The notes beneath the pieces were generated by a model. The model was given only the letters and a program-made list of their open reading frames with translations. It had not been told where the DNA came from and did not search any database. From the NCBI RefSeq assembly GCF_007050985.1, contig NZ_VHSF01000003.1:124001-188000 (forward strand): a stretch of DNA of 64,000 bases. The letters are read 5' to 3'. Position numbers and translations under genes: made by a program. Below, one piece after another: positions 1 through 64,000 of the stretch. Position 1 is the first letter of the stretch; each line of letters starts with the position of its first letter. This stretch comes from Christiangramia sabulilitoris (GTDB lineage Bacteria; Bacteroidota; Bacteroidia; Flavobacteriales; Flavobacteriaceae).

Positions 1-358
1 GATCTATTCCATAATCCATCAATTCTTTGATCTCATCTGGAAGGATCACTCCACCTCCACCACCGAAGATCTTAATATGCCCGGCTCCTTTTTCATTCAA
101 AAGGTCAAACATATATTTAAAATATTCGGTGTGCCCTCCCTGATAAGAGGTCATGGCGATGGCCTGGGCATCCTCCTGGATCGCACAATTCACCACTTCT
201 TCCACACTACGGTCATGCCCAAGGTGGATCACTTCAACTCCGGTAGCCTGGATGATACGGCGCATAATATTTATAGCTGCATCGTGGCCGTCAAAAAGGG
301 AAGCTGCGGTTACAATTCTTATTTTATTTTCAGGTTTATAAGGGGTTTGTTGTTCCAT
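1..358 (-). CDS. IcmF-type fused acyl-CoA mutase, N-terminal B12-binding part (cut by window edge)
   Basis: This is the first 119 codons of a minus-strand gene whose ATG is at 356-358. The N-terminus reads [20 protein letters not shown], followed by [25 protein letters not shown], a TSYQGGH segment and the glycine stretch [11 protein letters not shown]. These are the N-terminal cobalamin-binding domain of the fused isobutyryl-CoA mutase family (IcmF), in which the B12 domain comes first, followed by a MeaI-like GTPase chaperone and the mutase barrel. The B12 histidine sits in DGHDAA, with Ala where the classic DxHxxG motif has Gly, as is usual in IcmF. The family interconverts branched and linear acyl-CoAs (for example isobutyryl- and butyryl-CoA) in the cytoplasm. 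The rest of the protein lies outside the window, so GTPase and mutase domains are inferred. A plain methylmalonyl-CoA mutase large subunit is less likely because there the B12 domain is C-terminal. Confidence 0.85.
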
Positions 359-501
359 TTCTAATTCTTAGGGATTTTAAGAGCCGCAATTTACGAAAAT
401 TGTAAATTTTTCAAGGCTTTCTTCACAATAGTATAAATTTCTATGAAGCATGATATGAAGTGAGGTCATTTGTTTAATTTTAAAAGAACAAAAAGCATAG
501 C

Positions 502-1353
502 ATGGCTAAAATCACTCTGCTAATTCATTGCGCGGACACCTCCGGGATCATAGCCTCTGTCACTTCATTTTTTCATTCCCATAAAGGTAATATAATCTAT
601 ATCGATCAATATGTAGATAACGAGAACAAAACCTTCTTTATGCGTCTGGAATGCGAATTTCAATATGAAATTAAGTTGAATGAATTGAAGAATAAATTTG
701 AATACGAAATTGGCACTCCATATAATATGGTCTGGCAGTTGTTTAGTAGTGATACCAGGTTGAGAATGGCAATTTTCGTTTCTAAATATGATCATTGTCT
801 TTATGATATTTTAAGCAGGTACAAATCCGGTGAATTAAGCCTGGATATCCCTATGATTATTAGCAATCATGAAGATCTTAAGCATGTAGCCGAGAATTTT
901 GATATTCCGTTTTACCATATACCCGTCCAGAATGGAGAGAAGAACATAGCCGAACGTGAACAGCTTGAATTACTGGAACAGGAGAAAATAGACTTTATAG
1001 TTCTGGCCAGGTATATGCAAATTGTTTCGACCAGAATGATCGATAAGTATCCGAACAGGATTATTAATATTCATCATTCATTTCTACCCGCCTTTGCCGG
1101 GGCCAAACCATATCATTTCGCTTATAAACGCGGGGTAAAGATCATCGGGGCAACCTGTCATTATGTTACAGATGAGTTAGATGCCGGACCGATCATCGAA
1201 CAGGATATTGCGCGAATTTCACATAGCCATGCGGTAAGGGATCTTATTTTGAAAGGAAGGGACCTTGAAAAAATAGTTCTTGCCCGCGGAATTAAACTAC
1301 ATCTTGAAAGAAAAACCATGGTTTATGATAACCGGGTTATAGTTTTTACCTGA
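502..1353 (+). CDS. purU: Formyltetrahydrofolate deformylase
   Basis: The 283-residue protein has the PurU layout: an N-terminal ACT domain (about 1-80, starting MAKITLLIHCADTSGIIASV) and a C-terminal formyltransferase fold (about 88-283). The family's Asn-His-Asp catalytic triad is visible as N189 and H191 in NIHHSFLP and D227 in DELDAGPIIEQD. The enzyme hydrolyses 10-formyl-THF to formate and THF in the cytoplasm, balancing one-carbon pools and supplying formate for purine synthesis. Length is normal for the family. The gene stands alone, divergent from the IcmF gene across about 140 bp. The start codon is ATG, and the ACT domain begins immediately after it, so no upstream start is needed. 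Confidence 0.95.
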   Translation: MAKITLLIHCADTSGIIASVTSFFHSHKGNIIYIDQYVDNENKTFFMRLECEFQYEIKLNELKNKFEYEIGTPYNMVWQLFSSDTRLRMAIFVSKYDHCLYDILSRYKSGELSLDIPMIISNHEDLKHVAENFDIPFYHIPVQNGEKNIAEREQLELLEQEKIDFIVLARYMQIVSTRMIDKYPNRIINIHHSFLPAFAGAKPYHFAYKRGVKIIGATCHYVTDELDAGPIIEQDIARISHSHAVRDLILKGRDLEKIVLARGIKLHLERKTMVYDNRVIVFT

Positions 1354-1454
1354 ATTGTGTCAACACCATTAAATTCCTCGGTTTTAGGTTTATTATAACT
1401 TTTATCAAACCGGGAATTTACTTTTTGCTTTTATATTTGAAGAAACTACTATTC

Positions 1455-2159
1455 ATGAAAAAGCTTACCGTCCTTTTTGCGATCCTGCTATTCTCTTCCT
1501 GCGCTGAATTACAACAAATTGCCACGCAATTACCTAATGGATACGGTGTATCTGATAGTGAAATAGGCTCTGGCCTGAAACAGGCATTGCAGTTTGGGAT
1601 AGACAAGGAGGTTAGCAGCTTAGCCAGAGAAGATGGTTTCTTTAAAAATGAACTGGTACGTATTGGGCTTCCGCCAGAATTGCAAAAGGTGGATAAAACC
1701 CTGAGAGATGTTGGCCTTGATGCCCTTGCCGATAAAGGAATAAAGGTTTTGAATCGTGCAGCGGAAGATGCTGTAAGCGAAGCGATTCCGGTGTTCGTGG
1801 ACGCAGTGAAAGGTATTAGCTTCACAGATGCGCGTAATATCCTTTTAGGAGCAGATAATGCCGCCACGGTATATCTTTCCTCCAGAACAGAAAAAGAGCT
1901 TTATGCCAGGTTCAATCCTATTATTACAAATTCGTTAGATAAGGTTGGCGCTACCCAGGTCTGGAAAAGTATAATTCAAAAATATAATTCGCTTCCTATT
2001 ACCTCCAATGTAAATCCAGATCTACCAGATTACGTTACAAATCAGGCACTGGATGGAGTGTATGTTATGATCGCACAGGAAGAAAGGGACATTAGAAACA
2101 GTATTTCAGCGAGAACCACCGACCTCCTAAGAAAGGTTTTTGCATTACAGGACAATTAA
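1455..2159 (+). CDS. DUF4197 family lipoprotein
   Basis: A 234-residue protein with a lipoprotein signal peptide: MKKLTVLFAILLFSSC with the lipobox cysteine at residue 16. An in-frame start ten codons upstream (1425) would push the signal peptide inward, so the ATG at 1455 is preferred. The mature part is helical and matches what I know of DUF4197: an N-terminal GLKQALQFGIDKEVSSL segment, VDAVKGISFTDARNILLG in the middle and YDQ-like helical repeats to the end. The family is widespread in Proteobacteria and Bacteroidota and has no established function; it is expected to sit in the periplasm anchored to a membrane. No operon partner is visible. Confidence 0.8.
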   Translation: MKKLTVLFAILLFSSCAELQQIATQLPNGYGVSDSEIGSGLKQALQFGIDKEVSSLAREDGFFKNELVRIGLPPELQKVDKTLRDVGLDALADKGIKVLNRAAEDAVSEAIPVFVDAVKGISFTDARNILLGADNAATVYLSSRTEKELYARFNPIITNSLDKVGATQVWKSIIQKYNSLPITSNVNPDLPDYVTNQALDGVYVMIAQEERDIRNSISARTTDLLRKVFALQDN

Positions 2160-2264
2160 GATTATTCTTACATCGCCTAAAATTTTAACAATTCTTTCCT
2201 GATATCAATACTATTTTAAAAAAAACTTAACTACCCGTTATTAATCTATATAGTTAGTGCTCCT

Positions 2265-2272
2265 TAGCTTTG
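2265..2272 (+). promoter_or_regulatory. -7 promoter element (TAGCTTTG)
   Basis: The sequence matches the Bacteroidota -7 consensus TAnnTTTG and lies 43 bp before the ATG of the small Lacal_2735 gene. No clear TTG -33 element is seen at the usual distance, so this is a motif match only. Confidence 0.4.
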
Positions 2273-2315
2273 CTTAGTAAGACTGATAGGTGTTGATGGA
2301 TAGATTATAATTTTT

Positions 2316-2513
2316 ATGTTTAGAATATTCGAGAATAAAACCCGTGAAGAGTTGCTTTGTGAAAAGTACTCCAGATTAATGCAGAGATCTTATAAGATAG
2401 CATTAATAGATAAAAAAAAGAGTGACCAGTTAAATTTAAGAGCCCGAAAGATATTGGCCGAACTAAAGCGTATGAATTGCAGCCTGGTAGAAGCTAGGCG
2501 TGAAATTGCGTGA
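2316..2513 (+). CDS. Lacal_2735 family small protein
   Basis: A 65-residue, charged, mostly helical protein starting MFRIFENKTREELLCEKYSR and ending in SLVEARREIA. Its pattern (MF.xF..K...E.L..KY..Lm..s...s...r..sd....A..i...i) matches the flavobacterial small-protein family named Lacal_2735, which has no known function. There is no signal peptide or membrane segment. Basic and acidic residues alternate, which suggests a helical hairpin. The gene has its own -7 element upstream. Its last 20 bp overlap the end of the convergent metal-binding-protein gene, so the two transcripts are antisense at their 3' ends. Family assignment is from memory of the pattern. Confidence 0.7.
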   Translation: MFRIFENKTREELLCEKYSRLMQRSYKIALIDKKKSDQLNLRARKILAELKRMNCSLVEARREIA

Positions 2514-3267
2514 AATATTTCATCGCTTTTAAAAGCCGGCTGCCATACCAGCTAAAATATTCCCCATTTACGATCTTGGTTTTAAAACCATATTTTTCAA
2601 AATCTACTTTATGTTTTTCTTCAAAGGGAAAAGGTTCAGAAGAAAGTAGGCATAAATCTATATCCTTACCAGATAACTGCTTAAGACTTGTTTCAGGATA
2701 TCTTTCGTCAGAAAATATATTGCTGAAATTATTCAGTTTAAGCATGTCATCGATAAAAGTTCCTTTTCCGGCAACCATAAATGGATCCTTCCAGATAAAG
2801 TAAGCCACCTTCTTATTTTCAGAATTTTTAACCAATTCTCTAAGCGTCTTCTCTTTTTTCTGAATTGCCTGCACCATGGTCTTGGCTAATTCCTCACATT
2901 CGAAAATCATCCCGTAATCCAGCATCAGATCGTAGGCATCTGCAAGCGTAGCAACATTGGATACGTGCACCGGCGCTATTTTCTCCAGTTCCTCGACCAT
3001 GGATTTCGTGTTTTCTTCTTTATTACAGAGAATGATATCTGGTTTAAGCTCCTTGACTTTGCGAAGGTTTACTTTTTTGGTTCCCCCAACCCTATTTTTT
3101 GTATTTTTCAGGTTGGCGGGATGAACACAATAGTGCGTAATACCAACCAGCGAACTTTCCAATCCCAGGTCTACGATTAATTCGGTTTGACTGGGGACCA
3201 GCGAAATAATCCTGGAAGGAGTTTTCTTCAGTTCAATTGTTCGGCCTAACTGATCCTGAATTTCCAT
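2494..3267 (-). CDS. Helical-backbone metal receptor (BtuF/cobalamin-type substrate-binding protein)
   Basis: A 257-residue protein of the periplasmic-binding-protein class III fold: the first half carries RIISLVPSQTELIVDLGL and VGGTKKVNLRKVKELKPDIIL, and the second half is joined by a long helix (about 120-150). This is the BtuF/FepB-like family that captures cobalamin or iron chelates. There is no obvious signal peptide or lipobox: the protein starts MEIQDQLGRTIELKKTPSR, directly in the domain. Many flavobacterial orthologues share this, so it may be cytoplasmic or poorly exported. It is followed nine bases upstream by pyrF on the same strand, with no transporter genes alongside. Cobalamin is a guess from the family name; the ligand cannot be told from sequence. 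Confidence 0.75.
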   Translation of the reverse strand: MEIQDQLGRTIELKKTPSRIISLVPSQTELIVDLGLESSLVGITHYCVHPANLKNTKNRVGGTKKVNLRKVKELKPDIILCNKEENTKSMVEELEKIAPVHVSNVATLADAYDLMLDYGMIFECEELAKTMVQAIQKKEKTLRELVKNSENKKVAYFIWKDPFMVAGKGTFIDDMLKLNNFSNIFSDERYPETSLKQLSGKDIDLCLLSSEPFPFEEKHKVDFEKYGFKTKIVNGEYFSWYGSRLLKAMKYFTQFHA

Positions 3268-3276
3268 CGTAACGAA

Positions 3277-4095
3277 TTATAGTTTATCCAGCTCTTCGGC
3301 CATCTGGTTTTGCATGGCTTCAGCTTTGGCCCCGGCGATCTCGGCAAAATTGGAGGAATCTGAAGCATAAATGATCTTTCGGGAAGAATTTACAAGTAAA
3401 CCAACATTCTTAGTTATCCCATATTTGCACACCTCTTCTAGGCTTCCTCCCTGTGCGCCGACACCGGGAACTAACAGGAAATTCTCAGGAATGATCCTAC
3501 GTATATCTGCCAGGTATTCGGCCTTGGTGGCACCTACCACATACATCAGATTTTCAGAATTCTGCCAGCCTTTCGAGGTCTCGATCACTTTCTTATACAA
3601 TTCATCTTCCCCGTTCTTTAAGGTTTGAAAATCGAAAGCACCTTCATTTGAAGTAAGGGCCAGTAAGATCGTATGCTTATTAGTGAATTCCAGGAATGGT
3701 TCTACTGAATCTTTACCCATATATGGAGCAACTGTAATCGAATCGAAGCCGAGATCTTCGAAAAAAGCTTTGGCATACATACGTGAAGTATTGCCAATAT
3801 CACCCCTTTTCGCGTCGGCGATTGTATAGATTTCGGGATATTCAGAATGCAGGTAGTCGATCGTTTTTTTCAGGGCTTTCCAGCCATCAGCGCCTATAGC
3901 TTCATAAAAGGCAATGTTGGGTTTATAAGCCACACAATATTTATGTGTGGCATCGATAATCGCCTTATTAAAACTGAATACAGGATCTTTTTCTGATAGT
4001 AAATAGGTAGGGATCTTTTCCAGGTCTGTATCCAGACCTACGCATAAGAAAGATCGCTTTTTAAAAATCTGCTCCGTAAGTTCCTGTGAAGTCAT
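3277..4095 (-). CDS. pyrF: Orotidine 5'-phosphate decarboxylase
   Basis: A 272-residue type 2 OMP decarboxylase that converts OMP to UMP in the last step of pyrimidine synthesis. The catalytic Asp-Lys-Asp set is in [11 protein letters not shown] (D94, K96, D99). The phosphate-binding loop appears as [14 protein letters not shown] near residue 210, and [16 protein letters not shown] follows. Length fits the longer PyrF2 group found in Bacteroidota, Actinobacteria and Myxococcus rather than the 230-residue E. coli form. It reads in the same direction as prfA, separated from it by an intrinsic terminator, and lies nine bases ahead of the metal-binding-protein gene, with which it may be co-transcribed. 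Confidence 0.95.
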
Positions 4096-4156
4096 ATTAT
4101 AATATTTCGATTGTCATTTGTAACCACCAGGAATTAAATAATGCTTCTGATGTTAC

Positions 4157-4190
4157 ATAAAAAAATCCCCTGGCCACAACCAGGGGATTA
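4157..4190 (-). terminator. Intrinsic terminator after prfA
   Basis: A hairpin with arms AATCCCCTGG and CCAGGGGATT followed, on the minus strand, by a run of seven T. It lies just past the prfA stop codon and before pyrF. Confidence 0.85.
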
Positions 4191-4201
4191 AAATATTCTG
4201 T

Positions 4202-5278
4202 TTAAAGTATATCTGAGTTTTCTTTCAGCTTCTCTGTATTCTCAGCTAATTGTAACTCGTCGATGATCTTCTGGATATCACCATTGATGATATTTGAAAG
4301 ATCGTATAAGGTGAGATTGATCCTGTGATCTGTCACCCTGCTCTGCGCATAGTTATAGGTTCTAATCTTGGCACTACGGTCCCCACTGGAAACCATTGAA
4401 TTTCGCTTTGCGGCATCGGCCTCCATCTTTTTGGCCAGTTCCATTTCGTACAATCTCGAACGTAATACGCGGAATGCTTTCTCCTTGTTCTTATGCTGAG
4501 ATTTCTGATCCTGACACTGCGCCACCAAACCTGTAGGTTCGTGAGTAAGCCTTACTGCAGAATAGGTCGTGTTTACCGACTGTCCACCGGGACCGGAAGA
4601 ACAGAAATAATCTATTCTTACATCCTTTGGATCTATCTGCACGTCAAATTCTTCAGCCTCAGGAAGTACCATAACCGTAGCGGCCGAGGTATGTACTCTA
4701 CCCTGGGTTTCAGTTTGAGGAACTCTTTGTACACGGTGAACACCGGCCTCAAATTTCATAGTTCCATATACATCCTCTCCAGAGATTTCGAAGATCATCT
4801 CTTTAAATCCACCACTGGTTCCTTCGCTAAAATCAACGATGTTATGGCTCCAGCCTCTGCTTTCCACATATTTGGTATACATGCGGTACAGATCTCCTGC
4901 AAAAATACTGGCTTCATCACCACCGGTACCGGCACGAATTTCCATCACAACATTCTTCCCGTCCTCAGGATCTTTAGGAATAAGCATCATCCTTATCTTA
5001 TCCTCAAGTTCAGGCAATTGTGCTTTTGCTTCTTCCAGTTGCAGTTTGGCCATATCGGTCATTTCAGGATCACTCCCGTCTGCAATGATCTCTTCGGCTT
5101 CCTGGATATTATCGGTCAAGCTGATGTATTTCTCACGCTCATCCATCAGGGCTCTTAGGTCCTTGTACTCTTTATTTAATTCAATATATCGCTTCTGGTC
5201 TGAAATTACATCCGGCTGAATAATCAAATCGTTCACCTCATCAAACCGCTGTTTTACGATATTAAGTCTCTCAATCAT
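4202..5278 (-). CDS. prfA: Peptide chain release factor 1
   Basis: A 358-residue class I release factor that reads UAA and UAG and triggers peptidyl-tRNA hydrolysis on the ribosome. The GGQ motif is at residues 231-233 ([10 protein letters not shown]), and the codon-reading tripeptide is P187-Q188-T189 in [19 protein letters not shown], the RF1-type PxT rather than the SPF of RF2. Length and all domains are normal. A -7 promoter element (TAAATTTG on the minus strand) lies about 25 bp upstream of the ATG, and an intrinsic terminator follows the gene, so it looks like a single-gene transcript. No prmC methyltransferase gene is adjacent, unlike in E. coli. Confidence 0.97.
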
Positions 5279-5302
5279 ATATTACTACTGAATTTAGGAA
5301 AG

Positions 5303-5310
5303 CAAATTTA
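5303..5310 (-). promoter_or_regulatory. -7 promoter element for prfA (TAAATTTG)
   Basis: On the minus strand the octamer fits TAnnTTTG and lies 25 bp before the prfA ATG. No convincing -33 element accompanies it. Confidence 0.4.
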
Positions 5311-5341
5311 CGATATTTTGCCTGAAATTTCAGAGAAAGCT

Positions 5342-6040
5342 TTAAAGGCTTTCTAATTGGGGAACTGCCCTCCGGCGACCCGCAAATCTGCTAAATTTAA
5401 TTAGCCCCGCTAAACCCAGAATATAGAAAATCCTGTCTGGATAATAAAATTCATAAAACTCAAGGTAATAAGCTATAAAAGAAGTTATATCTGAAAATAC
5501 GAGAAAAAGTGCTGCAGCAGCAAAGAAAAATGACGGCTCATCTGAATACCGGTTGTTATATGAGATGGCAGCGATCAATAAGGCCAGCATGGTGATACCA
5601 TATGCATAGAAAAGTACATTCATATAAGGATAGTCAAATTTCGCCGGTATCATATCTACCAGGAACACCAGCATTACCAGGTTAACACCAAAAACAAGTA
5701 AAAAAACAAACCTTTGGAAAAGGCTGCTTTTAAGATTCCGTATTTGAGGAAAAACAGTTGAAACCAGCAGAAGATAAGCCACGATCCTCAAGATAAAAGT
5801 AACTGAGCTAGCGAGGGAATTTTCATAAAAGAAAAGCAGGATATCTGAAAATAGCAGGAAAGAAAAAGCAACTAAGATCTTCATGTTTCTCCTACCCCGG
5901 CCAATCGACAGAGTGAAAAATATCAAGGTGGTAATTAGACGGGCCCATCTGCCCGCGTCAAGATCAAACAAGTAGGTGACGATGCAATTAACGAGGATTA
6001 GCACCAGCGTAATTGCTGGAATTAAATTTTTTGATAACAT
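5342..6040 (-). CDS. Multi-pass membrane protein, possibly YhhN/TMEM86-like (paralogue A)
   Basis: A 232-residue protein with about seven or eight hydrophobic helices from the N-terminus (LIPAITLVLILVNCIVTYLF) to GLAGLIKFSRF near the C-terminus. Two acidic positions in helices, FSDILLFFY and FLVFSDITSFIAYY, and a terminal YYPDRIFYILGL segment resemble the layout of the YhhN/lysoplasmalogenase family (paired SD motifs), but the match is weak and no function should be assumed. The next gene on the same strand encodes a paralogue of exactly the same length (232 aa), sharing the order FY.xG...LA..A.S..NRY, (F/L)SDI and YYLEF..FYY.DR. The C-terminal tail is short and basic. Confidence 0.6.
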   Translation of the reverse strand: MLSKNLIPAITLVLILVNCIVTYLFDLDAGRWARLITTLIFFTLSIGRGRRNMKILVAFSFLLFSDILLFFYENSLASSVTFILRIVAYLLLVSTVFPQIRNLKSSLFQRFVFLLVFGVNLVMLVFLVDMIPAKFDYPYMNVLFYAYGITMLALLIAAISYNNRYSDEPSFFFAAAALFLVFSDITSFIAYYLEFYEFYYPDRIFYILGLAGLIKFSRFAGRRRAVPQLESL

Positions 6041-6118
6041 CCTATTTTGGTTGGTTGGCCGATATTTACGAAAAACAACCTCGATTGGATTGATAAATTT
6101 TCAAATTCCTGAAATCAC

Positions 6119-6817
6119 CTAAAATTCGCCGGGCTTTAACTGAAACTTATTTTTAGCGAACTTTATTTCCCTGGCCAATAGAACCAAAGCTCCCAGGGCA
6201 CATATATTACAGAACCTATCGAAATAATAAAAAACATCAAATTCCAGGTAATAGGCATTGTAATAAAAAATATCAGACAAGACAAAACCAATAGTAACTA
6301 AAACCAGGTAGAGGCTTTGTTTATTGGCATACCGGTTTAGAAAGGAGATCGACACTGCAACCACCGCCAGTGAAATCATTCCCAGGGTATAAAATAAGAT
6401 AAGGAACCAGGGGTCACGGTCTGCCTCTGGCAAAGACCCTGCCATATCATTTAGTAAATAAAGATCCAAGGCTATCGTAGCAGTAGCTATAACGATGGTC
6501 ACTACATTCAATTTTAATTTTTGAAGATATTGCGAAACTAAAAGAATGAGAAACAAATACGCCAGGATACGTGAGACGTATACTATTTTTTTTAAAATTG
6601 GAATTTCGTAATAAACGAGGAGTCCATCGCAAAGGACCAACAATAGAAAAACAAGTAATAACCTGTAATTAGATAAATAATTGCGCAGAAAAAGCCCAGC
6701 CAGAATTAACGTCGCTCCAAATCTGAACCACCGGTCTGATTGATGGTCCAGATTATAAATAGCCAGAAAGTTGGTCATGATAAGTAAACTCATCAGTAGG
6801 GTAAACCAAAATCTCAT
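6119..6817 (-). CDS. Multi-pass membrane protein, possibly YhhN/TMEM86-like (paralogue B)
   Basis: A 232-residue integral membrane protein, tandem paralogue of the gene 78 bp downstream of it. Helices run through the whole length, with the conserved pieces FYTLGMISLAVVAVS, LNRYANKQSLY, VLSDIFYYNAYYLEF and YYFDRF lining up with the neighbour. In place of the neighbour's first SD motif it has LLLVLCDGLLVYYE. A YhhN-like fold is possible because acidic residues lie in the same helices, but I cannot confirm it. Both genes are read leftwards and may form one transcript. No partner gene hints at a pathway. Confidence 0.6.
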   Translation of the reverse strand: MRFWFTLLMSLLIMTNFLAIYNLDHQSDRWFRFGATLILAGLFLRNYLSNYRLLLVFLLLVLCDGLLVYYEIPILKKIVYVSRILAYLFLILLVSQYLQKLKLNVVTIVIATATIALDLYLLNDMAGSLPEADRDPWFLILFYTLGMISLAVVAVSISFLNRYANKQSLYLVLVTIGFVLSDIFYYNAYYLEFDVFYYFDRFCNICALGALVLLAREIKFAKNKFQLKPGEF

Positions 6818-6899
6818 TCCTTGTATGCTTAAGTACTAAAAGTATCGCAATTAATTTGCCGGTTTTAACGATTATAGGTCAATTATTGCCGGATATCAA

Positions 6900-8081
6900 T
6901 TAATCGTAATTAAATATTCCGTGATCGCTCTTGATCGTTAATTTTTTAGTTTCAGAAGCTTCCACCCGACCCACTATTTTCGCGGCCACATTAAAAGATT
7001 CAGATATCTCTATGATCTTTTCAGCCAGGTCTTCATCTACATAAAGCTCCATTCTATGCCCCATATTAAAAACCTGGTACATCTCTTTCCAGTCTGTTTT
7101 ACTTTCCTTCTGGATGAGTTTAAAAAGTGGCGGAGTCTCAAATAAATCATCTTTGATAACATGCAGGTCACCTATAAAATGCAAAATTTTAGTCTGAGCA
7201 CCACCGCTACAATGCACCATCCCATGGATCTTATCTGCACCAATTTCATTCAGGATCTTTTTGATGACCGGGGCATACGTCCTGGTTGGTGACAGCACCA
7301 GTTTCCCGGCATCGATCGGCGAGTTCTCAACCTCATCAGTAAGCTTTTTAGTTCCTGAATAAATAAGATCTTCAGGAATTGAGCTATCAAAACTTTCAGG
7401 ATAGTTCTTTGCAAGGACTTTGGAAAAAACGTCATGCCGAGCCGAGGTCAGGCCATTACTGCCCATTCCCCCGTTGTATTCCCTTTCATAAGTAGCCTGG
7501 CCAAAAGACGCCAGACCAACGATCACATTTCCGGGTTTGATATTTGCGTTATTAATGACCTCCGCTTTCTTCATTCTCGCGGTTACCGTAGAATCAACAA
7601 TGATCGTTCTAACCAGGTCACCCACATCTGCCGTTTCGCCACCGGTTGAATGAATTTCAACCCCAAAATCCTTCAATTCTGAAATCAGTTCTTCGGTACC
7701 GTTTATAATAGCCGAAATAACTTCTCCGGGAATAAGATTTTTATTCCGTCCTATAGTAGATGAAAGCAGGATATTATCTGTAGCGCCTACACAAAGCAGG
7801 TCATCTATATTCATGATCAAGGCATCCTGGGCTATTCCTTTCCAGACAGAAATATCCCCCGTTTCCTTCCAGTACATATAGGCCAGGGAAGATTTAGTAC
7901 CTGCACCATCGGCATGCATGATCAAACAGTGATCGTCGCTTCCGGTTAGATGATCTGGCACGATCTTGCAGAATGCCTTCGGAAAAAGGCCTTTATCCAC
8001 ATTTTTGATCGCGTTATGCACATCTTCTTTTCCCGCGGAAACACCACGTCCTGAATATCGCTTACTTACTTCTTTACTCAT
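6900..8081 (-). CDS. purM: Phosphoribosylformylglycinamidine cyclo-ligase (AIR synthetase)
   Basis: A 393-residue PurM that closes FGAM to AIR using ATP in purine synthesis. It begins MSKEVSKRYSGRGVSAGKED, and carries the ADGAGTKSSLAYMYW, MNIDDLLCVGA and HSTGGETADVGDLVRT motifs of the PurM/PurL ATPase superfamily, then GLASFGQATYEREYNGGMGSN and FNMGHRMELYV in the C-terminal domain. It is about 45 residues longer than E. coli PurM, as is typical of Bacteroidota. A good -7 element (TATCTTTG) lies 20 bp upstream, and a terminator separates it from glnN, so it has its own promoter. Confidence 0.93.
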   Translation of the reverse strand: MSKEVSKRYSGRGVSAGKEDVHNAIKNVDKGLFPKAFCKIVPDHLTGSDDHCLIMHADGAGTKSSLAYMYWKETGDISVWKGIAQDALIMNIDDLLCVGATDNILLSSTIGRNKNLIPGEVISAIINGTEELISELKDFGVEIHSTGGETADVGDLVRTIIVDSTVTARMKKAEVINNANIKPGNVIVGLASFGQATYEREYNGGMGSNGLTSARHDVFSKVLAKNYPESFDSSIPEDLIYSGTKKLTDEVENSPIDAGKLVLSPTRTYAPVIKKILNEIGADKIHGMVHCSGGAQTKILHFIGDLHVIKDDLFETPPLFKLIQKESKTDWKEMYQVFNMGHRMELYVDEDLAEKIIEISESFNVAAKIVGRVEASETKKLTIKSDHGIFNYD

Positions 8082-8101
8082 GAGGTTTTACTTAGAGTTT
8101 T

Positions 8102-8109
8102 CAAAGATA
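8102..8109 (-). promoter_or_regulatory. -7 promoter element for purM (TATCTTTG)
   Basis: A textbook TAnnTTTG octamer on the minus strand, 20 bp before the purM ATG, between that gene and the glnN terminator. Confidence 0.5.
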
Positions 8110-8150
8110 AATAGTTTAAACACTTCTAATAAATAATAAAAGAATTAAAT

Positions 8151-8183
8151 AAAAAAAGCCACGCGTAGGGAGCGTGGCTTTTT
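8151..8183 (-). terminator. Intrinsic terminator after glnN
   Basis: Arms AAAAGCCACGC and GCGTGGCTTTT around a seven-base loop, with T-runs on both strands. It sits 25 bp past the glnN stop and ends that transcript before purM. Confidence 0.85.
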
Positions 8184-8208
8184 GCAGATGACTTCGTTTA
8201 ACAGAATG

Positions 8209-10395
8209 TTATCTTGTAAATAACAATTCTCTGTATTTAGCCAAAGGCCAAATTTCATCATCTACCAATAATTCCAGTTTATCACAATGGTATCTTATTT
8301 CTTCAAAGTACGGCTTCACATCATCACAGTATGCAAAGGCTTTTTCCTCAGCATCCTCGATCTTATTAGCTACTTTTCTGGCTTCGATCATTGCATTTAC
8401 ATTAGAGTTAATACTCGCGATATGAGCAGAAATACTTTCAATGATCTCTAATTGTTCTTTTGCGTGCCTGGTATATTCTTCACCATAAATAGACTTTAGT
8501 CCGGTTACGTTCTTGATCAAAACATTTTGGTAACGTATGGCGGTAGGAATGATATGGTTCCTGGCAATATCCCCCAGGATACGTCCTTCTATCTGTATCC
8601 TCATGGCATACTCTTCAAGCTCTATCTCATGACGGGCATCGATCTCCACCTCGTTCATTACTTCAAGCTCTTTATATAAGGCCTTGGTCTTTTTGCTTAC
8701 CTGAGCTTTAAGTGCTAAAGGCGTAGTCCTGTTGTTGCTCAGACCTCGTTTTTTAGCTTCTTTTTCCCAGGCTTCTCCATAACCATCACCCTCAAAACGG
8801 ATCTTTTTAGATTTCTTGATGTATTCTCTAAGTACGTTGAAGATAGCATCATCTTTCTTCATCTTATCGTTCTTGATAAGCTTATCTACCTCAACTTTGA
8901 ATTCTTTTAATTGCTTCGCCACTATACTATTAAGCACAGTCATAGCCCCGGCACAGTTAGCCAGAGAACCTACCGCACGGAACTCAAATTTGTTTCCGGT
9001 GAAAGCGAATGGAGAAGTACGGTTTCTATCGGTATTATCAAGAAGGATCTCAGGGATCTTACCTACTACGTTCAGTTTAAGATCTGTCTTCTCCTGTGGA
9101 GAAAGTTTACCATCAGTCACCTTTTCAAGTTCATCCAATACCTTGGTTAGCTGAGAACCGATAAAAACAGATATAATTGCCGGTGGGGCTTCGTTGGCAC
9201 CCAGACGGTGATCATTAGAAGCACTGGCAATTGCCGCTCTTAAAAGCTCCTCATTATCATAAACCGCTTTTATGGTATTAACAAAGAAAGTAAGGAACTG
9301 TAAATTCTTCATTGGGGTTGATCCCGGGGATAACAGGTTTGTACCTGTATCTGTAGCCAGCGACCAGTTATTATGTTTTCCACTACCGTTAATACCGGCA
9401 AATGGTTTTTCATGCATCAATACTGCAAGATTATGTCTCTCCCCTACTTTTTTCATCACATCCATGATCAATGAATTATGATCTACGGCAAGGTTAGCTT
9501 CCTCAAAGATCGGAGCCAGCTCAAATTGGTTCGGTGCAACCTCATTATGACGTGTCTTTACCGGAATACCCAATTTCATGCATTCGATTTCAAGATCCAT
9601 CATAAACGAGATGGCTCTTGACGGGATCGATCCAAAATAGTGATCATCCAATTGCTGTCCCTTAGCCGGGGAATGTCCAAGAAGAGTTCTTCCGGTAAGA
9701 GTAATATCTGGTCTTGAAGCAACCAATGCTGAGTCGATAAGAAAGTACTCCTGTTCCCATCCAAGGGTGGCATTTACTTTCTTAACATTCTTATCAAAAT
9801 ATTTTGCAACATTCGTCGCTGCATTGTCTACAGCCTGTAAAGCTCTAAGTAACGGAGTTTTATTATCCAGTGCTTCCCCGGTATACGAAACAAATACGGT
9901 GGGAATACATAGAGTTGTACCCCAGATAAATGCTGGAGAAGTTGGATCCCAGGCAGTATAACCTCTTGCTTCAAAAGTATTTCTAATACCTCCATTAGGA
10001 AAACTTGATGCATCAGGTTCCTGCTGCACTAATTGTCCACCGCCAAATTTTTCGATCGCAAGCCCTTCTGTTAAAGGTTCAAAGAAAGAGTCATGCTTTT
10101 CTGCAGTAGCCCCGGTCAACGGCTGGAACCAGTGAGTATAATGCGTAACTCCCTTAGAGATCGCCCATTCTTTCATCCCGGTAGAGATATGATCGGCAAC
10201 GTTACGGTCTATTTTCTTTCCTGTACGCATGGCTTCGGTCACATTTTCGTATGCTTCCTTAGTAAGAAACTGTCTCATCACAGTTTCGTTGAAGACATTC
10301 ATTGAAAAAATTTCTGACCTTCTCTTAGGTTCTTCCACCTTTACAGGCTTTCGGTTTAAAGTTTCTTTTAAAGCTTGAAATCTTAAAGTTGACAT
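8209..10395 (-). CDS. glnN: Glutamine synthetase type III
   Basis: A 728-residue GSIII, the large dodecameric glutamine synthetase of Bacteroidota and cyanobacteria, which makes glutamine from glutamate, ammonia and ATP. Visible family regions include GVTHYTHWFQPLTGATAEKH in the first 110 residues, LGWEQEYFLID, RHNEVAPNQFELAPIFEEAN, INGSGKHNNWSL and NRTSPFAFTGNKFEFRAVGS, which form the metal, glutamate and ATP sites. The C-terminal ~250 residues are the helical domain special to GSIII. Length is normal. It is divergent from glnA (GSII) across a 288-bp shared control region and is closed by an intrinsic terminator. The symbol glnN follows common use; some genomes call it glnA. Confidence 0.95.
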   Translation of the reverse strand: MSTLRFQALKETLNRKPVKVEEPKRRSEIFSMNVFNETVMRQFLTKEAYENVTEAMRTGKKIDRNVADHISTGMKEWAISKGVTHYTHWFQPLTGATAEKHDSFFEPLTEGLAIEKFGGGQLVQQEPDASSFPNGGIRNTFEARGYTAWDPTSPAFIWGTTLCIPTVFVSYTGEALDNKTPLLRALQAVDNAATNVAKYFDKNVKKVNATLGWEQEYFLIDSALVASRPDITLTGRTLLGHSPAKGQQLDDHYFGSIPSRAISFMMDLEIECMKLGIPVKTRHNEVAPNQFELAPIFEEANLAVDHNSLIMDVMKKVGERHNLAVLMHEKPFAGINGSGKHNNWSLATDTGTNLLSPGSTPMKNLQFLTFFVNTIKAVYDNEELLRAAIASASNDHRLGANEAPPAIISVFIGSQLTKVLDELEKVTDGKLSPQEKTDLKLNVVGKIPEILLDNTDRNRTSPFAFTGNKFEFRAVGSLANCAGAMTVLNSIVAKQLKEFKVEVDKLIKNDKMKKDDAIFNVLREYIKKSKKIRFEGDGYGEAWEKEAKKRGLSNNRTTPLALKAQVSKKTKALYKELEVMNEVEIDARHEIELEEYAMRIQIEGRILGDIARNHIIPTAIRYQNVLIKNVTGLKSIYGEEYTRHAKEQLEIIESISAHIASINSNVNAMIEARKVANKIEDAEEKAFAYCDDVKPYFEEIRYHCDKLELLVDDEIWPLAKYRELLFTR

Positions 10396-10683
10396 ATATA
10401 AATTTTGAGTTGTGTTTTATTTTCAGAAAACTGGCCTTCAGCATATTGCAAAGACCTGTAATTGTAAAAAATTTTTATTTCAAGTCGCGAATATAGGGTT
10501 TATGCTTTGAACAATTAAAGATATTAACCTTAAAAAATGCTAAATTTTTAATTTCACCCCTTAATTTTTAGGGTTCAAATAAAAATTAACTTCATTTTAT
10601 ATTTTGAGACCCCTTCTTAAAAGGGGTTTAAGATTTAATTAATATTTTTGATGCTTTAATTAGTCATTTTAAATTTCAGAAAT
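10396..10683. promoter_or_regulatory. Shared control region between glnN and glnA
   Basis: A 288-bp, very AT-rich gap between two divergent glutamine synthetase genes. It holds a perfect inverted repeat, ACCCCTT-CTTAA-AAGGGGT at 10609-10627, and a -7 element TATTTTTG at 10643-10650 serving glnA, so the inverted repeat covers the glnA -33 region. A further CACCCCTTA half-copy occurs near 10555. I found no exact TAnnTTTG on the minus strand for glnN. The repeat as an operator is inference. Confidence 0.5.
10643..10650 (+). promoter_or_regulatory. -7 promoter element for glnA type II (TATTTTTG)
   Basis: It matches TAnnTTTG and is 33 bp before the glnA ATG. The inverted repeat at 10609-10627 is where the -33 contact would fall. 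Confidence 0.45.
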
Positions 10684-11709
10684 ATGAGCAGTAAGGCTAA
10701 ACTTGAGTACATCTGGCTTGATGGGTATTACCCTACCCAGAACATGAGGAGTAAAACTAAGATCGAAGATAATTTTAGCGGCAAACTGGAAGATTGTCCT
10801 ATCTGGTCTTTCGATGGTTCCTCCACCAAACAGGCTGAAGGCAGAAATTCAGATTGCCTGTTAAAACCAGTAGCGATCTATCCAGACCCGGCACGCAAGA
10901 ACGGGTACCTGGTCATGTCTGAAGTTTTAAATCCCGATGGAACTCCGCATGAAACCAACTCCAGAGCGACGATCGACGATGAAGATGAGGATTTTTGGTT
11001 CGGCTTTGAACAGGAATATTTTATAATGGACACCAAAACCCAGCTGCCACTAGGCTTTCCTGTTGGAGGTTACCCGGGACCGCAGGGTATGTATTACTGC
11101 TCTGTTGGCGGCAGGAACACCCATGGCAGAAAATTAGTTGAAAGACATGCAGATCTTTGCCTGGAGGCAGGGATAAATTTTGAAGGAATCAACCAGGAAG
11201 TTGCAGCCGGACAGTGGGAATTCCAGGTGTTTGCAAAAGGCGGGAAAAAAGCAGGTGATGAAGTCTGGATTGCCCGATACCTGCTGGACAGACTTACCGA
11301 AGAATATGGTTACTATATAGAATATCATCCTAAACCTGTAAAAGGAGACTGGAATGGCTCAGGTATGCACTGTAATTTTTCTAATACCTTATTAAGAACT
11401 GCCGGTTCTAAAGAGGTTTATGACCAGGTTTGTGAAGCATTCAGGCCGGTAACCTCAGAGCATATAGAAGTATATGGTGAATATAACGACCAGAGATTAA
11501 CCGGAAACCACGAAACAGCTTCCATTCACGATTTTAGTTACGGAGTTTCAGACCGTGGCGCTTCGATACGTATTCCTATAATTACGGTTGAAAAAGGCTA
11601 TAAAGGTTGGCTGGAAGATCGCAGGCCGGCATCTAATGCAGATCCATATAAAGTAGCCGCAAGGATCATTAAGACGGTGGAATCTGCAGAGGTTGCTGTT
11701 GAAGCCTAG
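10684..11709 (+). CDS. glnA: Glutamine synthetase type II (eukaryote-like)
   Basis: A 341-residue GSII, the short decameric form best known from eukaryotes and some bacteria. The beta-grasp domain starts KLEYIWLDGYYPTQNMRSKT and contains WSFDGSSTKQAEGRNSD. The catalytic domain has FWFGFEQEYF, GINQEVAAGQWEFQV, GDWNGSGMHCNFS and NHETASIHDFSYGVSDRGAS, which bind metal, glutamate and ATP. No adenylylation-type tyrosine loop of GSI is present. The gene has its own -7 element and a terminator at 11736-11762. Its divergence from glnN suggests coordinated nitrogen control. Having both GSII and GSIII is common in flavobacteria, but the division of labour is not known. Confidence 0.93.
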   Translation: MSSKAKLEYIWLDGYYPTQNMRSKTKIEDNFSGKLEDCPIWSFDGSSTKQAEGRNSDCLLKPVAIYPDPARKNGYLVMSEVLNPDGTPHETNSRATIDDEDEDFWFGFEQEYFIMDTKTQLPLGFPVGGYPGPQGMYYCSVGGRNTHGRKLVERHADLCLEAGINFEGINQEVAAGQWEFQVFAKGGKKAGDEVWIARYLLDRLTEEYGYYIEYHPKPVKGDWNGSGMHCNFSNTLLRTAGSKEVYDQVCEAFRPVTSEHIEVYGEYNDQRLTGNHETASIHDFSYGVSDRGASIRIPIITVEKGYKGWLEDRRPASNADPYKVAARIIKTVESAEVAVEA

Positions 11710-11735
11710 AAAATAATATGAAAAAGAGAATTAAG

Positions 11736-11762
11736 AGCCATCCTTCGCGGGGTGGCTTTTTT
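11736..11762 (+). terminator. Intrinsic terminator after glnA
   Basis: Arms AGCCATCC and GGGTGGCT (one G-T pair) followed by six T. It abuts the stop codon of the convergent antiporter gene. Confidence 0.75.
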
Positions 11763-12705
11763 ATACAAAAGCCATAACAATAAAGACTGAATAAGCTATG
11801 AGAAGTGCAAAACCTTCTTTTCTGCCAATTTCAGAAATTTTGGGTATAAGCAGCATAGGTAGTAAAACAAAGGCAACCCCCAGCATCCAGAAAATATCTG
11901 TAGTAAGTACCTCTGCAGATTGCACGGCTATTGGCTGAATGATCGCAGTCAATCCAAGTACAGATCCTATATTGAAAATATTAGACCCTATAAGGTTCCC
12001 CAATGAAATGGCTTTCTCCTTTTTTATCGCAGCGATAAGCGAAGCCGCCAGTTCCGGGACGCTTGTTCCCACGGCAATAATGGTCACTGAAACTACCCTT
12101 TCACTAATCCCTAACTGGGTAGCCAGGTCTACTGCACCTTTCACTAATAGTTCTGATCCACCCCAAAGGGCCAGGATACCTATTAAAAGCCAGATGGTCA
12201 TTTTAAAACCTCTCACCTTCTTAAGGGACTCGTCTACCTCCTCGATAATAATATTGTCCTTTCTCCTGGAGCGTTTAATCAAAAAGAAAAGATATGCTGC
12301 AAGACCAAATAATAAGATTGCCCCTTCTATTCTTGACAGTTCATAATTACTTTTCAAAAAGAAATATAGTACGATAGAAAAAATCATCATTACCGGCCAG
12401 TTAAAACGGTAAAAATCCCGGTCTACCATCAGCGGGGAAACCATGGCGGTTAGCCCGAGCACTAATCCAATATTGGCAATATTCGATCCAATTACATTTC
12501 CTAGGGATATATCAGAGAAACCATCGATCGCCGCCTGCAGACTCACCAGTAATTCGGGAGCAGAAGTAGCGAATGAAACTACCGTAAGACCTATCACCAT
12601 CCGGGATATATTCAGTTTGAGTGAAAGTGCCACAGAGGACCTTACCAGAAACTCACCTCCTATAACCAGCAATACAAAGCCAACAAGTAGAAATACGATG
12701 CTCAT
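11761..12705 (-). CDS. Calcium/sodium antiporter (CaCA family, YrbG-like)
   Basis: A 314-residue inner-membrane exchanger with about ten helices arranged as two inverted repeats. The two alpha-repeats are plain: SFATSAPELLVSL with GSNIANIGLVLG in the first half, and VGTSVPELAASL with GSNIFNIGSVLG in the second. The conserved glutamates in PEL and asparagines in GSN bind the cation. The two halves are joined by a charged cytoplasmic loop (KRSRRKDNIIIEEVDESLKK). The family exports Ca2+ in exchange for Na+ or K+; the exact ions cannot be read from the sequence. It is convergent with glnA and divergent from the blaI-like gene. Confidence 0.88.
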   Translation of the reverse strand: MSIVFLLVGFVLLVIGGEFLVRSSVALSLKLNISRMVIGLTVVSFATSAPELLVSLQAAIDGFSDISLGNVIGSNIANIGLVLGLTAMVSPLMVDRDFYRFNWPVMMIFSIVLYFFLKSNYELSRIEGAILLFGLAAYLFFLIKRSRRKDNIIIEEVDESLKKVRGFKMTIWLLIGILALWGGSELLVKGAVDLATQLGISERVVSVTIIAVGTSVPELAASLIAAIKKEKAISLGNLIGSNIFNIGSVLGLTAIIQPIAVQSAEVLTTDIFWMLGVAFVLLPMLLIPKISEIGRKEGFALLIAYSVFIVMAFV

Positions 12706-12760
12706 CTAAACTATTTTTGGCGAAGATAAAGAATTGCCTCAGAAAGGAGCCGGAATAAAT

Positions 12761-12802
12761 TATAACTACTTTTATAGTTTATAAACTATTTTTTTAGTTA
12801 TA
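12761..12802 (+). promoter_or_regulatory. Concentric 42-bp dyad: probable BlaI-family operator
   Basis: A 16-bp perfect palindrome ATAGTTTATAAACTAT (12774-12789) is nested exactly between outer inverted arms TATAACTA (12761-12768) and TAGTTATA (12795-12802); both dyads share the centre 12781.5. The half-site ACTA/TAGT resembles the TACTA/TAGTA halves of known BlaI/MecI operators. The right arm overlaps the -7 promoter element of the repressor gene, so bound repressor would block its own promoter. The sequence symmetry is seen directly; repressor binding is inferred. Confidence 0.7.
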
Positions 12803-12806
12803 TTTG
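12799..12806 (+). promoter_or_regulatory. -7 promoter element for the blaI-like gene (TATATTTG)
   Basis: An exact TAnnTTTG, 28 bp before the repressor ATG and overlapping the right outer arm of the dyad operator. Confidence 0.6.
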
Positions 12807-12834
12807 AAATTGTCATCACTGAAAGACTATTGAA

Positions 12835-13197
12835 ATGGAAAAGTTAACCAACAAGGAAGAAGAGATCATGAGGGTTCTCTGGGAGCTTGAAACCGCTTTT
12901 GTAAAAGATGTTCTGCCAAATCTAAAAGATCAGAAACTCCATTACAATACCGTTTCTACTATTATTCGAAAGCTTGAGGAAAAGGGATATGTCTCGCATA
13001 AAGCCTATGGTAAAACCCACCAGTATTTTCCGAAAATTTCAAAAGAAATGTACCGCAAGCAATTTATGAACATGGCTACCAAACGATTTTTTGACAACTC
13101 GTTCAAAAATGTGGTATCCTTTTTCGCTAAAGAAGAAAAAATAAGCGCCGATGAGCTAAGGGAAATTCTGGATATTATAGAAAAAAAGAAAAAGTGA
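12835..13197 (+). CDS. BlaI/MecI/CopY-family transcriptional repressor
   Basis: A 120-residue winged-helix repressor. It starts MEKLTNKEEEIMRVLWELET and has the wing and recognition region HYNTVSTIIRKLEEKGYVSHKAYGKTHQYFP, both typical of BlaI/MecI. The C-terminal 50 residues are the helical dimerisation part where the partner peptidase cleaves in beta-lactam systems. Its stop overlaps the ATG of the M56 sensor-peptidase gene (TGATG), the usual pair arrangement. In Bacteroidota such pairs are widespread and mostly do not concern beta-lactams, so the inducing signal is unknown. A symmetric operator over its promoter suggests autoregulation. Because the partner gene carries a stop codon, derepression by proteolysis may be lost. 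Confidence 0.9.
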   Translation: MEKLTNKEEEIMRVLWELETAFVKDVLPNLKDQKLHYNTVSTIIRKLEEKGYVSHKAYGKTHQYFPKISKEMYRKQFMNMATKRFFDNSFKNVVSFFAKEEKISADELREILDIIEKKKK

Positions 13198-15428
13198 TGG
13201 AAAGTTTATTGATCTACCTAATCAAAGCCTCGGCCCTTATCGCGATCTTCTTTTTAAGCTATTTTACCCTGCTCAAAAAAGAAACCTCTTTCCTGCTCAA
13301 CAGGAAATTTCTGGCCGCGGGCATTTTAACTTCCATGGTACTTCCTTCCATTTATTTCACTAAAAAAGTTTAAATCACAGCAAACCAGACCAGGTTCGAT
13401 TTCACAACGACCACAAATAAGGCCGCCATATTACCAAATGATCCAGCCTTAGACTGGTGGCAAATCGCCGGGATATTATATCTGGTAATAACCTTTATTT
13501 TCTTGCTAAGATTTTCTATTCAGTTAGGTTCCGTTTTCAGGATCATTAACAGGAATAAGTTTCAGAAAAGGTCAGATTTAAAGTATGTTGAGATCTGTGA
13601 AGATCAACTTCCTTTCTCCTTCTTCAGGTATATCGTTTATAATCCTGCGAAACATTCAGAAAAAGAGCTTGACCTTATACTTACCCATGAAAAAGTACAT
13701 GCTAAACAGGCGCATTCTGCAGATATACTTTTAGTAAACATTTTAACCAGTATACTGTGGTTTAATCCTTTTGCCTGGCTATACAGGAAAGCTGTTGTAG
13801 AGAATCTGGAATTTATTGCCGACCGTGAGACGATAAAAAACACCTCCAGAATTAAAGAATATCAACAAACACTTTTAAAAGTTTCAGTAGCCGATCTGAA
13901 CCCGGCACTTACTAACCAATTCTATCAATCATTGATCAAAAAACGAATAATTATGTTAAACACAAATTCATCCTCAAAAAGTCCCGCATGGAAACTAAAC
14001 CTACTTATCCCTGTACTCCTGGGATTTATGTTCTTTTATAATGTAAGGACCGAAGCCCAGGTGATAAATTCAGAAAATGAGAATACCTCTGAAATCATTA
14101 AAAACGGAAAGTCCATAACCATAAGCGCTCAGACCTCTGAAATAGCCCTTAAAAAAGTCGAGAAATTCTTTGAACCCGATGGACTTGTACTTGAGTTCAA
14201 TGATGTAAAAATTAAGTCGGGAAAAATCATAAGCATAAGTTCTACATTAACCGATCCTGTAAAAGGGCTCATCAAAAATTATAACCAGTCCAATAGCCTG
14301 GGGATAAAACCTGTAAGGATCTATTTGAATGAAGATAATGACATGGGGTTTGAGACAATGGAAGATGCAGATAATTATAATATAAGTAACCAGCAATTAT
14401 TGAGGGATCTGGGTGAAAAACCTTTATATGTTATCAATGGAAAGCCGGTAAAATCTAGTGATCTAAAAGGTAAATATATTAAGGTAAATGGAAATGTAGA
14501 GGTGAAAACAGGTGTTAATTCTACAGCTTTATACGGTTCACGCGGGAAGGATGGTGTGGTTATAATTAGTGAAGCTGAAATACTGAACGAATTTACAGAT
14601 GACAGCTCCTTCAAAGACAATCTGGATTTTAGCCAGGAGTATATTATGGTAGACAAGGACGGGAAGCCTTTTCCGATAAAATTAGAAACCCGTATCCATT
14701 CCAATAAAAATTCAAAACTGAAGTCCAAATCTGCCACAAACAAAAAATCATGGACTGTAGAACCTGATGTTCATGTTACCGGCATTGAATTTTCAACCGA
14801 TGATAAAGCTGAAATAATAGAAACACTTTCCTCTGAGGATATTATTGGGGACTCTGTAATTGGTTACCAACATGTAGAAGAACCAATAGATAGCAAATCT
14901 ATTCAAAATCATCAAAAGGATGAGGTGCCCGGTGAAGTATATATTAAGCAGGCCAAACCAATAATTGTGGTAAACGGGCAAATTAAAGACCAGGATTACG
15001 ACCCAGAAGTTCTTGATCCAGAACATATTGCCAATGTGAAAGTTATTAAAGGGACTGGAGCTATTGAGAAATATGGAAAAAAAGCTAATGCCGGGGTTAT
15101 TGAAATCACTACCAAAGACCATGCGGGGAATACAACCAGATCAAAGAATGTACATATGCATGTGGTCCATAAAGATCAAAATGATAAGAGTCTGGAAAAT
15201 TTGAAAAAGATGATCAGGGATGATGCAAATATCGATGCTGAGTTTTCAAATATTAAAAGAAATGCAGCAGGAGTCATAACTGGCATATCGATAAATGCAG
15301 AAACGGCAGCGGGTAAAAAAGCCAGCGCAAGCTTTAGTAATTCAGATGGCATACCTATGATCCTCATTGGACTGGATAAGAAAGACCGGCTTATCATTTC
15401 CAGTAATTATGCTACCGATGAGGACTAA
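13197..15428 (+). pseudogene. BlaR1-like M56 peptidase with TonB-plug-like repeats, interrupted by an in-frame TAA
   Basis: Translation from ATG 13197 gives 58 residues (MESLLIYLIKASALIAIFF... to YFTKKV), then TAA at 13371-13373. The same frame continues without another stop to 15428. The upstream piece holds the first two membrane helices of an M56 peptidase; the downstream piece holds the next helix (WWQIAGILYLVITFIFLLRF), the zinc motif HEKVH (residues 164-168 counted through the stop) and LWFNPFAWLYRKAV..NLEFIADRE. Beyond a last helix (LLIPVLLGFMFFYN) lie about 450 periplasmic residues with two plug-like segments (LYVINGKPV..ALYGSRGKDGVVII and PIIVVNGQI..IEKYGKKANAGVIEI). So a single nonsense change splits an otherwise intact gene. 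The only early restart is a TTG at 13503; the first in-frame ATG comes near 13952, after the zinc site. It may be a true pseudogene, a readthrough case or a sequence error. Confidence 0.8.
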
Positions 15429-15451
15429 ATCTGAAATAGAATTTCTTAATG

Positions 15452-15473
15452 AGCCGCTACCTTAGCGGCTTTT
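15452..15473 (+). terminator. Intrinsic terminator after the M56 gene
   Basis: Arms AGCCGCT and AGCGGCT with a five-base loop, followed by a short T run, 24 bp past the M56 reading frame. Confidence 0.7.
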
Positions 15474-15523
15474 AAATGTCTAAATACCAAATATTCGTAT
15501 CTTTAGTATCTAACCTGGTGAAA

Positions 15524-15676
15524 ATGAAAAAACAGTTTTTTAAAACCTTATCAAAGCTTAATAAAAAACTTCTGCCCAGTTATACCAAAAAGGGTCTTGA
15601 GCTTCAGAAAGCGACTAAAGCCCAAATGGCCATTATTGGATGGAAATTATGGGTTACTAAAAATGCCCTTGATTAG
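15524..15676 (+). CDS. Small basic flavobacterial protein, 50 aa, unknown function
   Basis: A 50-residue protein, MKKQFFKTLSKLNKKLLPSY then TKKGLELQKATKAQMAIIGWKLWVTKNALD. It is strongly basic in its first half and ends in a short hydrophobic stretch (AQMAIIGWKLWVTKNAL) that could lie along a membrane. I recall similar ~50-residue proteins in flavobacteria, some carried in databases under the name SsrA-binding protein, which does not fit: true SmpB is about 150 residues with a beta-barrel. An upstream in-frame start at 15476 lies before the near-consensus -7 element TATCTTTA (15498-15505), so ATG 15524 is chosen. Its last four bases overlap the end of convergent apt. Confidence 0.6.
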   Translation: MKKQFFKTLSKLNKKLLPSYTKKGLELQKATKAQMAIIGWKLWVTKNALD

Positions 15677-16188
15677 CTGTATTGAATTAAAGACGAAACA
15701 TTATATTTTTCAAGCCTGGCACGACCGTTCAAAAATTCCAGTTCTACCAGGAAATTACATTGCACGATCTCACCCCCGCACCTCTCTATTAATTTACAGG
15801 TGGCCGCAGCCGTACCACCGGTAGCCAGTACATCATCATGTAGAAGAATTTTCTCCCCTTTTTTAATTGCATCTTCATGGATCTCGAGGGTGTCACTACC
15901 ATATTCGAGGTCGTAATTCTCTGAATGTGTACGATGAGGTAATTTGCCGGGTTTTCTAACTGGAATAAATCCTGCCTTCAGTTTATCAGCAAGAAGGGTT
16001 GCAAAGAAAAAGCCCCTGGATTCAATTCCTACAACTTTATCTAAATTACGGTGAGGAAGATTTTTTAAAAAAAGTTCTACTGCTTGATTCATCGCCTGGG
16101 GATCAAGAAGCAGCGGGGTTATATCTTTATAACTAACTCCTTTTTTTGGAAAATCTGTAATATTACGAACGTATTTTTCTAATTGCAT
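15673..16188 (-). CDS. apt: Adenine phosphoribosyltransferase
   Basis: A 171-residue purine-salvage enzyme that makes AMP from adenine and PRPP. It starts MQLEKYVRNITDFPKKGVSYKD, contains VGIESRGFFFATLLADKL, the flexible-loop piece FIPVRKPGKLPHRTHSENYDLEYGSD, and the PRPP-binding motif LLHDDVLATGGTAAATC. Length and motifs are standard. The gene lies nine bases downstream of the DUF2461 gene on the same strand, so the two are probably co-transcribed. It overlaps the small 50-residue gene tail-to-tail by four bases. Confidence 0.95.
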   Translation of the reverse strand: MQLEKYVRNITDFPKKGVSYKDITPLLLDPQAMNQAVELFLKNLPHRNLDKVVGIESRGFFFATLLADKLKAGFIPVRKPGKLPHRTHSENYDLEYGSDTLEIHEDAIKKGEKILLHDDVLATGGTAAATCKLIERCGGEIVQCNFLVELEFLNGRARLEKYNVSSLIQYS

Positions 16189-16197
16189 TTTTTCTAT

Positions 16198-16851
16198 TTA
16201 AACGGTGACTGCATTATTCAGATAGTTCCTGAAAGGGAGCATTTCCTTATATACCTGTACTAAATCATCCTGAAATTTATCATCCAGAATCTCCTTTTGA
16301 GTAAATTCATGCATTACGGCAAAACTCTTATTTCTAAGCACGTCGATATACTTATGGTCTTTATCATAACCTTTTGGCGATGTCTTTAATTTTTCTTCGT
16401 CCATAAGACCTCCAAAAGTTTCTTTGAAAGATTTTTTGTTCAAGATCTTAACGAATTCTTCTCCATTGTAATCAATGGCAGCTCTTATATTATCAAGAAT
16501 TTCCTTCTTTGGCTTATAAAAACCTCCGGCAACAAAACTTCCGTTAATACCAATAAGGATATAAAAATCACCTTTACCTTTTTCCTGATCAAGGCCAGCG
16601 CCAAAATGATCCTTATAAACCGGTTTATTGGGATGGAAAAGTAGATTATTATTGATACGGTTAATCGCCTGTTTCCCTGTAGTTGGGGAATAGTCTGGAT
16701 CTGCTTTAGAAAATATTATATCCATTTGATTTAACCAGTCAATATAGAAATCTCTTATTTCATGGTATCTTTTTCTATGCTCATCCATCCACTCCTTATT
16801 ATTATTAGCGTTCAGATCTCGTAAAAAATCAAATAACTTATAAAAGCTCAT
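16198..16851 (-). CDS. DUF2461 family protein
   Basis: A 217-residue soluble protein that matches DUF2461 (TIGR02453): FDFLRDLNANNNKEWMDEHR at the start, the INRINNNLLFHPNKPVYKDHFG region in the middle and FYILIGINGSFVAGGFYKP. The family is common in bacteria and fungi with no proven biochemical role. There is no signal peptide. It precedes apt in what looks like a two-gene unit. Function unknown. Confidence 0.85.
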   Translation of the reverse strand: MSFYKLFDFLRDLNANNNKEWMDEHRKRYHEIRDFYIDWLNQMDIIFSKADPDYSPTTGKQAINRINNNLLFHPNKPVYKDHFGAGLDQEKGKGDFYILIGINGSFVAGGFYKPKKEILDNIRAAIDYNGEEFVKILNKKSFKETFGGLMDEEKLKTSPKGYDKDHKYIDVLRNKSFAVMHEFTQKEILDDKFQDDLVQVYKEMLPFRNYLNNAVTV

Positions 16852-17033
16852 TTTTATTTTAAAGGTATTAAAACCTTAAAGAAAATGGTATATCATATTT
16901 AACCTGTTTGAAAAACCTCTTCATTTTCAATTATTCAGACTTTAAACTTATTCAGTCTGTTCAAAACCTGATACCGTTAAACGAATCATAATTTTTTAAT
17001 TAAATTAGAGTATTAATTAATTTAAAGGTCATC

Positions 17034-17369
17034 ATGAATTATGAAAAAATAGGGGAAGATTTATATTCCCCAAAATCAGACAGATCTCCTCTAAAATCAA
17101 TTAATGAAATTAAATTTAGCTATCACATAAATAGTGAAATAAAGGGGGAATTTATTATAACAGAAATTACTTCAAAACTGTTTCATCAACACGAAACCTT
17201 CGTCAAGAGGTCTACTTATCGCTTAAAACTGGGGGAGATTGAAGATTGTGTAAAATCACACATTAAAAACCATATGCTGCAACTGGGCATAAAAAAAGAG
17301 ATGATCCCCAAAACCTTAAAAAATTTCAATATTTCTGAACAAACCAGGGATTTTAAAAGTTCAGCCTGA
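17034..17369 (+). CDS. Hypothetical protein, 111 aa
   Basis: A 111-residue soluble protein starting MNYEKIGEDLYSPKSDRSPL. I do not recognise a family. It is predicted to alternate strands and helix (IKFSYHINSEIKGEFIITEI, then RSTYRLKLGEIEDCVKSHIKN) and is rich in Lys, Ser and Thr with a single Cys. No signal peptide or membrane segment is seen. Reality of the gene is supported by its length, the ATG start and a strong intrinsic terminator 22 bp after the stop. It stands alone between the DUF2461 gene (divergent) and the TonB receptor. Confidence 0.6.
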   Translation: MNYEKIGEDLYSPKSDRSPLKSINEIKFSYHINSEIKGEFIITEITSKLFHQHETFVKRSTYRLKLGEIEDCVKSHIKNHMLQLGIKKEMIPKTLKNFNISEQTRDFKSSA

Positions 17370-17390
17370 CCAATTATATTTTTCCTCTAG

Positions 17391-17429
17391 AAGAAAACCT
17401 CATTTTAAGATGAGGTTTTCTTTTTTTTA
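17391..17429 (+). terminator. Strong intrinsic terminator
   Basis: A 13-bp perfect stem (arms AAGAAAACCTCAT and ATGAGGTTTTCTT) with a six-base loop and eight further T. It ends the 111-residue gene ahead of the TonB receptor promoter. Confidence 0.9.
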
Positions 17430-17553
17430 ACGCTATCCGTTTTATAAAATTTACCGAATAATTATTTAATACACTGACGGCCATTCAATTATAACAATTT
17501 CATCCCTATTAAAATAACTTAAAAAATTAATTCCCCAAAGATTTTAGAAAGCT

Positions 17554-17561
17554 TACTTTTG
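17554..17561 (+). promoter_or_regulatory. -7 promoter element for the TonB-dependent receptor (TACTTTTG)
   Basis: An exact TAnnTTTG, 32 bp before the receptor ATG and downstream of the preceding terminator. The gap 17430-17593 otherwise shows nothing definite. Confidence 0.5.
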
Positions 17562-17593
17562 CGCCAAATTAACAAAAACACAACACAAGCAAA

Positions 17594-20500
17594 ATGAAAA
17601 GATTATTACTGCTGTTTACAATGGCATTGTTCTCAAATTTAAATGCTTCTGCTCAGGTTACCACAGCCGAGATTAGCGGAGAAGTTTTTTATGAAGAGAA
17701 CACGCCACTACCAGGTGCTAATATCACCGCGGTACACACCCCTACTGGTACCACTTATGGTGCAGTTACTAATTTTGATGGTGGATTCAACCTGCTCAAC
17801 CTTAGAGTTGGAGGACCTTACAAGATCTCTGTAAGTTATGTTGGATTCAAAACATCTGTTCTGGAAGGAATTAACCTTAACCTGGGACAGACCTATAATG
17901 TAGAGATCGAGATGGTGTCTGACGCCACCCAGCTTGATGCAGTTGTAATTACTGCTACCAGGAATCAGGTCATTAATAGTGACCGTACTGGTGCTGAAAC
18001 GAACATAGGTAGCAGAGAATTGAAGTCACTTCCTACTATTTCGAGGTCTGCTTCAGATTTCTATCGTTTGGAACCTACCGCTTCGAGTAATGGTTCATTT
18101 GGTGGTAGAAATGACCAGTTCAACAACTTTAGTCTTGATGGTTCTATTTTCAACAACCCTTTTGGACTTGATGCAGCTACACCAGGTGGTCAAACTAATG
18201 CTCAGCCTATTTCTCTGGATGCAATAGACCAGATCCAGGTTTCTACTGCTCCCTATGATGTTACCCAGGCTGGATTTACGGGTGCTTCTGTAAATGCCGT
18301 TACTAAAAGTGGAACTAACGAAGTAAAAGGAACCGTTTACGGGTTTTACCGTAATGAAGATATGACCGGTGACAAGGTTGGCGGTGATGATATCATCGTT
18401 CCAGACCTTAAGCAGGCTCAATATGGCTTTAGCATTGGAGCTCCAATTATTAAAGACAAACTTTTTGTTTTCGCAAACTTTGAAAAAGATGACAGGGAAG
18501 ATCTAGGATCTAATTTCCTTGCCAGCAGACCCGGTCTTACCGGCTCTAACATTTCCAGAGTAACTGCAGAAGATCTTGACTATGTATCCAATCAACTATC
18601 ATCTCTAGGATATGAGACCGGAGCTTATGAAAACTATACTCATGAGACCGAGTCTACCAAAGGTATTTTGAAACTAGACTGGAACATCAACCAGAATCAC
18701 AGGCTGGCTTTCATCTATAACTTCCTTGATGCCTCAAGAGATCTTCCGGCAAACCCGGAAGCAATTGGAAGAAGAGGACCAGATCTTACCACCCTTCAAT
18801 TTAGAAATTCAGGATACAGAATTAATAATAAGATCGATTCCTGGTTGGTAGAATTAAACTCGAATTTCGGGAATATTTCAAATAAGTTCCAGGCCGGTTA
18901 TACTTTCTTTGATGATAGCCGTGATCCTTTTTCTGCACCGGCTCCGGCCATTAGTATCCAGAAAGACGGAGTACGTTATATCGTGGCAGGTCATGAGCCA
19001 TTCTCTATCAATAACAGGCTTGAGCAGAATGTATACCAGATCACAAACAACTTGAATCTGATTGCTGGGAACCATACCTTCACCTTTGGTGGAAGTTTTG
19101 AAAGATTTGATTTTGACAACTCCTTTAACCTGGGAGCTTATACTTTCTTTAATGAAAATGGTGGAGTTGGTGTATTTGCGCCAGATTTTACCAGCGTAAG
19201 AACTAACCCGGCTAATCCCGGAGGAAGTTTCCAGGAGGCTGTAGAGAACGGTTTGATCGCTGCTTCTTTGAACAATGCACAGAATGTATTTGACTCAAGA
19301 AATGCTAGTGGAAACTGGGCTTTAGCTGAGACGAATGTAGGACAGCTTGCTTTCTATGCACAGGACAGATGGAAGATCACAGATGATTTCACCTTCACTT
19401 ATGGTCTAAGGGTAGACAAGCCATTATATTTTGATACTGAAGATAAAATTCGTGAGAATATAGATCGACTTGCCGGCGGAACTTTCCCTGACGGAGATTA
19501 CCAGCCAGAGATCACTTATTTTGATGAAAACGGTGACCCGGTTAAATTAAACAGTTTGGAACTTCCTTCTAATGACCTTTTATGGTCTCCAAGACTTGGA
19601 TTCAACTGGGATGTTTTTGGTGATAACCAACTACAGCTTCGTGGTGGTACAGGGATCTTTACCGGTAGACTTCCATTCGTATGGATAGGTAACCAGGTGG
19701 CCAACCCGGCTTTCTATTTCTACCAGACTACTGCCCCAGATTTCAAATTCCCGCAGGTATGGAGAAATAGTTTAGGCGCAGATTACAGGTTTGAAAATGG
19801 CCTTGTGGCTACTACAGATTTCATTTATACCAAGGACATCAATGCTCAAATGGTAAGAAACTATGGTCTTTCCAGACCTACAGGTACATTGAACGGTGTG
19901 GATAACCGTCCTGTTTACCAAACCAGTGACAGAGCTGTAAACGAATTTGGTGGAGTTACCAATGCTTATGTATTCACCAATACAGATGTAGGATATTCGT
20001 TTAACTGGTCTGTTAAACTTGCCAAGAGTTTTGAAAAAGATTTCTACGCAAGTATTGCCTATAATTATTTGAAAGCAGAAGATGCCAGTTCACTGGATGC
20101 AGAGATCTCAAGTGATGCTTATGACAGAAACCCTGCTTTAGGAAATGTAAATGCAGCAGTTAGTACACCTTCAAGATATGGTGACAAGCACAGGATCGTA
20201 GGACAGTTGAACAAAGAATTCAACTATGGTAAAAATGATCGTTGGAGAACATCTATTGGAGCATTCTATGAGTATGCCCAGGGTGGAAGATTCTCTTATA
20301 CCTATTCAGGAGATATCAATAATGACGGTTCTGTATTGAATGACCTTATTTATATACCTACCCAAGCTGAATTACAGCAATATACTTTCAGTGGTTCTCC
20401 TGCCGAGCAGGAAACACAGAGACAAGCCTTCGAGCAGTATATCCAGCAGGATGAATATCTGAACGAAAACCGTGGTGATTATGCTGAAAAGTATGGTATT

Positions 20501-20794
20501 CTAAGTCCATGGAGAGGAAGATGGGATGTGAAATTCCTTCAGGATTATAACATTAAGGTTGGTGAAAAAACCAATACTATCCAGTTAAGTCTTGATATTC
20601 TTAACTTCGGTAACCTGTTGAGTTCAGACTGGGGTGTGATCGAGATACCTGTAAACGACCAGCCAATCGGGGTAAGTGTAGGTGACGATAATACACCTGT
20701 TTATACTTTTGGTAATCAAACCAGAACCTTTGCCAATGATTTCAGTCTTGAATCAAGATGGCAGGCCCAGGTAGGTTTACGTTATATATTCTAA
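17594..20794 (+). CDS. Oar-like TonB-dependent outer-membrane receptor
   Basis: A 1066-residue outer-membrane protein. Order of parts: signal peptide (MKRLLLLFTMALFSNLNASA, cut before QVTTAE), a carboxypeptidase-D-like regulatory domain (about 22-110, ISGEVFYEENTPLPGANITA), a plug domain (about 115-240, with AVVITATRNQVINSDRTGAE and NAQPISLDAIDQIQVSTAPY), then a long beta-barrel ending in VGLRYIF, with a terminal aromatic as expected for BAM insertion. Such Oar-like receptors take up unknown substrates across the outer membrane with TonB energy. No SusD lipoprotein or sigma/anti-sigma pair is adjacent, so it is not a polysaccharide-utilisation locus. Own promoter and terminator indicate a single-gene transcript. 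Confidence 0.92.
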   Translation: MKRLLLLFTMALFSNLNASAQVTTAEISGEVFYEENTPLPGANITAVHTPTGTTYGAVTNFDGGFNLLNLRVGGPYKISVSYVGFKTSVLEGINLNLGQTYNVEIEMVSDATQLDAVVITATRNQVINSDRTGAETNIGSRELKSLPTISRSASDFYRLEPTASSNGSFGGRNDQFNNFSLDGSIFNNPFGLDAATPGGQTNAQPISLDAIDQIQVSTAPYDVTQAGFTGASVNAVTKSGTNEVKGTVYGFYRNEDMTGDKVGGDDIIVPDLKQAQYGFSIGAPIIKDKLFVFANFEKDDREDLGSNFLASRPGLTGSNISRVTAEDLDYVSNQLSSLGYETGAYENYTHETESTKGILKLDWNINQNHRLAFIYNFLDASRDLPANPEAIGRRGPDLTTLQFRNSGYRINNKIDSWLVELNSNFGNISNKFQAGYTFFDDSRDPFSAPAPAISIQKDGVRYIVAGHEPFSINNRLEQNVYQITNNLNLIAGNHTFTFGGSFERFDFDNSFNLGAYTFFNENGGVGVFAPDFTSVRTNPANPGGSFQEAVENGLIAASLNNAQNVFDSRNASGNWALAETNVGQLAFYAQDRWKITDDFTFTYGLRVDKPLYFDTEDKIRENIDRLAGGTFPDGDYQPEITYFDENGDPVKLNSLELPSNDLLWSPRLGFNWDVFGDNQLQLRGGTGIFTGRLPFVWIGNQVANPAFYFYQTTAPDFKFPQVWRNSLGADYRFENGLVATTDFIYTKDINAQMVRNYGLSRPTGTLNGVDNRPVYQTSDRAVNEFGGVTNAYVFTNTDVGYSFNWSVKLAKSFEKDFYASIAYNYLKAEDASSLDAEISSDAYDRNPALGNVNAAVSTPSRYGDKHRIVGQLNKEFNYGKNDRWRTSIGAFYEYAQGGRFSYTYSGDINNDGSVLNDLIYIPTQAELQQYTFSGSPAEQETQRQAFEQYIQQDEYLNENRGDYAEKYGILSPWRGRWDVKFLQDYNIKVGEKTNTIQLSLDILNFGNLLSSDWGVIEIPVNDQPIGVSVGDDNTPVYTFGNQTRTFANDFSLESRWQAQVGLRYIF

Positions 20795-20815
20795 AAGGTT
20801 AACCTCCTATAAAAT

Positions 20816-20846
20816 CAAAGCAGTCTTAGCAATAAGGCTGCTTTTT
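20816..20846 (+). terminator. Intrinsic terminator after the TonB receptor
   Basis: Arms AAGCAGTCTTA and TAAGGCTGCTT (one mismatch) around GCAA, then a run of T. Confidence 0.8.
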
Positions 20847-20912
20847 TTATATTCGGAATTCAGCAGACATAGCTAGTTTTCCTATCTTTAGGTAAAACCT
20901 AATCGTGGTAAA

Positions 20913-21482
20913 ATGGATAAGTGGACGACACAGATCGAGGAAGTAACCGAAAAATTTCAAAAATCATTCAGTCATCTTTCAGAAAATGAACTCAACTGGA
21001 AACCTTCGCCCGAGACGTGGAGCATTGCTGAAAACATTACCCACCTTATAGAGGTGAACAGTTCATATTTCGCCGGGTTCAACGCCCTGTCCCGGGGCAA
21101 TTATAAACTTCCATTTATCGCCAGGTTTGGTTTTGTGGTCAATTTTTTCGGCAATATGATCCTGAAATCTGTCCAACCGGACAGAAAAAATAAGATGAAA
21201 ACTTTTCCTATGTGGAAACCAGCAGAAGGATCATCGTATCAGAATATCTTAGAACGATTTTCAGATCATCAGTCGGCATTAAAAAAAGAGATAGCCCAGG
21301 TTTTGGATAAGACCAGGGAAAATGCCGTCATCTCCTCTCCCGCTAATAAGAATATAGTTTATAGATTAGGGACTGCCTTTGATATAATTGTGGCGCATGA
21401 ATTTCGCCATTATGAACAAGCCAGGGAAGTTCTAAAGTTAATAGAAAAAAGCCCAGGAACCAGCCAAGGACTGAACAATTGA
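20913..21482 (+). CDS. DinB family protein
   Basis: A 189-residue four-helix-bundle protein of the DinB/YfiT superfamily (DinB_2 type). It begins MDKWTTQIEEVTEKFQKSFS and contains LNWKPSPETWSIAENITHLI and the closing helix FDIIVAHEFRHYEQAREVLK. The family's metal site is expected from H in NITHLIEVN and the two H of AHEFRH. Members act as metal-dependent thiol transferases or have no known role; this one lacks a specific clue. RidA-like and DinB genes lie 35 bp apart on the same strand and may be co-transcribed. Confidence 0.85.
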   Translation: MDKWTTQIEEVTEKFQKSFSHLSENELNWKPSPETWSIAENITHLIEVNSSYFAGFNALSRGNYKLPFIARFGFVVNFFGNMILKSVQPDRKNKMKTFPMWKPAEGSSYQNILERFSDHQSALKKEIAQVLDKTRENAVISSPANKNIVYRLGTAFDIIVAHEFRHYEQAREVLKLIEKSPGTSQGLNN

Positions 21483-21516
21483 TCAATTCCGGCTATAAAT
21501 CATAAAACCATATATC

Positions 21517-22020
21517 ATGAAAAAGGTGTTTTGTGGAATAATTTTTTTCCTAGTAAGCATAAGCACATTATCCCAAAATCCAGAGGAAAAAATTGCTGCC
21601 CTGGGTATAATCCTGCCTGAAGTAACCGCGCCTTCTGCAAATTTCGTAAAGTGGAAAAAAGCCGGTAACCTGCTATTTCTATCAGGAGATGGCAGCAGCT
21701 TAAAAGGCAAGTTAGGTGATGATCTAAGTACCGAAGAAGGTTATGCTGCAGCCAGAGAAACAGGCATAGAGATCCTGGCGACGCTCAAAGCTGCCTGTGA
21801 TGGTGATCTTAACCGTATTAAACAATTTGTCAAGGTGCGTGGTATGGTAAATTCAGCACCAGATTTTTATGACCAGCCAAAAGTGATCAACGGTTTTTCA
21901 GATCTTATGGTGGAAGTGTTTGGTGAAAAAGGCAAACATACCCGGGCCGCTGTTGGCCATTGTTCCTTACCTTCTAATATCGCGCTGGAAATAGAAGTTA
22001 TTGTAGAACTTGAAGAATAG
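21517..22020 (+). CDS. Exported RidA/YjgF-family protein
   Basis: A 167-residue protein: a signal peptide of about 19 residues (MKKVFCGIIFFLVSISTLS, then QNPEEKIAALGI) and a YjgF-like domain of the cd02199 subgroup. Seen are LPEVTAPSANFVKWKKAGNL, LFLSGDGSS, GIEILATLKAACDGDLNRIK and HTRAAVGHCSLPSNIALEIE. Classical RidA hydrolyses reactive enamines using an Arg near the C-terminal half; here HTRAAVG supplies the corresponding Arg. Export to the periplasm is unusual for a RidA homologue, and its job there is unknown. It follows the DinB gene closely. Confidence 0.85.
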   Translation: MKKVFCGIIFFLVSISTLSQNPEEKIAALGIILPEVTAPSANFVKWKKAGNLLFLSGDGSSLKGKLGDDLSTEEGYAAARETGIEILATLKAACDGDLNRIKQFVKVRGMVNSAPDFYDQPKVINGFSDLMVEVFGEKGKHTRAAVGHCSLPSNIALEIEVIVELEE

Positions 22021-22267
22021 GGACAATTTCAAATAAAGTTTCAGGATAACAGCAGAGTATTGAAGGACCTTAGCTTTAACTGTATATAAGGATCCCATAA
22101 ACCCCGGAAGTCATTTTAATATACCTTAGCAGGGAAGATATACTATTTAAAACTATGTTTAGAAAAAAGTAAAACAAAGAAGGCTAAGGCAAGCCTTGAT
22201 ATAACCCTGGATTCGCTATGCGCATCCTGCAAAGCTCCGCTATGAAAATCGAAATGCCACAAAATAA
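22021..22267. other. Intergenic stretch with no recognised gene
   Basis: About 250 bp between the RidA gene and the tRNA-Arg terminator. No reading frame, hairpin or promoter octamer is convincing. The 12-mer ATCCTGCAAAGC at 22224-22235 recurs at 22404-22415 on the other side of the tRNA gene. Confidence 0.5.
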
Positions 22268-22300
22268 AAAAAGCGAGCTATTTTATTTTGCTCGCTTTTC
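22268..22300 (-). terminator. Intrinsic terminator after tRNA-Arg
   Basis: Arms AAAGCGAGC and GCTCGCTTT around an AT-rich loop, with a T-run on the minus strand, ten bases beyond the tRNA 3' end. Confidence 0.8.
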
Positions 22301-22310
22301 GATTTATTCG

Positions 22311-22384
22311 TGACCTCGCCAGGATTCAAACCTGGAACCTTCTGAGCCGTAATCAGATGCGCTATTCAGTTGCGCCACGAGGCC
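22311..22384 (-). tRNA. tRNA-Arg (anticodon ACG)
   Basis: On the minus strand, 74 nt fold into a full cloverleaf: acceptor GGCCTCG with CGAGGTC, anticodon stem TCTGA/TCAGA with loop TTACGGC (anticodon ACG, read as inosine for CGN codons), and T-arm CCAGG-TTTGAAT-CCTGG. The discriminator is A and no CCA is encoded. A -7 element lies 37 bp upstream and a terminator follows. Confidence 0.95.
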
Positions 22385-22420
22385 TTTTAAAATCCACCCT
22401 GCTATCCTGCAAAGCGGGTG

Positions 22421-22428
22421 CAAATATA
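22421..22428 (-). promoter_or_regulatory. -7 promoter element for tRNA-Arg (TATATTTG)
   Basis: The minus-strand octamer is an exact TAnnTTTG, and the same TATATTTGCA appears ahead of the tRNA-Gly gene in this window. Confidence 0.5.
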
Positions 22429-22473
22429 TATCTTTCTAATAAAAGTAAAAACCATTTTCTCAAAAAAATGAAT

Positions 22474-22502
22474 AAAAAAAAGGCGGACCAGCCGCCTTTT
22501 AT
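22474..22502 (-). terminator. Intrinsic terminator after the M57 peptidase gene
   Basis: Arms AAAGGCGG and CCGCCTTT with a five-base loop and a minus-strand T-run, 24 bp beyond the peptidase stop. Confidence 0.85.
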
Positions 22503-22525
22503 TCTAATGCCCTCATTTGGTTGAT

Positions 22526-23359
22526 TTAGTACAAATAATTTAAAGCGGTTACATCATTAGGTCCAAATTCTCCATCTTCGTCAGCACCAAAACATGCCAG
22601 CATTACTGATGTAGAATCGTAGCCGGTTGGTGTTCCTGGAATATGCACTGCTCCATCTGGATCTGCACTCTCCCCAGACTGTCCACAGCTTTGACGGCTA
22701 AACCAGTCTGTATGACGCAATCCTACCGCATGTCCAATTTCATGAGTAATTACATGCTCATTGGTATTAGTGCTGTAAGCTTCCATTCCTGAATAGATCT
22801 GAACGTATTTGTATGGATTTCCGTTGCTTGGGAATCCGGCAACACCCCCAGCCTGACCGTTAGGGTTCTGATAAACCACGATGTCGTAAGGAGAATAATT
22901 TGTTCCGAAGGTCAAAGTAAAGGTAATACCCAGGTTCAAGGCGTTATAATTGTCTACAGACCACCGTAATGCAGTTCTCTGCTTAGTAGTCAACGCCTGA
23001 GATCCACCGGTGTAACCAATAACATTTACTGTTCGTGGTGTACTCACCAGGTTATAGGTTCGGTATTGCTTATCTGTAACCGATGCAGAAGACATAGTAT
23101 GCATCTGGTCTTCACTCATTACAATATCACCTTCAATAAGATAGTTCTGGGTAAAACTTCCATCGGGCAATAACATGTTATTCTTCTCAACATGTTTAGA
23201 ATTGAAATTTAGATCAGCAACTTTTTTTCTGATCTCTTTAGAAATTTCTGGTGTTTGCTCAACGACTTCCATCGTAGCTTGCTCAGACACCTGTTCCTTT
23301 TCACAGGAGGATAAAATGCTAATAGCCAGTAATAGGCTGAATAGTTTAATTTTCTTCAT
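22526..23359 (-). CDS. M57-type dual-action HEIGH zinc metallopeptidase, lipoprotein
   Basis: A 277-residue secreted protease. The N-terminus MKKIKLFSLLLAISILSSC is a lipoprotein signal with the cysteine at residue 19. The catalytic motif HEIGHAVGLRH (H206, E207, H210, G213, H216) is the HExxHxxGxxH signature of metzincins and, with its HEIGH wording, of family M57. The region 100-200 (TVNVIGYTGG, TALRWSVDNYNALNLGITF) is the N-terminal part of the protease domain. In this family, targets are unknown. It has its own terminator and no obvious partner; the lipid anchor suggests it acts in the periplasm or on the cell surface. Confidence 0.88.
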   Translation of the reverse strand: MKKIKLFSLLLAISILSSCEKEQVSEQATMEVVEQTPEISKEIRKKVADLNFNSKHVEKNNMLLPDGSFTQNYLIEGDIVMSEDQMHTMSSASVTDKQYRTYNLVSTPRTVNVIGYTGGSQALTTKQRTALRWSVDNYNALNLGITFTLTFGTNYSPYDIVVYQNPNGQAGGVAGFPSNGNPYKYVQIYSGMEAYSTNTNEHVITHEIGHAVGLRHTDWFSRQSCGQSGESADPDGAVHIPGTPTGYDSTSVMLACFGADEDGEFGPNDVTALNYLY

Positions 23360-23467
23360 AAGTAGGTTATAGTTTTAGGGCACTAATGCCGCTAATCTAT
23401 AAAACCGTACCGATTATCGATAATTAAATATGTTAATAGTAAGAATTTTCTGAAAATTTTAAGATAA

Positions 23468-23743
23468 TTATAAGATTTCAGCGCTTAATCCTGCATCGAG
23501 CAACATCGAGCAACGCGGTTTTAAATCTTCAAAAGGTCCTGTCTTAACTGTACATTTTCCTTTATAATGCACCAGAATAGAACATTGTTCTGCCTGTTCC
23601 GGGGTATGGTCACAAGCGTAGATCAGGGTTTCTATAACATGATCAAATGTATTGTAATCATCATTATACAATATGATCTCATTTTGTTTTTTCTTTTTGG
23701 TCTTTATTTCAACCTTTTCCAGTAATTCTTCTTTCGTGCTCAT
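23468..23743 (-). CDS. clpS: ATP-dependent Clp protease adaptor ClpS
   Basis: A 91-residue ClpS that brings N-degron substrates to ClpA/ClpC-type unfoldases. Key parts are NEIILYNDDYNTFDHVIETL, in which NDD..T forms the N-end residue pocket, and HYKGKCTVKTGPFEDLKPR. The ATG at 23743 is chosen over a TTG at 23782, because a -7 element TATCTTTG occupies 23772-23779, between the two. It is the first of a set of same-strand genes read leftwards only in position; prmA ends 55 bp upstream. Confidence 0.92.
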   Translation of the reverse strand: MSTKEELLEKVEIKTKKKKQNEIILYNDDYNTFDHVIETLIYACDHTPEQAEQCSILVHYKGKCTVKTGPFEDLKPRCSMLLDAGLSAEIL

Positions 23744-23771
23744 CTTCAAAAATTTCTCTTTCAACAATTGC

Positions 23772-23779
23772 CAAAGATA
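23772..23779 (-). promoter_or_regulatory. -7 promoter element for clpS (TATCTTTG)
   Basis: An exact TAnnTTTG octamer, 28 bp before the clpS ATG. It makes the upstream TTG at 23782 untenable as start because transcription would begin downstream of it. Confidence 0.5.
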
Positions 23780-23797
23780 CAAATTATGCTAAAAACC

Positions 23798-24631
23798 TCA
23801 GCGTGAAAACTTTGCTGCCACCCAATCTTCACGTTCAAAATTTTCTACATATTTTAAATCATATTTCTTACAGGCTTTAGTAAGGGTAGGCAGATCTTTT
23901 TCATAAAATCCGCTAAAATAGATACTACCATCCTTTTTAAGACATTCGTTATAAATTGGCAGATCCCTAAGCAGAATGTTAAGGTTAATATTCGCCAGGA
24001 TCACATCATATTCCCGTCCATTAAGTAATTCTGCTCCTCCTTCTTCAACATTGATATGTTCACAATCATTCCGGGCAATATTCTCCAGGGTATTTAGGTA
24101 ACACCAATTATCTATATCTATTGCATCTATAGTATTTGCTCCCTTCATGGCCGCAAGTATCGCCAGAACCCCCGTTCCAGACCCCATATCAAGGACAGAT
24201 TTGCCATCCCAGTCATTCTTTAAAATATGCTGGATCATCATATGGGTAGTAGCATGATGCCCGGTCCCAAAAGACATTTTGGGTTCGATGACTATGTCGT
24301 ATCTGGTGTCGGGTTTTTCATGAAATGGCGCCCTTACACTGCATATATCATCTACAATGATCGGGGTGAAATTCTTTTCCCATTCTTCATTCCAGTTTAC
24401 ACGCTCGATCTCTTTTTGATCATAGGTGATCTTAAAATCTTCAGATTGCAGAATATGAACCCCGGCAAGGATATCCTCCTCATATTCCTCTTCAGGTATA
24501 TATGCCGTGATACCATCGTTATTTTCAACAAAACTTTCAAAACCCAGGTACCCCAATTCGGCAATGAGAATTTCAGAAGCCGGTTGTACGGGTTCTATGG
24601 TAAAATGAAATTCCAGATAATTTCCTGCCAT
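23798..24631 (-). CDS. prmA: Ribosomal protein L11 methyltransferase
   Basis: A 277-residue SAM-dependent methyltransferase that methylates lysines of ribosomal protein L11. The catalytic half has FGTGHHATTHMMIQHI, the SAM-binding motif VLDMGSGTGVLAILAAMKG, then VILANINLNILLRDL (motif IV, N-I-N-L in the place of the usual NIL). The N-terminal ~120 residues form the L11-binding domain, shorter and diverged from the E. coli protein, as in other Bacteroidota. Stop of tpiA and start of prmA are adjacent on the same strand, so the two form an operon. Confidence 0.92.
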   Translation of the reverse strand: MAGNYLEFHFTIEPVQPASEILIAELGYLGFESFVENNDGITAYIPEEEYEEDILAGVHILQSEDFKITYDQKEIERVNWNEEWEKNFTPIIVDDICSVRAPFHEKPDTRYDIVIEPKMSFGTGHHATTHMMIQHILKNDWDGKSVLDMGSGTGVLAILAAMKGANTIDAIDIDNWCYLNTLENIARNDCEHINVEEGGAELLNGREYDVILANINLNILLRDLPIYNECLKKDGSIYFSGFYEKDLPTLTKACKKYDLKYVENFEREDWVAAKFSR

Positions 24632-25384
24632 TTAAAATGAATTTACGATCGCTATAAAGTCTACCGCATTAAGACTGGCACCGCCAATCAATCCGCCATC
24701 CACATCCTCCTTTGCAAAAATCTCTTTTGCATTCGCAGGCTTTACACTTCCCCCGTAAAGAATCGAAGTATTTTCTGCCACTTCTTTTCCTACGTTTTTA
24801 TGTAGCAGGGTTCTAATATGTTTATGCATTTCCTGAGCTTGTTCAGGGCTGGCTGTCTCCCCGGTTCCTATAGCCCAGACCGGCTCATAAGCGAGGATAA
24901 TATTTTTCCACGAACTCTGTGGCAGATCAAAAAGTCCTTCTTTTAACTGTTTTTCGACCAGGTCAAAATGCCGGTCATTTTTCCTGTCCTCCAGTTCTTC
25001 TCCAAAACAAAAAATGACCTTCATATCATTTTCTATCGCTGTTTTTACTTTTTTTGACAACAACTCCCCGGTTTCATTAAAATAGGCACGGCGTTCGCTG
25101 TGCCCCAGGATGACGGTACTCACCCCCACACTTTTAAGCATATCTGCCGAAACTTCACCGGTGTAAGCGCCATTTTTACTTTCATGCATATTTTGAGCAG
25201 CAACAATTACCGGAGTACCTTTTAAGGCCTGGAAAGTTGGGTAAAGATTAGTGAATGATGGTGCCACCATTACGGTTGCTTCCGGCTCTTTAACCATTTG
25301 TAGTTTAAGCTGACCTAAAAGCTCCTGCGTTTCGGCGAGATCATTATTCATTTTCCAGTTTCCGGCAACTATATTTTCTCTCAT
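24632..25384 (-). CDS. tpiA: Triose-phosphate isomerase
   Basis: A 250-residue glycolytic enzyme interconverting DHAP and glyceraldehyde 3-phosphate. Catalytic residues are K11 (GNWKMN), H95 (GHSERR) and E167 (AYEPVWAIGTG); the phosphate loop is YGGSVKPANA. Length is normal. It is directly followed by prmA with no gap and preceded at 144 bp by the BT_3928 gene on the same strand, a gene order shared by many Bacteroidota. Confidence 0.97.
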   Translation of the reverse strand: MRENIVAGNWKMNNDLAETQELLGQLKLQMVKEPEATVMVAPSFTNLYPTFQALKGTPVIVAAQNMHESKNGAYTGEVSADMLKSVGVSTVILGHSERRAYFNETGELLSKKVKTAIENDMKVIFCFGEELEDRKNDRHFDLVEKQLKEGLFDLPQSSWKNIILAYEPVWAIGTGETASPEQAQEMHKHIRTLLHKNVGKEVAENTSILYGGSVKPANAKEIFAKEDVDGGLIGGASLNAVDFIAIVNSF

Positions 25385-25528
25385 GATGATATGTTTTTTC
25401 GTTCAGTTTTAAGGTAAAAATGCAGTTTCACCTCAATTACAAATATAAGTAATGAAGGTTGGACCTACTCTTAAACCGATGCCAAACCTTGATATTTTAG
25501 AAATAATTTAAAGAATGTGTAGATTTTA

Positions 25529-26623
25529 TTACAATTCGATATTTGAAGCGTCGAACCAATGCTTTTTCTGGGTTATAGTACCCTTTCTCAAAACGAGAAA
25601 TCCCGGATTAGAACGGATAATGGTTTTTAATGCAGTTTCATCAGTCTGATAAAAATTGAAGTTCAAGTTCAACCGATCTTTAATTTCGTTTTGCAAATCT
25701 TCTCCAGAGGCCGTAAGCGCTATCACCCTGTACCCTTTTTGTTCTGCCTCTTCACTTAAGGTTTTTACTGCTGGATAACCGTCTTTTTCAGTAGATCTTA
25801 GATTATAGGTTACTATAAGCAATACCTTCTCGGCATTCAGTATATCTTCGGTAATATCGCCCTCTTCCCCTTCTATAACAAAATCATGAATGGGCGGGAT
25901 CGCATTTTCACCAGACTGAGAGGTTTCAACTCCAATGAATTCTCCCTCAATTTGCGGGTAAGCCCCTTTATTCTCAATTACCTTTTCCTCACCATTTACC
26001 TTAAATTTCCAGCGATAGGTCACCTCAGCTTTATCTGCTCCATCAGGAAGCCGCATTTTTTCCGGAATGTTATTCCCTATTTTATAAGGCCTGAAATCGA
26101 ATAAAGGAAGATGCATCAGTACATAATAGCAAAAAGCGAAACTTGCCATAAACGAAGCAAAAACAACCCATTTATGATAGGTCCTGGGAAAAATAGGATT
26201 GATAACTTTCTGGTTAAAGAATATGATGAGTATAAGCACCAGAAGAATCACATCCTTATAAAATGATTCCCAGGGCGTAAGTGGAATAGCATCTCCAAAA
26301 CATCCGCAATCTGTTACCTTATTATAATAGGCCGAGTAGAAAGTAAGAAAAGTGAAGAAAATGATCATCACCAGCATACTCCAGCTGGTAAATTTTGGAG
26401 CATAGCCTATTAGCAGCATGATCCCGAGTACCAATTCAAAGATCACGATGAAAATAGCGATCAACAGCGCGAAAGGAATAAGGAATGGTATATCCAGTAC
26501 CGGTTCACTAAAGTATTCCTGCAATTTATAAGAAAAGCCAACCGGATCGTTCAGTTTGATAAATCCTGAAAAAATAAAAAGAACTCCCACCAGGATCCTG
26601 GCGATGCTTACAATTGCTTTCAT
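25529..26623 (-). CDS. BT_3928 family membrane protein (DoxX-like domain plus thioredoxin-like region)
   Basis: A 364-residue protein. Residues 1-140 form a DoxX/MauE-like four-helix membrane unit (ARILVGVLFIFSGFIKLNDP at the start, and TDCGCFGDAIPLTPWESFYK, a CGCFGD signature shared with MauE-type proteins). A further helix near 150-170 leads to a periplasmic domain with thioredoxin-like features (LLIVTYNLRSTEKDGYPAVK, GYRVIALTAS) but no CxxC pair. I know the family as BT_3928, with no assigned role; a link to redox or disulfide chemistry is a guess from the fold. It starts seven bases after the DUF1599 gene, so they are one operon. Confidence 0.82.
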   Translation of the reverse strand: MKAIVSIARILVGVLFIFSGFIKLNDPVGFSYKLQEYFSEPVLDIPFLIPFALLIAIFIVIFELVLGIMLLIGYAPKFTSWSMLVMIIFFTFLTFYSAYYNKVTDCGCFGDAIPLTPWESFYKDVILLVLILIIFFNQKVINPIFPRTYHKWVVFASFMASFAFCYYVLMHLPLFDFRPYKIGNNIPEKMRLPDGADKAEVTYRWKFKVNGEEKVIENKGAYPQIEGEFIGVETSQSGENAIPPIHDFVIEGEEGDITEDILNAEKVLLIVTYNLRSTEKDGYPAVKTLSEEAEQKGYRVIALTASGEDLQNEIKDRLNLNFNFYQTDETALKTIIRSNPGFLVLRKGTITQKKHWFDASNIEL

Positions 26624-26629
26624 AAATGT

Positions 26630-27190
26630 TTATTTTGATCCAGATTTTTCTGCGGCTTCATTGAAATGTATCATTGCAAATACCGAATAATTGATCATAT
26701 CCTGGTAATTGGCATCTATACCTTCACTCACCAGCGTTTTCCCTTTATTATCCTCGATCTGTTTTACACGTAATAATTTCTGAATGATAAGATCTGTAAG
26801 CGAACTAATACGCATATCACGCCAGGCCTCCCCGTAATCGTGATTCTTGTTCAGCATTAACTCTTTGGTCTCAAAAATCTTTTCGTCATACAATTTTATG
26901 GCATCTTCCGGGTCCAGATCTGGCTGGTCTGCAATGCCTTTTTCCAGCTGAATAAGGGCCATTACAGAGTAATTGATAATCCCGATAAATTCTGATTGCT
27001 CATCCTCCTCTACTTTACGCACCTCGCTCTCCTGAAGTTGACGTATGCGCTGAGCTTTTATAAATATCTGGTCTGTAAGTGAAGGCAACCTGAGAATTCT
27101 CCAGGCACAGCCATAATCTTTCATTTTATTAAGAAACAAACTACGACAAGCTTCAATTACCGCGTCGTATTGTTTTGATGTATCCTGCAT
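26630..27190 (-). CDS. DUF1599 family protein
   Basis: A 186-residue soluble protein made of two repeats of the same helical unit, each with KDYG.AWR..R..SLTD: MKDYGCAWRILRLPSLTDQI in the first half and NHDYGEAWRDMRISSLTDLI in the second. This is DUF1599, found almost only in Bacteroidota and not characterised. The ATG at 27190 is preferred to a TTG eleven codons upstream. The spacing of seven bases to the BT_3928 gene shows co-transcription, and the pair is divergent from folP across about 85 bp. Confidence 0.85.
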   Translation of the reverse strand: MQDTSKQYDAVIEACRSLFLNKMKDYGCAWRILRLPSLTDQIFIKAQRIRQLQESEVRKVEEDEQSEFIGIINYSVMALIQLEKGIADQPDLDPEDAIKLYDEKIFETKELMLNKNHDYGEAWRDMRISSLTDLIIQKLLRVKQIEDNKGKTLVSEGIDANYQDMINYSVFAMIHFNEAAEKSGSK

Positions 27191-27276
27191 GAAGTAGATG
27201 TAATTTGCGTAAATTTCGGGCAAATATTTCAGATAGTCAAAGTTAATTTCCGGGCTTTCGGAAAACCTAGAATATA

Positions 27277-28101
27277 ATGTTCATCAACTGTAAAGGAAAT
27301 CTTATCGATCTCTCTATGCCTAAAGTTATGGGCATCATTAATATTACTCCAGACTCATTTTATAGCGGAAGTCGTGCCAGTTCAGACAGGGATATTCTTT
27401 CCAATGCTGAAAAAATGCTGAATGAGGGAGCTACCTTCCTGGATCTTGGCGCTTATAGTTCCAGGCCGGGAGCAGTTGATATTCCTGTGGCCGAAGAATT
27501 AAAGCGGATACTGCCAGCCATTGAATTGATCCTGAAAGAATTTCCGCAGGCGATTTTATCAATTGATACTTTCAGGGCAGAGGTAGCCAGAGAAACTTTG
27601 GAAGCCGGTGCAGCGATTATTAATGATATTTCTGCAGGTAAACTGGACAGGGAAATGCTTCCTTTAATTGCAGAATATCAGATTCCTTATATTATGATGC
27701 ATATGAAAGGTACCCCGCAAACCATGAAAGAACTGAACCAGTATGATGATCTAACCGCCGATATTCTCTTTTATTTTTCTGAGAGGATCAGGGCGGCGAG
27801 AGACCTGGGAATCAATGATCTTATAGTGGATCCGGGATTTGGTTTCGCAAAAAATACAGCTCAGAATTTTGAGCTGTTATCTAAACTTGAACTATTTCAA
27901 AGCCTCGAACTTCCTGTCCTGGTTGGAGTTTCCAGGAAAAGCATGATCTGGAAAAAACTGGACATTTCTGCAAATGAAGCCCTTAACGGCACAAGTGTTC
28001 TAAATACTGCGGCAATACTGAAAGGGGCCGGCATTTTGAGGGTACACGATGTTAAGGAAGCCATGCAAACTATCAAATTAACCGCTGAATTGATAAACTA
28101 A
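27277..28101 (+). CDS. folP: Dihydropteroate synthase
   Basis: A 274-residue enzyme joining p-aminobenzoate to dihydropterin pyrophosphate in folate synthesis, the sulfonamide target. Signatures: VMGIINITPDSFYSGSR near the start, FLDLGAYSSRPGA, LSIDTFRAEVA, IINDISAGKLD, MHMKGTPQTM and LPVLVGVSRKSMIW. Here the second PABA/pterin loop reads LGAYSSRPGA where E. coli has GGESTRPGA, as in many Bacteroidota. It is followed after 37 bp by cdaA, the usual order in this phylum. Confidence 0.95.
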   Translation: MFINCKGNLIDLSMPKVMGIINITPDSFYSGSRASSDRDILSNAEKMLNEGATFLDLGAYSSRPGAVDIPVAEELKRILPAIELILKEFPQAILSIDTFRAEVARETLEAGAAIINDISAGKLDREMLPLIAEYQIPYIMMHMKGTPQTMKELNQYDDLTADILFYFSERIRAARDLGINDLIVDPGFGFAKNTAQNFELLSKLELFQSLELPVLVGVSRKSMIWKKLDISANEALNGTSVLNTAAILKGAGILRVHDVKEAMQTIKLTAELIN

Positions 28102-28138
28102 TTTTAGTTTTTCTATTTTTACATAAAACCCCCGCAAT

Positions 28139-28912
28139 TTGGACATCATAGATCTTCGAATTCTCGATATCCTCGATATTGTTTTTGTAGCCCTGCTACT
28201 CTACTATATATACAAACTTGTTCGCGGTACCGCGGCCGTTAATATTTTCATAGGGATCGTCGTGATCTACCTGGTTTGGCTGCTCACTCAATTGCTGCAA
28301 ATGGAGTTGCTAAGCAGTGTACTTGGCGAATTTATAGGTGTAGGAGTATTTGCGCTCATAGTGGTTTTTCAGCAGGAGATCAGGAAATTCCTTTTAATGA
28401 TTGGTTCTACCAATTTTACACAGAAAGGCAGATTTTTCCGGAGTCTGAAGTTTAGCCGGGATGATATGGATTCCAAAACGAATGTAGATGCGATTATAGA
28501 TGCCTGTGAGGCCATGGGTAAGAGTTATACAGGGGCGCTGATGGTGATAGAAAAAAGTAATAAGCTGGATTTTGTAAAAAATACAGGTGATAAAATGAAG
28601 ATAGAGCTAAACCAACCCATAATTGAATCTATCTTTTTTAAAAACAGCCCTTTGCATGATGGCGCGATGATTATCGAGGAAAATAAGATCACAGCCACCA
28701 GAGTGATTCTACCGGTTTCAAATGACCGCTCTATTCCTTTAAGATTTGGATTAAGACACCGGGCCGCTGTGGGAATTACTGAAAAAACAGATGCACTGGC
28801 TTTAATTGTGAGTGAAGAAACAGGTCAAACTTCCTATGTACGTGATGGACAATTCGTAATGTTCGAAACCCTGCAGGAATTAAAAGAGAAGTTAAAAGAA
28901 GACCTTAATTAA
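28139..28912 (+). CDS. cdaA: Diadenylate cyclase CdaA (TTG start)
   Basis: A 257-residue c-di-AMP synthase. The N-terminal ~85 residues carry three membrane helices (ILDIVFVALLLYYIYKLV and two more), followed by the DisA_N catalytic domain with DGA at 174-176 (LHDGAMIIE) and RHR at 206-208 (GLRHRAAVG), both essential for 2 ATP to c-di-AMP. The only fitting start is TTG at 28139: an in-frame stop lies five codons upstream and the conserved N-terminus begins right after it. No cdaR or glmM gene follows, in contrast with Firmicutes. Likely co-transcribed with folP. Confidence 0.93.
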   Translation: MDIIDLRILDILDIVFVALLLYYIYKLVRGTAAVNIFIGIVVIYLVWLLTQLLQMELLSSVLGEFIGVGVFALIVVFQQEIRKFLLMIGSTNFTQKGRFFRSLKFSRDDMDSKTNVDAIIDACEAMGKSYTGALMVIEKSNKLDFVKNTGDKMKIELNQPIIESIFFKNSPLHDGAMIIEENKITATRVILPVSNDRSIPLRFGLRHRAAVGITEKTDALALIVSEETGQTSYVRDGQFVMFETLQELKEKLKEDLN

Positions 28913-28942
28913 ACTTATCCGGGCATAAAGTTTCACTTGGAA

Positions 28943-30709
28943 CTAAATAGCTTCTTCAGCCTTGAATTGGACTTCATAAAGCTTTTTGTAGTAACCATCA
29001 GTTTTTTGGAGCAATTCCCGGTGATTTCCAATCTCCACGATCTCCCCCTGATCCATAACAATGATCTTATCTGCTTTTTTAATGGTAGCAAGCCTGTGGG
29101 CGATCACAATAGACGTTCTGTTTTCTGTGATCTTATCTGTGGCATCCTGTATTAATTGCTCGCTATAGGAGTCTACCGAGGAAGTTGCTTCATCAAGCAC
29201 CAGTATACTTGGGTTACTCACATAAGCCCTTAAAAAAGATATTAATTGCCGCTGGCCGGAAGATAGCATCGCCCCGCGTTCTTTCACATTATAGTAATAG
29301 CCATTTGGAAGAGAACTTATGAATTCATGAATTCCTATTTGCTTTGCCGCCTCGATCACATCCTCGTCTGTAATTTCAGGGTTATCGAGGTTAATATTGT
29401 TCATGATGGTATCAGCAAAAAGAAAGACATTCTGCAGTACCACCGCGATTTGAGCTCTTAGCGATTTCAGGCTGATATCTTTAACATCGGTTCCATCAAC
29501 TAAAATACTACCACTGTCAATTTCGTAGAAACGGTTAAGGAGATTAATGATCGTGGATTTTCCGGCACCCGTTGCACCTACGATCGCGATTGTCTCTCCT
29601 TCCTGAACTTTAAATGAAACACCTTTTAGTACTTCCTCTTCTTCAATATAACTAAAGCGTACATCTTTAAACTCGATCTCGCCTTTTAAATTGTCGATTT
29701 CGATCGTCCCGGTGTCTTCTATACTGGAGTTAGTATCGAGAATCCCAAAAACGCGGTTTGCAGCCACCATTCCCATTTGCAGGGTATTGAATTTGTCTGC
29801 GATCTGCCTTAGAGGTCTGAAAAGCATTTGTGAAAGCTCAATAAAAGCTACAATAATACCTAAAGACATATCATCACCAGCTACCACGCGAAGACCACCA
29901 AACCACACAATGAGACCTATGGTTATGGACGTGGACATTTCTGCAATAGGAAAGAAAATAGAGTTGTACCACACCGTTTTCACCCATGCCTTTCGATGTT
30001 TATCATTTATCTCTTTAAAATTGGCGTATTCTGTTTTTTCCCGGGTAAATAATTGAACGATCTTCATGCCGGTAATTCTTTCCTGCACGAAGGTATTAAG
30101 ATTGGCTACCTGTGTTCTCACCTCTTCAAACGCCAGTTTCATTTTCTTTTGAAAGACCCTAGTCGCGTATAGTATAAAAGGAAGTACTGTTAAGACCAGT
30201 AAGGTCAATTCCCAGCTTTTATAGAACATTACACCCAGCACCACCAGCATTTTAAGGAGATCACTTATGATCATGAACAATCCCTGGCTAAAAATACTCG
30301 ATATGGTCTCAATATCGCTTACGGCCCGGGTGACCAGTCTGCCAACAGCAGATTTATCATAATATTTCATTTTGAAGCCAAGCATATGCCCGAATAACTT
30401 CACCCTGATATCCCTTACGACTCCTAACCCCAGCCAGTTTGCATAGTAAATAAAACAGAACTGAAATATGACCTCAAAAACCAGTACACCCAGCATTAGG
30501 CTTACATAATAAACGAGACTGTCAAAATCTGTTTTGATCAAAGCCTCATCGATAGTTTCCTGTAGTAGAATAGGCCTTAATACCGCGAATAGTGAAACCA
30601 GAATTGCAGCAACCCCTACGAAATAAAAAATTCGCTTATAAGGGTTGGTATATCTAAGCAATCGCTTAAACAGATCCATATCAAATGCATTCCCCGTTTT
30701 TGTCGCCAT
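28943..30709 (-). CDS. ABC exporter, fused permease and ATPase
   Basis: A 588-residue half-transporter of the MsbA/lipid and drug exporter type. Residues ~1-310 hold six membrane helices; ~340-588 hold the ATPase with Walker A GATGAGKST, signature LSSGQRQ (LSGGQ with one change), Walker B ILVLDEATSSVD and the H-loop IVIAHRLATI. The LSSGQ variant is common in this group. The substrate cannot be read from the sequence. It begins immediately after the truA stop and is convergent with cdaA. Confidence 0.92.
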   Translation of the reverse strand: MATKTGNAFDMDLFKRLLRYTNPYKRIFYFVGVAAILVSLFAVLRPILLQETIDEALIKTDFDSLVYYVSLMLGVLVFEVIFQFCFIYYANWLGLGVVRDIRVKLFGHMLGFKMKYYDKSAVGRLVTRAVSDIETISSIFSQGLFMIISDLLKMLVVLGVMFYKSWELTLLVLTVLPFILYATRVFQKKMKLAFEEVRTQVANLNTFVQERITGMKIVQLFTREKTEYANFKEINDKHRKAWVKTVWYNSIFFPIAEMSTSITIGLIVWFGGLRVVAGDDMSLGIIVAFIELSQMLFRPLRQIADKFNTLQMGMVAANRVFGILDTNSSIEDTGTIEIDNLKGEIEFKDVRFSYIEEEEVLKGVSFKVQEGETIAIVGATGAGKSTIINLLNRFYEIDSGSILVDGTDVKDISLKSLRAQIAVVLQNVFLFADTIMNNINLDNPEITDEDVIEAAKQIGIHEFISSLPNGYYYNVKERGAMLSSGQRQLISFLRAYVSNPSILVLDEATSSVDSYSEQLIQDATDKITENRTSIVIAHRLATIKKADKIIVMDQGEIVEIGNHRELLQKTDGYYKKLYEVQFKAEEAI

Positions 30710-31456
30710 TTATCTTATTCTAATATTGTCTGGATATTCAATCCTTGTTAAGTATAATCCATGTGCAGGTACCGAGGTTCCTGCTTTACCCCTGTCTTCA
30801 CTCTTGATGACCTGGTGCATATGAGAAACCGGGTATTTGCCCTGTCCTATTTCCACAAGCGTACCAACCACAGCTCTCACCATATTCCTCAAAAATCTGT
30901 CGGCAGTAATATGAAATATCAATTTATCGTCCTTCATTTTCCATTCAGCATGATCTATCCTGCAATTATAGGTTCTCACATCTGTCCTTGTCTTGGAAAA
31001 ACATTTGAAATTGGTATACTCTTGCAGTATCGCCGCCGCTTCATTCATTTTTTCCAGATCAAGAGCAGGCTTTAAGTACCAGGCATGATCCTTTAAAAAT
31101 GCGTTCTTCTCTTTAACGATGTGATATTCATAACTACGTGAAACCGCATCAAACCTGGCATGAGCATCTTCTACAACCTCGAAAATTTCCGCTATCGCGA
31201 TATCCTTCGGAAGCATTGAATTGAGCTTATACTTTAACTCTGCAACGTCAATTTCCAGATCATGATTAAAATGAGCGAACATTTGCGTGGCATGTACCCC
31301 GGCGTCTGTCCTTCCTGCTCCCACTACGTCTGTCTTTGACCGAAGCACCAAGCTGAGCTTTTCCTCAAGAACTTCCTGTACACTTATTGAATCAGGTTGA
31401 TTTTGCCAACCATGATAGGCCTTTCCAAAATATGAAAGTTTTATAAAATACCTCAA
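30710..31456 (-). CDS. truA: tRNA pseudouridine synthase A (TTG start)
   Basis: A 248-residue enzyme that makes pseudouridine at positions 38-40 of the tRNA anticodon arm. The catalytic aspartate is D51 in GAGRTDAGVHA; other motifs are RYFIKLSYFGKAYHGWQNQP at the start and FLRNMVRAVVGTLVEIGQGK. An upstream in-frame TTG (31489) lies inside the -7 promoter element at 31487-31494, so it cannot be translated; the TTG at 31456, which gives the standard N-terminus, is chosen. It abuts the ABC exporter gene and is probably co-transcribed with it. Confidence 0.92.
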   Translation of the reverse strand: MRYFIKLSYFGKAYHGWQNQPDSISVQEVLEEKLSLVLRSKTDVVGAGRTDAGVHATQMFAHFNHDLEIDVAELKYKLNSMLPKDIAIAEIFEVVEDAHARFDAVSRSYEYHIVKEKNAFLKDHAWYLKPALDLEKMNEAAAILQEYTNFKCFSKTRTDVRTYNCRIDHAEWKMKDDKLIFHITADRFLRNMVRAVVGTLVEIGQGKYPVSHMHQVIKSEDRGKAGTSVPAHGLYLTRIEYPDNIRIR

Positions 31457-31486
31457 GCTCCGCTTTCTTTTTATATTAGCGAAATG

Positions 31487-31494
31487 CAAAGATA
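31487..31494 (-). promoter_or_regulatory. -7 promoter element for truA (TATCTTTG)
   Basis: An exact TAnnTTTG octamer, 30 bp before the preferred TTG start. It covers the alternative upstream TTG and so decides the start. Confidence 0.5.
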
Positions 31495-31566
31495 ATGCAA
31501 TTATACCGAGGAAAAAGCCTTTGCAGAATCATCCTCTGTTAAACGAATTTTAAAGAAAAATTAGAT

Positions 31567-32055
31567 TTGAAGAAAATTTTATTGCTCAGTGACACTCATG
31601 GACATATGGATAACCGCATTTTACATTATGCAGAAAATGCAGATGAAATATGGCATGCTGGAGATATAGGCAGTCTCGCAGTGACCGATCAACTTATGAA
31701 AGTCAATCCTTTAAAAGCCGTTTATGGCAATATTGACAATGCCACGATCAGAAAAGAATTCCCGCTGAACAATAGGTTTATGTGTGAAGAAGTGGATGTT
31801 TGGATCACCCATATTGGTGGCTATCCCGGGAGATATTCTCCGGCAGTAAAGGAAGAAATCAAAAAAAATCCTCCCAAGATCTTTATTTCGGGGCATTCCC
31901 ATATCCTTAAAGTTATGAATGATAAAAATCTGAACCTTTTACACATGAATCCCGGAGCTGCAGGGAAACAGGGATTTCACAAGAAAAGGACCATGCTGAG
32001 ATTCAAAATTGAAGGCAAGAACATCAGTGATCTGGAAGTAATCGAACTGGAATAA
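31567..32055 (+). CDS. Calcineurin-like phosphoesterase, YfcE/MJ0936 type (TTG start)
   Basis: A 162-residue metallophosphoesterase. The metal-binding motifs are SDTHGH (10-13 region), WHAGDIGSLA, YGNIDNA, ITHIGG and SGHSHILK, in the usual order D-x-H, G-D, G-N-x-D, H, G-H-x-H. The family hydrolyses phosphodiesters such as model substrates or cyclic nucleotides in the cytoplasm; the true substrate here is unknown. The start is TTG (31567), since KKILLLSDTHGH is the conserved N-terminus and no ATG is available. Convergent with the DUF4293 gene across a two-way terminator. Confidence 0.9.
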   Translation: MKKILLLSDTHGHMDNRILHYAENADEIWHAGDIGSLAVTDQLMKVNPLKAVYGNIDNATIRKEFPLNNRFMCEEVDVWITHIGGYPGRYSPAVKEEIKKNPPKIFISGHSHILKVMNDKNLNLLHMNPGAAGKQGFHKKRTMLRFKIEGKNISDLEVIELE

Positions 32056-32085
32056 AAATATAGCAAACAAAGAACAAATGCCATT

Positions 32086-32117
32086 AAAAAACCCGAAGCT
32101 TTCACTTCGGGTTTTTC
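32086..32117. terminator. Bidirectional intrinsic terminator
   Basis: A perfect 12-bp stem (AAAAACCCGAAG, loop CTTTCA, mirror arm) with A- and T-tracts on either side. It serves the phosphoesterase on the plus strand and DUF4293 on the minus strand. Confidence 0.88.
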
Positions 32118-32145
32118 ACGCACTAATACTACTAAGATGATAGGC

Positions 32146-32556
32146 TTATCGTAATCGGTCAACAGATTTTACGAGATCTTCGTCCTTTTTGATGGCTTTA
32201 TTAGCCAAAACAATAAAAACGATAGAAATAATAGGAAGAAACATCCCAATACCCTTCTCTGAAATATCCATTTCTCCAGGTAAAGTTAGAGACCAATAAA
32301 CAAACACTCCTAGTAAAAAAAGATTTAATATTATATTCAAACGACCCAGCACAAACTGGAGTTTTCTATTCTTAAACATAAAGATACTCACTAAAGAAAT
32401 TGCCGCAGATGCCAGAAACATTCCAAAGGCGATTAATTGATCCTGAGCATATACCTCTTCGCCTGCCGAATTCTTCCATAAATCAAAAACGAAAATGAGT
32501 CCCGCACTTGTTATAGCTGCTAATAGCAGGTAAATAGTTTGTATTCTTTGAAGCAT
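32146..32556 (-). CDS. DUF4293 family membrane protein
   Basis: A 136-residue protein with four predicted membrane helices (IYLLLAAITSAGLIFVFDLW, LIAFGMFLASAAISLVSIF, LNIILNLFLLGVFVYWSL, FLPIISIVFIVLANKAI) and a basic tail. It starts MLQRIQTIYLLLA, the trademark of DUF4293, a Bacteroidota-only family of unknown function that usually sits next to rho, as here (divergent). A -7 element TATTTTTG at 32576-32583 lies 20 bp upstream. Confidence 0.88.
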   Translation of the reverse strand: MLQRIQTIYLLLAAITSAGLIFVFDLWKNSAGEEVYAQDQLIAFGMFLASAAISLVSIFMFKNRKLQFVLGRLNIILNLFLLGVFVYWSLTLPGEMDISEKGIGMFLPIISIVFIVLANKAIKKDEDLVKSVDRLR

Positions 32557-32575
32557 AATTCTTGCAGTTGCGGCA

Positions 32576-32583
32576 CAAAAATA
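32576..32583 (-). promoter_or_regulatory. -7 promoter element for DUF4293 (TATTTTTG)
   Basis: An exact TAnnTTTG octamer on the minus strand, 20 bp before the ATG. Confidence 0.4.
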
Positions 32584-32748
32584 AAAGATTCTTTTTAAAA
32601 TTCCCTCCTCAAAGTTTAAAATAAAGTTGTATTATTGCAATAACATTTCGTAACCCATTCAATGTTGGTTACTTAAGTCTCCAAACTTTTTGTTCTTCTT
32701 CGAGAAGTTTTTAAAATCAATCCAAACGAAAATTATTTTAACGCATTC

Positions 32749-34464
32749 ATGTTTGAAATTTCAGAATTAAAAGCTAAAAAGCTTCCTGAACTTAAGGAAA
32801 TCGCTGAGACCCTCAACGTTCCTAAGTACAAGACATTAAAAAAACTGGATTTGGTATATCAGATTCTGGACTACCAGGCATCAAATCCCAATAAAGTAAA
32901 GGAAGTGCTTACCGACGATAACCAGGAACAGGCTAAACCTACCCCAAAGAAAACAGCAAAACCAGATAGTGAAAAAAGACCATCAAGGTCTAAAGAAGCT
33001 TCTAAACCTGCACATTCCAAACCAACTTCTGGCGATTCTTCAAATACTCAAAAGGACGACACCAGAAAAAACCAGCCGGCAAAAAGCAGCAATAGAGACA
33101 GAAATCAGTCTGGTGGCAAAGACAACCGCGGAAGCCGAAATGATAACAGGAATGACAATCGCAACGATAACAGGAACGAAAATCGCAGCGATAACAGGAA
33201 CGACAGTCGCAGCGACAACAGGAATGATAAGCGCAACGATAATAGAAACGATAATCGTAATGATAACCGTAATGACAATCGTAGCGATAACAAAAAAAAT
33301 AATGGAAACCGCGATAACAGAAACCGCTATCGTGAGCCTGATTACGAATTCGACGCGATCATAGAAAGCGAAGGAGTTCTTGATATTATGCAGGACAACT
33401 ATGGTTTCTTAAGATCATCTGACTATAATTATCTTACGTCTCCAGATGACATCTACGTTTCCCAGTCTCAGATAAGACTATTCGGTTTGAAAACCGGAGA
33501 TACAGTACAGGGACAAATACGACCTCCTAAAGAAGGAGAGAAATATTTCCCGCTAATCAAGATCAATAAAATTAACGGACTCGACCCACAAGTGGTAAGA
33601 GACCGTGTTTCTTTTGAACACCTTACTCCTTTATTTCCTAAAGATAAATTCAACCTTGCCGAAAAGCAGAGTTCGATCTCTACAAGGGTAATGGATCTTT
33701 TTGCTCCTATAGGAAAAGGTCAGCGTGGAATGATCGTTTCGCAGCCTAAGACAGGTAAGACCATGTTGTTGAAAGACATCGCCAATGCAATCGCTGCAAA
33801 CCATCCTGAAGTTTACCAGATCGTACTTTTGATCGATGAAAGACCAGAGGAAGTTACCGATATGCAGCGTAATGTGAAAGGAGAAGTTGTTGCTTCAACT
33901 TTCGATAAAGAAGCTCACGAACATGTTAGAGTAGCAAATATTGTTCTGGAAAAAGCCAAGCGTTTGGTAGAGTGTGGTCACGATGTAGTGATCCTGCTTG
34001 ATTCTATCACCAGGCTGGCCAGGGCATACAACACAGTACAACCTGCCAGCGGTAAGGTATTAAGTGGTGGTGTGGACGCCAATGCTCTGCATAAACCTAA
34101 GAGATTCTTTGGTGCGGCCCGTAATATTGAAAATGGCGGTTCATTATCTATCATTGCTACGGCACTTACAGAGACCGGTTCCAAGATGGATGAAGTTATC
34201 TTTGAAGAATTTAAAGGTACAGGTAACATGGAGCTTCAGTTAGACAGAAGAATTTCCAATAGAAGAATCTTCCCTGCCATAGACCTTGTTTCTTCAAGTA
34301 CTCGTAGAGATGATCTTTTACTGGACGAGAATACAATACAGCGTATGTGGGTTCTAAGAAAATATCTTGCAGACATGAATCCCGTGGAAGCCATGGAATT
34401 TATCAACGATAAAATTAGAAACACCCGAAATAACGAAGAGTTTTTAATCTCTATGAACGGTTAA
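32749..34464 (+). CDS. rho: Transcription termination factor Rho with Asn/Asp/Arg-rich insertion
   Basis: A 571-residue hexameric RNA helicase ending transcription of untranslated RNA. Order: Rho_N helical domain (about 1-45, [20 protein letters not shown]), a long disordered linker (about 50-200), an RNA-binding cold-shock-like domain (about 203-275, [20 protein letters not shown]) and the RecA-like ATPase with [15 protein letters not shown] (Walker A), [16 protein letters not shown] (Walker B and Q-loop side) and the secondary site around [20 protein letters not shown]. The linker carries repeated RNDN units. E. coli Rho is 419 residues; the extra length is almost all linker, as in other Bacteroidota. 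A 190-bp leader precedes it and a strong terminator follows. Confidence 0.95.
33136..33300 (+). repeat. In-frame 12-bp degenerate repeats coding RNDN units in rho
   Basis: About thirteen degenerate 12-bp units in tandem encode (N/S)DNRNDNR-type sequence, roughly residues 130-183 of Rho. The codons for Arg, Asn and Asp vary (AGG, CGC, CGT; AAC, AAT; GAT, GAC), so the array is not a fresh slippage product: the peptide pattern is kept while the DNA has drifted. Confidence 0.85.
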
Positions 34465-34487
34465 TTATAACTGTTAGACCCTACTTG

Positions 34488-34520
34488 AAAAGCCGGAAGA
34501 TATCTTCTTCCGGCTTTTTT
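34488..34520 (+). terminator. Intrinsic terminator after rho
   Basis: A 12-bp stem (AAAGCCGGAAGA, loop TATCT, mirror arm) followed by six T, 24 bp past the rho stop. Confidence 0.88.
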
Positions 34521-34605
34521 ATGTTCAGACATCTCACTTCCCGGTGTATATTTACCCATTATCAACTCCTATCTGGACTGTTGAACAATTTAAGAACTAC
34601 AAACA

Positions 34606-35184
34606 GACTCATCTTTCGATGAAGCTTTTAGAGCGGGAGACAGGGTTCCCTTCGACTCTGCTCAGGACAGGCTTCTCACCCTGGATTATCTTTTTCACAA
34701 AATTTCATGCATAAAAAAAAGCCTCATCTTTTCGATGAAGCTTTTAGAGCGGGAGACCGGGTTCCCTTCGACCTTGCTCAGGACAGGCTTCTCACCCTGG
34801 ATTATCTTTTTCACAAAATTTCATACATAAAAAAAAAGCCTCATCTTTTCGATGAAGCTTTTAGAGCGGGAGACCGGGTTCCCTTCGACCCTGCTCAGGA
34901 CAGGCTTCTCACCCTCTATTATCTTTTTCACAAAATTTCATGCATAAAAAAAAGCCTCATCTTTTCGACGAAGCTTTTAGAGCGGGAGACCGGGTTCCCT
35001 TCGACCTTGCACAGGACAGGCTTCTCACCCTGGATTATCTTTTTCACAAAATTTCATACATAAAAAAAGCCTCATCTTTTCGATGAAGCTTTTAGAGCGG
35101 GAGACCGGGTTCCCTTCGACCTTGCTCAGGACAGGCTTCTCACCCTCTATTATCTTTTTCACAAAATTTCATGCATAAAAAAAA
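34606..35184 (-). repeat. Tandem array of five ~116-bp units copying the tRNA-Gly 3' end and terminator
   Basis: Units begin at 34606, 34721, 34838, 34954 and 35069 (115-117 bp each) and lead into the real tRNA-Gly at 35185. Read on the minus strand, each unit has an AT-rich spacer, a segment GAAGCCTGTCCTGAGC followed by AAGGTCGAAGGG, the last ~20 nt of the tRNA (AACCCGGTCTCCCGCTC), its downstream hairpin (GCCTCATC..GATGAAGC) and a T-run. So each unit repeats the tRNA 3' portion plus terminator but not the 5' half. Units differ at only a few positions; the oldest-looking is the distal one at 34606. No protein-coding signal is credible inside. Confidence 0.92.
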
Positions 35185-35205
35185 GCCTCATCTTTTCGAT
35201 GAAGC
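35185..35205 (-). terminator. Intrinsic terminator directly after tRNA-Gly
   Basis: The hairpin GCTTCATC-GAAAA-GATGAGGC with an eight-T run on the minus strand starts seven bases past the tRNA 3' end. The five array units carry further copies of it. Confidence 0.85.
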
Positions 35206-35211
35206 TTTTAG

Positions 35212-35284
35212 AGCGGGAGACCGGGTTCGAACCGGCGACATTCAGCTTGGAAGGCTGACGCTCTACCAACTGAGCTACTCCCGC
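35212..35284 (-). tRNA. tRNA-Gly (anticodon TCC)
   Basis: A complete 73-nt cloverleaf on the minus strand: acceptor GCGGGAG with CTCCCGC, D-arm GTAGCTCAGTTGGTAGAGC, anticodon stem TCAGC/GCTGA with loop CTTCCAA (TCC, reading GGA/GGG), and T-arm CCGGTTCGAACCCGG. No CCA is encoded; the discriminator is T(U). Confidence 0.96.
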
Positions 35285-35293
35285 CTATCGCTG

Positions 35294-35301
35294 CAAATAT
35301 A
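35294..35301 (-). promoter_or_regulatory. Promoter for tRNA-Gly (TATATTTG)
   Basis: Exact TAnnTTTG on the minus strand, ten bases before the tRNA 5' end, with TTTG 21 bp further upstream (35323-35326), a good -33/-7 arrangement. Confidence 0.55.
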
Positions 35302-35331
35302 ATCTGAAACAATTCCAAAATCCAAACAATA

Positions 35332-35784
35332 TCACAGCTTTTTTAAAAAATGATACCCCCTAATAATATAACCTAAATTCATATAGAATTTGTGCGAGGG
35401 AAAATTTTCCACATAGCTATTCAACTCAACTGTTTCACAACCTTTTGCAGCTACATATTCATGAATAAATTCAAAAAGGCTCTGGCCTATTCCCTTTCTT
35501 TGAAAAGCATCGTCTATATAAATATGATCTACCTCACAGGATCTACCGGCATAATGCCTGGTCATAAACCATAAACCAAAGACTCCAATCAGGCGTTTTT
35601 CCATATAAATTCCAAAACATTCGTAATTCTGATCGAACATTTCCAGCAATCTTTTATGCAAAATTTCATCAGAAGGTGGCTCTCTATATAATTTTTTAAG
35701 GTAGGGTATAACCTTGCCTGAACCTTCTTTTAAAATCTTGTTAAATGCCACTTCCATGATTCTGTTTTCTGCTAAAATAGTCAT
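35332..35784 (-). CDS. GNAT family N-acetyltransferase
   Basis: A protein of about 150 residues with the GNAT core: CFGIYMEKRLIGVFGLWFMT, VDHIYIDDAFQRKGIGQSLF (motif A, with the R-K-G-I-G acetyl-CoA loop) and ETVELNSYVENFPSHKFYMNLG. The substrate is unknown. The ATG at 35784 gives MTILAENRIMEVAFNK; an upstream ATG at 35820 would overlap the divergent clpP leader and adds a tail (MCICLIKVEAKN) unlike the family. Divergent from clpP. Confidence 0.85.
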   Translation of the reverse strand: MTILAENRIMEVAFNKILKEGSGKVIPYLKKLYREPPSDEILHKRLLEMFDQNYECFGIYMEKRLIGVFGLWFMTRHYAGRSCEVDHIYIDDAFQRKGIGQSLFEFIHEYVAAKGCETVELNSYVENFPSHKFYMNLGYIIRGYHFLKKL

Positions 35785-35822
35785 ATTTTTAGCTTCGACT
35801 TTAATAAGACAAATACACATAA

Positions 35823-36383
35823 ATGAATTTCATGAAAAGCAAAAACGGTAAGATTCAGGATTTAATCGAAGGTAAATTATTAGAAAAAAGAAAAATTTAT
35901 TTGTGGGGTGAAGTCAATGATAAATCTGCTAAACATGTCATAGACAGGCTGGAATATCTTGATCTTGAAGGTGATGATGAAATTCAATTATTTATTAATA
36001 GTCCGGGAGGTTATGTAACCGATGGTTTCGCTATGTATGATACCATAATGAGCCTTAATTCCCCGGTATCTACGATTTGCACCGGCCTGGCTGCATCTAT
36101 GGGATCTATCCTGCTTTCTGCCGGAAAAAAAGGCAGAAGATTCATTCAACCTCATGCTAAAGTGATGATCCACCAACCTAGCGGCGGTGCAAGAGGACAG
36201 GCTTCTAATATTGAGATAGCGGCTAATGAGATCCTTAAAACAAAACATTTAAGTGCAGAGATCCTTGCAGAAAACTGCGGGCAAACTGTTGAAAAAGTAC
36301 TTAAAGACTTTAACCGTGATTATTGGATGGATGCCAATGAATCTATGGAATATGGTATCGTAGATGGAATTTTTCAAAAGTAA
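35823..36383 (+). CDS. clpP: ClpP-type serine protease (second-type ClpP)
   Basis: A 186-residue ClpP protease with complete triad: S92 in GLAASMGS, H117 in VMIHQPSGGA and D166 in NRDYWMDA. FINSPGGYVTDGFAMYDTI (oxyanion loop) is also present. It forms tetradecameric chambers fed by ClpX or ClpC. It is shorter at the N-terminus than the main flavobacterial ClpP (about 220 residues) and is not beside tig or clpX, so it may be a second copy; I cannot check the genome. ATG 35823 is used; a second ATG at 35832 is equally possible. It is followed three bases later by a small GNAT gene. Confidence 0.9.
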   Translation: MNFMKSKNGKIQDLIEGKLLEKRKIYLWGEVNDKSAKHVIDRLEYLDLEGDDEIQLFINSPGGYVTDGFAMYDTIMSLNSPVSTICTGLAASMGSILLSAGKKGRRFIQPHAKVMIHQPSGGARGQASNIEIAANEILKTKHLSAEILAENCGQTVEKVLKDFNRDYWMDANESMEYGIVDGIFQK

Positions 36384-36385
36384 TC

Positions 36386-36667
36386 ATGGAGATCAAACAT
36401 AAGGAAAGTCACAGCCGGGGAATGTTCTATATCGAAAATGATAAGGGATTAATAGGCGAATTGACTTATCATAAAGATGAAAATAATATCCTGACCATAG
36501 ATCATACTGAGGTTAAACGCCAAATGGAAAACCAGGGAATAGCCTCCAGCCTGGTTAAAAAAAGCGTTGAATACGCCCGGGAAAATAATTTCAAAATAGA
36601 ACCGCTGTGCCCTTTTGCCGAGGTTCAATTTGACAGAAACGAATCCTACTCAGACGTTCGGGCTTAA
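36386..36667 (+). CDS. Small YjdJ-type GNAT acetyltransferase
   Basis: A 93-residue minimal acetyltransferase of the YjdJ/GNAT (PF14542) type: FYIENDKGLIGELTYHKDEN, LTIDHTEVKRQMENQGIASS (acetyl-CoA loop Q-M-E-N-Q-G-I-A) and ENNFKIEPLCPFAEVQFDRN. The CPFA segment is the hallmark of the human GNATD3-like group. No substrate is known. It starts three bases after clpP and is surely co-transcribed with it, so it may act in the same process, though this is only context. Confidence 0.87.
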   Translation: MEIKHKESHSRGMFYIENDKGLIGELTYHKDENNILTIDHTEVKRQMENQGIASSLVKKSVEYARENNFKIEPLCPFAEVQFDRNESYSDVRA

Positions 36668-36699
36668 AAATGGCCCGAACTACATATCCTACTTAAACT

Positions 36700-38349
36700 A
36701 TGCGATTTTCTCCCTATATATTCGTAGTGACCTGCCTGTTCTTAATGAGCAGTTGTAAAAATGACCCTAAAACCTCTTCTTACGATGGGGAGAACGGGAC
36801 TGTAGAATCTGCCAGTGCAGCAGAGGTCACTGAATTAACAGACAGTGGAGAAATTGAAGATTTCCTGGAAGATAGTCCTGAAGGTTCTGAAATCATTTAT
36901 GACCCTGAGTTAGTAACGAAATTTTATCAGGGAAACGAGTTTGAGCCAGTCTGGTCTAAAAATGAACTTAGAAAGGCGCTATTCAGAAACATAGAGAATA
37001 TTGAAGAAGAAGGATTGTTCTTTGAAGATTACCATGGAGAAAAGCTTCAAAAGTTACTGGCCTCTATAGTAACGAATTCAGAAGAAGAAAACTCCCTGCT
37101 GGAAATCCTGCTAACAGATTCGTTCTTAAGGCTTGCAAAAGATCTGGGTAACGGCAAATTAAATCCTAAAGATATCTATGAGATCTGGGGAACCCCACTA
37201 AATGAGATTGATGCGGTAGCGCTTTTAAATACCGCTTTGTCTGAAGCTGATATAGATCGAACTTTAAATTCGGTAAAACCAGACCATATTGTGTACCGCG
37301 GGTTAAAAAATGCTTTAAAAGAATTCAAAAAAACCAACTGGCGGAATGCTCCTGCTACTAAAATTGAGGCAGGAAAACTGATAAAACCAGGAGAATCTGA
37401 TGACCGAATTTTCTCGATTACAAAAAGACTTGCTGAACTTGGTTACTATAAAGGAAGCATTGATTCCACCAATACTAAGTTCAATGATAGTATCCAAAAT
37501 GCATTAAAAGAATTTCAAAAGGAACATGACCTTCAAATTGATGCTTTATTAGGAAATGCTACTATCAAAAACCTGAATTATACCAAAGAAGACAGATTGC
37601 ACCAGCTATTGATTAACCTCGAAAGATGGCGCTGGTATCCAAGAGATTTAGGTGAGCATTATATCATTGTAAATATTCCCAACTATGAATTAAGCGTGGT
37701 TAAAGATGGAGACACCGTTCGTTCTCACAAAACCATGGTTGGTACCCAGGTGAGAAAAACTCCTGTATTTTCTGATGAAGTACGTTATGTTATCTACAAT
37801 CCCACCTGGACCATCCCGCCTACCATTAAAAAGAATGATGTAATTCCGGGAGCATCCAGGAATCCCGACTATTTAAAGAAAAAGAATTTGCAGGTTTTAG
37901 ATAGCGACGGAAAACTTGTAGATCCATCCAGTATTAACTGGTCGTCTTCCAAGGCACTATCCTATACCTTCCGGCAACCGGCAGGCCCTTCAAATCCACT
38001 AGGGATTGTCAAGATCATATACCCAAATGAATATATGATCTATTTGCACGATACACCATCAAAAAAATTATTTGAAAACAATGCCCGGGCAGAAAGTTCT
38101 GGCTGTGTAAGGGTGCAGGATGCGCTGGGATTAGCTGGTTATCTTCTAAGTGACCAGGAACAATATTCCGATAAAAAGATCGATGAAATTTTAAAGTCTG
38201 GAAAAACTACCCAAATTGCATTAAAGCAGAAAGTGAAAGTTCACCATTTTTACTGGACCGCCTATCAAAAAAAAGATACCATTAAATTCATTAATGATAT
38301 CTATGATCTGGACCAAAAACTCTGGAGTTTATTAAAACCCGCAGCCTGA
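36700..38349 (+). CDS. L,D-transpeptidase lipoprotein (YcbB-like)
   Basis: A 549-residue cell-wall enzyme. The N-terminal lipobox LFLMSSC ends at residue 19. Next come a helical YcbB-type domain (about 60-220, FYQGNEFEPVWSKNELRKAL), a peptidoglycan-binding repeat (about 230-290, LAELGYYKGSIDSTNTKFND and FQKEHDLQIDALLGNATI) and the YkuD catalytic domain (about 315-460) with HDTPSKKLFENNARAESSGC, in which the Ser-x-Gly-Cys cysteine is the nucleophile. It makes 3-3 cross-links or attaches proteins to peptidoglycan in the periplasm. The next gene, on the other strand, is another L,D-transpeptidase, ending two bases away. Confidence 0.93.
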   Translation: MRFSPYIFVVTCLFLMSSCKNDPKTSSYDGENGTVESASAAEVTELTDSGEIEDFLEDSPEGSEIIYDPELVTKFYQGNEFEPVWSKNELRKALFRNIENIEEEGLFFEDYHGEKLQKLLASIVTNSEEENSLLEILLTDSFLRLAKDLGNGKLNPKDIYEIWGTPLNEIDAVALLNTALSEADIDRTLNSVKPDHIVYRGLKNALKEFKKTNWRNAPATKIEAGKLIKPGESDDRIFSITKRLAELGYYKGSIDSTNTKFNDSIQNALKEFQKEHDLQIDALLGNATIKNLNYTKEDRLHQLLINLERWRWYPRDLGEHYIIVNIPNYELSVVKDGDTVRSHKTMVGTQVRKTPVFSDEVRYVIYNPTWTIPPTIKKNDVIPGASRNPDYLKKKNLQVLDSDGKLVDPSSINWSSSKALSYTFRQPAGPSNPLGIVKIIYPNEYMIYLHDTPSKKLFENNARAESSGCVRVQDALGLAGYLLSDQEQYSDKKIDEILKSGKTTQIALKQKVKVHHFYWTAYQKKDTIKFINDIYDLDQKLWSLLKPAA

Positions 38350-38350
38350 T

Positions 38351-39088
38351 CTATACATTCAGAAAATCTGATTTCGAAAGATAATTTTCATCATTTTTAT
38401 GAATGTAAACTACCGATTTTCCTTTTATTTTATGGATCAAATCTTTGGCTATTTTATTAGGAACCGCGGGACAACCATAACTTCTGCCTAATCTCCCTAT
38501 TCTCTTTATGAACGATGGTTCTGCATAATCTGCACCGTGTATAACCACATATCTGGCACGGGCATTAGAATTGAATTCCTTCTCCATTCCATCTATAAAA
38601 AGTGAAAGTCCGTTTTTGCCATAATAAGTCTCACCGGTAACATAGAAGCCCAGTGAACTCTGATGAGAATTTTGCTTATTCGAAAAGTTCTTCGCGAATT
38701 CCCCACCCGTATTCTTACCGTGAGCTACGAAGGTGTTAAAAACGACTTCCCGGGTGTCCATATTTAGGATCCACATTCTTTTTTTAGTTGAAGAAAGATT
38801 AAAATCTATTACCGTTAATAATGGATTAGAAACTTTTCCCGCTTCGTCCAGTTTGGTGTAGCCTAGTATTGCCTTTTCGAAAACTTCAATTTGAGGCATG
38901 GTCGAATTTTTAAGGGAAAATGATTCATAAAGCTCTGCAACCTTATCATCAGAAGATTCCATCGCCTCGGGGGTTACTGGAAGTTTTTCAGTTATCCTGG
39001 CCTCGATAGTTTTACCTACCCCGGCGGTACTACTGAAAGCGAATGAGAAAAGCAACATTCCAAAAACCGAAAGGATCCTATATTTCAT
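38351..39088 (-). CDS. Murein L,D-transpeptidase catalytic-domain protein (YkuD_2 type)
   Basis: A 245-residue exported protein: signal peptide MKYRILSVFGMLLFSFAFSS, then a domain with VVIHGADYAEPSFIKRIGRL and GRSYGCPAVP, the S-x-G-C-P motif of the YkuD_2 (PF13645) family. The catalytic cysteine is in SYGCP and the histidine in VIHGA. Members hydrolyse or cross-link peptidoglycan stem peptides. It is convergent with the YcbB-like gene with only one base between stop codons. The 414-bp gap on its 5' side presumably carries its promoter, but I saw no clean -7 element. Confidence 0.9.
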   Translation of the reverse strand: MKYRILSVFGMLLFSFAFSSTAGVGKTIEARITEKLPVTPEAMESSDDKVAELYESFSLKNSTMPQIEVFEKAILGYTKLDEAGKVSNPLLTVIDFNLSSTKKRMWILNMDTREVVFNTFVAHGKNTGGEFAKNFSNKQNSHQSSLGFYVTGETYYGKNGLSLFIDGMEKEFNSNARARYVVIHGADYAEPSFIKRIGRLGRSYGCPAVPNKIAKDLIHKIKGKSVVYIHKNDENYLSKSDFLNV

Positions 39089-39502
39089 ATAATTTCTTTT
39101 TTTAATTTCTGTTAATTAAAACCAAAAGCCTTGCCAACATACAAAATTTAAAAGGCAATTTTAAAAAATGCCCAATTTTAACAATTCGAGCCCTTATTTT
39201 GCTGATAATAGTATATATAATAAGGTTTTAAAGGTCTATAGATAACGTAAAGCAATGGCCTATATTTTAAAGAATATAAATTATCACTGTTAAATTTTTA
39301 AGGGCTTAAAACTCAGGATTTTTAAATATTTTGTTAACCAACATCAGAATTCAGGTTTTAAAATATTTTAGAATTTGATTTCCGTGAATGCTAACCCCAG
39401 ATCCAGCCTCGATTCTGAGTTTCGTTTTAGTAAAACATTATAGGGTGTTGGTCTGGCATTACAGGCAATTGTTTTTATCTTTAACCTCAAATTTCAGATT
39501 CA
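39089..39502. other. 414-bp AT-rich gap between a transpeptidase gene and gpmI
   Basis: Divergent control region of the YkuD_2 gene and gpmI. A near-consensus TATCTTTA (39476-39483) lies 19 bp before the gpmI ATG. Otherwise it is homopolymer-rich with no hairpin, tRNA or reading frame that I can support. Confidence 0.5.
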
Positions 39503-41020
39503 ATGCATAAAAAGGTCCTCTTAATGATTCTTGACGGCTGGGGAATTACTCAAAATGAGGAAGTTTCAGCCATAGCCAAAGCGAATACACCCTTTATGGA
39601 TTCTCTGCCTTCAAAATTCCCTCATGCTTCTTTGCGAACCGACGGGATGAATGTAGGTCTGCCGGAAGGACAAATGGGAAATTCTGAAGTTGGTCATATG
39701 AATCTTGGTGCCGGCAGGATTGTCTACCAGGACCTAGTCAAGATCAATATGGCTGTGGAAAAGGATACATTAAAGGATGAACCTGTTCTTGAAACTGCAC
39801 TAAAGTATGCCGTTAAAAACAATAAACCGGTCCATTTTATGGGACTTGTTAGTGACGGTGGCGTACATTCTCATATAAATCATTTAAAAGGTTTGTTATC
39901 TGCTGCAGAAAGCCTTGGAGTTAAAGACAAATATGTCCATGCTTTTACCGATGGTCGTGATGTGGACCCTCATTCCGGAAAAGGATTTATTGAGTATCTT
40001 AATAAGCACCTGGAAGAAACCAATTCCAAACTGGCTTCGGTCATAGGCAGGTATTATGCCATGGACAGGGATAAACGCTGGGAAAGAGTAAAGCAGGCCT
40101 ACGACCTGATCGTAAAAGGTGAAGGAAAGAAAACCCGGGATGCTATTGCAGCTATTCAGGAAAGTTATGATAACGGAATAAGCGATGAGTTCATTCAGCC
40201 AATTGTTCTTACAGACGATGCTGGCGAACCAATAGCTACTCTGAATGAGAAAGATGTGGTTATCTATTTCAATTTCAGAACAGATCGTGGAAGACAGCTT
40301 ACGCAGGCATTGTCACAGGATAATTTCCCTGAGTATGACATGAAAAAACTGCCTCTTTATTATGTTACCATGACCAAATATGACGACACCTTTGAAAATA
40401 TATATATCATTTTTCAAAAGTCTAATATTAAAGCTACTCTTGGGGAAGTATTGGAATATGAAGGCAGAAAGCAAATAAGGATCGCCGAAACTGAAAAATA
40501 TCCCCACGTTACTTTTTTCTTTTCCGGAGGCAGGGAAAAACCTTTTGAAGGAGAGAAAAGGATCATGTGTAATTCCCCGAAGGTCGCCACTTATGACCTT
40601 CAGCCGGAAATGAGTGCATATGAGATCAAAGAGAAGATATTGCACGAAATAGATAAGGAATCAGCAGATTTTATATGTTTGAACTTTGCCAATCCAGATA
40701 TGGTAGGTCATACTGGAGATTTTGACGCAGCGGTAAAGGCCTGCGAAACCGTTGATATTTGCGCTAAAGAAGTTGCTGAAGCTGCTTTTGATCACGATTA
40801 TTCTGTGATCATCATTGCCGACCATGGTAACAGCGAAGTGATGAAAAATCCTGACGGAAGTCCAAATACAGCCCATACCACCAATCCTGTACCCTTAATA
40901 CTAATGGACAAGGATGTAAAAAGCATCAAAGACGGCAAGCTTGGAAATATTGCCCCAACCATATTAAAGCTGATGGGAATTACCCAGCCAGATCTAATGA
41001 CAGAAGACCCTTTAATTTAA
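39503..41020 (+). CDS. gpmI: Phosphoglycerate mutase, 2,3-bisphosphoglycerate-independent
   Basis: A 505-residue manganese enzyme interconverting 3- and 2-phosphoglycerate in glycolysis. Metal and phosphoserine sites are visible: D11 in LMILDGWG, S61 in GQMGNSEVGHMNLGAGR (phosphoserine intermediate), HAFTDGRDVDPHSG, YYAMDRDKRWER, NFANPDMVGHTGDF and IIADHGNSE, in the usual order. Length is normal. It is followed six bases later by a thioredoxin-like lipoprotein gene on the same strand, so the two form a transcript. Confidence 0.97.
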   Translation: MHKKVLLMILDGWGITQNEEVSAIAKANTPFMDSLPSKFPHASLRTDGMNVGLPEGQMGNSEVGHMNLGAGRIVYQDLVKINMAVEKDTLKDEPVLETALKYAVKNNKPVHFMGLVSDGGVHSHINHLKGLLSAAESLGVKDKYVHAFTDGRDVDPHSGKGFIEYLNKHLEETNSKLASVIGRYYAMDRDKRWERVKQAYDLIVKGEGKKTRDAIAAIQESYDNGISDEFIQPIVLTDDAGEPIATLNEKDVVIYFNFRTDRGRQLTQALSQDNFPEYDMKKLPLYYVTMTKYDDTFENIYIIFQKSNIKATLGEVLEYEGRKQIRIAETEKYPHVTFFFSGGREKPFEGEKRIMCNSPKVATYDLQPEMSAYEIKEKILHEIDKESADFICLNFANPDMVGHTGDFDAAVKACETVDICAKEVAEAAFDHDYSVIIIADHGNSEVMKNPDGSPNTAHTTNPVPLILMDKDVKSIKDGKLGNIAPTILKLMGITQPDLMTEDPLI

Positions 41021-41026
41021 TTTATC

Positions 41027-41584
41027 ATGAATAAGTTTTTAATATTTTTTGTCGCAATTGCACTTAGTTGCGGGAACAATGTAAATAAATCGAAAGATCT
41101 GAGCGAGAATAAGAAAGATCTTAAAACAGAAACAGTGCAGAAAGATATGTTGCTTGGTGATTTTTCAAAGGAAGAACTTCAGCAGAAACCTTTTTCAAAC
41201 TGGTTTCAGCCCGCGTACGAGGATTTCTCTCCAAATTCTGAAGCCATGGCAACCATCAGGGAAAACATTGATGACTATGAGATCAAAGTTTTGATGGGAA
41301 CCTGGTGTGGAGACAGCAAAAGAGAGGTTCCAAAATTTTTGAAATTACTGGACGAGGCAAATTATGATTATCAAAAGTTGGAATTAGTTGCGGTAGACCG
41401 CAATAAAACCACCCCCAATAAAGTTGAAGAAGAACTGGAAGTTCACCGGGTTCCCACGATCATCTTTTATAAGGATGGAAAGGAAGTAAACAGGTTTGTG
41501 GAATATCCCCAAGGACAAAGTATTGAGGAAGATATTGCTAAGATCGTTAGTGGCAAAGAGTACAAAAATTCCTACGCAGATTAA
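41027..41584 (+). CDS. Thioredoxin-like lipoprotein with CGDS in place of CxxC
   Basis: A 185-residue protein with a lipoprotein signal (MNKFLIFFVAIALSC, Cys15) and a thioredoxin fold: YEIKVLMGTWCGDSKREVPKFLKLL, then the cis-proline segment EVHRVPTIIFYKDGKEVNRF. The active site reads C-G-D-S, with one cysteine only, so it cannot form the usual CxxC disulfide and may act as a monothiol or scaffold; this CGDS form is common in flavobacterial homologues. Located in the periplasm by its signal. It is six bases behind gpmI. Confidence 0.83.
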   Translation: MNKFLIFFVAIALSCGNNVNKSKDLSENKKDLKTETVQKDMLLGDFSKEELQQKPFSNWFQPAYEDFSPNSEAMATIRENIDDYEIKVLMGTWCGDSKREVPKFLKLLDEANYDYQKLELVAVDRNKTTPNKVEEELEVHRVPTIIFYKDGKEVNRFVEYPQGQSIEEDIAKIVSGKEYKNSYAD

Positions 41585-41636
41585 CTTAATGCCCACCTAA
41601 ACCTTTAAAGTAGAAAATATTAACTAATTTCGCATT

Positions 41637-42041
41637 ATGCCCAATTCTCTTACGTTAGCAGTTGATTTTGACGGGACTATAGTAGAGAACAGATTTCCTG
41701 AAATAGGAAAACCTATACTTTTTGCTTTCGAATCCCTGAGAAAACTACAGGAAGAAGGACACCGGCTCATCCTATGGACCTATCGCCACGGTGAGAAGCT
41801 TGAGGAGGCTGTTGAGTTCTGTGAAAAAAATGGATTAAAATTTTATGCCGTCAATAAGAGTTATCCGGAAGAAGAATTTGATAACACCATTAGCAGAAAA
41901 ATTCTTGCCGATATTTATATTGATGACCGTAACCTCGGAGGAATGAAAGGCTGGGGAGAGATCTTTCAGATGTTAAGCAATGAAAGATTACCGAAAAACG
42001 TAAAGAAAAAGAGAAGATCCGGTTTATTCGGAAGATTGTAA
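41637..42041 (+). CDS. HAD-family hydrolase, BT0820 type
   Basis: A 134-residue minimal HAD phosphatase. Motif I is AVDFDGTIVENRFPEIG (nucleophile in DFDGT), motif II is LILWTYR (Thr), and the C-terminal ADIYIDDRNLGG gives motif IV aspartates. This is the BT0820-like group, without a cap domain, of unknown substrate. It stands 52 bp after the thioredoxin-like gene and eight bases before map, probably in the same transcript as map. Confidence 0.87.
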   Translation: MPNSLTLAVDFDGTIVENRFPEIGKPILFAFESLRKLQEEGHRLILWTYRHGEKLEEAVEFCEKNGLKFYAVNKSYPEEEFDNTISRKILADIYIDDRNLGGMKGWGEIFQMLSNERLPKNVKKKRRSGLFGRL

Positions 42042-42049
42042 GATAGAAT

Positions 42050-42865
42050 ATGATAATACCTAAGACCAGAGAAGAGATAGAATTAATGCGTGAGAGCGCT
42101 TTGGTAGTTTCAAAGACATTAGGAATGCTCGCACCAGAGATCAAACCGGGAGTAACCACGTTACACCTGGATAAACTGGCAGAAGAATTTATAAGAGATC
42201 ATGACGCAATACCAGGCTTCCTGGGTTTATATGATTTCCCTAATTCTTTATGTATGAGTCCTAATGCCCAGGTGGTACACGGAATTCCCAATGATACACC
42301 CCTTCGTGAGGGAGATATTATTTCGATTGATTGTGGCGCCATTAAAAATGGTTTTTATGGTGATCACGCTTATACCTTTGAAGTAGGTGAAGTGGCTCCT
42401 GAAGTAAAAAAGCTTCTTGAAGTAACCAAAGAGTCGCTTTACGTTGGAATCAGAGAATTTAAAGCAGGTAACCGTGTTGGTGATGTAGGTTATGCGATCC
42501 AGAAGTACACTGAAGATCATGGTTATGGCGTAGTAAGAGAGCTTGTAGGTCACGGTCTCGGCCGAACCATGCACGAGGATCCTGAGATGCCAAACTACGG
42601 AAAAAGAGGAAGAGGTAAAAAATTTGTCGAGGGAATGGTGGTTGCTATAGAACCTATGATTAACATGGGAACTAAAAGAATCAAACAGCTGCCCGATGGC
42701 TGGACCATACTAACTGCAGATAATAAGCCTAGTGCGCATTTTGAACACGATGTTGCACTGGTGGACGGCAAACCAGAATTACTATCAACATTTAAATATA
42801 TTTATGAATCCTTAAAAATCAATTCAACAGAAGAAGACGAATTTAGAGCAAAAGTTTATGATTAA
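42050..42865 (+). CDS. map: Type I methionine aminopeptidase
   Basis: A 271-residue enzyme removing N-terminal Met from new proteins. The five metal ligands are D94 (ISIDCGA), D105 (YGDHAYTF), H168 (LVGHGLGRTMHEDP), E201 (AIEPM) and E232 (HFEHDVAL). Length is normal. The gene overlaps the following NUMOD4-type gene by eight bases, so the two are translationally coupled. Unlike the standard context of secY-map-infA in the ribosomal operon, it stands among unrelated genes here. Confidence 0.96.
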   Translation: MIIPKTREEIELMRESALVVSKTLGMLAPEIKPGVTTLHLDKLAEEFIRDHDAIPGFLGLYDFPNSLCMSPNAQVVHGIPNDTPLREGDIISIDCGAIKNGFYGDHAYTFEVGEVAPEVKKLLEVTKESLYVGIREFKAGNRVGDVGYAIQKYTEDHGYGVVRELVGHGLGRTMHEDPEMPNYGKRGRGKKFVEGMVVAIEPMINMGTKRIKQLPDGWTILTADNKPSAHFEHDVALVDGKPELLSTFKYIYESLKINSTEEDEFRAKVYD

Positions 42866-43421
42866 AAGTTACAGACAGGAAATCTGGAAAACCCTACACA
42901 AAGATTCCTGGGAAGACCGCTTTATCTATAAAGTCTCAAATTTCGGAAGAATGATCAGTTATCTGAAAAATCCCGATGGAGACCTAATGAAAGGCGGAAA
43001 AGTAGGTGGATATTTAAACTTCGCGGTAAAATTGAAGAATGGAAAACATAAAACGTATTACATTCATCGCATTATTGCAGAAACGTTTTTAGAGAAAAAA
43101 GAAGGCGATCAATATGTGATCCACAAGAATTTTGTGAAGAACGATAATCGTGTTTCTAACTTGGCATGGGCCACCAAAGACGAATGGGTCCAACATCAAT
43201 ATAACAGTCCTAAGGTGCAGGAAAACAAAAAGAAGAGGAAACTTAGAAAGGTTACCTCCTATTCTAAATTAACCTATGCACAGGCAGTTATCCTGAAGAA
43301 AAAACTTTTAGATCCTGAAAGAAAAACCCGTATCAGAGTGCTGGCAAAGCAGTTTGGTGTTTCCGAGATGCAATTATACCGCATCAAATCGGGTGAGAAC
43401 TGGGGAGATATCGAAGTATAG
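42858..43421 (+). CDS. NUMOD4/HNH-like protein of unknown role
   Basis: A 187-residue basic protein. It opens with a NUMOD4-like unit (EIWKTLHKDSWEDRFIYKVS with the NFGRMISYL piece), then an HNH-like segment (YIHRIIAETFLEKKEGDQYV, IHKNFVKNDNRVSNLAWATK), and closes with a helix-turn-helix-like stretch (IRVLAKQFGVSEMQLYRIKS). This is the architecture of HNH homing nucleases and their relatives, but the gene sits in a housekeeping cluster, overlaps map by eight bases and is not inside an intron, so it may have a domesticated DNA- or RNA-binding job. Catalytic His are present in HKNF; activity is unproven. Confidence 0.75.
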   Translation: MIKSYRQEIWKTLHKDSWEDRFIYKVSNFGRMISYLKNPDGDLMKGGKVGGYLNFAVKLKNGKHKTYYIHRIIAETFLEKKEGDQYVIHKNFVKNDNRVSNLAWATKDEWVQHQYNSPKVQENKKKRKLRKVTSYSKLTYAQAVILKKKLLDPERKTRIRVLAKQFGVSEMQLYRIKSGENWGDIEV

Positions 43422-43424
43422 AGA

Positions 43425-44189
43425 ATGAGTAATCTTTTTAAACTGGCCTTAAATTCAATTCCCAGGCCTGTTCTTATTAGAATTAGTTACCTGGTAAGGC
43501 CGTTTTTAAAGATTTACCTTAAAGGTACGAGATATACAGACCCTATTGACGGGAACAGTTTCAGGAAGTTTTTACCTTATGGTTACGAGAACCAGCGGGA
43601 AAATGTACTTTCCCCCTCTACCCTCTCCCTAGAGAGGCATAGGCTTTTATGGCTTTATTTAAAGGAACAGACCACTTTTTTTACCGGACGGCATAAAGTT
43701 CTGCATTTCGCTCCTGAACAGGCTTTTTATAAGCGATTCAGAAAATTGCCAAATCTGGATTATACCACTACAGATCTTGAATCACCCCTGGCCGATGTGA
43801 AAGCAGATATCTGCGATCTTCCATTTGATAATAATAGTTTCGATTTTATTTTATGCAACCACGTGCTGGAGCATATACCAGATGACCGCAAAGCCATGCA
43901 GGAGCTTTACCGGATCCTGAAACCGGGCGGAACCGCTATTTTACAAATTCCACAGGAAATGGAAAGGGCAGAAACATTTCAGGATGATTCCATCACAGAC
44001 CCAAAAGAAAGAGCGAAGATTTTTGGGCAATATGATCATGTGAGGGTCTATGGCAGAGATTATTTTGATAAGTTAAGAGATATCGGTTTTAAGGTGGAAG
44101 AGGTAGATCTTACCTCCAGCTTGTCACCGGAAGAGATGGACAAATACCGGCTTGCCCAGGGAGAGATCATCCCGGTTTGTACCAAATAG
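43425..44189 (+). CDS. Class I SAM-dependent methyltransferase
   Basis: A 254-residue methyltransferase of the Methyltransf_11 group. The SAM site begins at VLHFAPEQAFYKRFRKL; motif II is YTTTDLESPLADVKADI, followed by FDFILCNHVLEHIPDDRKAM (motif IV) and LYRILKPGGTAILQIPQ (post-motif). The first 90 residues (LVRPFLKIYLKGTRYTDPID) match no domain I can name. The substrate is unknown. It comes three bases after the NUMOD4-like gene in what looks like the map operon, and abuts the stop of apbE tail to tail. Confidence 0.88.
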   Translation: MSNLFKLALNSIPRPVLIRISYLVRPFLKIYLKGTRYTDPIDGNSFRKFLPYGYENQRENVLSPSTLSLERHRLLWLYLKEQTTFFTGRHKVLHFAPEQAFYKRFRKLPNLDYTTTDLESPLADVKADICDLPFDNNSFDFILCNHVLEHIPDDRKAMQELYRILKPGGTAILQIPQEMERAETFQDDSITDPKERAKIFGQYDHVRVYGRDYFDKLRDIGFKVEEVDLTSSLSPEEMDKYRLAQGEIIPVCTK

Positions 44190-45203
44190 TTAATCCAGGA
44201 TATTTTCCTTAAATCCGGGCGTACTGAATATGTCCATATCACCAGCTGGTGTAGAATACAAAATATACACCTCCACGTCATCAAGTTCTTTTAAAAGCTG
44301 TGTACTCCTCTCAATACCTAACGCCATAAATGCCGTAGCATAACCATCGGCAAGCATGCAATTCTCTGCCAATACAGATGCACTTAGTACATTACTCTTT
44401 TCAGCTTTACCGGTCTTTGGATTGATGGTATGTACATATTTTTGACCAGTAATTGAATCTACCCTGTATTTTCTATAGTTACCAGAAGTCGCCATCGCTG
44501 AATTAAGCAATTTTACCCGTGCCTGTAACCTTCGCTCTCCATCCACCTGTTCAGGATCGTCGATACCAACTACCCAATTAGCATTATTCCCCAGGTTCTC
44601 TCCTTTAGCCCTCAGTTCTCCGCCAAGTTCTATAAGATAATTCTCCACATCCTTAGATTCCAGATATTCCGCGATCACATCTATAGCATATCCTTTGGCG
44701 ATCGCATTAAAATCTAGGTAAATTGCCGGATGCTCTTTCTTTATGGTAAGCTTATCTGTTAACGTCACTTTATTAAAACCAACCAGATTTCTTAGAGAAT
44801 CCAGTGAATCAGCGCTAATTGATTTAAGAGGTTTCGCGGGACCAAATCCATAAGCATTGACCAAGACCCCAACAGTTGGATCAAAAAAGCCATCACTCTC
44901 CTTAAAAATCTTATTGGAAGCGTTGAATACCTTCTCGAAATTCTTATCCACTGTTACCGTGGTATCCCCGCGGTTTATTCGTGAAATATCAGATTTGACA
45001 AGATAGGTGCTCATAGAAGAATTGATCTCCTCAATTATGCTATCCAGGGACTTTTCAAAATCAAGGTCCCTGTCTGAAAAATACCTGATATTATAGGTTG
45101 TACCCAAAGCTTCACCGTTATAACGATGGCTTTCGGTCGTTTTCTCAGATTTACAGGAGATAAGGAATAAAAAAGAAATAAGGAAAAGAGAAATTTTCTT
45201 CAT
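44190..45203 (-). CDS. apbE: FAD:protein FMN transferase
   Basis: A 337-residue lipoprotein (MKKISLFLISFLFLISC, Cys17) that transfers FMN from FAD to a threonine of membrane-flavoprotein substrates. Visible pieces are GEALGTTYNIRYF, DLNAIAKGYAID-like (YLDFNAIAKGYAIDVIAEYL), LIELGGELRAKG and YVHTINPKTGKAEKSNVLSA with the metal-binding acidic residues of ApbE. It follows the NQR genes on the same strand, separated only by a 118-residue gene, so its substrates here are almost surely NqrB and NqrC. An intrinsic terminator between nqrF and the next gene suggests only part of the transcription reads into apbE. Confidence 0.93.
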   Translation of the reverse strand: MKKISLFLISFLFLISCKSEKTTESHRYNGEALGTTYNIRYFSDRDLDFEKSLDSIIEEINSSMSTYLVKSDISRINRGDTTVTVDKNFEKVFNASNKIFKESDGFFDPTVGVLVNAYGFGPAKPLKSISADSLDSLRNLVGFNKVTLTDKLTIKKEHPAIYLDFNAIAKGYAIDVIAEYLESKDVENYLIELGGELRAKGENLGNNANWVVGIDDPEQVDGERRLQARVKLLNSAMATSGNYRKYRVDSITGQKYVHTINPKTGKAEKSNVLSASVLAENCMLADGYATAFMALGIERSTQLLKELDDVEVYILYSTPAGDMDIFSTPGFKENILD

Positions 45204-45205
45204 AA

Positions 45206-45562
45206 TTAAAATTCTTTCCAGCCCGAATAGTTTACAATATAATCCTCATCGCTGGTTATTGGTTTCTCATAATCGGTGGAATTTGCCAATCCTACACCGG
45301 CGTAAAAAGTACGGGCATTGAATTTTTCAGCATGTTCCTTAATGTCTTTCATAAAGGCAGGATCAAAGGCGGCGGGATCATCTGGATACTCAATGGCCCT
45401 GACAATGACGAAATGAAGTTTAGATTCTTTTAAAGCAACGAATTGAGGGTTTCTTTTCAGCTTACTATTTACGCCAAGAAATTCATATCCATTATCTTCA
45501 AGATCTTTTCCCACGATATTCATCGCGAGGTTATGCAGTTCCTGTTCGGTTAATTTAGGCAT
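45206..45562 (-). CDS. Uncharacterised 118-aa protein between nqrF and apbE
   Basis: A 118-residue, acidic, soluble protein without cysteines, starting MPKLTEQELHNLAMNIVGKD. Seen are NGYEFLGVNSKLKRNPQFVA, LKESKLHFVIVRAIEYPDDP, FDPAFMKDIKEHAEKFNART and YIVNYSGWKEF. I recall homologues in flavobacterial NQR loci, sometimes labelled NqrF because of position, but it has no Fe-S, FAD or NADH motif and is not a NQR subunit by sequence. The strand-helix layout with E/K-rich strands recalls the restriction-endonuclease-like fold, which is only a guess. It begins 44 bp after the nqrF stop, past a terminator, and its stop is two bases before apbE starts; it is probably co-transcribed with apbE. Confidence 0.7.
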   Translation of the reverse strand: MPKLTEQELHNLAMNIVGKDLEDNGYEFLGVNSKLKRNPQFVALKESKLHFVIVRAIEYPDDPAAFDPAFMKDIKEHAEKFNARTFYAGVGLANSTDYEKPITSDEDYIVNYSGWKEF

Positions 45563-45573
45563 AGCTTAAATAT

Positions 45574-45600
45574 AAAAAAATCCCGCCGAAGCGGGATTGT
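45574..45600 (-). terminator. Intrinsic terminator after nqrF
   Basis: Stem AATCCCGC-CGAA-GCGGGATT with a T-run of seven on the minus strand. It lies between the nqrF stop (45606) and the small gene plus apbE. Confidence 0.85.
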
Positions 45601-45605
45601 ATTTA

Positions 45606-46892
45606 TTATCCTCCAAAGTCATCAAATCTGATATTCTCTGGTGGAATTCCGAAGTCCTCTCCCATTTTTTGAACGGCTTTGTTCATTAATGGCGGTCCAC
45701 AGAAGTATAATTCTATTTCTTCCGGCTCTTCGTGATGAGATAAATAATTATCTATTACCACCTGGTGTATGAATCCTACAAAACCATCACCTTCATCATC
45801 AAGACTGGATTTAACTTTCCAGTTATCTTCTTCCATAGGCTCAGAAAGGGCCAGGTAGAATTTGAAATTAGGGAAATCTCTTTCCAGTGCTCTAAAGTGT
45901 TCAGTATAGAAAAGTTCACGTTTAGATCTACCACCATACCAGTAGGTTACTTTTCTACCGGTCTTCAATGTTCTGAACAGGTGATACAGGTGAGATCTCA
46001 TTGGCGCCATTCCGGCTCCACCACCAACGTAAAGCATTTCAGCATCACTTTCGTTGATAAAGAATTCACCATAAGGTCCTGAAATCACTACTTTATCTCC
46101 TTTTTTCAGACTAAAGATATAAGATGAGGCAACCCCTGGGTTGACATCCATCCATCCGTCCTTTGCTCTGTCCCATGGTGGCGTCGCAATACGAACGTTA
46201 AGCATGATCTCACGCCCTTCTGCCGGATAAGAAGCCATAGAATAAGCTCTTTCCACAGTCTCCGGGTTTTTCATCACTAAAGGCCATAAGTTAAACTTAT
46301 CCCACTCAGCTTTAAATTTGTCTGGAGTTTCATGCTCTTCAGGGTGAGCGGTGATATCCATATCTTCAAACTTAACTTCCGTTTTAGGAATTTCAATTTG
46401 AATATAACCACCGGCTTTGTAATCCATTGGCTCTGGAATCTCTACCACGAACTCTTTAATAAATGAGGCCACGTTATAGTTTCTAACCACGGTCGCATCC
46501 CATTTCTTAATTCCGAAGACTTCCTCAGGAATGGTAATTTTCATATCCTGCTTCACCTTCACCTGGCAACCAAGTCTCCATCCATCTGCGATCTCTTTAC
46601 GGGTAAAGTGAGGTTCTTCGGTAGGAAGGATAGCTCCACCACCTTCTTCCACTATACATTTACACTGGATACAGGTTCCACCTCCACCACAGGCCGAAGG
46701 AAGGAAAAGTTTATTATCACCAAGGGTAGAAAGTAAGGTCCCTCCGGAACCTACCTCGATATCTTTTTCATTATTAACATTGATAGTTACGGGACCTGAA
46801 GGGGTCAGTTTTGCCTTGGCACCCAATAAAATAGAAACCAGCAACAAAATCAGAACTAAAAATACTACTATACTTGCTATAATTACTGTCAT
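45606..46892 (-). CDS. nqrF: Na+-NQR subunit F (NADH dehydrogenase, FAD and [2Fe-2S])
   Basis: A 428-residue electron-input subunit. The N-terminal membrane anchor ([20 protein letters not shown]) is followed by a [2Fe-2S] ferredoxin domain with ligands C68, C74, C77 and C109 ([16 protein letters not shown]), then an FAD domain ([12 protein letters not shown]) and an NADH domain ([31 protein letters not shown]). It oxidises NADH and passes electrons to the 2Fe-2S centre. Length is normal. The gene is last of nqrABCDEF; a terminator follows. Confidence 0.97.
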
Positions 46893-46907
46893 AATCTTTC
46901 TTTACGA

Positions 46908-47522
46908 TTATAGTTTAATTCCCATAAAACTCATAAATCCAAGTGCCATTAAGCCGGTAATGATAAAGGTGATACCAAGGCCTTTTAATGGTGCAGGAAC
47001 ATTCGAGTATGCAATTTTTTCTCTGATGGCGGCAATAGCCAGAATAGCAAGAAACCATCCAATCCCACTACCTAAACCGTAGGTAACAGCTTCAGAAATC
47101 CCACTAAAGTCTTTTTGTTGCATAAAAAGCGACCCACCAAGGATAGCACAGTTTACTGCAATAAGTGGAAGGAAAATCCCCAGAGCACCATAAAGTGCAG
47201 GAGCAAATTTTTCCACGATCATTTCCACCAGCTGTACCATAGATGCGATTACCGCAATGAACATGATAAAACTCAGGAAACTAAGATCTACCTCAGCATA
47301 TTCTGCACCCAACCAAGTTAAAGCACCAGGTTTAAGCAGGTAATTGTCCAACAAAAAGTTAATTGGTACTGTAACCAGTAATACAAAGATTACGGCAGCA
47401 CCTAAACCAACAGCTGTTTTTACAGTTTTTGATACCGCCAGGTAGGAACACATTCCCAGGAAATAGGCGAATATCATATTTTCAATGAAAATACTTCTTA
47501 CAAATAGATTAACTAAGTCCAT
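46908..47522 (-). CDS. nqrE: Na+-NQR subunit E
   Basis: A 204-residue membrane subunit with six helices starting [20 protein letters not shown]. It contains [20 protein letters not shown] and [12 protein letters not shown], carrying the two cysteines that with NqrD bind the intramembrane iron centre. It is a paralogue of NqrD in inverted topology, forming the Na+ path core. It starts 15 bp upstream of nqrF in the operon. Confidence 0.97.
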
Positions 47523-47549
47523 TTCTTATACTTTTTTGCTGTTCAGCTA

Positions 47550-48296
47550 TTAGTTTTCTTCGATTAGTTTACGGTTTCTGGCACGTTGTACCCAGATAAT
47601 AAGCCCTACTACAATAAGAGCCATCGGGGATAATAACATTAAACCGTTGTTCTCATAGCCCAGGGCGTAAAGACCGGTAGATTCAGAAAGTGTAGCGGCC
47701 TGATGACCTAATACTTCAAATCCAAATAATTTACCTGATCCAAGCAGCTCTCTGAAAAAGGCTACGATGATAAGGATCAATCCATATCCCGCAGCATTTC
47801 CTATACCATCAAGAAATGATTTATAAACACCATTACCTAAGGCAAAAGCTTCCAGACGTCCCATTACAATACAGTTGGTTATAATAAGACCAACAAATAC
47901 AGAAAGCTGTTTACTTACATCAAATGCATAAGCTTTCAAAACCTCACTTACCAGGATCACCAGTGATGCTACCACCACTAACTGCACGATAATACGAATA
48001 CGGCTTGGAATTAGATTACGTAACATAGAAATGATCATGTTACTAAAAGCCATTACCACCATTACCGCGATCGCCATAACTATGGCCGGCTCCAGCTGAA
48101 CTGTAATCGCCAAAGCTGAACAAATTCCCAGTACCTGTACCGTGATCGGGTTATTATCATCTAAAGGATCTGATAATAATTTTCTGTTTCCCTTCGAAAG
48201 AAAATGCTCTTTTTCTTCAGAATCTGATAGAAAAAGGATCATTTCCTGCTTTTTCTCTTCCTCTTTAGCAGAGTTGAATTTTGTCTCTTTAGCCAT
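47550..48296 (-). CDS. nqrD: Na+-NQR subunit D with N-terminal extension
   Basis: A 248-residue subunit. The family core begins at [20 protein letters not shown] with the cysteine in [12 protein letters not shown], and [20 protein letters not shown] carries the second. The first about 38 residues ([20 protein letters not shown] and following) are a charged extension not found in Vibrio NqrD (210 residues). A second Met at residue 19 could be the true start, but its neighbour [14 protein letters not shown] still differs. Six membrane helices follow. Operon spacing to nqrE is 27 bp. Confidence 0.95.
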
Positions 48297-48298
48297 AA

Positions 48299-49042
48299 TT
48301 ATTTTATTGCTACTTTAATATCGGTTTGTGTCCTGAAGTAAGGCAAATAACGTTTCAACCTTTCAGAGATCATATCAGAAACTCCATCTCCGGTAATGGT
48401 CGCACCAGAAATAGCATCAACCTTATTATCCTCTTTATTCGAAGGATCAATATCACCTTTAACCACAGATACACCTACAAGGTTACCACTTGAATCGAAT
48501 ATTCTTTCGTTCTCAAATTTCTTTTTGAACCATTCTTTAGTGATCTCTGCTCCAAGTCCAGGAGTTTCACCAAGGTGATCAAAGGTTGCCCCCTTGATAG
48601 TATTTACATCATCTTTAAGAGAGATATACCCGAAAATCGCATTCCAAAGTCCATTACCTCTTAACGGCACGATATAATATCTGGAGCCCTCAACTTCGGC
48701 AATATATAATGGAAACACCTGCTCCTCTACCGGCTTCTTCAGCTCTTTGGCTAAATCAACTTTAAAGGCATCTATAGATTCATCTGCAGTCCCATCTTCT
48801 CTCAGAGCGATCTCTTCAACGATATACTGGTCGTATAATTCTTTCGCTCCGTCTCGGTCGGTTTCTATCCCAACGGTAGCAAGAATATTCTGCATTTTTT
48901 CTTTACGCACATTTTCCTGCTGAGTAGGCTGAAGGGAAGTTGCAGCAAACGCAAGTACTGCGGCTACCACGACCACCATGATCACGGCAAACATAAAAGT
49001 ATAGCCGTTACTGTTTGTTTTATTTACTGATTTCTCTTCCAT
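48299..49042 (-). CDS. nqrC: Na+-NQR subunit C (covalent FMN)
   Basis: A 247-residue subunit with an N-terminal membrane anchor ([20 protein letters not shown]) and a large periplasmic domain. The flavinylation motif is [12 protein letters not shown], with the FMN-acceptor at T215. [20 protein letters not shown] is the FMN-binding domain signature. ApbE, coded nearby, attaches the FMN. Operon spacing to nqrD is two bases. Confidence 0.97.
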
Positions 49043-49044
49043 AA

Positions 49045-50235
49045 CTAAACTGCTGTTTCTACTTGAGGGTTAGCATTTTTAAGTCTTTTCTTTCTTCTGT
49101 TGATGTTAGACTGAATCACATAGTGATCTATAGTTGGCGCAAAAACATTCATCAACAAAATTCCAAGCATTACTCCTTCAGGATATGCGGGGTTAAAGAT
49201 CCTGATCATTACTGAAAGAAATCCAATCAGGAAACCGTAGATCCATTTACCCTTGTAGGTTTGGGCAGCAGAAACGGGGTCTGTAGCCATAAATACGATA
49301 CCAAAGGCAAGTCCACCAACAATAAGGTGAAGATACCAGGGAAAGTTAGTAAGTTCATTTCCTTCTACACCTAATGCAGGCAATGAGTTGAAAATGAATC
49401 CCATTACAGCAGCACCAATAAAGGCACTTAATATAATTCTCCAGCTTCCAACCTTAGTAAGTATCAATATCAGCGCACCTGCCAGAATACAGATTGCAGA
49501 TGTTTCTGCAATAGATCCCGGGATCATTCCAGAGAACATATCCATAGCAGAGTATCCTACATCGTTTCCTGCCGCAAGTTTACCAAGGATAGTTTCACCA
49601 GAAACCGCATCTACTTCACCGGCGTTACTTACCCATACGGTGTTACCAGACATGTAAGTTGGATATGCGAAGAAAGCAAAAGCTCTGGCTGTAAGTGCAG
49701 GGTTAAGAATGTTCATTCCCGTACCTCCAAAGGCCTCTTTACCAATTAATACTGCAAAAACAACAGATAAAGCCACCATCCATAGTGGAATATCTATTGG
49801 CATGATCATAGGGATTAATAAACCTGTAACCAGGTATCCTTCATTTACTTCGTGACCTCTAAAGATCGCGAAGGCGAATTCTATTCCCAGACCCACACCA
49901 TAAGAAACAGCGATCATCGGTAATATTTTCCAGGCTCCGTGCAGGAAAGCATCCATAAAAGGAACACCATCTGCATATTCTGGTAATTGATGTAAATATT
50001 GATATCCGCCATTCCACATCCCGAAGATAAGTGCCGGTACAAGAGCAAGAACCACAGTGATCATGGTTCTTTTTAAGTCTACCGCATCACGTATGTGAGC
50101 TCCTTTTTGAGTTGTATGATTAGGAGTAAAAAGGAAAGTATCCAAAGCGTTGATCGCCGGGGCATACTTTTCCAGTTTCTGACCCTTGCTAAAAGGCTCC
50201 TTTATTTTATCTAATCTTTGTCTAATCCATTCCAT
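49045..50235 (-). CDS. nqrB: Na+-NQR subunit B (covalent FMN, quinone site)
   Basis: A 396-residue membrane subunit with ten helices. It starts MEWIRQRLDKIKEPFSKGQK; features include FTPNHTTQKGAHIRDAVDLK and GKEAFGGTGMNILNPALTAR, ending in NPAYPEGVMLGILLMN. The covalent FMN motif reads VDAVSGETILG with T215 as acceptor. The residue before the threonine is Glu instead of the usual Ala of SGAT. ApbE motifs tolerate variation, so it is likely functional but worth noting. Operon gap to nqrC is two bases. Confidence 0.96.
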   Translation of the reverse strand: MEWIRQRLDKIKEPFSKGQKLEKYAPAINALDTFLFTPNHTTQKGAHIRDAVDLKRTMITVVLALVPALIFGMWNGGYQYLHQLPEYADGVPFMDAFLHGAWKILPMIAVSYGVGLGIEFAFAIFRGHEVNEGYLVTGLLIPMIMPIDIPLWMVALSVVFAVLIGKEAFGGTGMNILNPALTARAFAFFAYPTYMSGNTVWVSNAGEVDAVSGETILGKLAAGNDVGYSAMDMFSGMIPGSIAETSAICILAGALILILTKVGSWRIILSAFIGAAVMGFIFNSLPALGVEGNELTNFPWYLHLIVGGLAFGIVFMATDPVSAAQTYKGKWIYGFLIGFLSVMIRIFNPAYPEGVMLGILLMNVFAPTIDHYVIQSNINRRKKRLKNANPQVETAV

Positions 50236-50249
50236 AGTTCTTCAGCTTT

Positions 50250-51593
50250 TTAACCTACTTCAGTGATCATTAAATCCAGACCAAGTCTTATTACTTCCTG
50301 GATTTCAATTTTAGAGGTGTTCACATATTCAACCAGGGCAAAATCTTCCGGGGCAACCTCGTAAATACCAAGATTTTCCATTTTTTCGATATCGCCGGCC
50401 ATACAGGCTTTAATGAGCTGCATAGGATAAACATCCATAGGTAAAACCTCTTCCATCTCTCCTGTCACCACTAAAGCACGCTCTTCAACATTAAGGTTCG
50501 TAGTAGGTGTATATTTCCTTTTTGGAAACAACCACGATAACGAGGTATGCGAATTTGAGTGAATATTATTATAAGTAAAAGGCAACCAACCAAACATGCG
50601 GTAGTTATTACCTTCAGGTATCAGGGTCACTTCATTGGGGTAAAAACCTAAATACTGGTTATTAGACAGCTTAGTTCCTGTCAACACAGTACCAGAGATA
50701 ATTCTAACATCTTCTGATGTCTGGCCAATAAGATCTGCCACATTACCTCCAATAATCCCGTGGTAGTACTTTCTATCTTTAGCTTCACTACCTGTTACAG
50801 CTATAGTGCGCTCAGCACGATATTGACCGGTAAGGAATACATTTCCAATAATCGCAACATCTTCCACACCCACGGTCCATACTCTTTCTCCCCTGTTTAA
50901 AGGATCGATCTTATGAATCTGAACACCAACATTTCCGGCAGGATGAGCTCCTTTAACGTGATGTAGCTCCACACCCTGAATATTCTTCAGGTACTCAGCA
51001 GAACTATCATCTACAGAAACATGCACTTTTCCGGGAGTAAGCTTTCTAAGAGCGTTTATTCCTTCCTGAAATGCTTCGATCTTATCTTTAATGATAAAAC
51101 CTTTATCTGCAGCCAGAGGCGCTGTAGTCACCGCCGAAATAAAGATTGCTTTTGGAGTATCCTTAGGATCAGCCACAATATCATAAGGCCGCTGAATAAT
51201 AAAGGCACCACAACCGCTTTCGAGGATTCTTTCCTTTACATCCTTGGCATCTGCTTTAGAAGCGTCCATCTTACCAAAATCACGGTAAGTATCTTCGACA
51301 TCTGCTTCGATGATGATTTCAAGGATCCTTCTTTTATCTCCTCTTTTAATTTCTTTAAGCACACCGCTTACGGGTGTAGTAAAGCGAATTTGATCTGTAT
51401 ATTTTGAATAGAATAATTCATCACCGGCAAGAAGTTTTGCTCCTTCTTTAACAACCATTTTTGGTACTACAGTGTGAAAATCTGGCGGTTTGATCGCATA
51501 AGTTTTTGATCTGGGAGCTTTAACAAGCTCTTTTTCCGCCGCCCCTTCTAATCGCAGAGATAATCCTCTTTTAATTCGAATGTCTTTTGACAT
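50250..51593 (-). CDS. nqrA: Na+-NQR subunit A
   Basis: A 447-residue soluble subunit, first of the operon. It starts MSKDIRIKRGLSLRLEGAAE, and contains YAIKPPDFHTVVPKMVVKEG, KVHVSVDDSSAEYLKNI and the HHVKGAHPAGNVGVQIHKID motif near residue 215. NqrA sits on the cytoplasmic face and binds quinone. Length is normal. A promoter with TTG and TAAATTTG elements at the right spacing lies upstream, and it is divergent from the T9SS plug gene. Confidence 0.96.
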   Translation of the reverse strand: MSKDIRIKRGLSLRLEGAAEKELVKAPRSKTYAIKPPDFHTVVPKMVVKEGAKLLAGDELFYSKYTDQIRFTTPVSGVLKEIKRGDKRRILEIIIEADVEDTYRDFGKMDASKADAKDVKERILESGCGAFIIQRPYDIVADPKDTPKAIFISAVTTAPLAADKGFIIKDKIEAFQEGINALRKLTPGKVHVSVDDSSAEYLKNIQGVELHHVKGAHPAGNVGVQIHKIDPLNRGERVWTVGVEDVAIIGNVFLTGQYRAERTIAVTGSEAKDRKYYHGIIGGNVADLIGQTSEDVRIISGTVLTGTKLSNNQYLGFYPNEVTLIPEGNNYRMFGWLPFTYNNIHSNSHTSLSWLFPKRKYTPTTNLNVEERALVVTGEMEEVLPMDVYPMQLIKACMAGDIEKMENLGIYEVAPEDFALVEYVNTSKIEIQEVIRLGLDLMITEVG

Positions 51594-51633
51594 AGGATGG
51601 AGTGTATGTTAAAATTTTTAGTTTAAAGTCGTG

Positions 51634-51666
51634 CAAATTTATGAATTTTCACTCCATATATCCCAA
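51634..51666 (-). promoter_or_regulatory. Promoter of the nqr operon (TTG, 22 bp, TAAATTTG)
   Basis: On the minus strand TTG (51664-51666) is followed 22 bp later by TAAATTTG (51634-51641), a good Bacteroidota -33/-7 pair about 41 bp before the nqrA ATG. Confidence 0.55.
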
Positions 51667-51730
51667 GAATTATTAGAATTTTAGTTTGGTCAACTGTTAA
51701 AATAAATTCCTGCAAAACGCTTATTTCTAT

Positions 51731-51738
51731 TAACTTTG
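51731..51738 (+). promoter_or_regulatory. -7 promoter element for the T9SS plug gene (TAACTTTG)
   Basis: Exact TAnnTTTG 15 bp before the ATG at 51754. A TTG at 51736 lies inside it and so cannot be the start codon. Confidence 0.5.
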
Positions 51739-51753
51739 TTTATTATAAATTAT

Positions 51754-53007
51754 ATGAGAGCGTTTCTTTTATTTTTGATCATTGGAGGATTAACTATACA
51801 GAGCAGATGCCAGACGGCACAGGAAACTCCGGCTCCGGCATTTATCCGCACTATAATTTTCCAGGGAGATACCCCCGAAAATCAGACGAATCCGGTTACC
51901 AGACTGGGGAGTTATCTCAGGCTTAGTTTTGATGATATTATCGGTGATGAAGCCGATTATTATTATACCATAGATCACTATAATTTCGACTGGACACCCA
52001 GCCAGCTGAGTAAAAATGAATTCCTGGAAGGCTTCGATAATGTGAGGATCATTAACTATACAAATGCCCTGAACACCCTGCAACCTTATACCCATTATGA
52101 ACTTTCTATCCCCAACAATAATGTTAAGGGCCTTAAAGTTTCCGGCAATTACCTCCTGAGTATTTATAACAGCAACCGTGAGCTGGTTTTTTCCAGGAAA
52201 TTCATGGTGTATGAACCTCTGGCCAGAGTAAGTGCAGAAGTGAGACGCAGCCGGGACCTTACCTATATTGATGAAAAGCAAACCGTAAATTTCAGTATAG
52301 ATTCACCCGACCTTTTATTAAAGAATCCGGCGCAAAACGTCAAAGTAAGCCTGGTGCAGAATAATGATCTCAAGCGGGCCATTCACAACCTTGAACCCCA
52401 GTATACGATCGCTAATGAGCTAATCTATCGCTATGATGAGCAATCTTCATTCTGGGGTGGCAATGAATTTCTTCAGTTTGACAATAAAGATCTCAGGGTC
52501 ACTACCGCAGATATTGCCAGTGTAGAACTCAACGAACTCTACCATCATTATCTATTTCTGGATTTTACCCGAAATGACCAGCCTTATACCTATAACCCTG
52601 ATATAAACGGCGGATTCGTGGTTAGGAGTATCCTGGCACAAAATTCAGATATAGAAGCAGATTATATCTGGGTACATTTCAGATTAAAGAACTACGATGT
52701 GCTAGAGAATAAAGAAATTCATCTCTATGGCGGTTTTAATAATTTTGAACTTGACCAAAGTACTTTGATGGCCTACAATGAAGAAACCGGTTATTATGAG
52801 GGAGCAAGATTGTTTAAACAGGGATATTACAACTATAGATATATCGTACTCAATGAAGACGGCAGCATAGATGATGGATATATCAGCGGAAATTTTGATG
52901 AAACGGAAAACCTTTATAGTATTCTTGTGTATTACCGAACTCCCGGGGCCAGATATGACAGGATGATTGGTGTAGGATATGCGAATTCCATTAATATTCG
53001 AAATTAA
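51754..53007 (+). CDS. Type IX secretion system plug protein (DUF5103)
   Basis: A 417-residue exported protein. The signal peptide is MRAFLLFLIIGGLTIQSRCQ, and DUF5103 follows, with IRTIIFQGDTPENQTNPVTR, LSFDDIIGDEADYYYTIDHY and FNFDWTPSQLSKNEFLEGFD. DUF5103 proteins close the extracellular side of the giant SprA translocon of the type IX secretion system and are released when substrates pass. Plausible partners in this genome are SprA and the T9SS motor, outside this window. The ATG at 51754 is used because the upstream TTG lies in the promoter. It is 12 bp before the DUF3667 gene. Confidence 0.88.
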   Translation: MRAFLLFLIIGGLTIQSRCQTAQETPAPAFIRTIIFQGDTPENQTNPVTRLGSYLRLSFDDIIGDEADYYYTIDHYNFDWTPSQLSKNEFLEGFDNVRIINYTNALNTLQPYTHYELSIPNNNVKGLKVSGNYLLSIYNSNRELVFSRKFMVYEPLARVSAEVRRSRDLTYIDEKQTVNFSIDSPDLLLKNPAQNVKVSLVQNNDLKRAIHNLEPQYTIANELIYRYDEQSSFWGGNEFLQFDNKDLRVTTADIASVELNELYHHYLFLDFTRNDQPYTYNPDINGGFVVRSILAQNSDIEADYIWVHFRLKNYDVLENKEIHLYGGFNNFELDQSTLMAYNEETGYYEGARLFKQGYYNYRYIVLNEDGSIDDGYISGNFDETENLYSILVYYRTPGARYDRMIGVGYANSINIRN

Positions 53008-53019
53008 TACCTTTTCCCC

Positions 53020-54138
53020 ATGCTGGAAAAATATCTGAAAAGAGATAATCTTTATGAATACCGCGGCACTACCTGCCTGAATTGCCAACTTCCGCTGGAA
53101 AAAAGCGATCATTTCTGCCCAAACTGTGGCCAAAAGAACTCAACTAAAAAGTTGAATTTTGGTGATTTCTTCGTAGAGTTTTTTTCAGGAATGTTTTCTT
53201 ATGACTCCAGGTTCCAAAGAACAATAAGAGTGATGCTGTTTAGCCCTGGAAAGATCTCAAAAGACTACGTAAATGGGAAAAGGATGCGCTATGCAAATCC
53301 TTTTCGTTTCTATCTAAGTGCTTCCATAATTTTCTTTCTGATTTCCGGAATTTCTGACAAATTTGAGGGAGCTCAGTTTGTAAATCCTGAAACCGGAATA
53401 AGGGAAGGGGTTGCTGCCATAAAGCAGGACAGCCTTTTAAAAAATGAACTGAATGAAATTCCGGCCTTAAAGAAAAATAATATTCAAATGGATTCCCTTT
53501 TAAATAAAATAGGGCCCTCAGAACCGGAAGCAAAAAAGACCTATAAGGATATTTACCTGTCCCAGAAAGAACTGGACACAATAAATATAGTGGCGCGAAC
53601 TGCGAAAAAACTAAATATATTCTACAGGTATTACAAGGAAACAAATACTATAAATCCCGATGATGCTATTACTGAATTAGAGTACGAAAATACGGGCTGG
53701 AACAAGTGGCTTTACCAAAAAGCAATGAGGTATGATCTTTTTGATAATAACCCCCAATTATTCATTGATTATTTTGTTAATAAGCTTCCATTTATAATAT
53801 TCTTCTATTTGCCCGTCTTCGCCTTGTTTATCTGGTTGTTATATATACGGCGGTCGTTTAATTACATGGAGCACCTCATCTTTGCTTTTCATGTTCAAAC
53901 CACCCTCTTTATACTATATATCATAGGATACACTATAGATTATTTTCTTCAGTCTGAATGGGGTTATACTCTGGCCAATTTCGTTTTCGTTTTCTATTTA
54001 TATAAATCCATGCGTAATTTCTATGAACAGAGCCGTGTTAAAACGATTTTAAAGTTCATAATACTGAACATTATATTTTTTACATTAGCAACAATTGCTA
54101 CCATTATAGCATTAATTATTTCATTTTCAATTTTTTAA
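53020..54138 (+). CDS. DUF3667 family membrane protein with N-terminal zinc ribbon
   Basis: A 372-residue protein. The zinc ribbon at residues 20-40, CLNCQLPLEKSDHFCPNCGQ, has two CxxC pairs. The DUF3667 region SYDSRFQRTIRVMLFSPGKI leads to KRMRYANPFRFYLSASIIFF with a first helix, and three or four more helices follow near the C-terminus (FIIFFYLPVFALFIWLLYI and onwards). Function unknown; the family is frequent in Bacteroidota. It lies between the T9SS plug gene and apaG (two bases), so the three may be one transcript. Confidence 0.85.
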   Translation: MLEKYLKRDNLYEYRGTTCLNCQLPLEKSDHFCPNCGQKNSTKKLNFGDFFVEFFSGMFSYDSRFQRTIRVMLFSPGKISKDYVNGKRMRYANPFRFYLSASIIFFLISGISDKFEGAQFVNPETGIREGVAAIKQDSLLKNELNEIPALKKNNIQMDSLLNKIGPSEPEAKKTYKDIYLSQKELDTINIVARTAKKLNIFYRYYKETNTINPDDAITELEYENTGWNKWLYQKAMRYDLFDNNPQLFIDYFVNKLPFIIFFYLPVFALFIWLLYIRRSFNYMEHLIFAFHVQTTLFILYIIGYTIDYFLQSEWGYTLANFVFVFYLYKSMRNFYEQSRVKTILKFIILNIIFFTLATIATIIALIISFSIF

Positions 54139-54140
54139 AA

Positions 54141-54527
54141 ATGACCCAACAGGTTACCAAAGGCATTAGAATTTCCGTCGAAACTCATTTCGAAGGAATG
54201 TTCTATAAGGAATATAAGATGCACTATGCGTTTGGATACCAGATCACTATAGAAAACCAAAGCAATGATTCTGTGCAACTGGACTCCAGGTTCTGGGAGA
54301 TCAGAGATGTGTTGAATGAAACCAAAACTGTATCAGGGGAAGGAGTTGTGGGACGTAAACCTGTTCTGGAACCAGGCCATAGCCATACATATCAAAGTGG
54401 CTGCCTTTTAACAGGGCCTTTTGGCTCTATGCGAGGTCACTATAATATGATGAATTTCACCACCGGAAAGAAGTTTAAGGTGAATATCCCTTCTTTCAAA
54501 TTAAGCGCTCCTTACGCGTTAAATTGA
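54141..54527 (+). CDS. apaG: ApaG protein
   Basis: A 128-residue fibronectin-III-like protein matching ApaG: GIRISVETHFEGMFYKEYKM, then FGYQITIENQSNDSVQLDSR, VVGRKPVLEPGHSHTYQSGC and GSMRGHYNMM. Databases give Co2+/Mg2+ efflux or polyphosphate-related roles, none well proven. Length and fold are standard. It begins two bases after DUF3667, and its end overlaps the convergent NRDE gene by 16 bases. Confidence 0.92.
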   Translation: MTQQVTKGIRISVETHFEGMFYKEYKMHYAFGYQITIENQSNDSVQLDSRFWEIRDVLNETKTVSGEGVVGRKPVLEPGHSHTYQSGCLLTGPFGSMRGHYNMMNFTTGKKFKVNIPSFKLSAPYALN

Positions 54528-55231
54528 AACCGCTCAACCTCAATCTCTTTATTCTCTAAATTCTCATAGGTAAACTTTAAATCTTCTGCAGAATTTACCA
54601 CCTGGCTTATACTTTGTGTTTTTAAAAAACCCCGGTCTATAACAAGATCATACTCCTTACTGCCTTCACCGGCATGGTGATGAAAATCCCAAAGAGCATT
54701 TGCGCCCAATCCATCGCTTTGTTTCAAATCCTGAAACCATGTTCTTCTTAATCCCTTCATTTCTTCAGAATACAAAGGCGAGGAAGACCAGATATGCTCC
54801 TTTAGGGGTAATTTTGTGATCTTCCGGTTTTTTCCATCCCATAGAAGTTCATAAAAGACCAGCCCGTTATTCCAATCGACGATGATCATGGTAAAAGGCT
54901 CGATATCCCGGAGATTATATTCTTCAAAAGACCTTTTTAAATTTTTAGTACTTAAAAAATCCTTTACCACTACTCCCCTGCTTTTTCTGTATTCAGATTT
55001 CCGGACATGAGGTTTATCTGCTCCATTCATAAGGCAGACACATCTTTTCAGATCTGTAATGCCAAGCCAGGTACCTCCGGCCTCCTTATCCTTCGGAAAA
55101 TAGAGTTTCGCCCCCTTGTAGGATTCCTTCTGCGGAGGTAGGGTTTCCCTGCTAATCGCTTCATCCCGGTTAGAAGTCAGAATAAACCCATTCATGGATT
55201 CCGGATGAGGCACTAAAGTGATCGTACACAT
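54512..55231 (-). CDS. NRDE family protein
   Basis: A 239-residue protein of the TANGO2/NRDE family: MCTITLVPHPESMNGFILTS with NRDE at 21-24, then FPKDKEAGGTWLGITDLKRC and CLMNGADKPH. Cys2 could be an N-terminal nucleophile, since the family is Ntn-hydrolase-like. The eukaryotic relatives affect haem and lipid handling; the bacterial role is unknown. It is convergent with apaG and divergent from pruA. Confidence 0.88.
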   Translation of the reverse strand: MCTITLVPHPESMNGFILTSNRDEAISRETLPPQKESYKGAKLYFPKDKEAGGTWLGITDLKRCVCLMNGADKPHVRKSEYRKSRGVVVKDFLSTKNLKRSFEEYNLRDIEPFTMIIVDWNNGLVFYELLWDGKNRKITKLPLKEHIWSSSPLYSEEMKGLRRTWFQDLKQSDGLGANALWDFHHHAGEGSKEYDLVIDRGFLKTQSISQVVNSAEDLKFTYENLENKEIEVERFQFNA

Positions 55232-55373
55232 AGGTTGAATTCAAAAAGTTAAAGGAAAATTACAAAAAAAGTTAAGCTTTCGTGAAGGGGCCCTACTTCC
55301 ATTTCTAAACCACTTAATTTTTTTACCTTTAGCCGAATTAATTTACAATAGAAATAAGCAAAAAATTATATTT

Positions 55374-57017
55374 ATGGGAAAAGGATTTTTTCACGTTCCG
55401 GAAGCTGTTAATGAACCAGTAAAATCATACGCGCCCGGAACCCCAGAAAGAGAAGAAGTATTACTTACTTATAAAGATCTATGGAACGCTAATACCGAAG
55501 TTCCTCTTTATATTGGATCTGAGCAGGTAAAGACAGGTGATACGAGAACGATCAATCCTCCACATGATCATCAACATGTAGTAGGGACATATCATATAGC
55601 GAAGAAAAAGCATGTTGAAAAAGCTATTTCTGAAGCACTGGAAGCAAGAAAAAGCTGGTCTAAACTGGAGTGGGAACAACGTGCGGCCATTTTCCTGAAA
55701 GCGGCAGACCTTATTGCCGGTCCTTACAGGCAAAAAATGAATGCTGCTACCATGATCGGTCAGTCTAAAAACATATACCAGGCAGAGATTGATGCCGCCT
55801 GTGAGATCTGTGATTTTCTACGATTTAACGTAGAATATATGGCCCAGATCTACAACGAACAACCAGAATCTTCTGAAGGGGTTTGGAATCGTGTTGAATA
55901 CAGACCCCTGGAAGGTTTTGTATATGCAATCACCCCTTTCAACTTTACCGCGATCGCGGGTAACTTACCTTCCAGTGCTGCCCTAATGGGGAATGTTGCG
56001 GTTTGGAAACCAAGTGACAGCCAGATGCTTTCAGCTCAAATAATCATGGAGGTATTCAGAGAAGCCGGTCTTCCCGATGGAGTTATAAACATGGTGAACG
56101 GAGATCCTGAAATGGTAACCGATACCGTCTTGGCCAGCCCTGATTTCGCCGGAATCCATTTTACCGGTAGTACCGATGTATTTAAAGGAATCTGGTCAAA
56201 AATTGGATCTAACATTCAAAAGTATAAGACCTACCCAAGAATTGTAGGTGAAACAGGTGGAAAGGATTTCATTCTGGCCCACCCTACCGCCAATCCTAAG
56301 CAGGTAGCTACCGCAATTTCCAGGGGTGCTTTTGAGTACCAGGGACAAAAATGTAGTGCTGCGTCCAGGGTTTATCTTCCAAAAAGTTTATGGTCACAAA
56401 TCAAAGATTTTGTAGTACAGGATGTAAAATCCTTTAAAATGGGTACTCCGGAAGATATGACCAATTTTGTCAATGCGGTTATTCACGAAGGGTCTTTCAA
56501 TAAACTGGCTAGTTATATAGATAAAGCTAAAAAAGATAAGAACGCAGAGATCATCGTGGGTGGTAATTATGATAAATCTAAGGGATATTTTATTGAGCCT
56601 ACGGTTATTCTTACCACAGATCCTCATTACACTACTATGGAAACTGAGTTATTCGGGCCGGTAGTAACCATTTATGTATATGACGATAAGAATTTCGATG
56701 CACAGAAATGGGCAGATATATGCGAGCTTGTAGATAACACAAGTATTTATGCGTTAACCGGGGCAATTTTATCCGGGGATCGTTATGCGGCTGCCCAGGC
56801 TACCGACTTGTTGCAGAATGCCGCCGGTAACTTCTATATCAATGATAAACCAACCGGTGCGGTGGTAGGCCAGCAACCATTTGGTGGAGCCAGAGCCAGT
56901 GGAACCAATGATAAGGCAGGGTCTAAAATGAATCTTATGCGCTGGGTTTCTGCAAGATTGATCAAGGAAACATTTGTTCCGGCTACAGATTACAGATACC
57001 CTTTCTTGGGTGAATAA
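55374..57017 (+). CDS. pruA: L-glutamate gamma-semialdehyde dehydrogenase
   Basis: A 547-residue aldehyde dehydrogenase (P5CDH) oxidising glutamate semialdehyde to glutamate with NAD in proline breakdown. Catalytic C327 (YQGQKCSAASRVYLP) and E293 (VGETGGKDF) are present. NAD-binding pieces include AITPFNFTAIAGNLPSSAAL and IHFTGSTDVF. Length fits the monofunctional P5CDH type, separate from proline dehydrogenase. The promoter is not clean (TACCTTTA near -45). A terminator follows at 57041. Confidence 0.95.
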   Translation: MGKGFFHVPEAVNEPVKSYAPGTPEREEVLLTYKDLWNANTEVPLYIGSEQVKTGDTRTINPPHDHQHVVGTYHIAKKKHVEKAISEALEARKSWSKLEWEQRAAIFLKAADLIAGPYRQKMNAATMIGQSKNIYQAEIDAACEICDFLRFNVEYMAQIYNEQPESSEGVWNRVEYRPLEGFVYAITPFNFTAIAGNLPSSAALMGNVAVWKPSDSQMLSAQIIMEVFREAGLPDGVINMVNGDPEMVTDTVLASPDFAGIHFTGSTDVFKGIWSKIGSNIQKYKTYPRIVGETGGKDFILAHPTANPKQVATAISRGAFEYQGQKCSAASRVYLPKSLWSQIKDFVVQDVKSFKMGTPEDMTNFVNAVIHEGSFNKLASYIDKAKKDKNAEIIVGGNYDKSKGYFIEPTVILTTDPHYTTMETELFGPVVTIYVYDDKNFDAQKWADICELVDNTSIYALTGAILSGDRYAAAQATDLLQNAAGNFYINDKPTGAVVGQQPFGGARASGTNDKAGSKMNLMRWVSARLIKETFVPATDYRYPFLGE

Positions 57018-57040
57018 TTAAACCGTAGTCATATTATTAG

Positions 57041-57069
57041 AAAGCCATCCCATGAGGATGGCTTTTTTT
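57041..57069 (+). terminator. Intrinsic terminator after pruA
   Basis: A perfect ten-bp stem (AAAGCCATCC, loop CATGA, mirror arm) with eight T. Confidence 0.88.
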
Positions 57070-57234
57070 TGTATTTTACTCACGATCAAAACCATACCTA
57101 ACGCAATCTTAATTGTTTTATTTCAACGAGAATTGAAGATCTTGGACGAATAATTAGGATATATTGATATTTTTACTTTAAATTTATGAGCTATTTCACT
57201 TGCATTCAGTGTTTTGTGACGATAGCAGCTTACC

Positions 57235-57285
57235 GCCCCACATTTTAATTGCCCCACGTTTAACAGCCCCACGTTAAAGCCCTAC
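57235..57285 (+). repeat. Short direct repeats GCCCCAC upstream of the giant gene
   Basis: GCCCCAC occurs at 57235-57241, 57251-57257 and 57266-57272, and GCCCTAC at 57279-57285, followed each time by an A/T-rich ATTTTAA- or GTTTAA-like piece. Period is 13-16 bp. The last copy is 32 bp before the ATG at 57317. No exact TAnnTTTG promoter is visible in 57070-57316. Function unknown: a regulator-binding array or a leader RNA element are both possible. Confidence 0.6.
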
Positions 57286-57316
57286 AGTATTAAGTATTGT
57301 AAAAACCGTAGTTACT

Positions 57317-60300
57317 ATGGGGATAAAATTACATGGTAAATTCTTATTGCTCCTTTTATTTCTGCCGGCCCTTATCTGGGGGCAATGTCCCGGCAGTGTT
57401 TCTATTTCGGCAAGTCCTGGCAATAATATATGTGCGGACACCTCTGTAACATTTACAGCTACAGCTAATGGAGGTACTGGCACTTTTTCATACCAATGGC
57501 AAATCGATGGAGTGGACCAGGGAGCAGCTACTACAGACAATACCTTTACCTCTTCTACTTTAGCAAATGGAGAAAGAGTTAGAGTTATCGTTACTTCATC
57601 AGATGATGCAACCTGCTCTACAAACAGCAGTCAGATCACCATGACTGTGAATCAAAATAAAACTCCAACTGTAGCTTTTTCAGCATCTCCATCTTTAAAA
57701 TGTGTTGGCTCTTCAGTTACCTTTACAGCGTCTAATACTAATGGCGGGACAAACCCAAATTATGAATGGTTCGTTGATGGGACTTCCGTTCAATCTTCAT
57801 CTTCCAGTACGTATTCAACCACTACTCTTTCACCGGGGGATCATGATATTAGCGTAGAATTAACCAGTACATTGGCCTGTGTAACCAGTGCAAATGCATC
57901 TACCACCTCCACAATTACCATCACAGATGATGCAACAATTAATTCCCCTTCGAATAAAGATCAAACGAACGTATGTATTAATACAGGCATAGACCCGATA
58001 GTTTTTACGATAAGTGGAAGCGGTAACAACGCTACTGTTTCTGGTCTTCCTACAGGTGTTTCGGGAAACTATAGCAGTGGGAATTTTACAATTAGCGGCT
58101 CACCATCCATAGCTGGTACTTTTCCCTACACAGTTACAGCTTCCGGCCCCTGTGATTCAGCTACTGAGTCAGGCACAATAACTGTTTTAGAAGATGCAAC
58201 AATAAGTCTGACTTCAGGAAATAATGATCAGGAAGTTTGTCAGGATGAAGTCATAACTAATATCATATATGATATTGGTGAAACCGGAACCGGAGCGACG
58301 GTTACAGGATTGCCTACGGGTATTTCGGGAAACTTTTCAGGTGGAGTATATACTATCAGTGGATCAAGTTCGGTCACAGGTACTCATAATTTCACTATTA
58401 ACGCAACGGGAACCTGTGGAGATTCCGGAAATCTTACCGGCTCAATAATTATAAATGAAAATCTTTCTCCTTCGGTATCCATATCTTCTTCAGACACAGA
58501 TAATATAATATGTGAAGGTACAGAAGTTACTTTCACAGCTACTCCAACAAATGGCGGCTCGAGCCCTTCCTACCAATGGAAGGTGGGCACAAGTAATGTT
58601 GGAAGCGACAGTAACACTTTCATTACAAATTCTCTTGCTGTGGGAGATCAATCTGTTAGCGTAATTATTACATCTAATGAAACCTGTCTGGCTCAGCCAA
58701 CAGCGACCAGTAATTCTATAGTTACTACTGTTAATCCCAACCTTACACCCGATGTAACAATTACTGCCAGCGATAGTGATATATGCGATGGTGACAGTAT
58801 CACATTTACCGCTACGCCAACTAATGGGGGAACAGCACCTTCTTATCAATGGAAACTTGATGGCACCAATGTAGGAACAAATAGTCCTACCTATACTACC
58901 ACTAATTTAAGTGCCGGACAAAACGTTACCGTGGTGCTTACTTCGAATGAAACCTGTTTGGCAACTACAACCGCCACCAGCGACCCGGTAAGTGTAACTG
59001 TAAATCCTAATCTTACACCTGAGGTATCTATAGTTTCTAATGACACGAATAATATTATATGTTCAGGCTCTTCCATCACTTTTACCGCGACACCTGTTAA
59101 TGGTGGAGCCAGTCCAACTTACCAGTGGTATGTTGACGGAAGTCCAGCAGGATCTGGAGGAGCATCTTTTACTACTTCAAGTTTGACTAATGGACAAACT
59201 GTAAAGGTAATAATGACCTCAGATGAGGAATGCCTGGCTACTGCAACAGCAGAGAGCAATGAAATAAATATTCAAGTTGACGATTCCCTATCAGCAATTA
59301 CACCTTCTTTTGACAATACGAATCCGGCACATAACCCGACAGCAATTTGCCCGGTAGCCCCTGGTCTGGTTTATAGAGTAAATCCCATTCCAGGTGCAAC
59401 TTCCTATTTATGGACCTTCCCAAATACCGGGGGATGGACCGTAACCAACGGTGTTAATACCAATGAAATAACGGTAACCGCACAAGCTAATGCCAATTCA
59501 GGAAATATTACTGTGGTAGGTGTTAATGAATGTGGCAATAGTCAACCTGTGAGTATGGAAGTGACCACAGGAACTGTGGCCTATGTTAACGCCGGACCAG
59601 ATCAAACAGTTTGCATGGGAACTTCTTCAATTACTTTAGCAGGTGAAATAGGCGGAGTTATCAAGAAAAATCAGGATTGGGATTGGAGTGCAAGCATCTC
59701 TGGAGGAAGTTTCTCAAACCCGAATAAACTGGATTCAGATTATATTATTCCAGCAAATATCAGGGATAACGGCGGAACAGTCACTATTACCATTACCTCG
59801 GTAAGCCCAAGTGGGCAATGTCCAGACCCTAAGGTAGATGAAATGTTAATAACAGTGCTCAGCGACGCAGTAATTAGTAATCCCGCTGAAAAAGATCAGA
59901 CGGTATGTATTGATAACCCTATTGCAGATATTTTATTCAATATTACAGATGCCGGAACTGGGGCAAATGTGACAGGCTTACCTGCAGGTCTTATCGGTAA
60001 CTATAACGCCGGAGTTTTCACCATTTCCGGAACACCTACTGAATCCGGCAGTTTTGATTATACTGTTAATACCACGGGTAACTGCTCTTCTCAGCAAACT
60101 TCACAAACCGGAAATATAACCGTCAACCCAGATCAGACAATTTCCGATCCTGCGAATAAAGATCAGGAAATTTGCATAAACAATGCTATAACAGATATTA
60201 TCTTCAGCACTAATTTAACAGTCACAAATGCCAGTGTATCGGGTCTTCCAGCAGGACTTATTGGAAATTTCACCACAGGAAACTTTACGATTAGCGGTAC

Positions 60301-63300
60301 TGCAAGCGAGGCAGGCACCTTTAATTATACTGTAACTACTAATGGGGATTGTTTAAATACAACCCAGGATGGCATAATCACTGTATTACCTGATCCCATT
60401 ATAGATTCTCCCACTAATAAAAATCAGGAAATTTGCATCAATACCGCGATAGCTGACATTCCATTCAACATAACATCTCCAGGGACCGATGCTACCGTAA
60501 CCGGACTCCCATCCGGAATTTCCGGAAGTTTCAATAATGGTATCTACACTTTAACTGGTACTCCCAGCGAAGATGGAGTTTTTGATTATACAGTAACAAC
60601 CATTAGTGCCTGCAATAATGTTTCGCAAACCGGACAGATCATTGTTAACCCTGATCCAACCGCTGCCATTTCGTATGATGGAGAATTCTGTACCTCTCAG
60701 TCAGGTACTGTTGCTGTAACCCTTACCGGAACCGGAGCCTTCGAAAATGGTGATTTTTATTCCAGTCCGGCAGGACTTAGTCTTGATTCCACTACAGGTG
60801 AAATAACTCCTGGAACAAGTTCCCCAAGCACCTATACTGTTAGCTATGATACAACATCAGGCTGTGTAACTTTTACAGCACAAACTACGGTAACCATCAA
60901 TGAACTGCCCTTTGTTGAAATAAGTTACGAAGATCCATTCTGTACTTCAGATGGTACCGCACAAACGGTTACTTTCACCAATGGAATTGGAGCTTACGAA
61001 AATGGCACATTCTCTTCTACACCAGGAGGTCTTGATATAGATGCCAATACTGGAGAGATCAGTCCGCAAACAAGCAGTCCCAATTCCAATCCTTATACTG
61101 TTTATTATACAATCCCAGCAACCAGCGGATGTAATGAAGTAATTGTAGAAACACAGGTAACCATTACCCAGCTACCACAGGTTTCTATAAGCTATGATGC
61201 TCCTTTTTGTACTTCAGACAATACAGTTTACAGCGTAAATTATAGCAGTACTGCAGGAGATTATACCGGAGGAAGTTTCTATGGAACAGAAGGCCTGGAT
61301 ATTGATGCAAACTCCGGGGATATAAATCCTTCAGGCAGTACCCCGGGAACTCATACGATCACTTATAGCAAAGACACAAATGACGATGGCTGCCCTGTTG
61401 TGGAGACGACAACAGATATACAGATTTATGAGCAGGTGTTAATCACCACTCAACCTGAGAACTTTGGTACCTGCTCAAGCAATCCCGCCTCCTTTGAAGT
61501 CGTCGCCACTCCTAGCGATGTAACTTATCAATGGTATAAAAAAGATGTTAATGGAAATTTTGTACAAATCAATGGAGAGACAAGTTCCATTTTATCCTTT
61601 TCCAACGTTACTTATGACGCCAATCACGGGGAATATCATGTAGTTGTAAGCAGCACAAACCCTGTTTGCACCTCTGTTACTTCAGATCCTGTAACCTTAA
61701 ATATTGATGAGGATATTGAAATTACAAAACCAGCAGAAGACGTTACCATTTGTGAGGATGACTACGAAAGCCTGTCCTTTGAATATGAAGCGCACGCCAA
61801 TGGAGCTCCATTAAACTTTCAGTGGATAAAAGATGGTAATCCTATCAATCCAAACTCGGGGAAATATTCAATGAATGCCACAGGTCCTACTGGTACGGAG
61901 GGGGTATACACCGGAACACTAACTATTGAAAATATAAATACAAATGATGACGGTGTATATTGGGTAGAAATCGACGGGCCTGATTATTTCACCTGTGCTG
62001 CGGCAACTTCGAAAACATTTACCTTCAGGGTAAATCCAAGACCAGCTCCTCCCGTAACCTCAGATATCGTCTATTGCCTAAATGACCCGGCCGTAGAGTT
62101 AACCGCCACAAAAGACAGTAGTGATAACGAGCTTTTGTGGTATAGTTATGATTCTACAACTACAGAATTCACCTATTTGGGAACCTCTATAACTCCATTA
62201 ACAGATGCAGTAGGAGAAACTTCCTACTGGGTGTCTCAAAGGCAACCCAACGGATGTGAAAGTGATCCTGCAGAATTAAAGGTTATTATTAATGATAAAC
62301 CAGGTCCATTAGCAACTGAAACTATCGAATTCAATTATTGTTTCAATCAAACCGTGACCGATCCAATTTCTATTACTCCTGATGCCGGTTCCACAATTAA
62401 CTGGTACGATTCTGAAAATGCTGCAACCCCACTGGGCTCCGCTCCCATACCTAATACAGGTACAGTACAGATAACTTCTTACTGGGCTAGTCAGACCCTG
62501 AACAGTACTGGTTGTGAAAGTGATCGCACCAAGGTGGATATCATCATTAACCCTCTTCCTGAAATTCAAATCAATATTATAGATGGATTCTCATCTGATA
62601 TTTGTATAGGTACTGAAACCAGATTAATGGCCACTGGTGCTACAACCTATAAATGGTATTTTGAAGGTGCAGAGATAGGAACAGGTAATGAAATTACCAT
62701 TACCGGTGATAATTCAGGAAGTTTTAATTATGAAGTTACCGGAACAGATGATTTGGGTTGCGTAAATACAGATGTTATAACTATTAACGTTGAGGAACCC
62801 TCCGATGGCGGAATAACAACCGGACCGGCTTCGGTATGTGTTACTCAGAATGCAGGCACCATTACCCTGGCCGATTATTTGGGGGAAATTTTGAGGTGGG
62901 AAAGTTCTACCGATGGCATTAACTGGACAACAATTTCTGAAACTTCTGACACTCTGGCGTTTCAGGATATTCCAGGCCCTACCAGTTTCAGGGCAATTGT
63001 AAAAAATGGTGTTTGTGGCGAAGAGGCCTCTACCGAAACTTCGGTATCAGTAGATCAAGAACCCCAGGCGGGCGGAGTTTTATTCAGAGGAACAGACAGG
63101 GTCTTTATGATGTGTGAATTTCCAACAGAAGATTATCTGGTACCCCTGCAATATACCGGTCCATTAGTGGGCGAAATCGTAGCATGGCAATATCGCAGAA
63201 ATTCTCAATCTGGATGGACTAACATTCAAGAGAATGGAGAAAACTTTACGGGAAATAGCCTTACCGGAGCCCAGGTGAATACAGCTGCAATGAACGAATC

Positions 63301-64000
63301 CACCTTATTTCGAGTTGAAGTCCAGAGCGGAGCTTGTGAACCAAACGTTTATTCAGATTATGCCACCTTGAGTATTATCCCGTCAGACATTGCACCAAGC
63401 CCGGTACAGATTACGCCGGGAGAAGTATGTCTTGGAGAGATCGTGACCTTGAGCTCATCTACAGGTTATGGCGGAAGTGGGACATTCCAGGGCGGCGCAT
63501 TTGATAATTCTTCCATAGCCAACCATGGCTGGAGAGTAATGAGATTTGGAAGTAGTGATTATACGGAATATACTTTTGAATCGGCCGCCGATAACACCCG
63601 GCCAGAAAGGTGGATGAGAACAAATCCGCATGATTACCAAATGAATGATCCTAATGATCCAGGCAGTATTATTTGGCAAAGGTTTGATTCATGTTCCTGT
63701 GATGAAGGAAATAAGGGATTCGCAATTGTTTCTGGAAACAATCCATCCACCCTGGAAACTCCTGTTTTCAACCTTTATACAATGGATAATCCTACTCTTA
63801 CTTTCGATCAGGCATACAACCTCACCTCAGACGATTTAATTCGTGTGGAGCTCTCCATGGATGGAGGTAATACATACAACATAGTTTTGATGGAAATTCA
63901 AGGCCCTGTAGTAAGTGGTAATTATGCTCTATTCGGGGATGATCATTTAGGCCCACCAAATAATATGGAAATAGACCTGAGTCCATACGCAGGATTAAGT
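57317..64000 (+). CDS. Giant Ig-repeat surface protein, probable T9SS-exported adhesin (open at window end)
   Basis: One reading frame runs from ATG 57317 to the window end: 2228 codons without a stop. A signal peptide (MGIKLHGKFLLLLLFLPALI, cut after WGQ) leads into modular repeats. Five PKD/Ig-like units with VTFTAT..NGG..PSYQW occur at about 57395-57925 and 58456-59280. Five units with NKDQ, SGLPAGISGNY and FTISGTPSEAGTF occur at about 57926-58455 and 59850-60652. Three units with FCTS, Y.GGSFY and LDIDA..G.I occur at about 60653-61430. Ig-like units then continue to about 63380. The last 600 bp look like a MAM-type or lectin-like sandwich (FNLYTMDNPTLTFDQAYNL). Most repeats hold a Cys pair. 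The domain order fits flavobacterial surface adhesins whose C-terminal T9SS sorting domain would lie beyond the window. No such domain is visible here, so export route is inferred. Confidence 0.9.
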   Translation, partial: MGIKLHGKFLLLLLFLPALIWGQCPGSVSISASPGNNICADTSVTFTATANGGTGTFSYQWQIDGVDQGAATTDNTFTSSTLANGERVRVIVTSSDDATCSTNSSQITMTVNQNKTPTVAFSASPSLKCVGSSVTFTASNTNGGTNPNYEWFVDGTSVQSSSSSTYSTTTLSPGDHDISVELTSTLACVTSANASTTSTITITDDATINSPSNKDQTNVCINTGIDPIVFTISGSGNNATVSGLPTGVSGNYSSGNFTISGSPSIAGTFPYTVTASGPCDSATESGTITVLEDATISLTSGNNDQEVCQDEVITNIIYDIGETGTGATVTGLPTGISGNFSGGVYTISGSSSVTGTHNFTINATGTCGDSGNLTGSIIINENLSPSVSISSSDTDNIICEGTEVTFTATPTNGGSSPSYQWKVGTSNVGSDSNTFITNSLAVGDQSVSVIITSNETCLAQPTATSNSIVTTVNPNLTPDVTITASDSDICDGDSITFTATPTNGGTAPSYQWKLDGTNVGTNSPTYTTTNLSAGQNVTVVLTSNETCLATTTATSDPVSVTVNPNLTPEVSIVSNDTNNIICSGSSITFTATPVNGGASPTYQWYVDGSPAGSGGASFTTSSLTNGQTVKVIMTSDEECLATATAESNEINIQVDDSLSAITPSFDNTNPAHNPTAICPVAPGLVYRVNPIPGATSYLWTFPNTGGWTVTNGVNTNEITVTAQANANSGNITVVGVNECGNSQPVSMEVTTGTVAYVNAGPDQTVCMGTSSITLAGEIGGVIKKNQDWDWSASISGGSFSNPNKLDSDYIIPANIRDNGGTVTITITSVSPSGQCPDPKVDEMLITVLSDAVISNPAEKDQTVCIDNPIADILFNITDAGTGANVTGLPAGLIGNYNAGVFTISGTPTESGSFDYTVNTTGNCSSQQTSQTGNITVNPDQTISDPANKDQEICINNAITDIIFSTNLTVTNASVSGLPAGLIGNFTTGNFTISGTASEAGTFNYTVTTNGDCLNTTQDGIITVLPDPIIDSPTNKNQEICINTAIADIPFNITSPGTDATVTGLPSGISGSFNNGIYTLTGTPSEDGVFDYTVTTISACNNVSQTGQIIVNPDPTAAISYDGEFCTSQSGTVAVTLTGTGAFENGDFYSSPAGLSLDSTTGEITPGTSSPSTYTVSYDTTSGCVTFTAQTTVTINELPFVEISYEDPFCTSDGTAQTVTFTNGIGAYENGTFSSTPGGLDIDANTGEISPQTSSPNSNPYTVYYTIPATSGCNEVIVETQVTITQLPQVSISYDAPFCTSDNTVYSVNYSSTAGDYTGGSFYGTEGLDIDANSGDINPSGSTPGTHTITYSKDTNDDGCPVVETTTDIQIYEQVLITTQPENFGTCSSNPASFEVVATPSDVTYQWYKKDVNGNFVQINGETSSILSFSNVTYDANHGEYHVVVSSTNPVCTSVTSDPVTLNIDEDIEITKPAEDVTICEDDYESLSFEYEAHANGAPLNFQWIKDGNPINPNSGKYSMNATGPTGTEGVYTGTLTIENINTNDDGVYWVEIDGPDYFTCAAATSKTFTFRVNPRPAPPVTSDIVYCLNDPAVELTATKDSSDNELLWYSYDSTTTEFTYLGTSITPLTDAVGETSYWVSQRQPNGCESDPAELKVIINDKPGPLATETIEFNYCFNQTVTDPISITPDAGSTINWYDSENAATPLGSAPIPNTGTVQITSYWASQTLNSTGCESDRTKVDIIINPLPEIQINIIDGFSSDICIGTETRLMATGATTYKWYFEGAEIGTGNEITITGDNSGSFNYEVTGTDDLGCVNTDVITINVEEPSDGGITTGPASVCVTQNAGTITLADYLGEILRWESSTDGINWTTISETSDTLAFQDIPGPTSFRAIVKNGVCGEEASTETSVSVDQEPQAGGVLFRGTDRVFMMCEFPTEDYLVPLQYTGPLVGEIVAWQYRRNSQSGWTNIQENGENFTGNSLTGAQVNTAAMNESTLFRVEVQSGACEPNVYSDYATLSIIPSDIAPSPVQITPGEVCLGEIVTLSSSTGYGGSGTFQGGAFDNSSIANHGWRVMRFGSSDYTEYTFESAADNTRPERWMRTNPHDYQMNDPNDPGSIIWQRFDSCSCDEGNKGFAIVSGNNPSTLETPVFNLYTMDNPTLTFDQAYNLTSDDLIRVELSMDGGNTYNIVLMEIQGPVVSGNYALFGDDHLGPPNNMEIDLSPYAGLS

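Follow-up and report, generated by a model that had tools for sequence, protein, structure and literature searches.

Downstream of the tRNA-Gly(TCC) gene of Christiangramia sabulilitoris, between a GNAT-like gene and rho, the 3' end of the tRNA is repeated several times in tandem. What are these repeated units, and how did they come to lie behind a tRNA gene that is itself intact? The window considered here is the whole stretch of 64,000 nucleotides that was analysed, and all coordinates without a contig label refer to it.

The intact tRNA-Gly(TCC) gene (35211-35284, minus strand) is followed on its 3' side by five tandem units of 115–117 bp (116, 115, 116, 117 and 116 bp) with pairwise identities of 94–98%, as counted in a draft assembly of 23 contigs in which the array is possibly collapsed. 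TRF reported a period of 116 bp with 5.4 copies and 94% matches, in agreement with a preliminary description of five copies of an approximately 116-bp unit, and also a higher-order (dimeric) period of 233 bp with 96% matches. Each unit contains a terminator, an AT-rich spacer, the arm GGGT, a 31-nt core (GAGAAGCCTGTCCTGAGCNNNGTCGAAGGGA) and tRNA nucleotides 59–74 (ACCCGGTCTCCCGCTC), hereafter the tail. The GGGT arm directly precedes the core and is complementary to tail nucleotides 59–62. The tail begins at 35226 in the gene itself and at 35110, 34995, 34879, 34762 and 34646 in its copies; an exact repeat of 15–16 nt, occurring five times in register, rules out chance. The 5' half of the tRNA is never copied, as had been recognised earlier. 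The copied piece was then estimated at about 20 nt; it actually comprises 16 nt from T-loop nucleotide 59, or 18 nt with the shared GA at nucleotides 57–58 included. Similarly, the array contains five terminator-like hairpins rather than six terminators in series, and the hairpin after the last tail has no T-run. The features of the locus are as follows.

35211-35284, minus strand: intact tRNA-Gly(TCC), with its own nt 59–74 tail at 35211-35226
35181-35209, minus strand: terminator after the tRNA; its T-run extends below 35181
35142-35145, minus strand: inverted arm GGGT of unit 1, complementary to tail nt 59–62
35111-35141, minus strand: core of unit 1, GAGAAG...GTCGAAGGGA
35095-35110, minus strand: tail copy 1 (tRNA nt 59–74), with a terminator after it at 35065-35093
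34996-35030, minus strand: arm and core of unit 2, CCTGTGC variant
34980-34995, minus strand: tail copy 2, with a terminator after it at 34950-34978
34880-34914, minus strand: arm and core of unit 3
34864-34879, minus strand: tail copy 3, with a terminator after it at 34834-34862
34763-34797, minus strand: arm and core of unit 4
34747-34762, minus strand: tail copy 4, with a terminator after it at 34717-34745
34647-34681, minus strand: arm and core of unit 5
34631-34646, minus strand: tail copy 5 with one mismatch (ACCCTGTC); the distal tail, which would be the displaced native one if the units were inserted
34600-34630, minus strand: degenerate former terminator whose T-run is gone, probably the original native one

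The unit contains no gene and hence encodes no integrase. A 118-aa open reading frame on the opposite strand (34707-35063, plus strand) spans the array repeats and is probably meaningless; tpr of E. coli is likewise a frame within the RtT repeats. In rho, a 12/24/36-bp tandem repeat (33142-33292, plus strand) encodes an Asn-Arg-Asp-rich stretch.

The tails are not restricted to tRNA-Gly. Among the 42 tRNA genes of this genome, gathered by a family search, at least 12 are followed by tails (10 found by an automatic check, and two tRNA-Pro genes). The 31-nt core is present behind six of them: Gly (five copies), Asn (four), Thr (two), a second Thr (one), His (one) and Met (one). The tails of Leu-TAA, Ala-GGC, Cys, Pro and Phe carry another palindrome, similar to CCCGATGCTTCGGG, in the T-loop of a truncated tRNA copy. 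In this second type of tail, observed behind Leu, Cys, Ala and Pro (L051/L305, L302, L303, L304, L296), the truncated tRNA copy runs from the variable loop or T-stem and the palindrome takes the place of T-loop nucleotides 57–61. A third type of insert was seen behind tRNA-Gly of another genome (L024/L042, G009), where the hairpin GTCACGCCGAAAGCGTGA stands twice beside the acceptor tail.

When named genomes were scanned for the core by itself, free of any tRNA letters, at least 117 stretches emerged, mostly in Flavobacteriaceae but also in Pedobacter and candidate-phylum bacteria (Shapirobacteria tRNA-Pro, CPR2 tRNA-Ser, and Curtissbacteria). Among the matches listed, the core lies behind at least 15 tRNA species; 106 of the 137 have an intact same-strand tRNA at most 800 nt, mostly 12–72 nt, upstream of them, and the tail that comes after the core is that of this very tRNA. 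The other matches listed are mostly contig edges, tails with an uncalled tRNA, or hairpins outside tRNA loci. The distribution is patchy: in even samples, six genomes out of 396 from the order had the strict core, and five out of 380 from the candidate phylum had an 18-nt part of it. Tail units were also observed in ribosomal RNA operon spacers behind tRNA-Ile (L297 and L298 of G001; L299 and L300 of G224), where the copy number differs between operons of one genome. Searching the unit against the genome and its relatives, as had been proposed, uncovered copy-number variation; the array proved to be no one-off, the same core lying behind many other tRNAs.

The segment previously regarded as a short dispersed repeat is the inside of the conserved 31-nt core GAGAAGCCTGTCCTGAGCNNNGTCGAAGGGA; this core contains a hairpin that is also dispersed in the genome. 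This hairpin, TGTCA-NN-CTGAGCGSAGTCGAAG-N'N', occurs at non-tRNA places in the array's genome (G000) and its relatives (e.g. L101, L107-L110). It has a conserved loop and a freely varying stem; the two pairs beside the conserved inside covary, their pairing being 90 and 85%, as against 36 and 29% when dealt. For the dispersed non-tRNA copies, whose flanks are not conserved, no empty sites were found.

Comparison of 133 units reveals a common anatomy. The tail starts exactly two nucleotides (GA or AA) after GTCGAAGG, i.e. at tRNA nucleotide 59, in 129 of them. Before each core stands a short arm, the reverse complement of nucleotides 59–63 or more of its own tRNA, followed by GAGAAG. The arm pairs with nucleotides 59, 60, 61, 62 and 63 in 94, 78, 89, 76 and 71% of the units, respectively, and a G-U wobble adds 19–20% at nucleotide 60. 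In Shapirobacteria tRNA-Pro, 11 consecutive arm/tail pairs (GGATACTGGAT and ATCCAGTATCC) were seen by inspection. In 41 aligned units the arm/tail stem contains 45 double-changed cells versus 17.1 ± 5.3 after shuffling (a level reached in none of 500 shuffles), and the covariation score of 0.55 falls to at most 0.21 when the partner is slid. The duplex of an arm with its own tail has an energy of −8.7 kcal/mol, versus −6.3 kcal/mol with tails of other tRNAs. A copy of the 5' strand of the T-stem is insufficient to explain the arm, which pairs with T-loop nucleotides 59–60 and reaches the acceptor in Pro, His and Tyr.

The tandem repeats behind tyrT and tyrV of E. coli K-12 follow the same order, GGGGAAGGAT|GAGAAG...GAGTA|ATCCTTCCCC..., with a 10-nt arm complementary to nucleotides 59–68, then GAGAAG, and a tail from nucleotide 59. 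These 178-bp tyrT repeats contain the last 19 nt of the tRNA, hold tpr and produce the RtT RNA; they are, to our knowledge, a decades-old oddity that has been handled as one locus. The E. coli-type core was also found downstream of two further tRNAs. After tRNA-Pro (proK) of E. coli and Klebsiella, the arm AGAGGAT or GAGGAT is complementary to the Pro tail and precedes GAGAAC; after tRNA-Lys of Providencia, the arm is weaker and precedes GAGAAG (L344, L345, L346 and L343 for Pro and Lys together). The Rfam RtT model (RF00391) matched all enterobacterial loci tested (E. coli Tyr, Pro and Providencia Lys), which served as a positive control. It matched nothing in the window region, not even at E ≤ 10, and nothing in the Bacteroidota and candidate-phylum loci L035, L062, L067, L147, L149 and L231; above threshold, Rfam recognises the tRNA alone at the array. 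The kinship with RtT is therefore one of plan and not of sequence model.

Empty and filled sites were compared to follow the origin of the units. In E. coli AREA_505, the first tRNA-Tyr is followed by TCTCAAGCATTACC... and the next tRNA-Tyr, with no unit; in K-12, tRNA-Tyr is followed by an unrelated spacer, the arm, the core and the tail, and then by TCTCAAGCATTACC... The same pattern is found close to the array's genome. At tRNA-Thr of G004, the tRNA is followed by a new terminator and the tail by the terminator of G013, the closest relative of G004 by rho. In the array's genome (G000b), an operon tRNA-Thr has a unit with the native spacer after its tail, and the site is empty in five relatives (G006, G010, G016, G020 and G022). 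At the orthologous tRNA-Gly of G011, a foreign terminator of another type is proximal, and the native terminator, that of the sister G015 (rho identity 0.887), is distal, behind the displaced tail. The tRNA-Trp genes of G005 and G017 are filled in the same manner, as compared with the empty Trp locus of the array's genome. Plain tandem duplication of local sequence is therefore rejected as a full account, since foreign spacers precede intact native ones. In G011 and G015 (loci L004 and L013), a degenerate extra tRNA-Gly-like fragment was observed just upstream of the intact gene.

The units also turn over. Spacers within tandem arrays are nearly identical, which is what local amplification at a later stage would produce. 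In 22 arrays the last tail carries more mutations than the first, and in two arrays fewer (12 versus two, counted by hand, after tails with at least four mismatches were dropped), which fits entry adjacent to the tRNA. Across the genus, with about 20 genomes compared, the orthologous Gly locus holds from zero to five units and several decayed remnants; the recent origin assumed in the preliminary description agrees with this lack of a fixed copy number. In E. coli, 3,938 of 5,426 genomes retain 80% or more of the K-12 array stretch, and sampled genomes have zero to four RtT units. The variable copy number at the Gly locus and in E. coli indicates that the units are dispensable.

We propose that the Gly array arose by local amplification of a very small non-coding insertion unit, a 'tRNA-tail cassette' whose entry point in tRNA genes is the T-loop, a proposal to which we give about an even chance. 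The cassette would enter between nucleotides 58 and 59 and would consist of a replacement tRNA 3' end, running from nucleotide 59 as far as the gene encodes it, a spacer of its own that in many cases includes a terminator, an arm complementary to nucleotides 59–63 or more of that tRNA, GAGAA(G/C), and a palindromic core usually ending in A. The incoming tail would replace the old one, keeping the tRNA whole and working, and the native tail and its downstream sequence would be pushed away. From the arm/tail covariation, the equal pairing with or without an intervening terminator and the conserved GAGAA, we infer that a putative recombinase supplied in trans may join the ends on the folded arm-core-tail hairpin, this hairpin being the recognised or required form and probably a folded single strand. 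The five near-identical copies could have arisen from one or two insertions and unequal recombination between units, in the dimer pattern 1-2/3-4, and effects of five terminators in series on transcription would be by-products. The earlier proposal, a T-arm insertion followed by unequal crossing-over, or else repeated integration, finds some support in both halves: the first fits the near-identical units and the dimeric period, and the second the empty and filled sites in relatives and E. coli, where a spacer or terminator of its own arrives with the unit. The tRNA-specific inverted arm, GAGAAG, the other tRNA species and phyla and the plan shared with E. coli RtT had gone unnoticed.

Several observations speak against the cassette reading. 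The units have no linked recombinase: the array's genome encodes four tyrosine recombinases, none adjoining the tRNA-Gly array, and has no match to the Y1_Tnp transposase (PF01797), for which controls matched, so that transposition of the RAYT/REP kind is rejected. The core pattern had no match among IMG/VR viral contigs and the E. coli unit none among phage records, and phage-record matches to the Gly array are short and confined to the tRNA itself, which argues against a phage att site. The spacer of a unit is often similar to the trailer native to that tRNA (Gly, Thr), a likeness that local duplication would produce; arm pairing is poor or shifted in register in some cases (several Trp units, His L148); no circular or mobile form of a unit was seen; distal decay could also stem from gene conversion by the tRNA; and the reading leaves unaccounted how a shared core gains a new tail and a matching arm for each tRNA species. 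Reverse transcription of a mature tRNA halting at m1A58, after which the tails would start at 59, was rejected, since tails lack the unencoded CCA and spacers run past the terminator. The tRNA-Thr-Tyr-Gly-Thr-tuf operon, another holder of a tail unit, has a tyrosine recombinase gene (G000:C12:419648-420151) about 500 bp upstream of it.

Template switching would explain some of these features, and we consider it possible though rather improbable as a whole. A polymerase would stall at the tRNA and re-copy nucleotide 59 through the trailer, a dispersed palindrome would be captured at the junction, and the product would spread between species by homologous recombination and multiply by unequal crossing-over, with arms later improved by selection. 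The near-identical spacers of tandem arrays, the homologous spacers at the Gly locus, the core hairpin that is also dispersed elsewhere and the other palindromes (CCCGATGCTTCGGG) in the T-loop of other tails are all consistent with such a course; however, it does not lead one to expect the same 31-nt core and nucleotide-59 junction behind 15 tRNA species of different phyla, GAGAA adjoining the arm in enterobacteria too, or foreign spacers in units whose tail is followed by an intact native spacer.

A function at the RNA level, as claimed for E. coli RtT, appears unlikely. The tail hairpin RNA would be a decoy, terminator or processing signal, or the arm would hide the duplicate tail from the tRNA 5' half; retained G-U wobbles at nucleotide 60 (19–20% of units), the folding of the hairpin, the presence of units in transcribed operons (Trp-secE, Thr-Tyr-Gly-Thr-tuf, rRNA spacer) and the annotation of RtT as an sRNA point in this direction. 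However, pairing is as strong with a terminator between tRNA and tail (−8.87 kcal/mol) as without it (−8.58 kcal/mol), and the units are patchy and decay. The equal pairing and the many relatives without the array likewise leave the transcription road-block considered in the preliminary description unsupported. Scars of larger integrated elements (phages, ICEs), which would have used the tRNA as an att site and left att tails upon deletion, are very improbable: partial tRNA copies from integration are common (PMC9897764) and the stretch from nucleotide 59 to the tRNA end resembles the usual att identity block, but uniform units of 60–180 bp, a conserved core, an inverted arm and the viral and phage search results do not suit them.

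With the tRNA-tail cassette as the preferred reading, we tentatively suggest, as a broader and less probable step, that the Bacteroidota, candidate-phylum and enterobacterial (RtT) units belong to a single class of minimal mobile cassettes. These would be mobilised in trans via a folded hairpin that takes its outer stem from the target tRNA, so that one core could serve many tRNA species. The E. coli tyrT repeats become one example of a plan that recurs after at least 15 tRNA species, spread over several phyla, and that bears the signature of an arm complementary to nucleotide 59 onward, GAGAA, core and tail, and their origin and mover become testable by comparison and in E. coli K-12. This would possibly be a new way to insert DNA into tRNA genes without harm, and it calls for caution in annotating tRNA fragments and sRNAs behind tRNAs. 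As far as we can tell, the arm-GAGAA-core-tail plan across tRNA species and phyla is new; the literature searched for tRNA-tail repeats held no description of such a class.

Among known systems, REP/RAYT elements share with the tail units a dispersed genomic hairpin, present inside the tail-unit core, and differ in that the tail units are linked to a tRNA tail and their genome has no Y1 transposase. Integron attC arrays resemble them, by resemblance only, in their tandem non-autonomous units, the variable-length folded hairpin with complementary outer arms, and the placement of new units beside a fixed end with older ones distal. In contrast to attC, the tail units have a conserved inside and outer arms that are specific to the tRNA; they carry no ORF, and no linked IntI was found, none of the genome's four tyrosine recombinases lying next to the array. 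Integrative elements of the T-loop tRNA-att class share the T-loop junction, a carried-in replacement 3' end and a displaced native tail, and the identity block from the T-loop to the 3' end is present in the tail units, which differ in being about 60–180 bp long, non-coding and tandem, with an inverted arm. RtT differs in its core (about 90 nt versus 31 nt in the Gly-type units) and in unrelated core sequence and spacers, and far more tRNA species carry units in Flavobacteriaceae than in RtT hosts. Otherwise RtT corresponds to the Gly array in plan: tandem units stand after an intact tRNA, each ending in a 3' tail from nucleotide 59; the arm is reverse-complementary to nucleotide 59 onward and stands immediately before GAGAAG or GAGAAC, a feature recognised in this analysis rather than drawn from the literature, and a palindromic core comes next; and both vary in copy number between strains and occur behind other tRNAs, in the case of RtT Pro and Lys.
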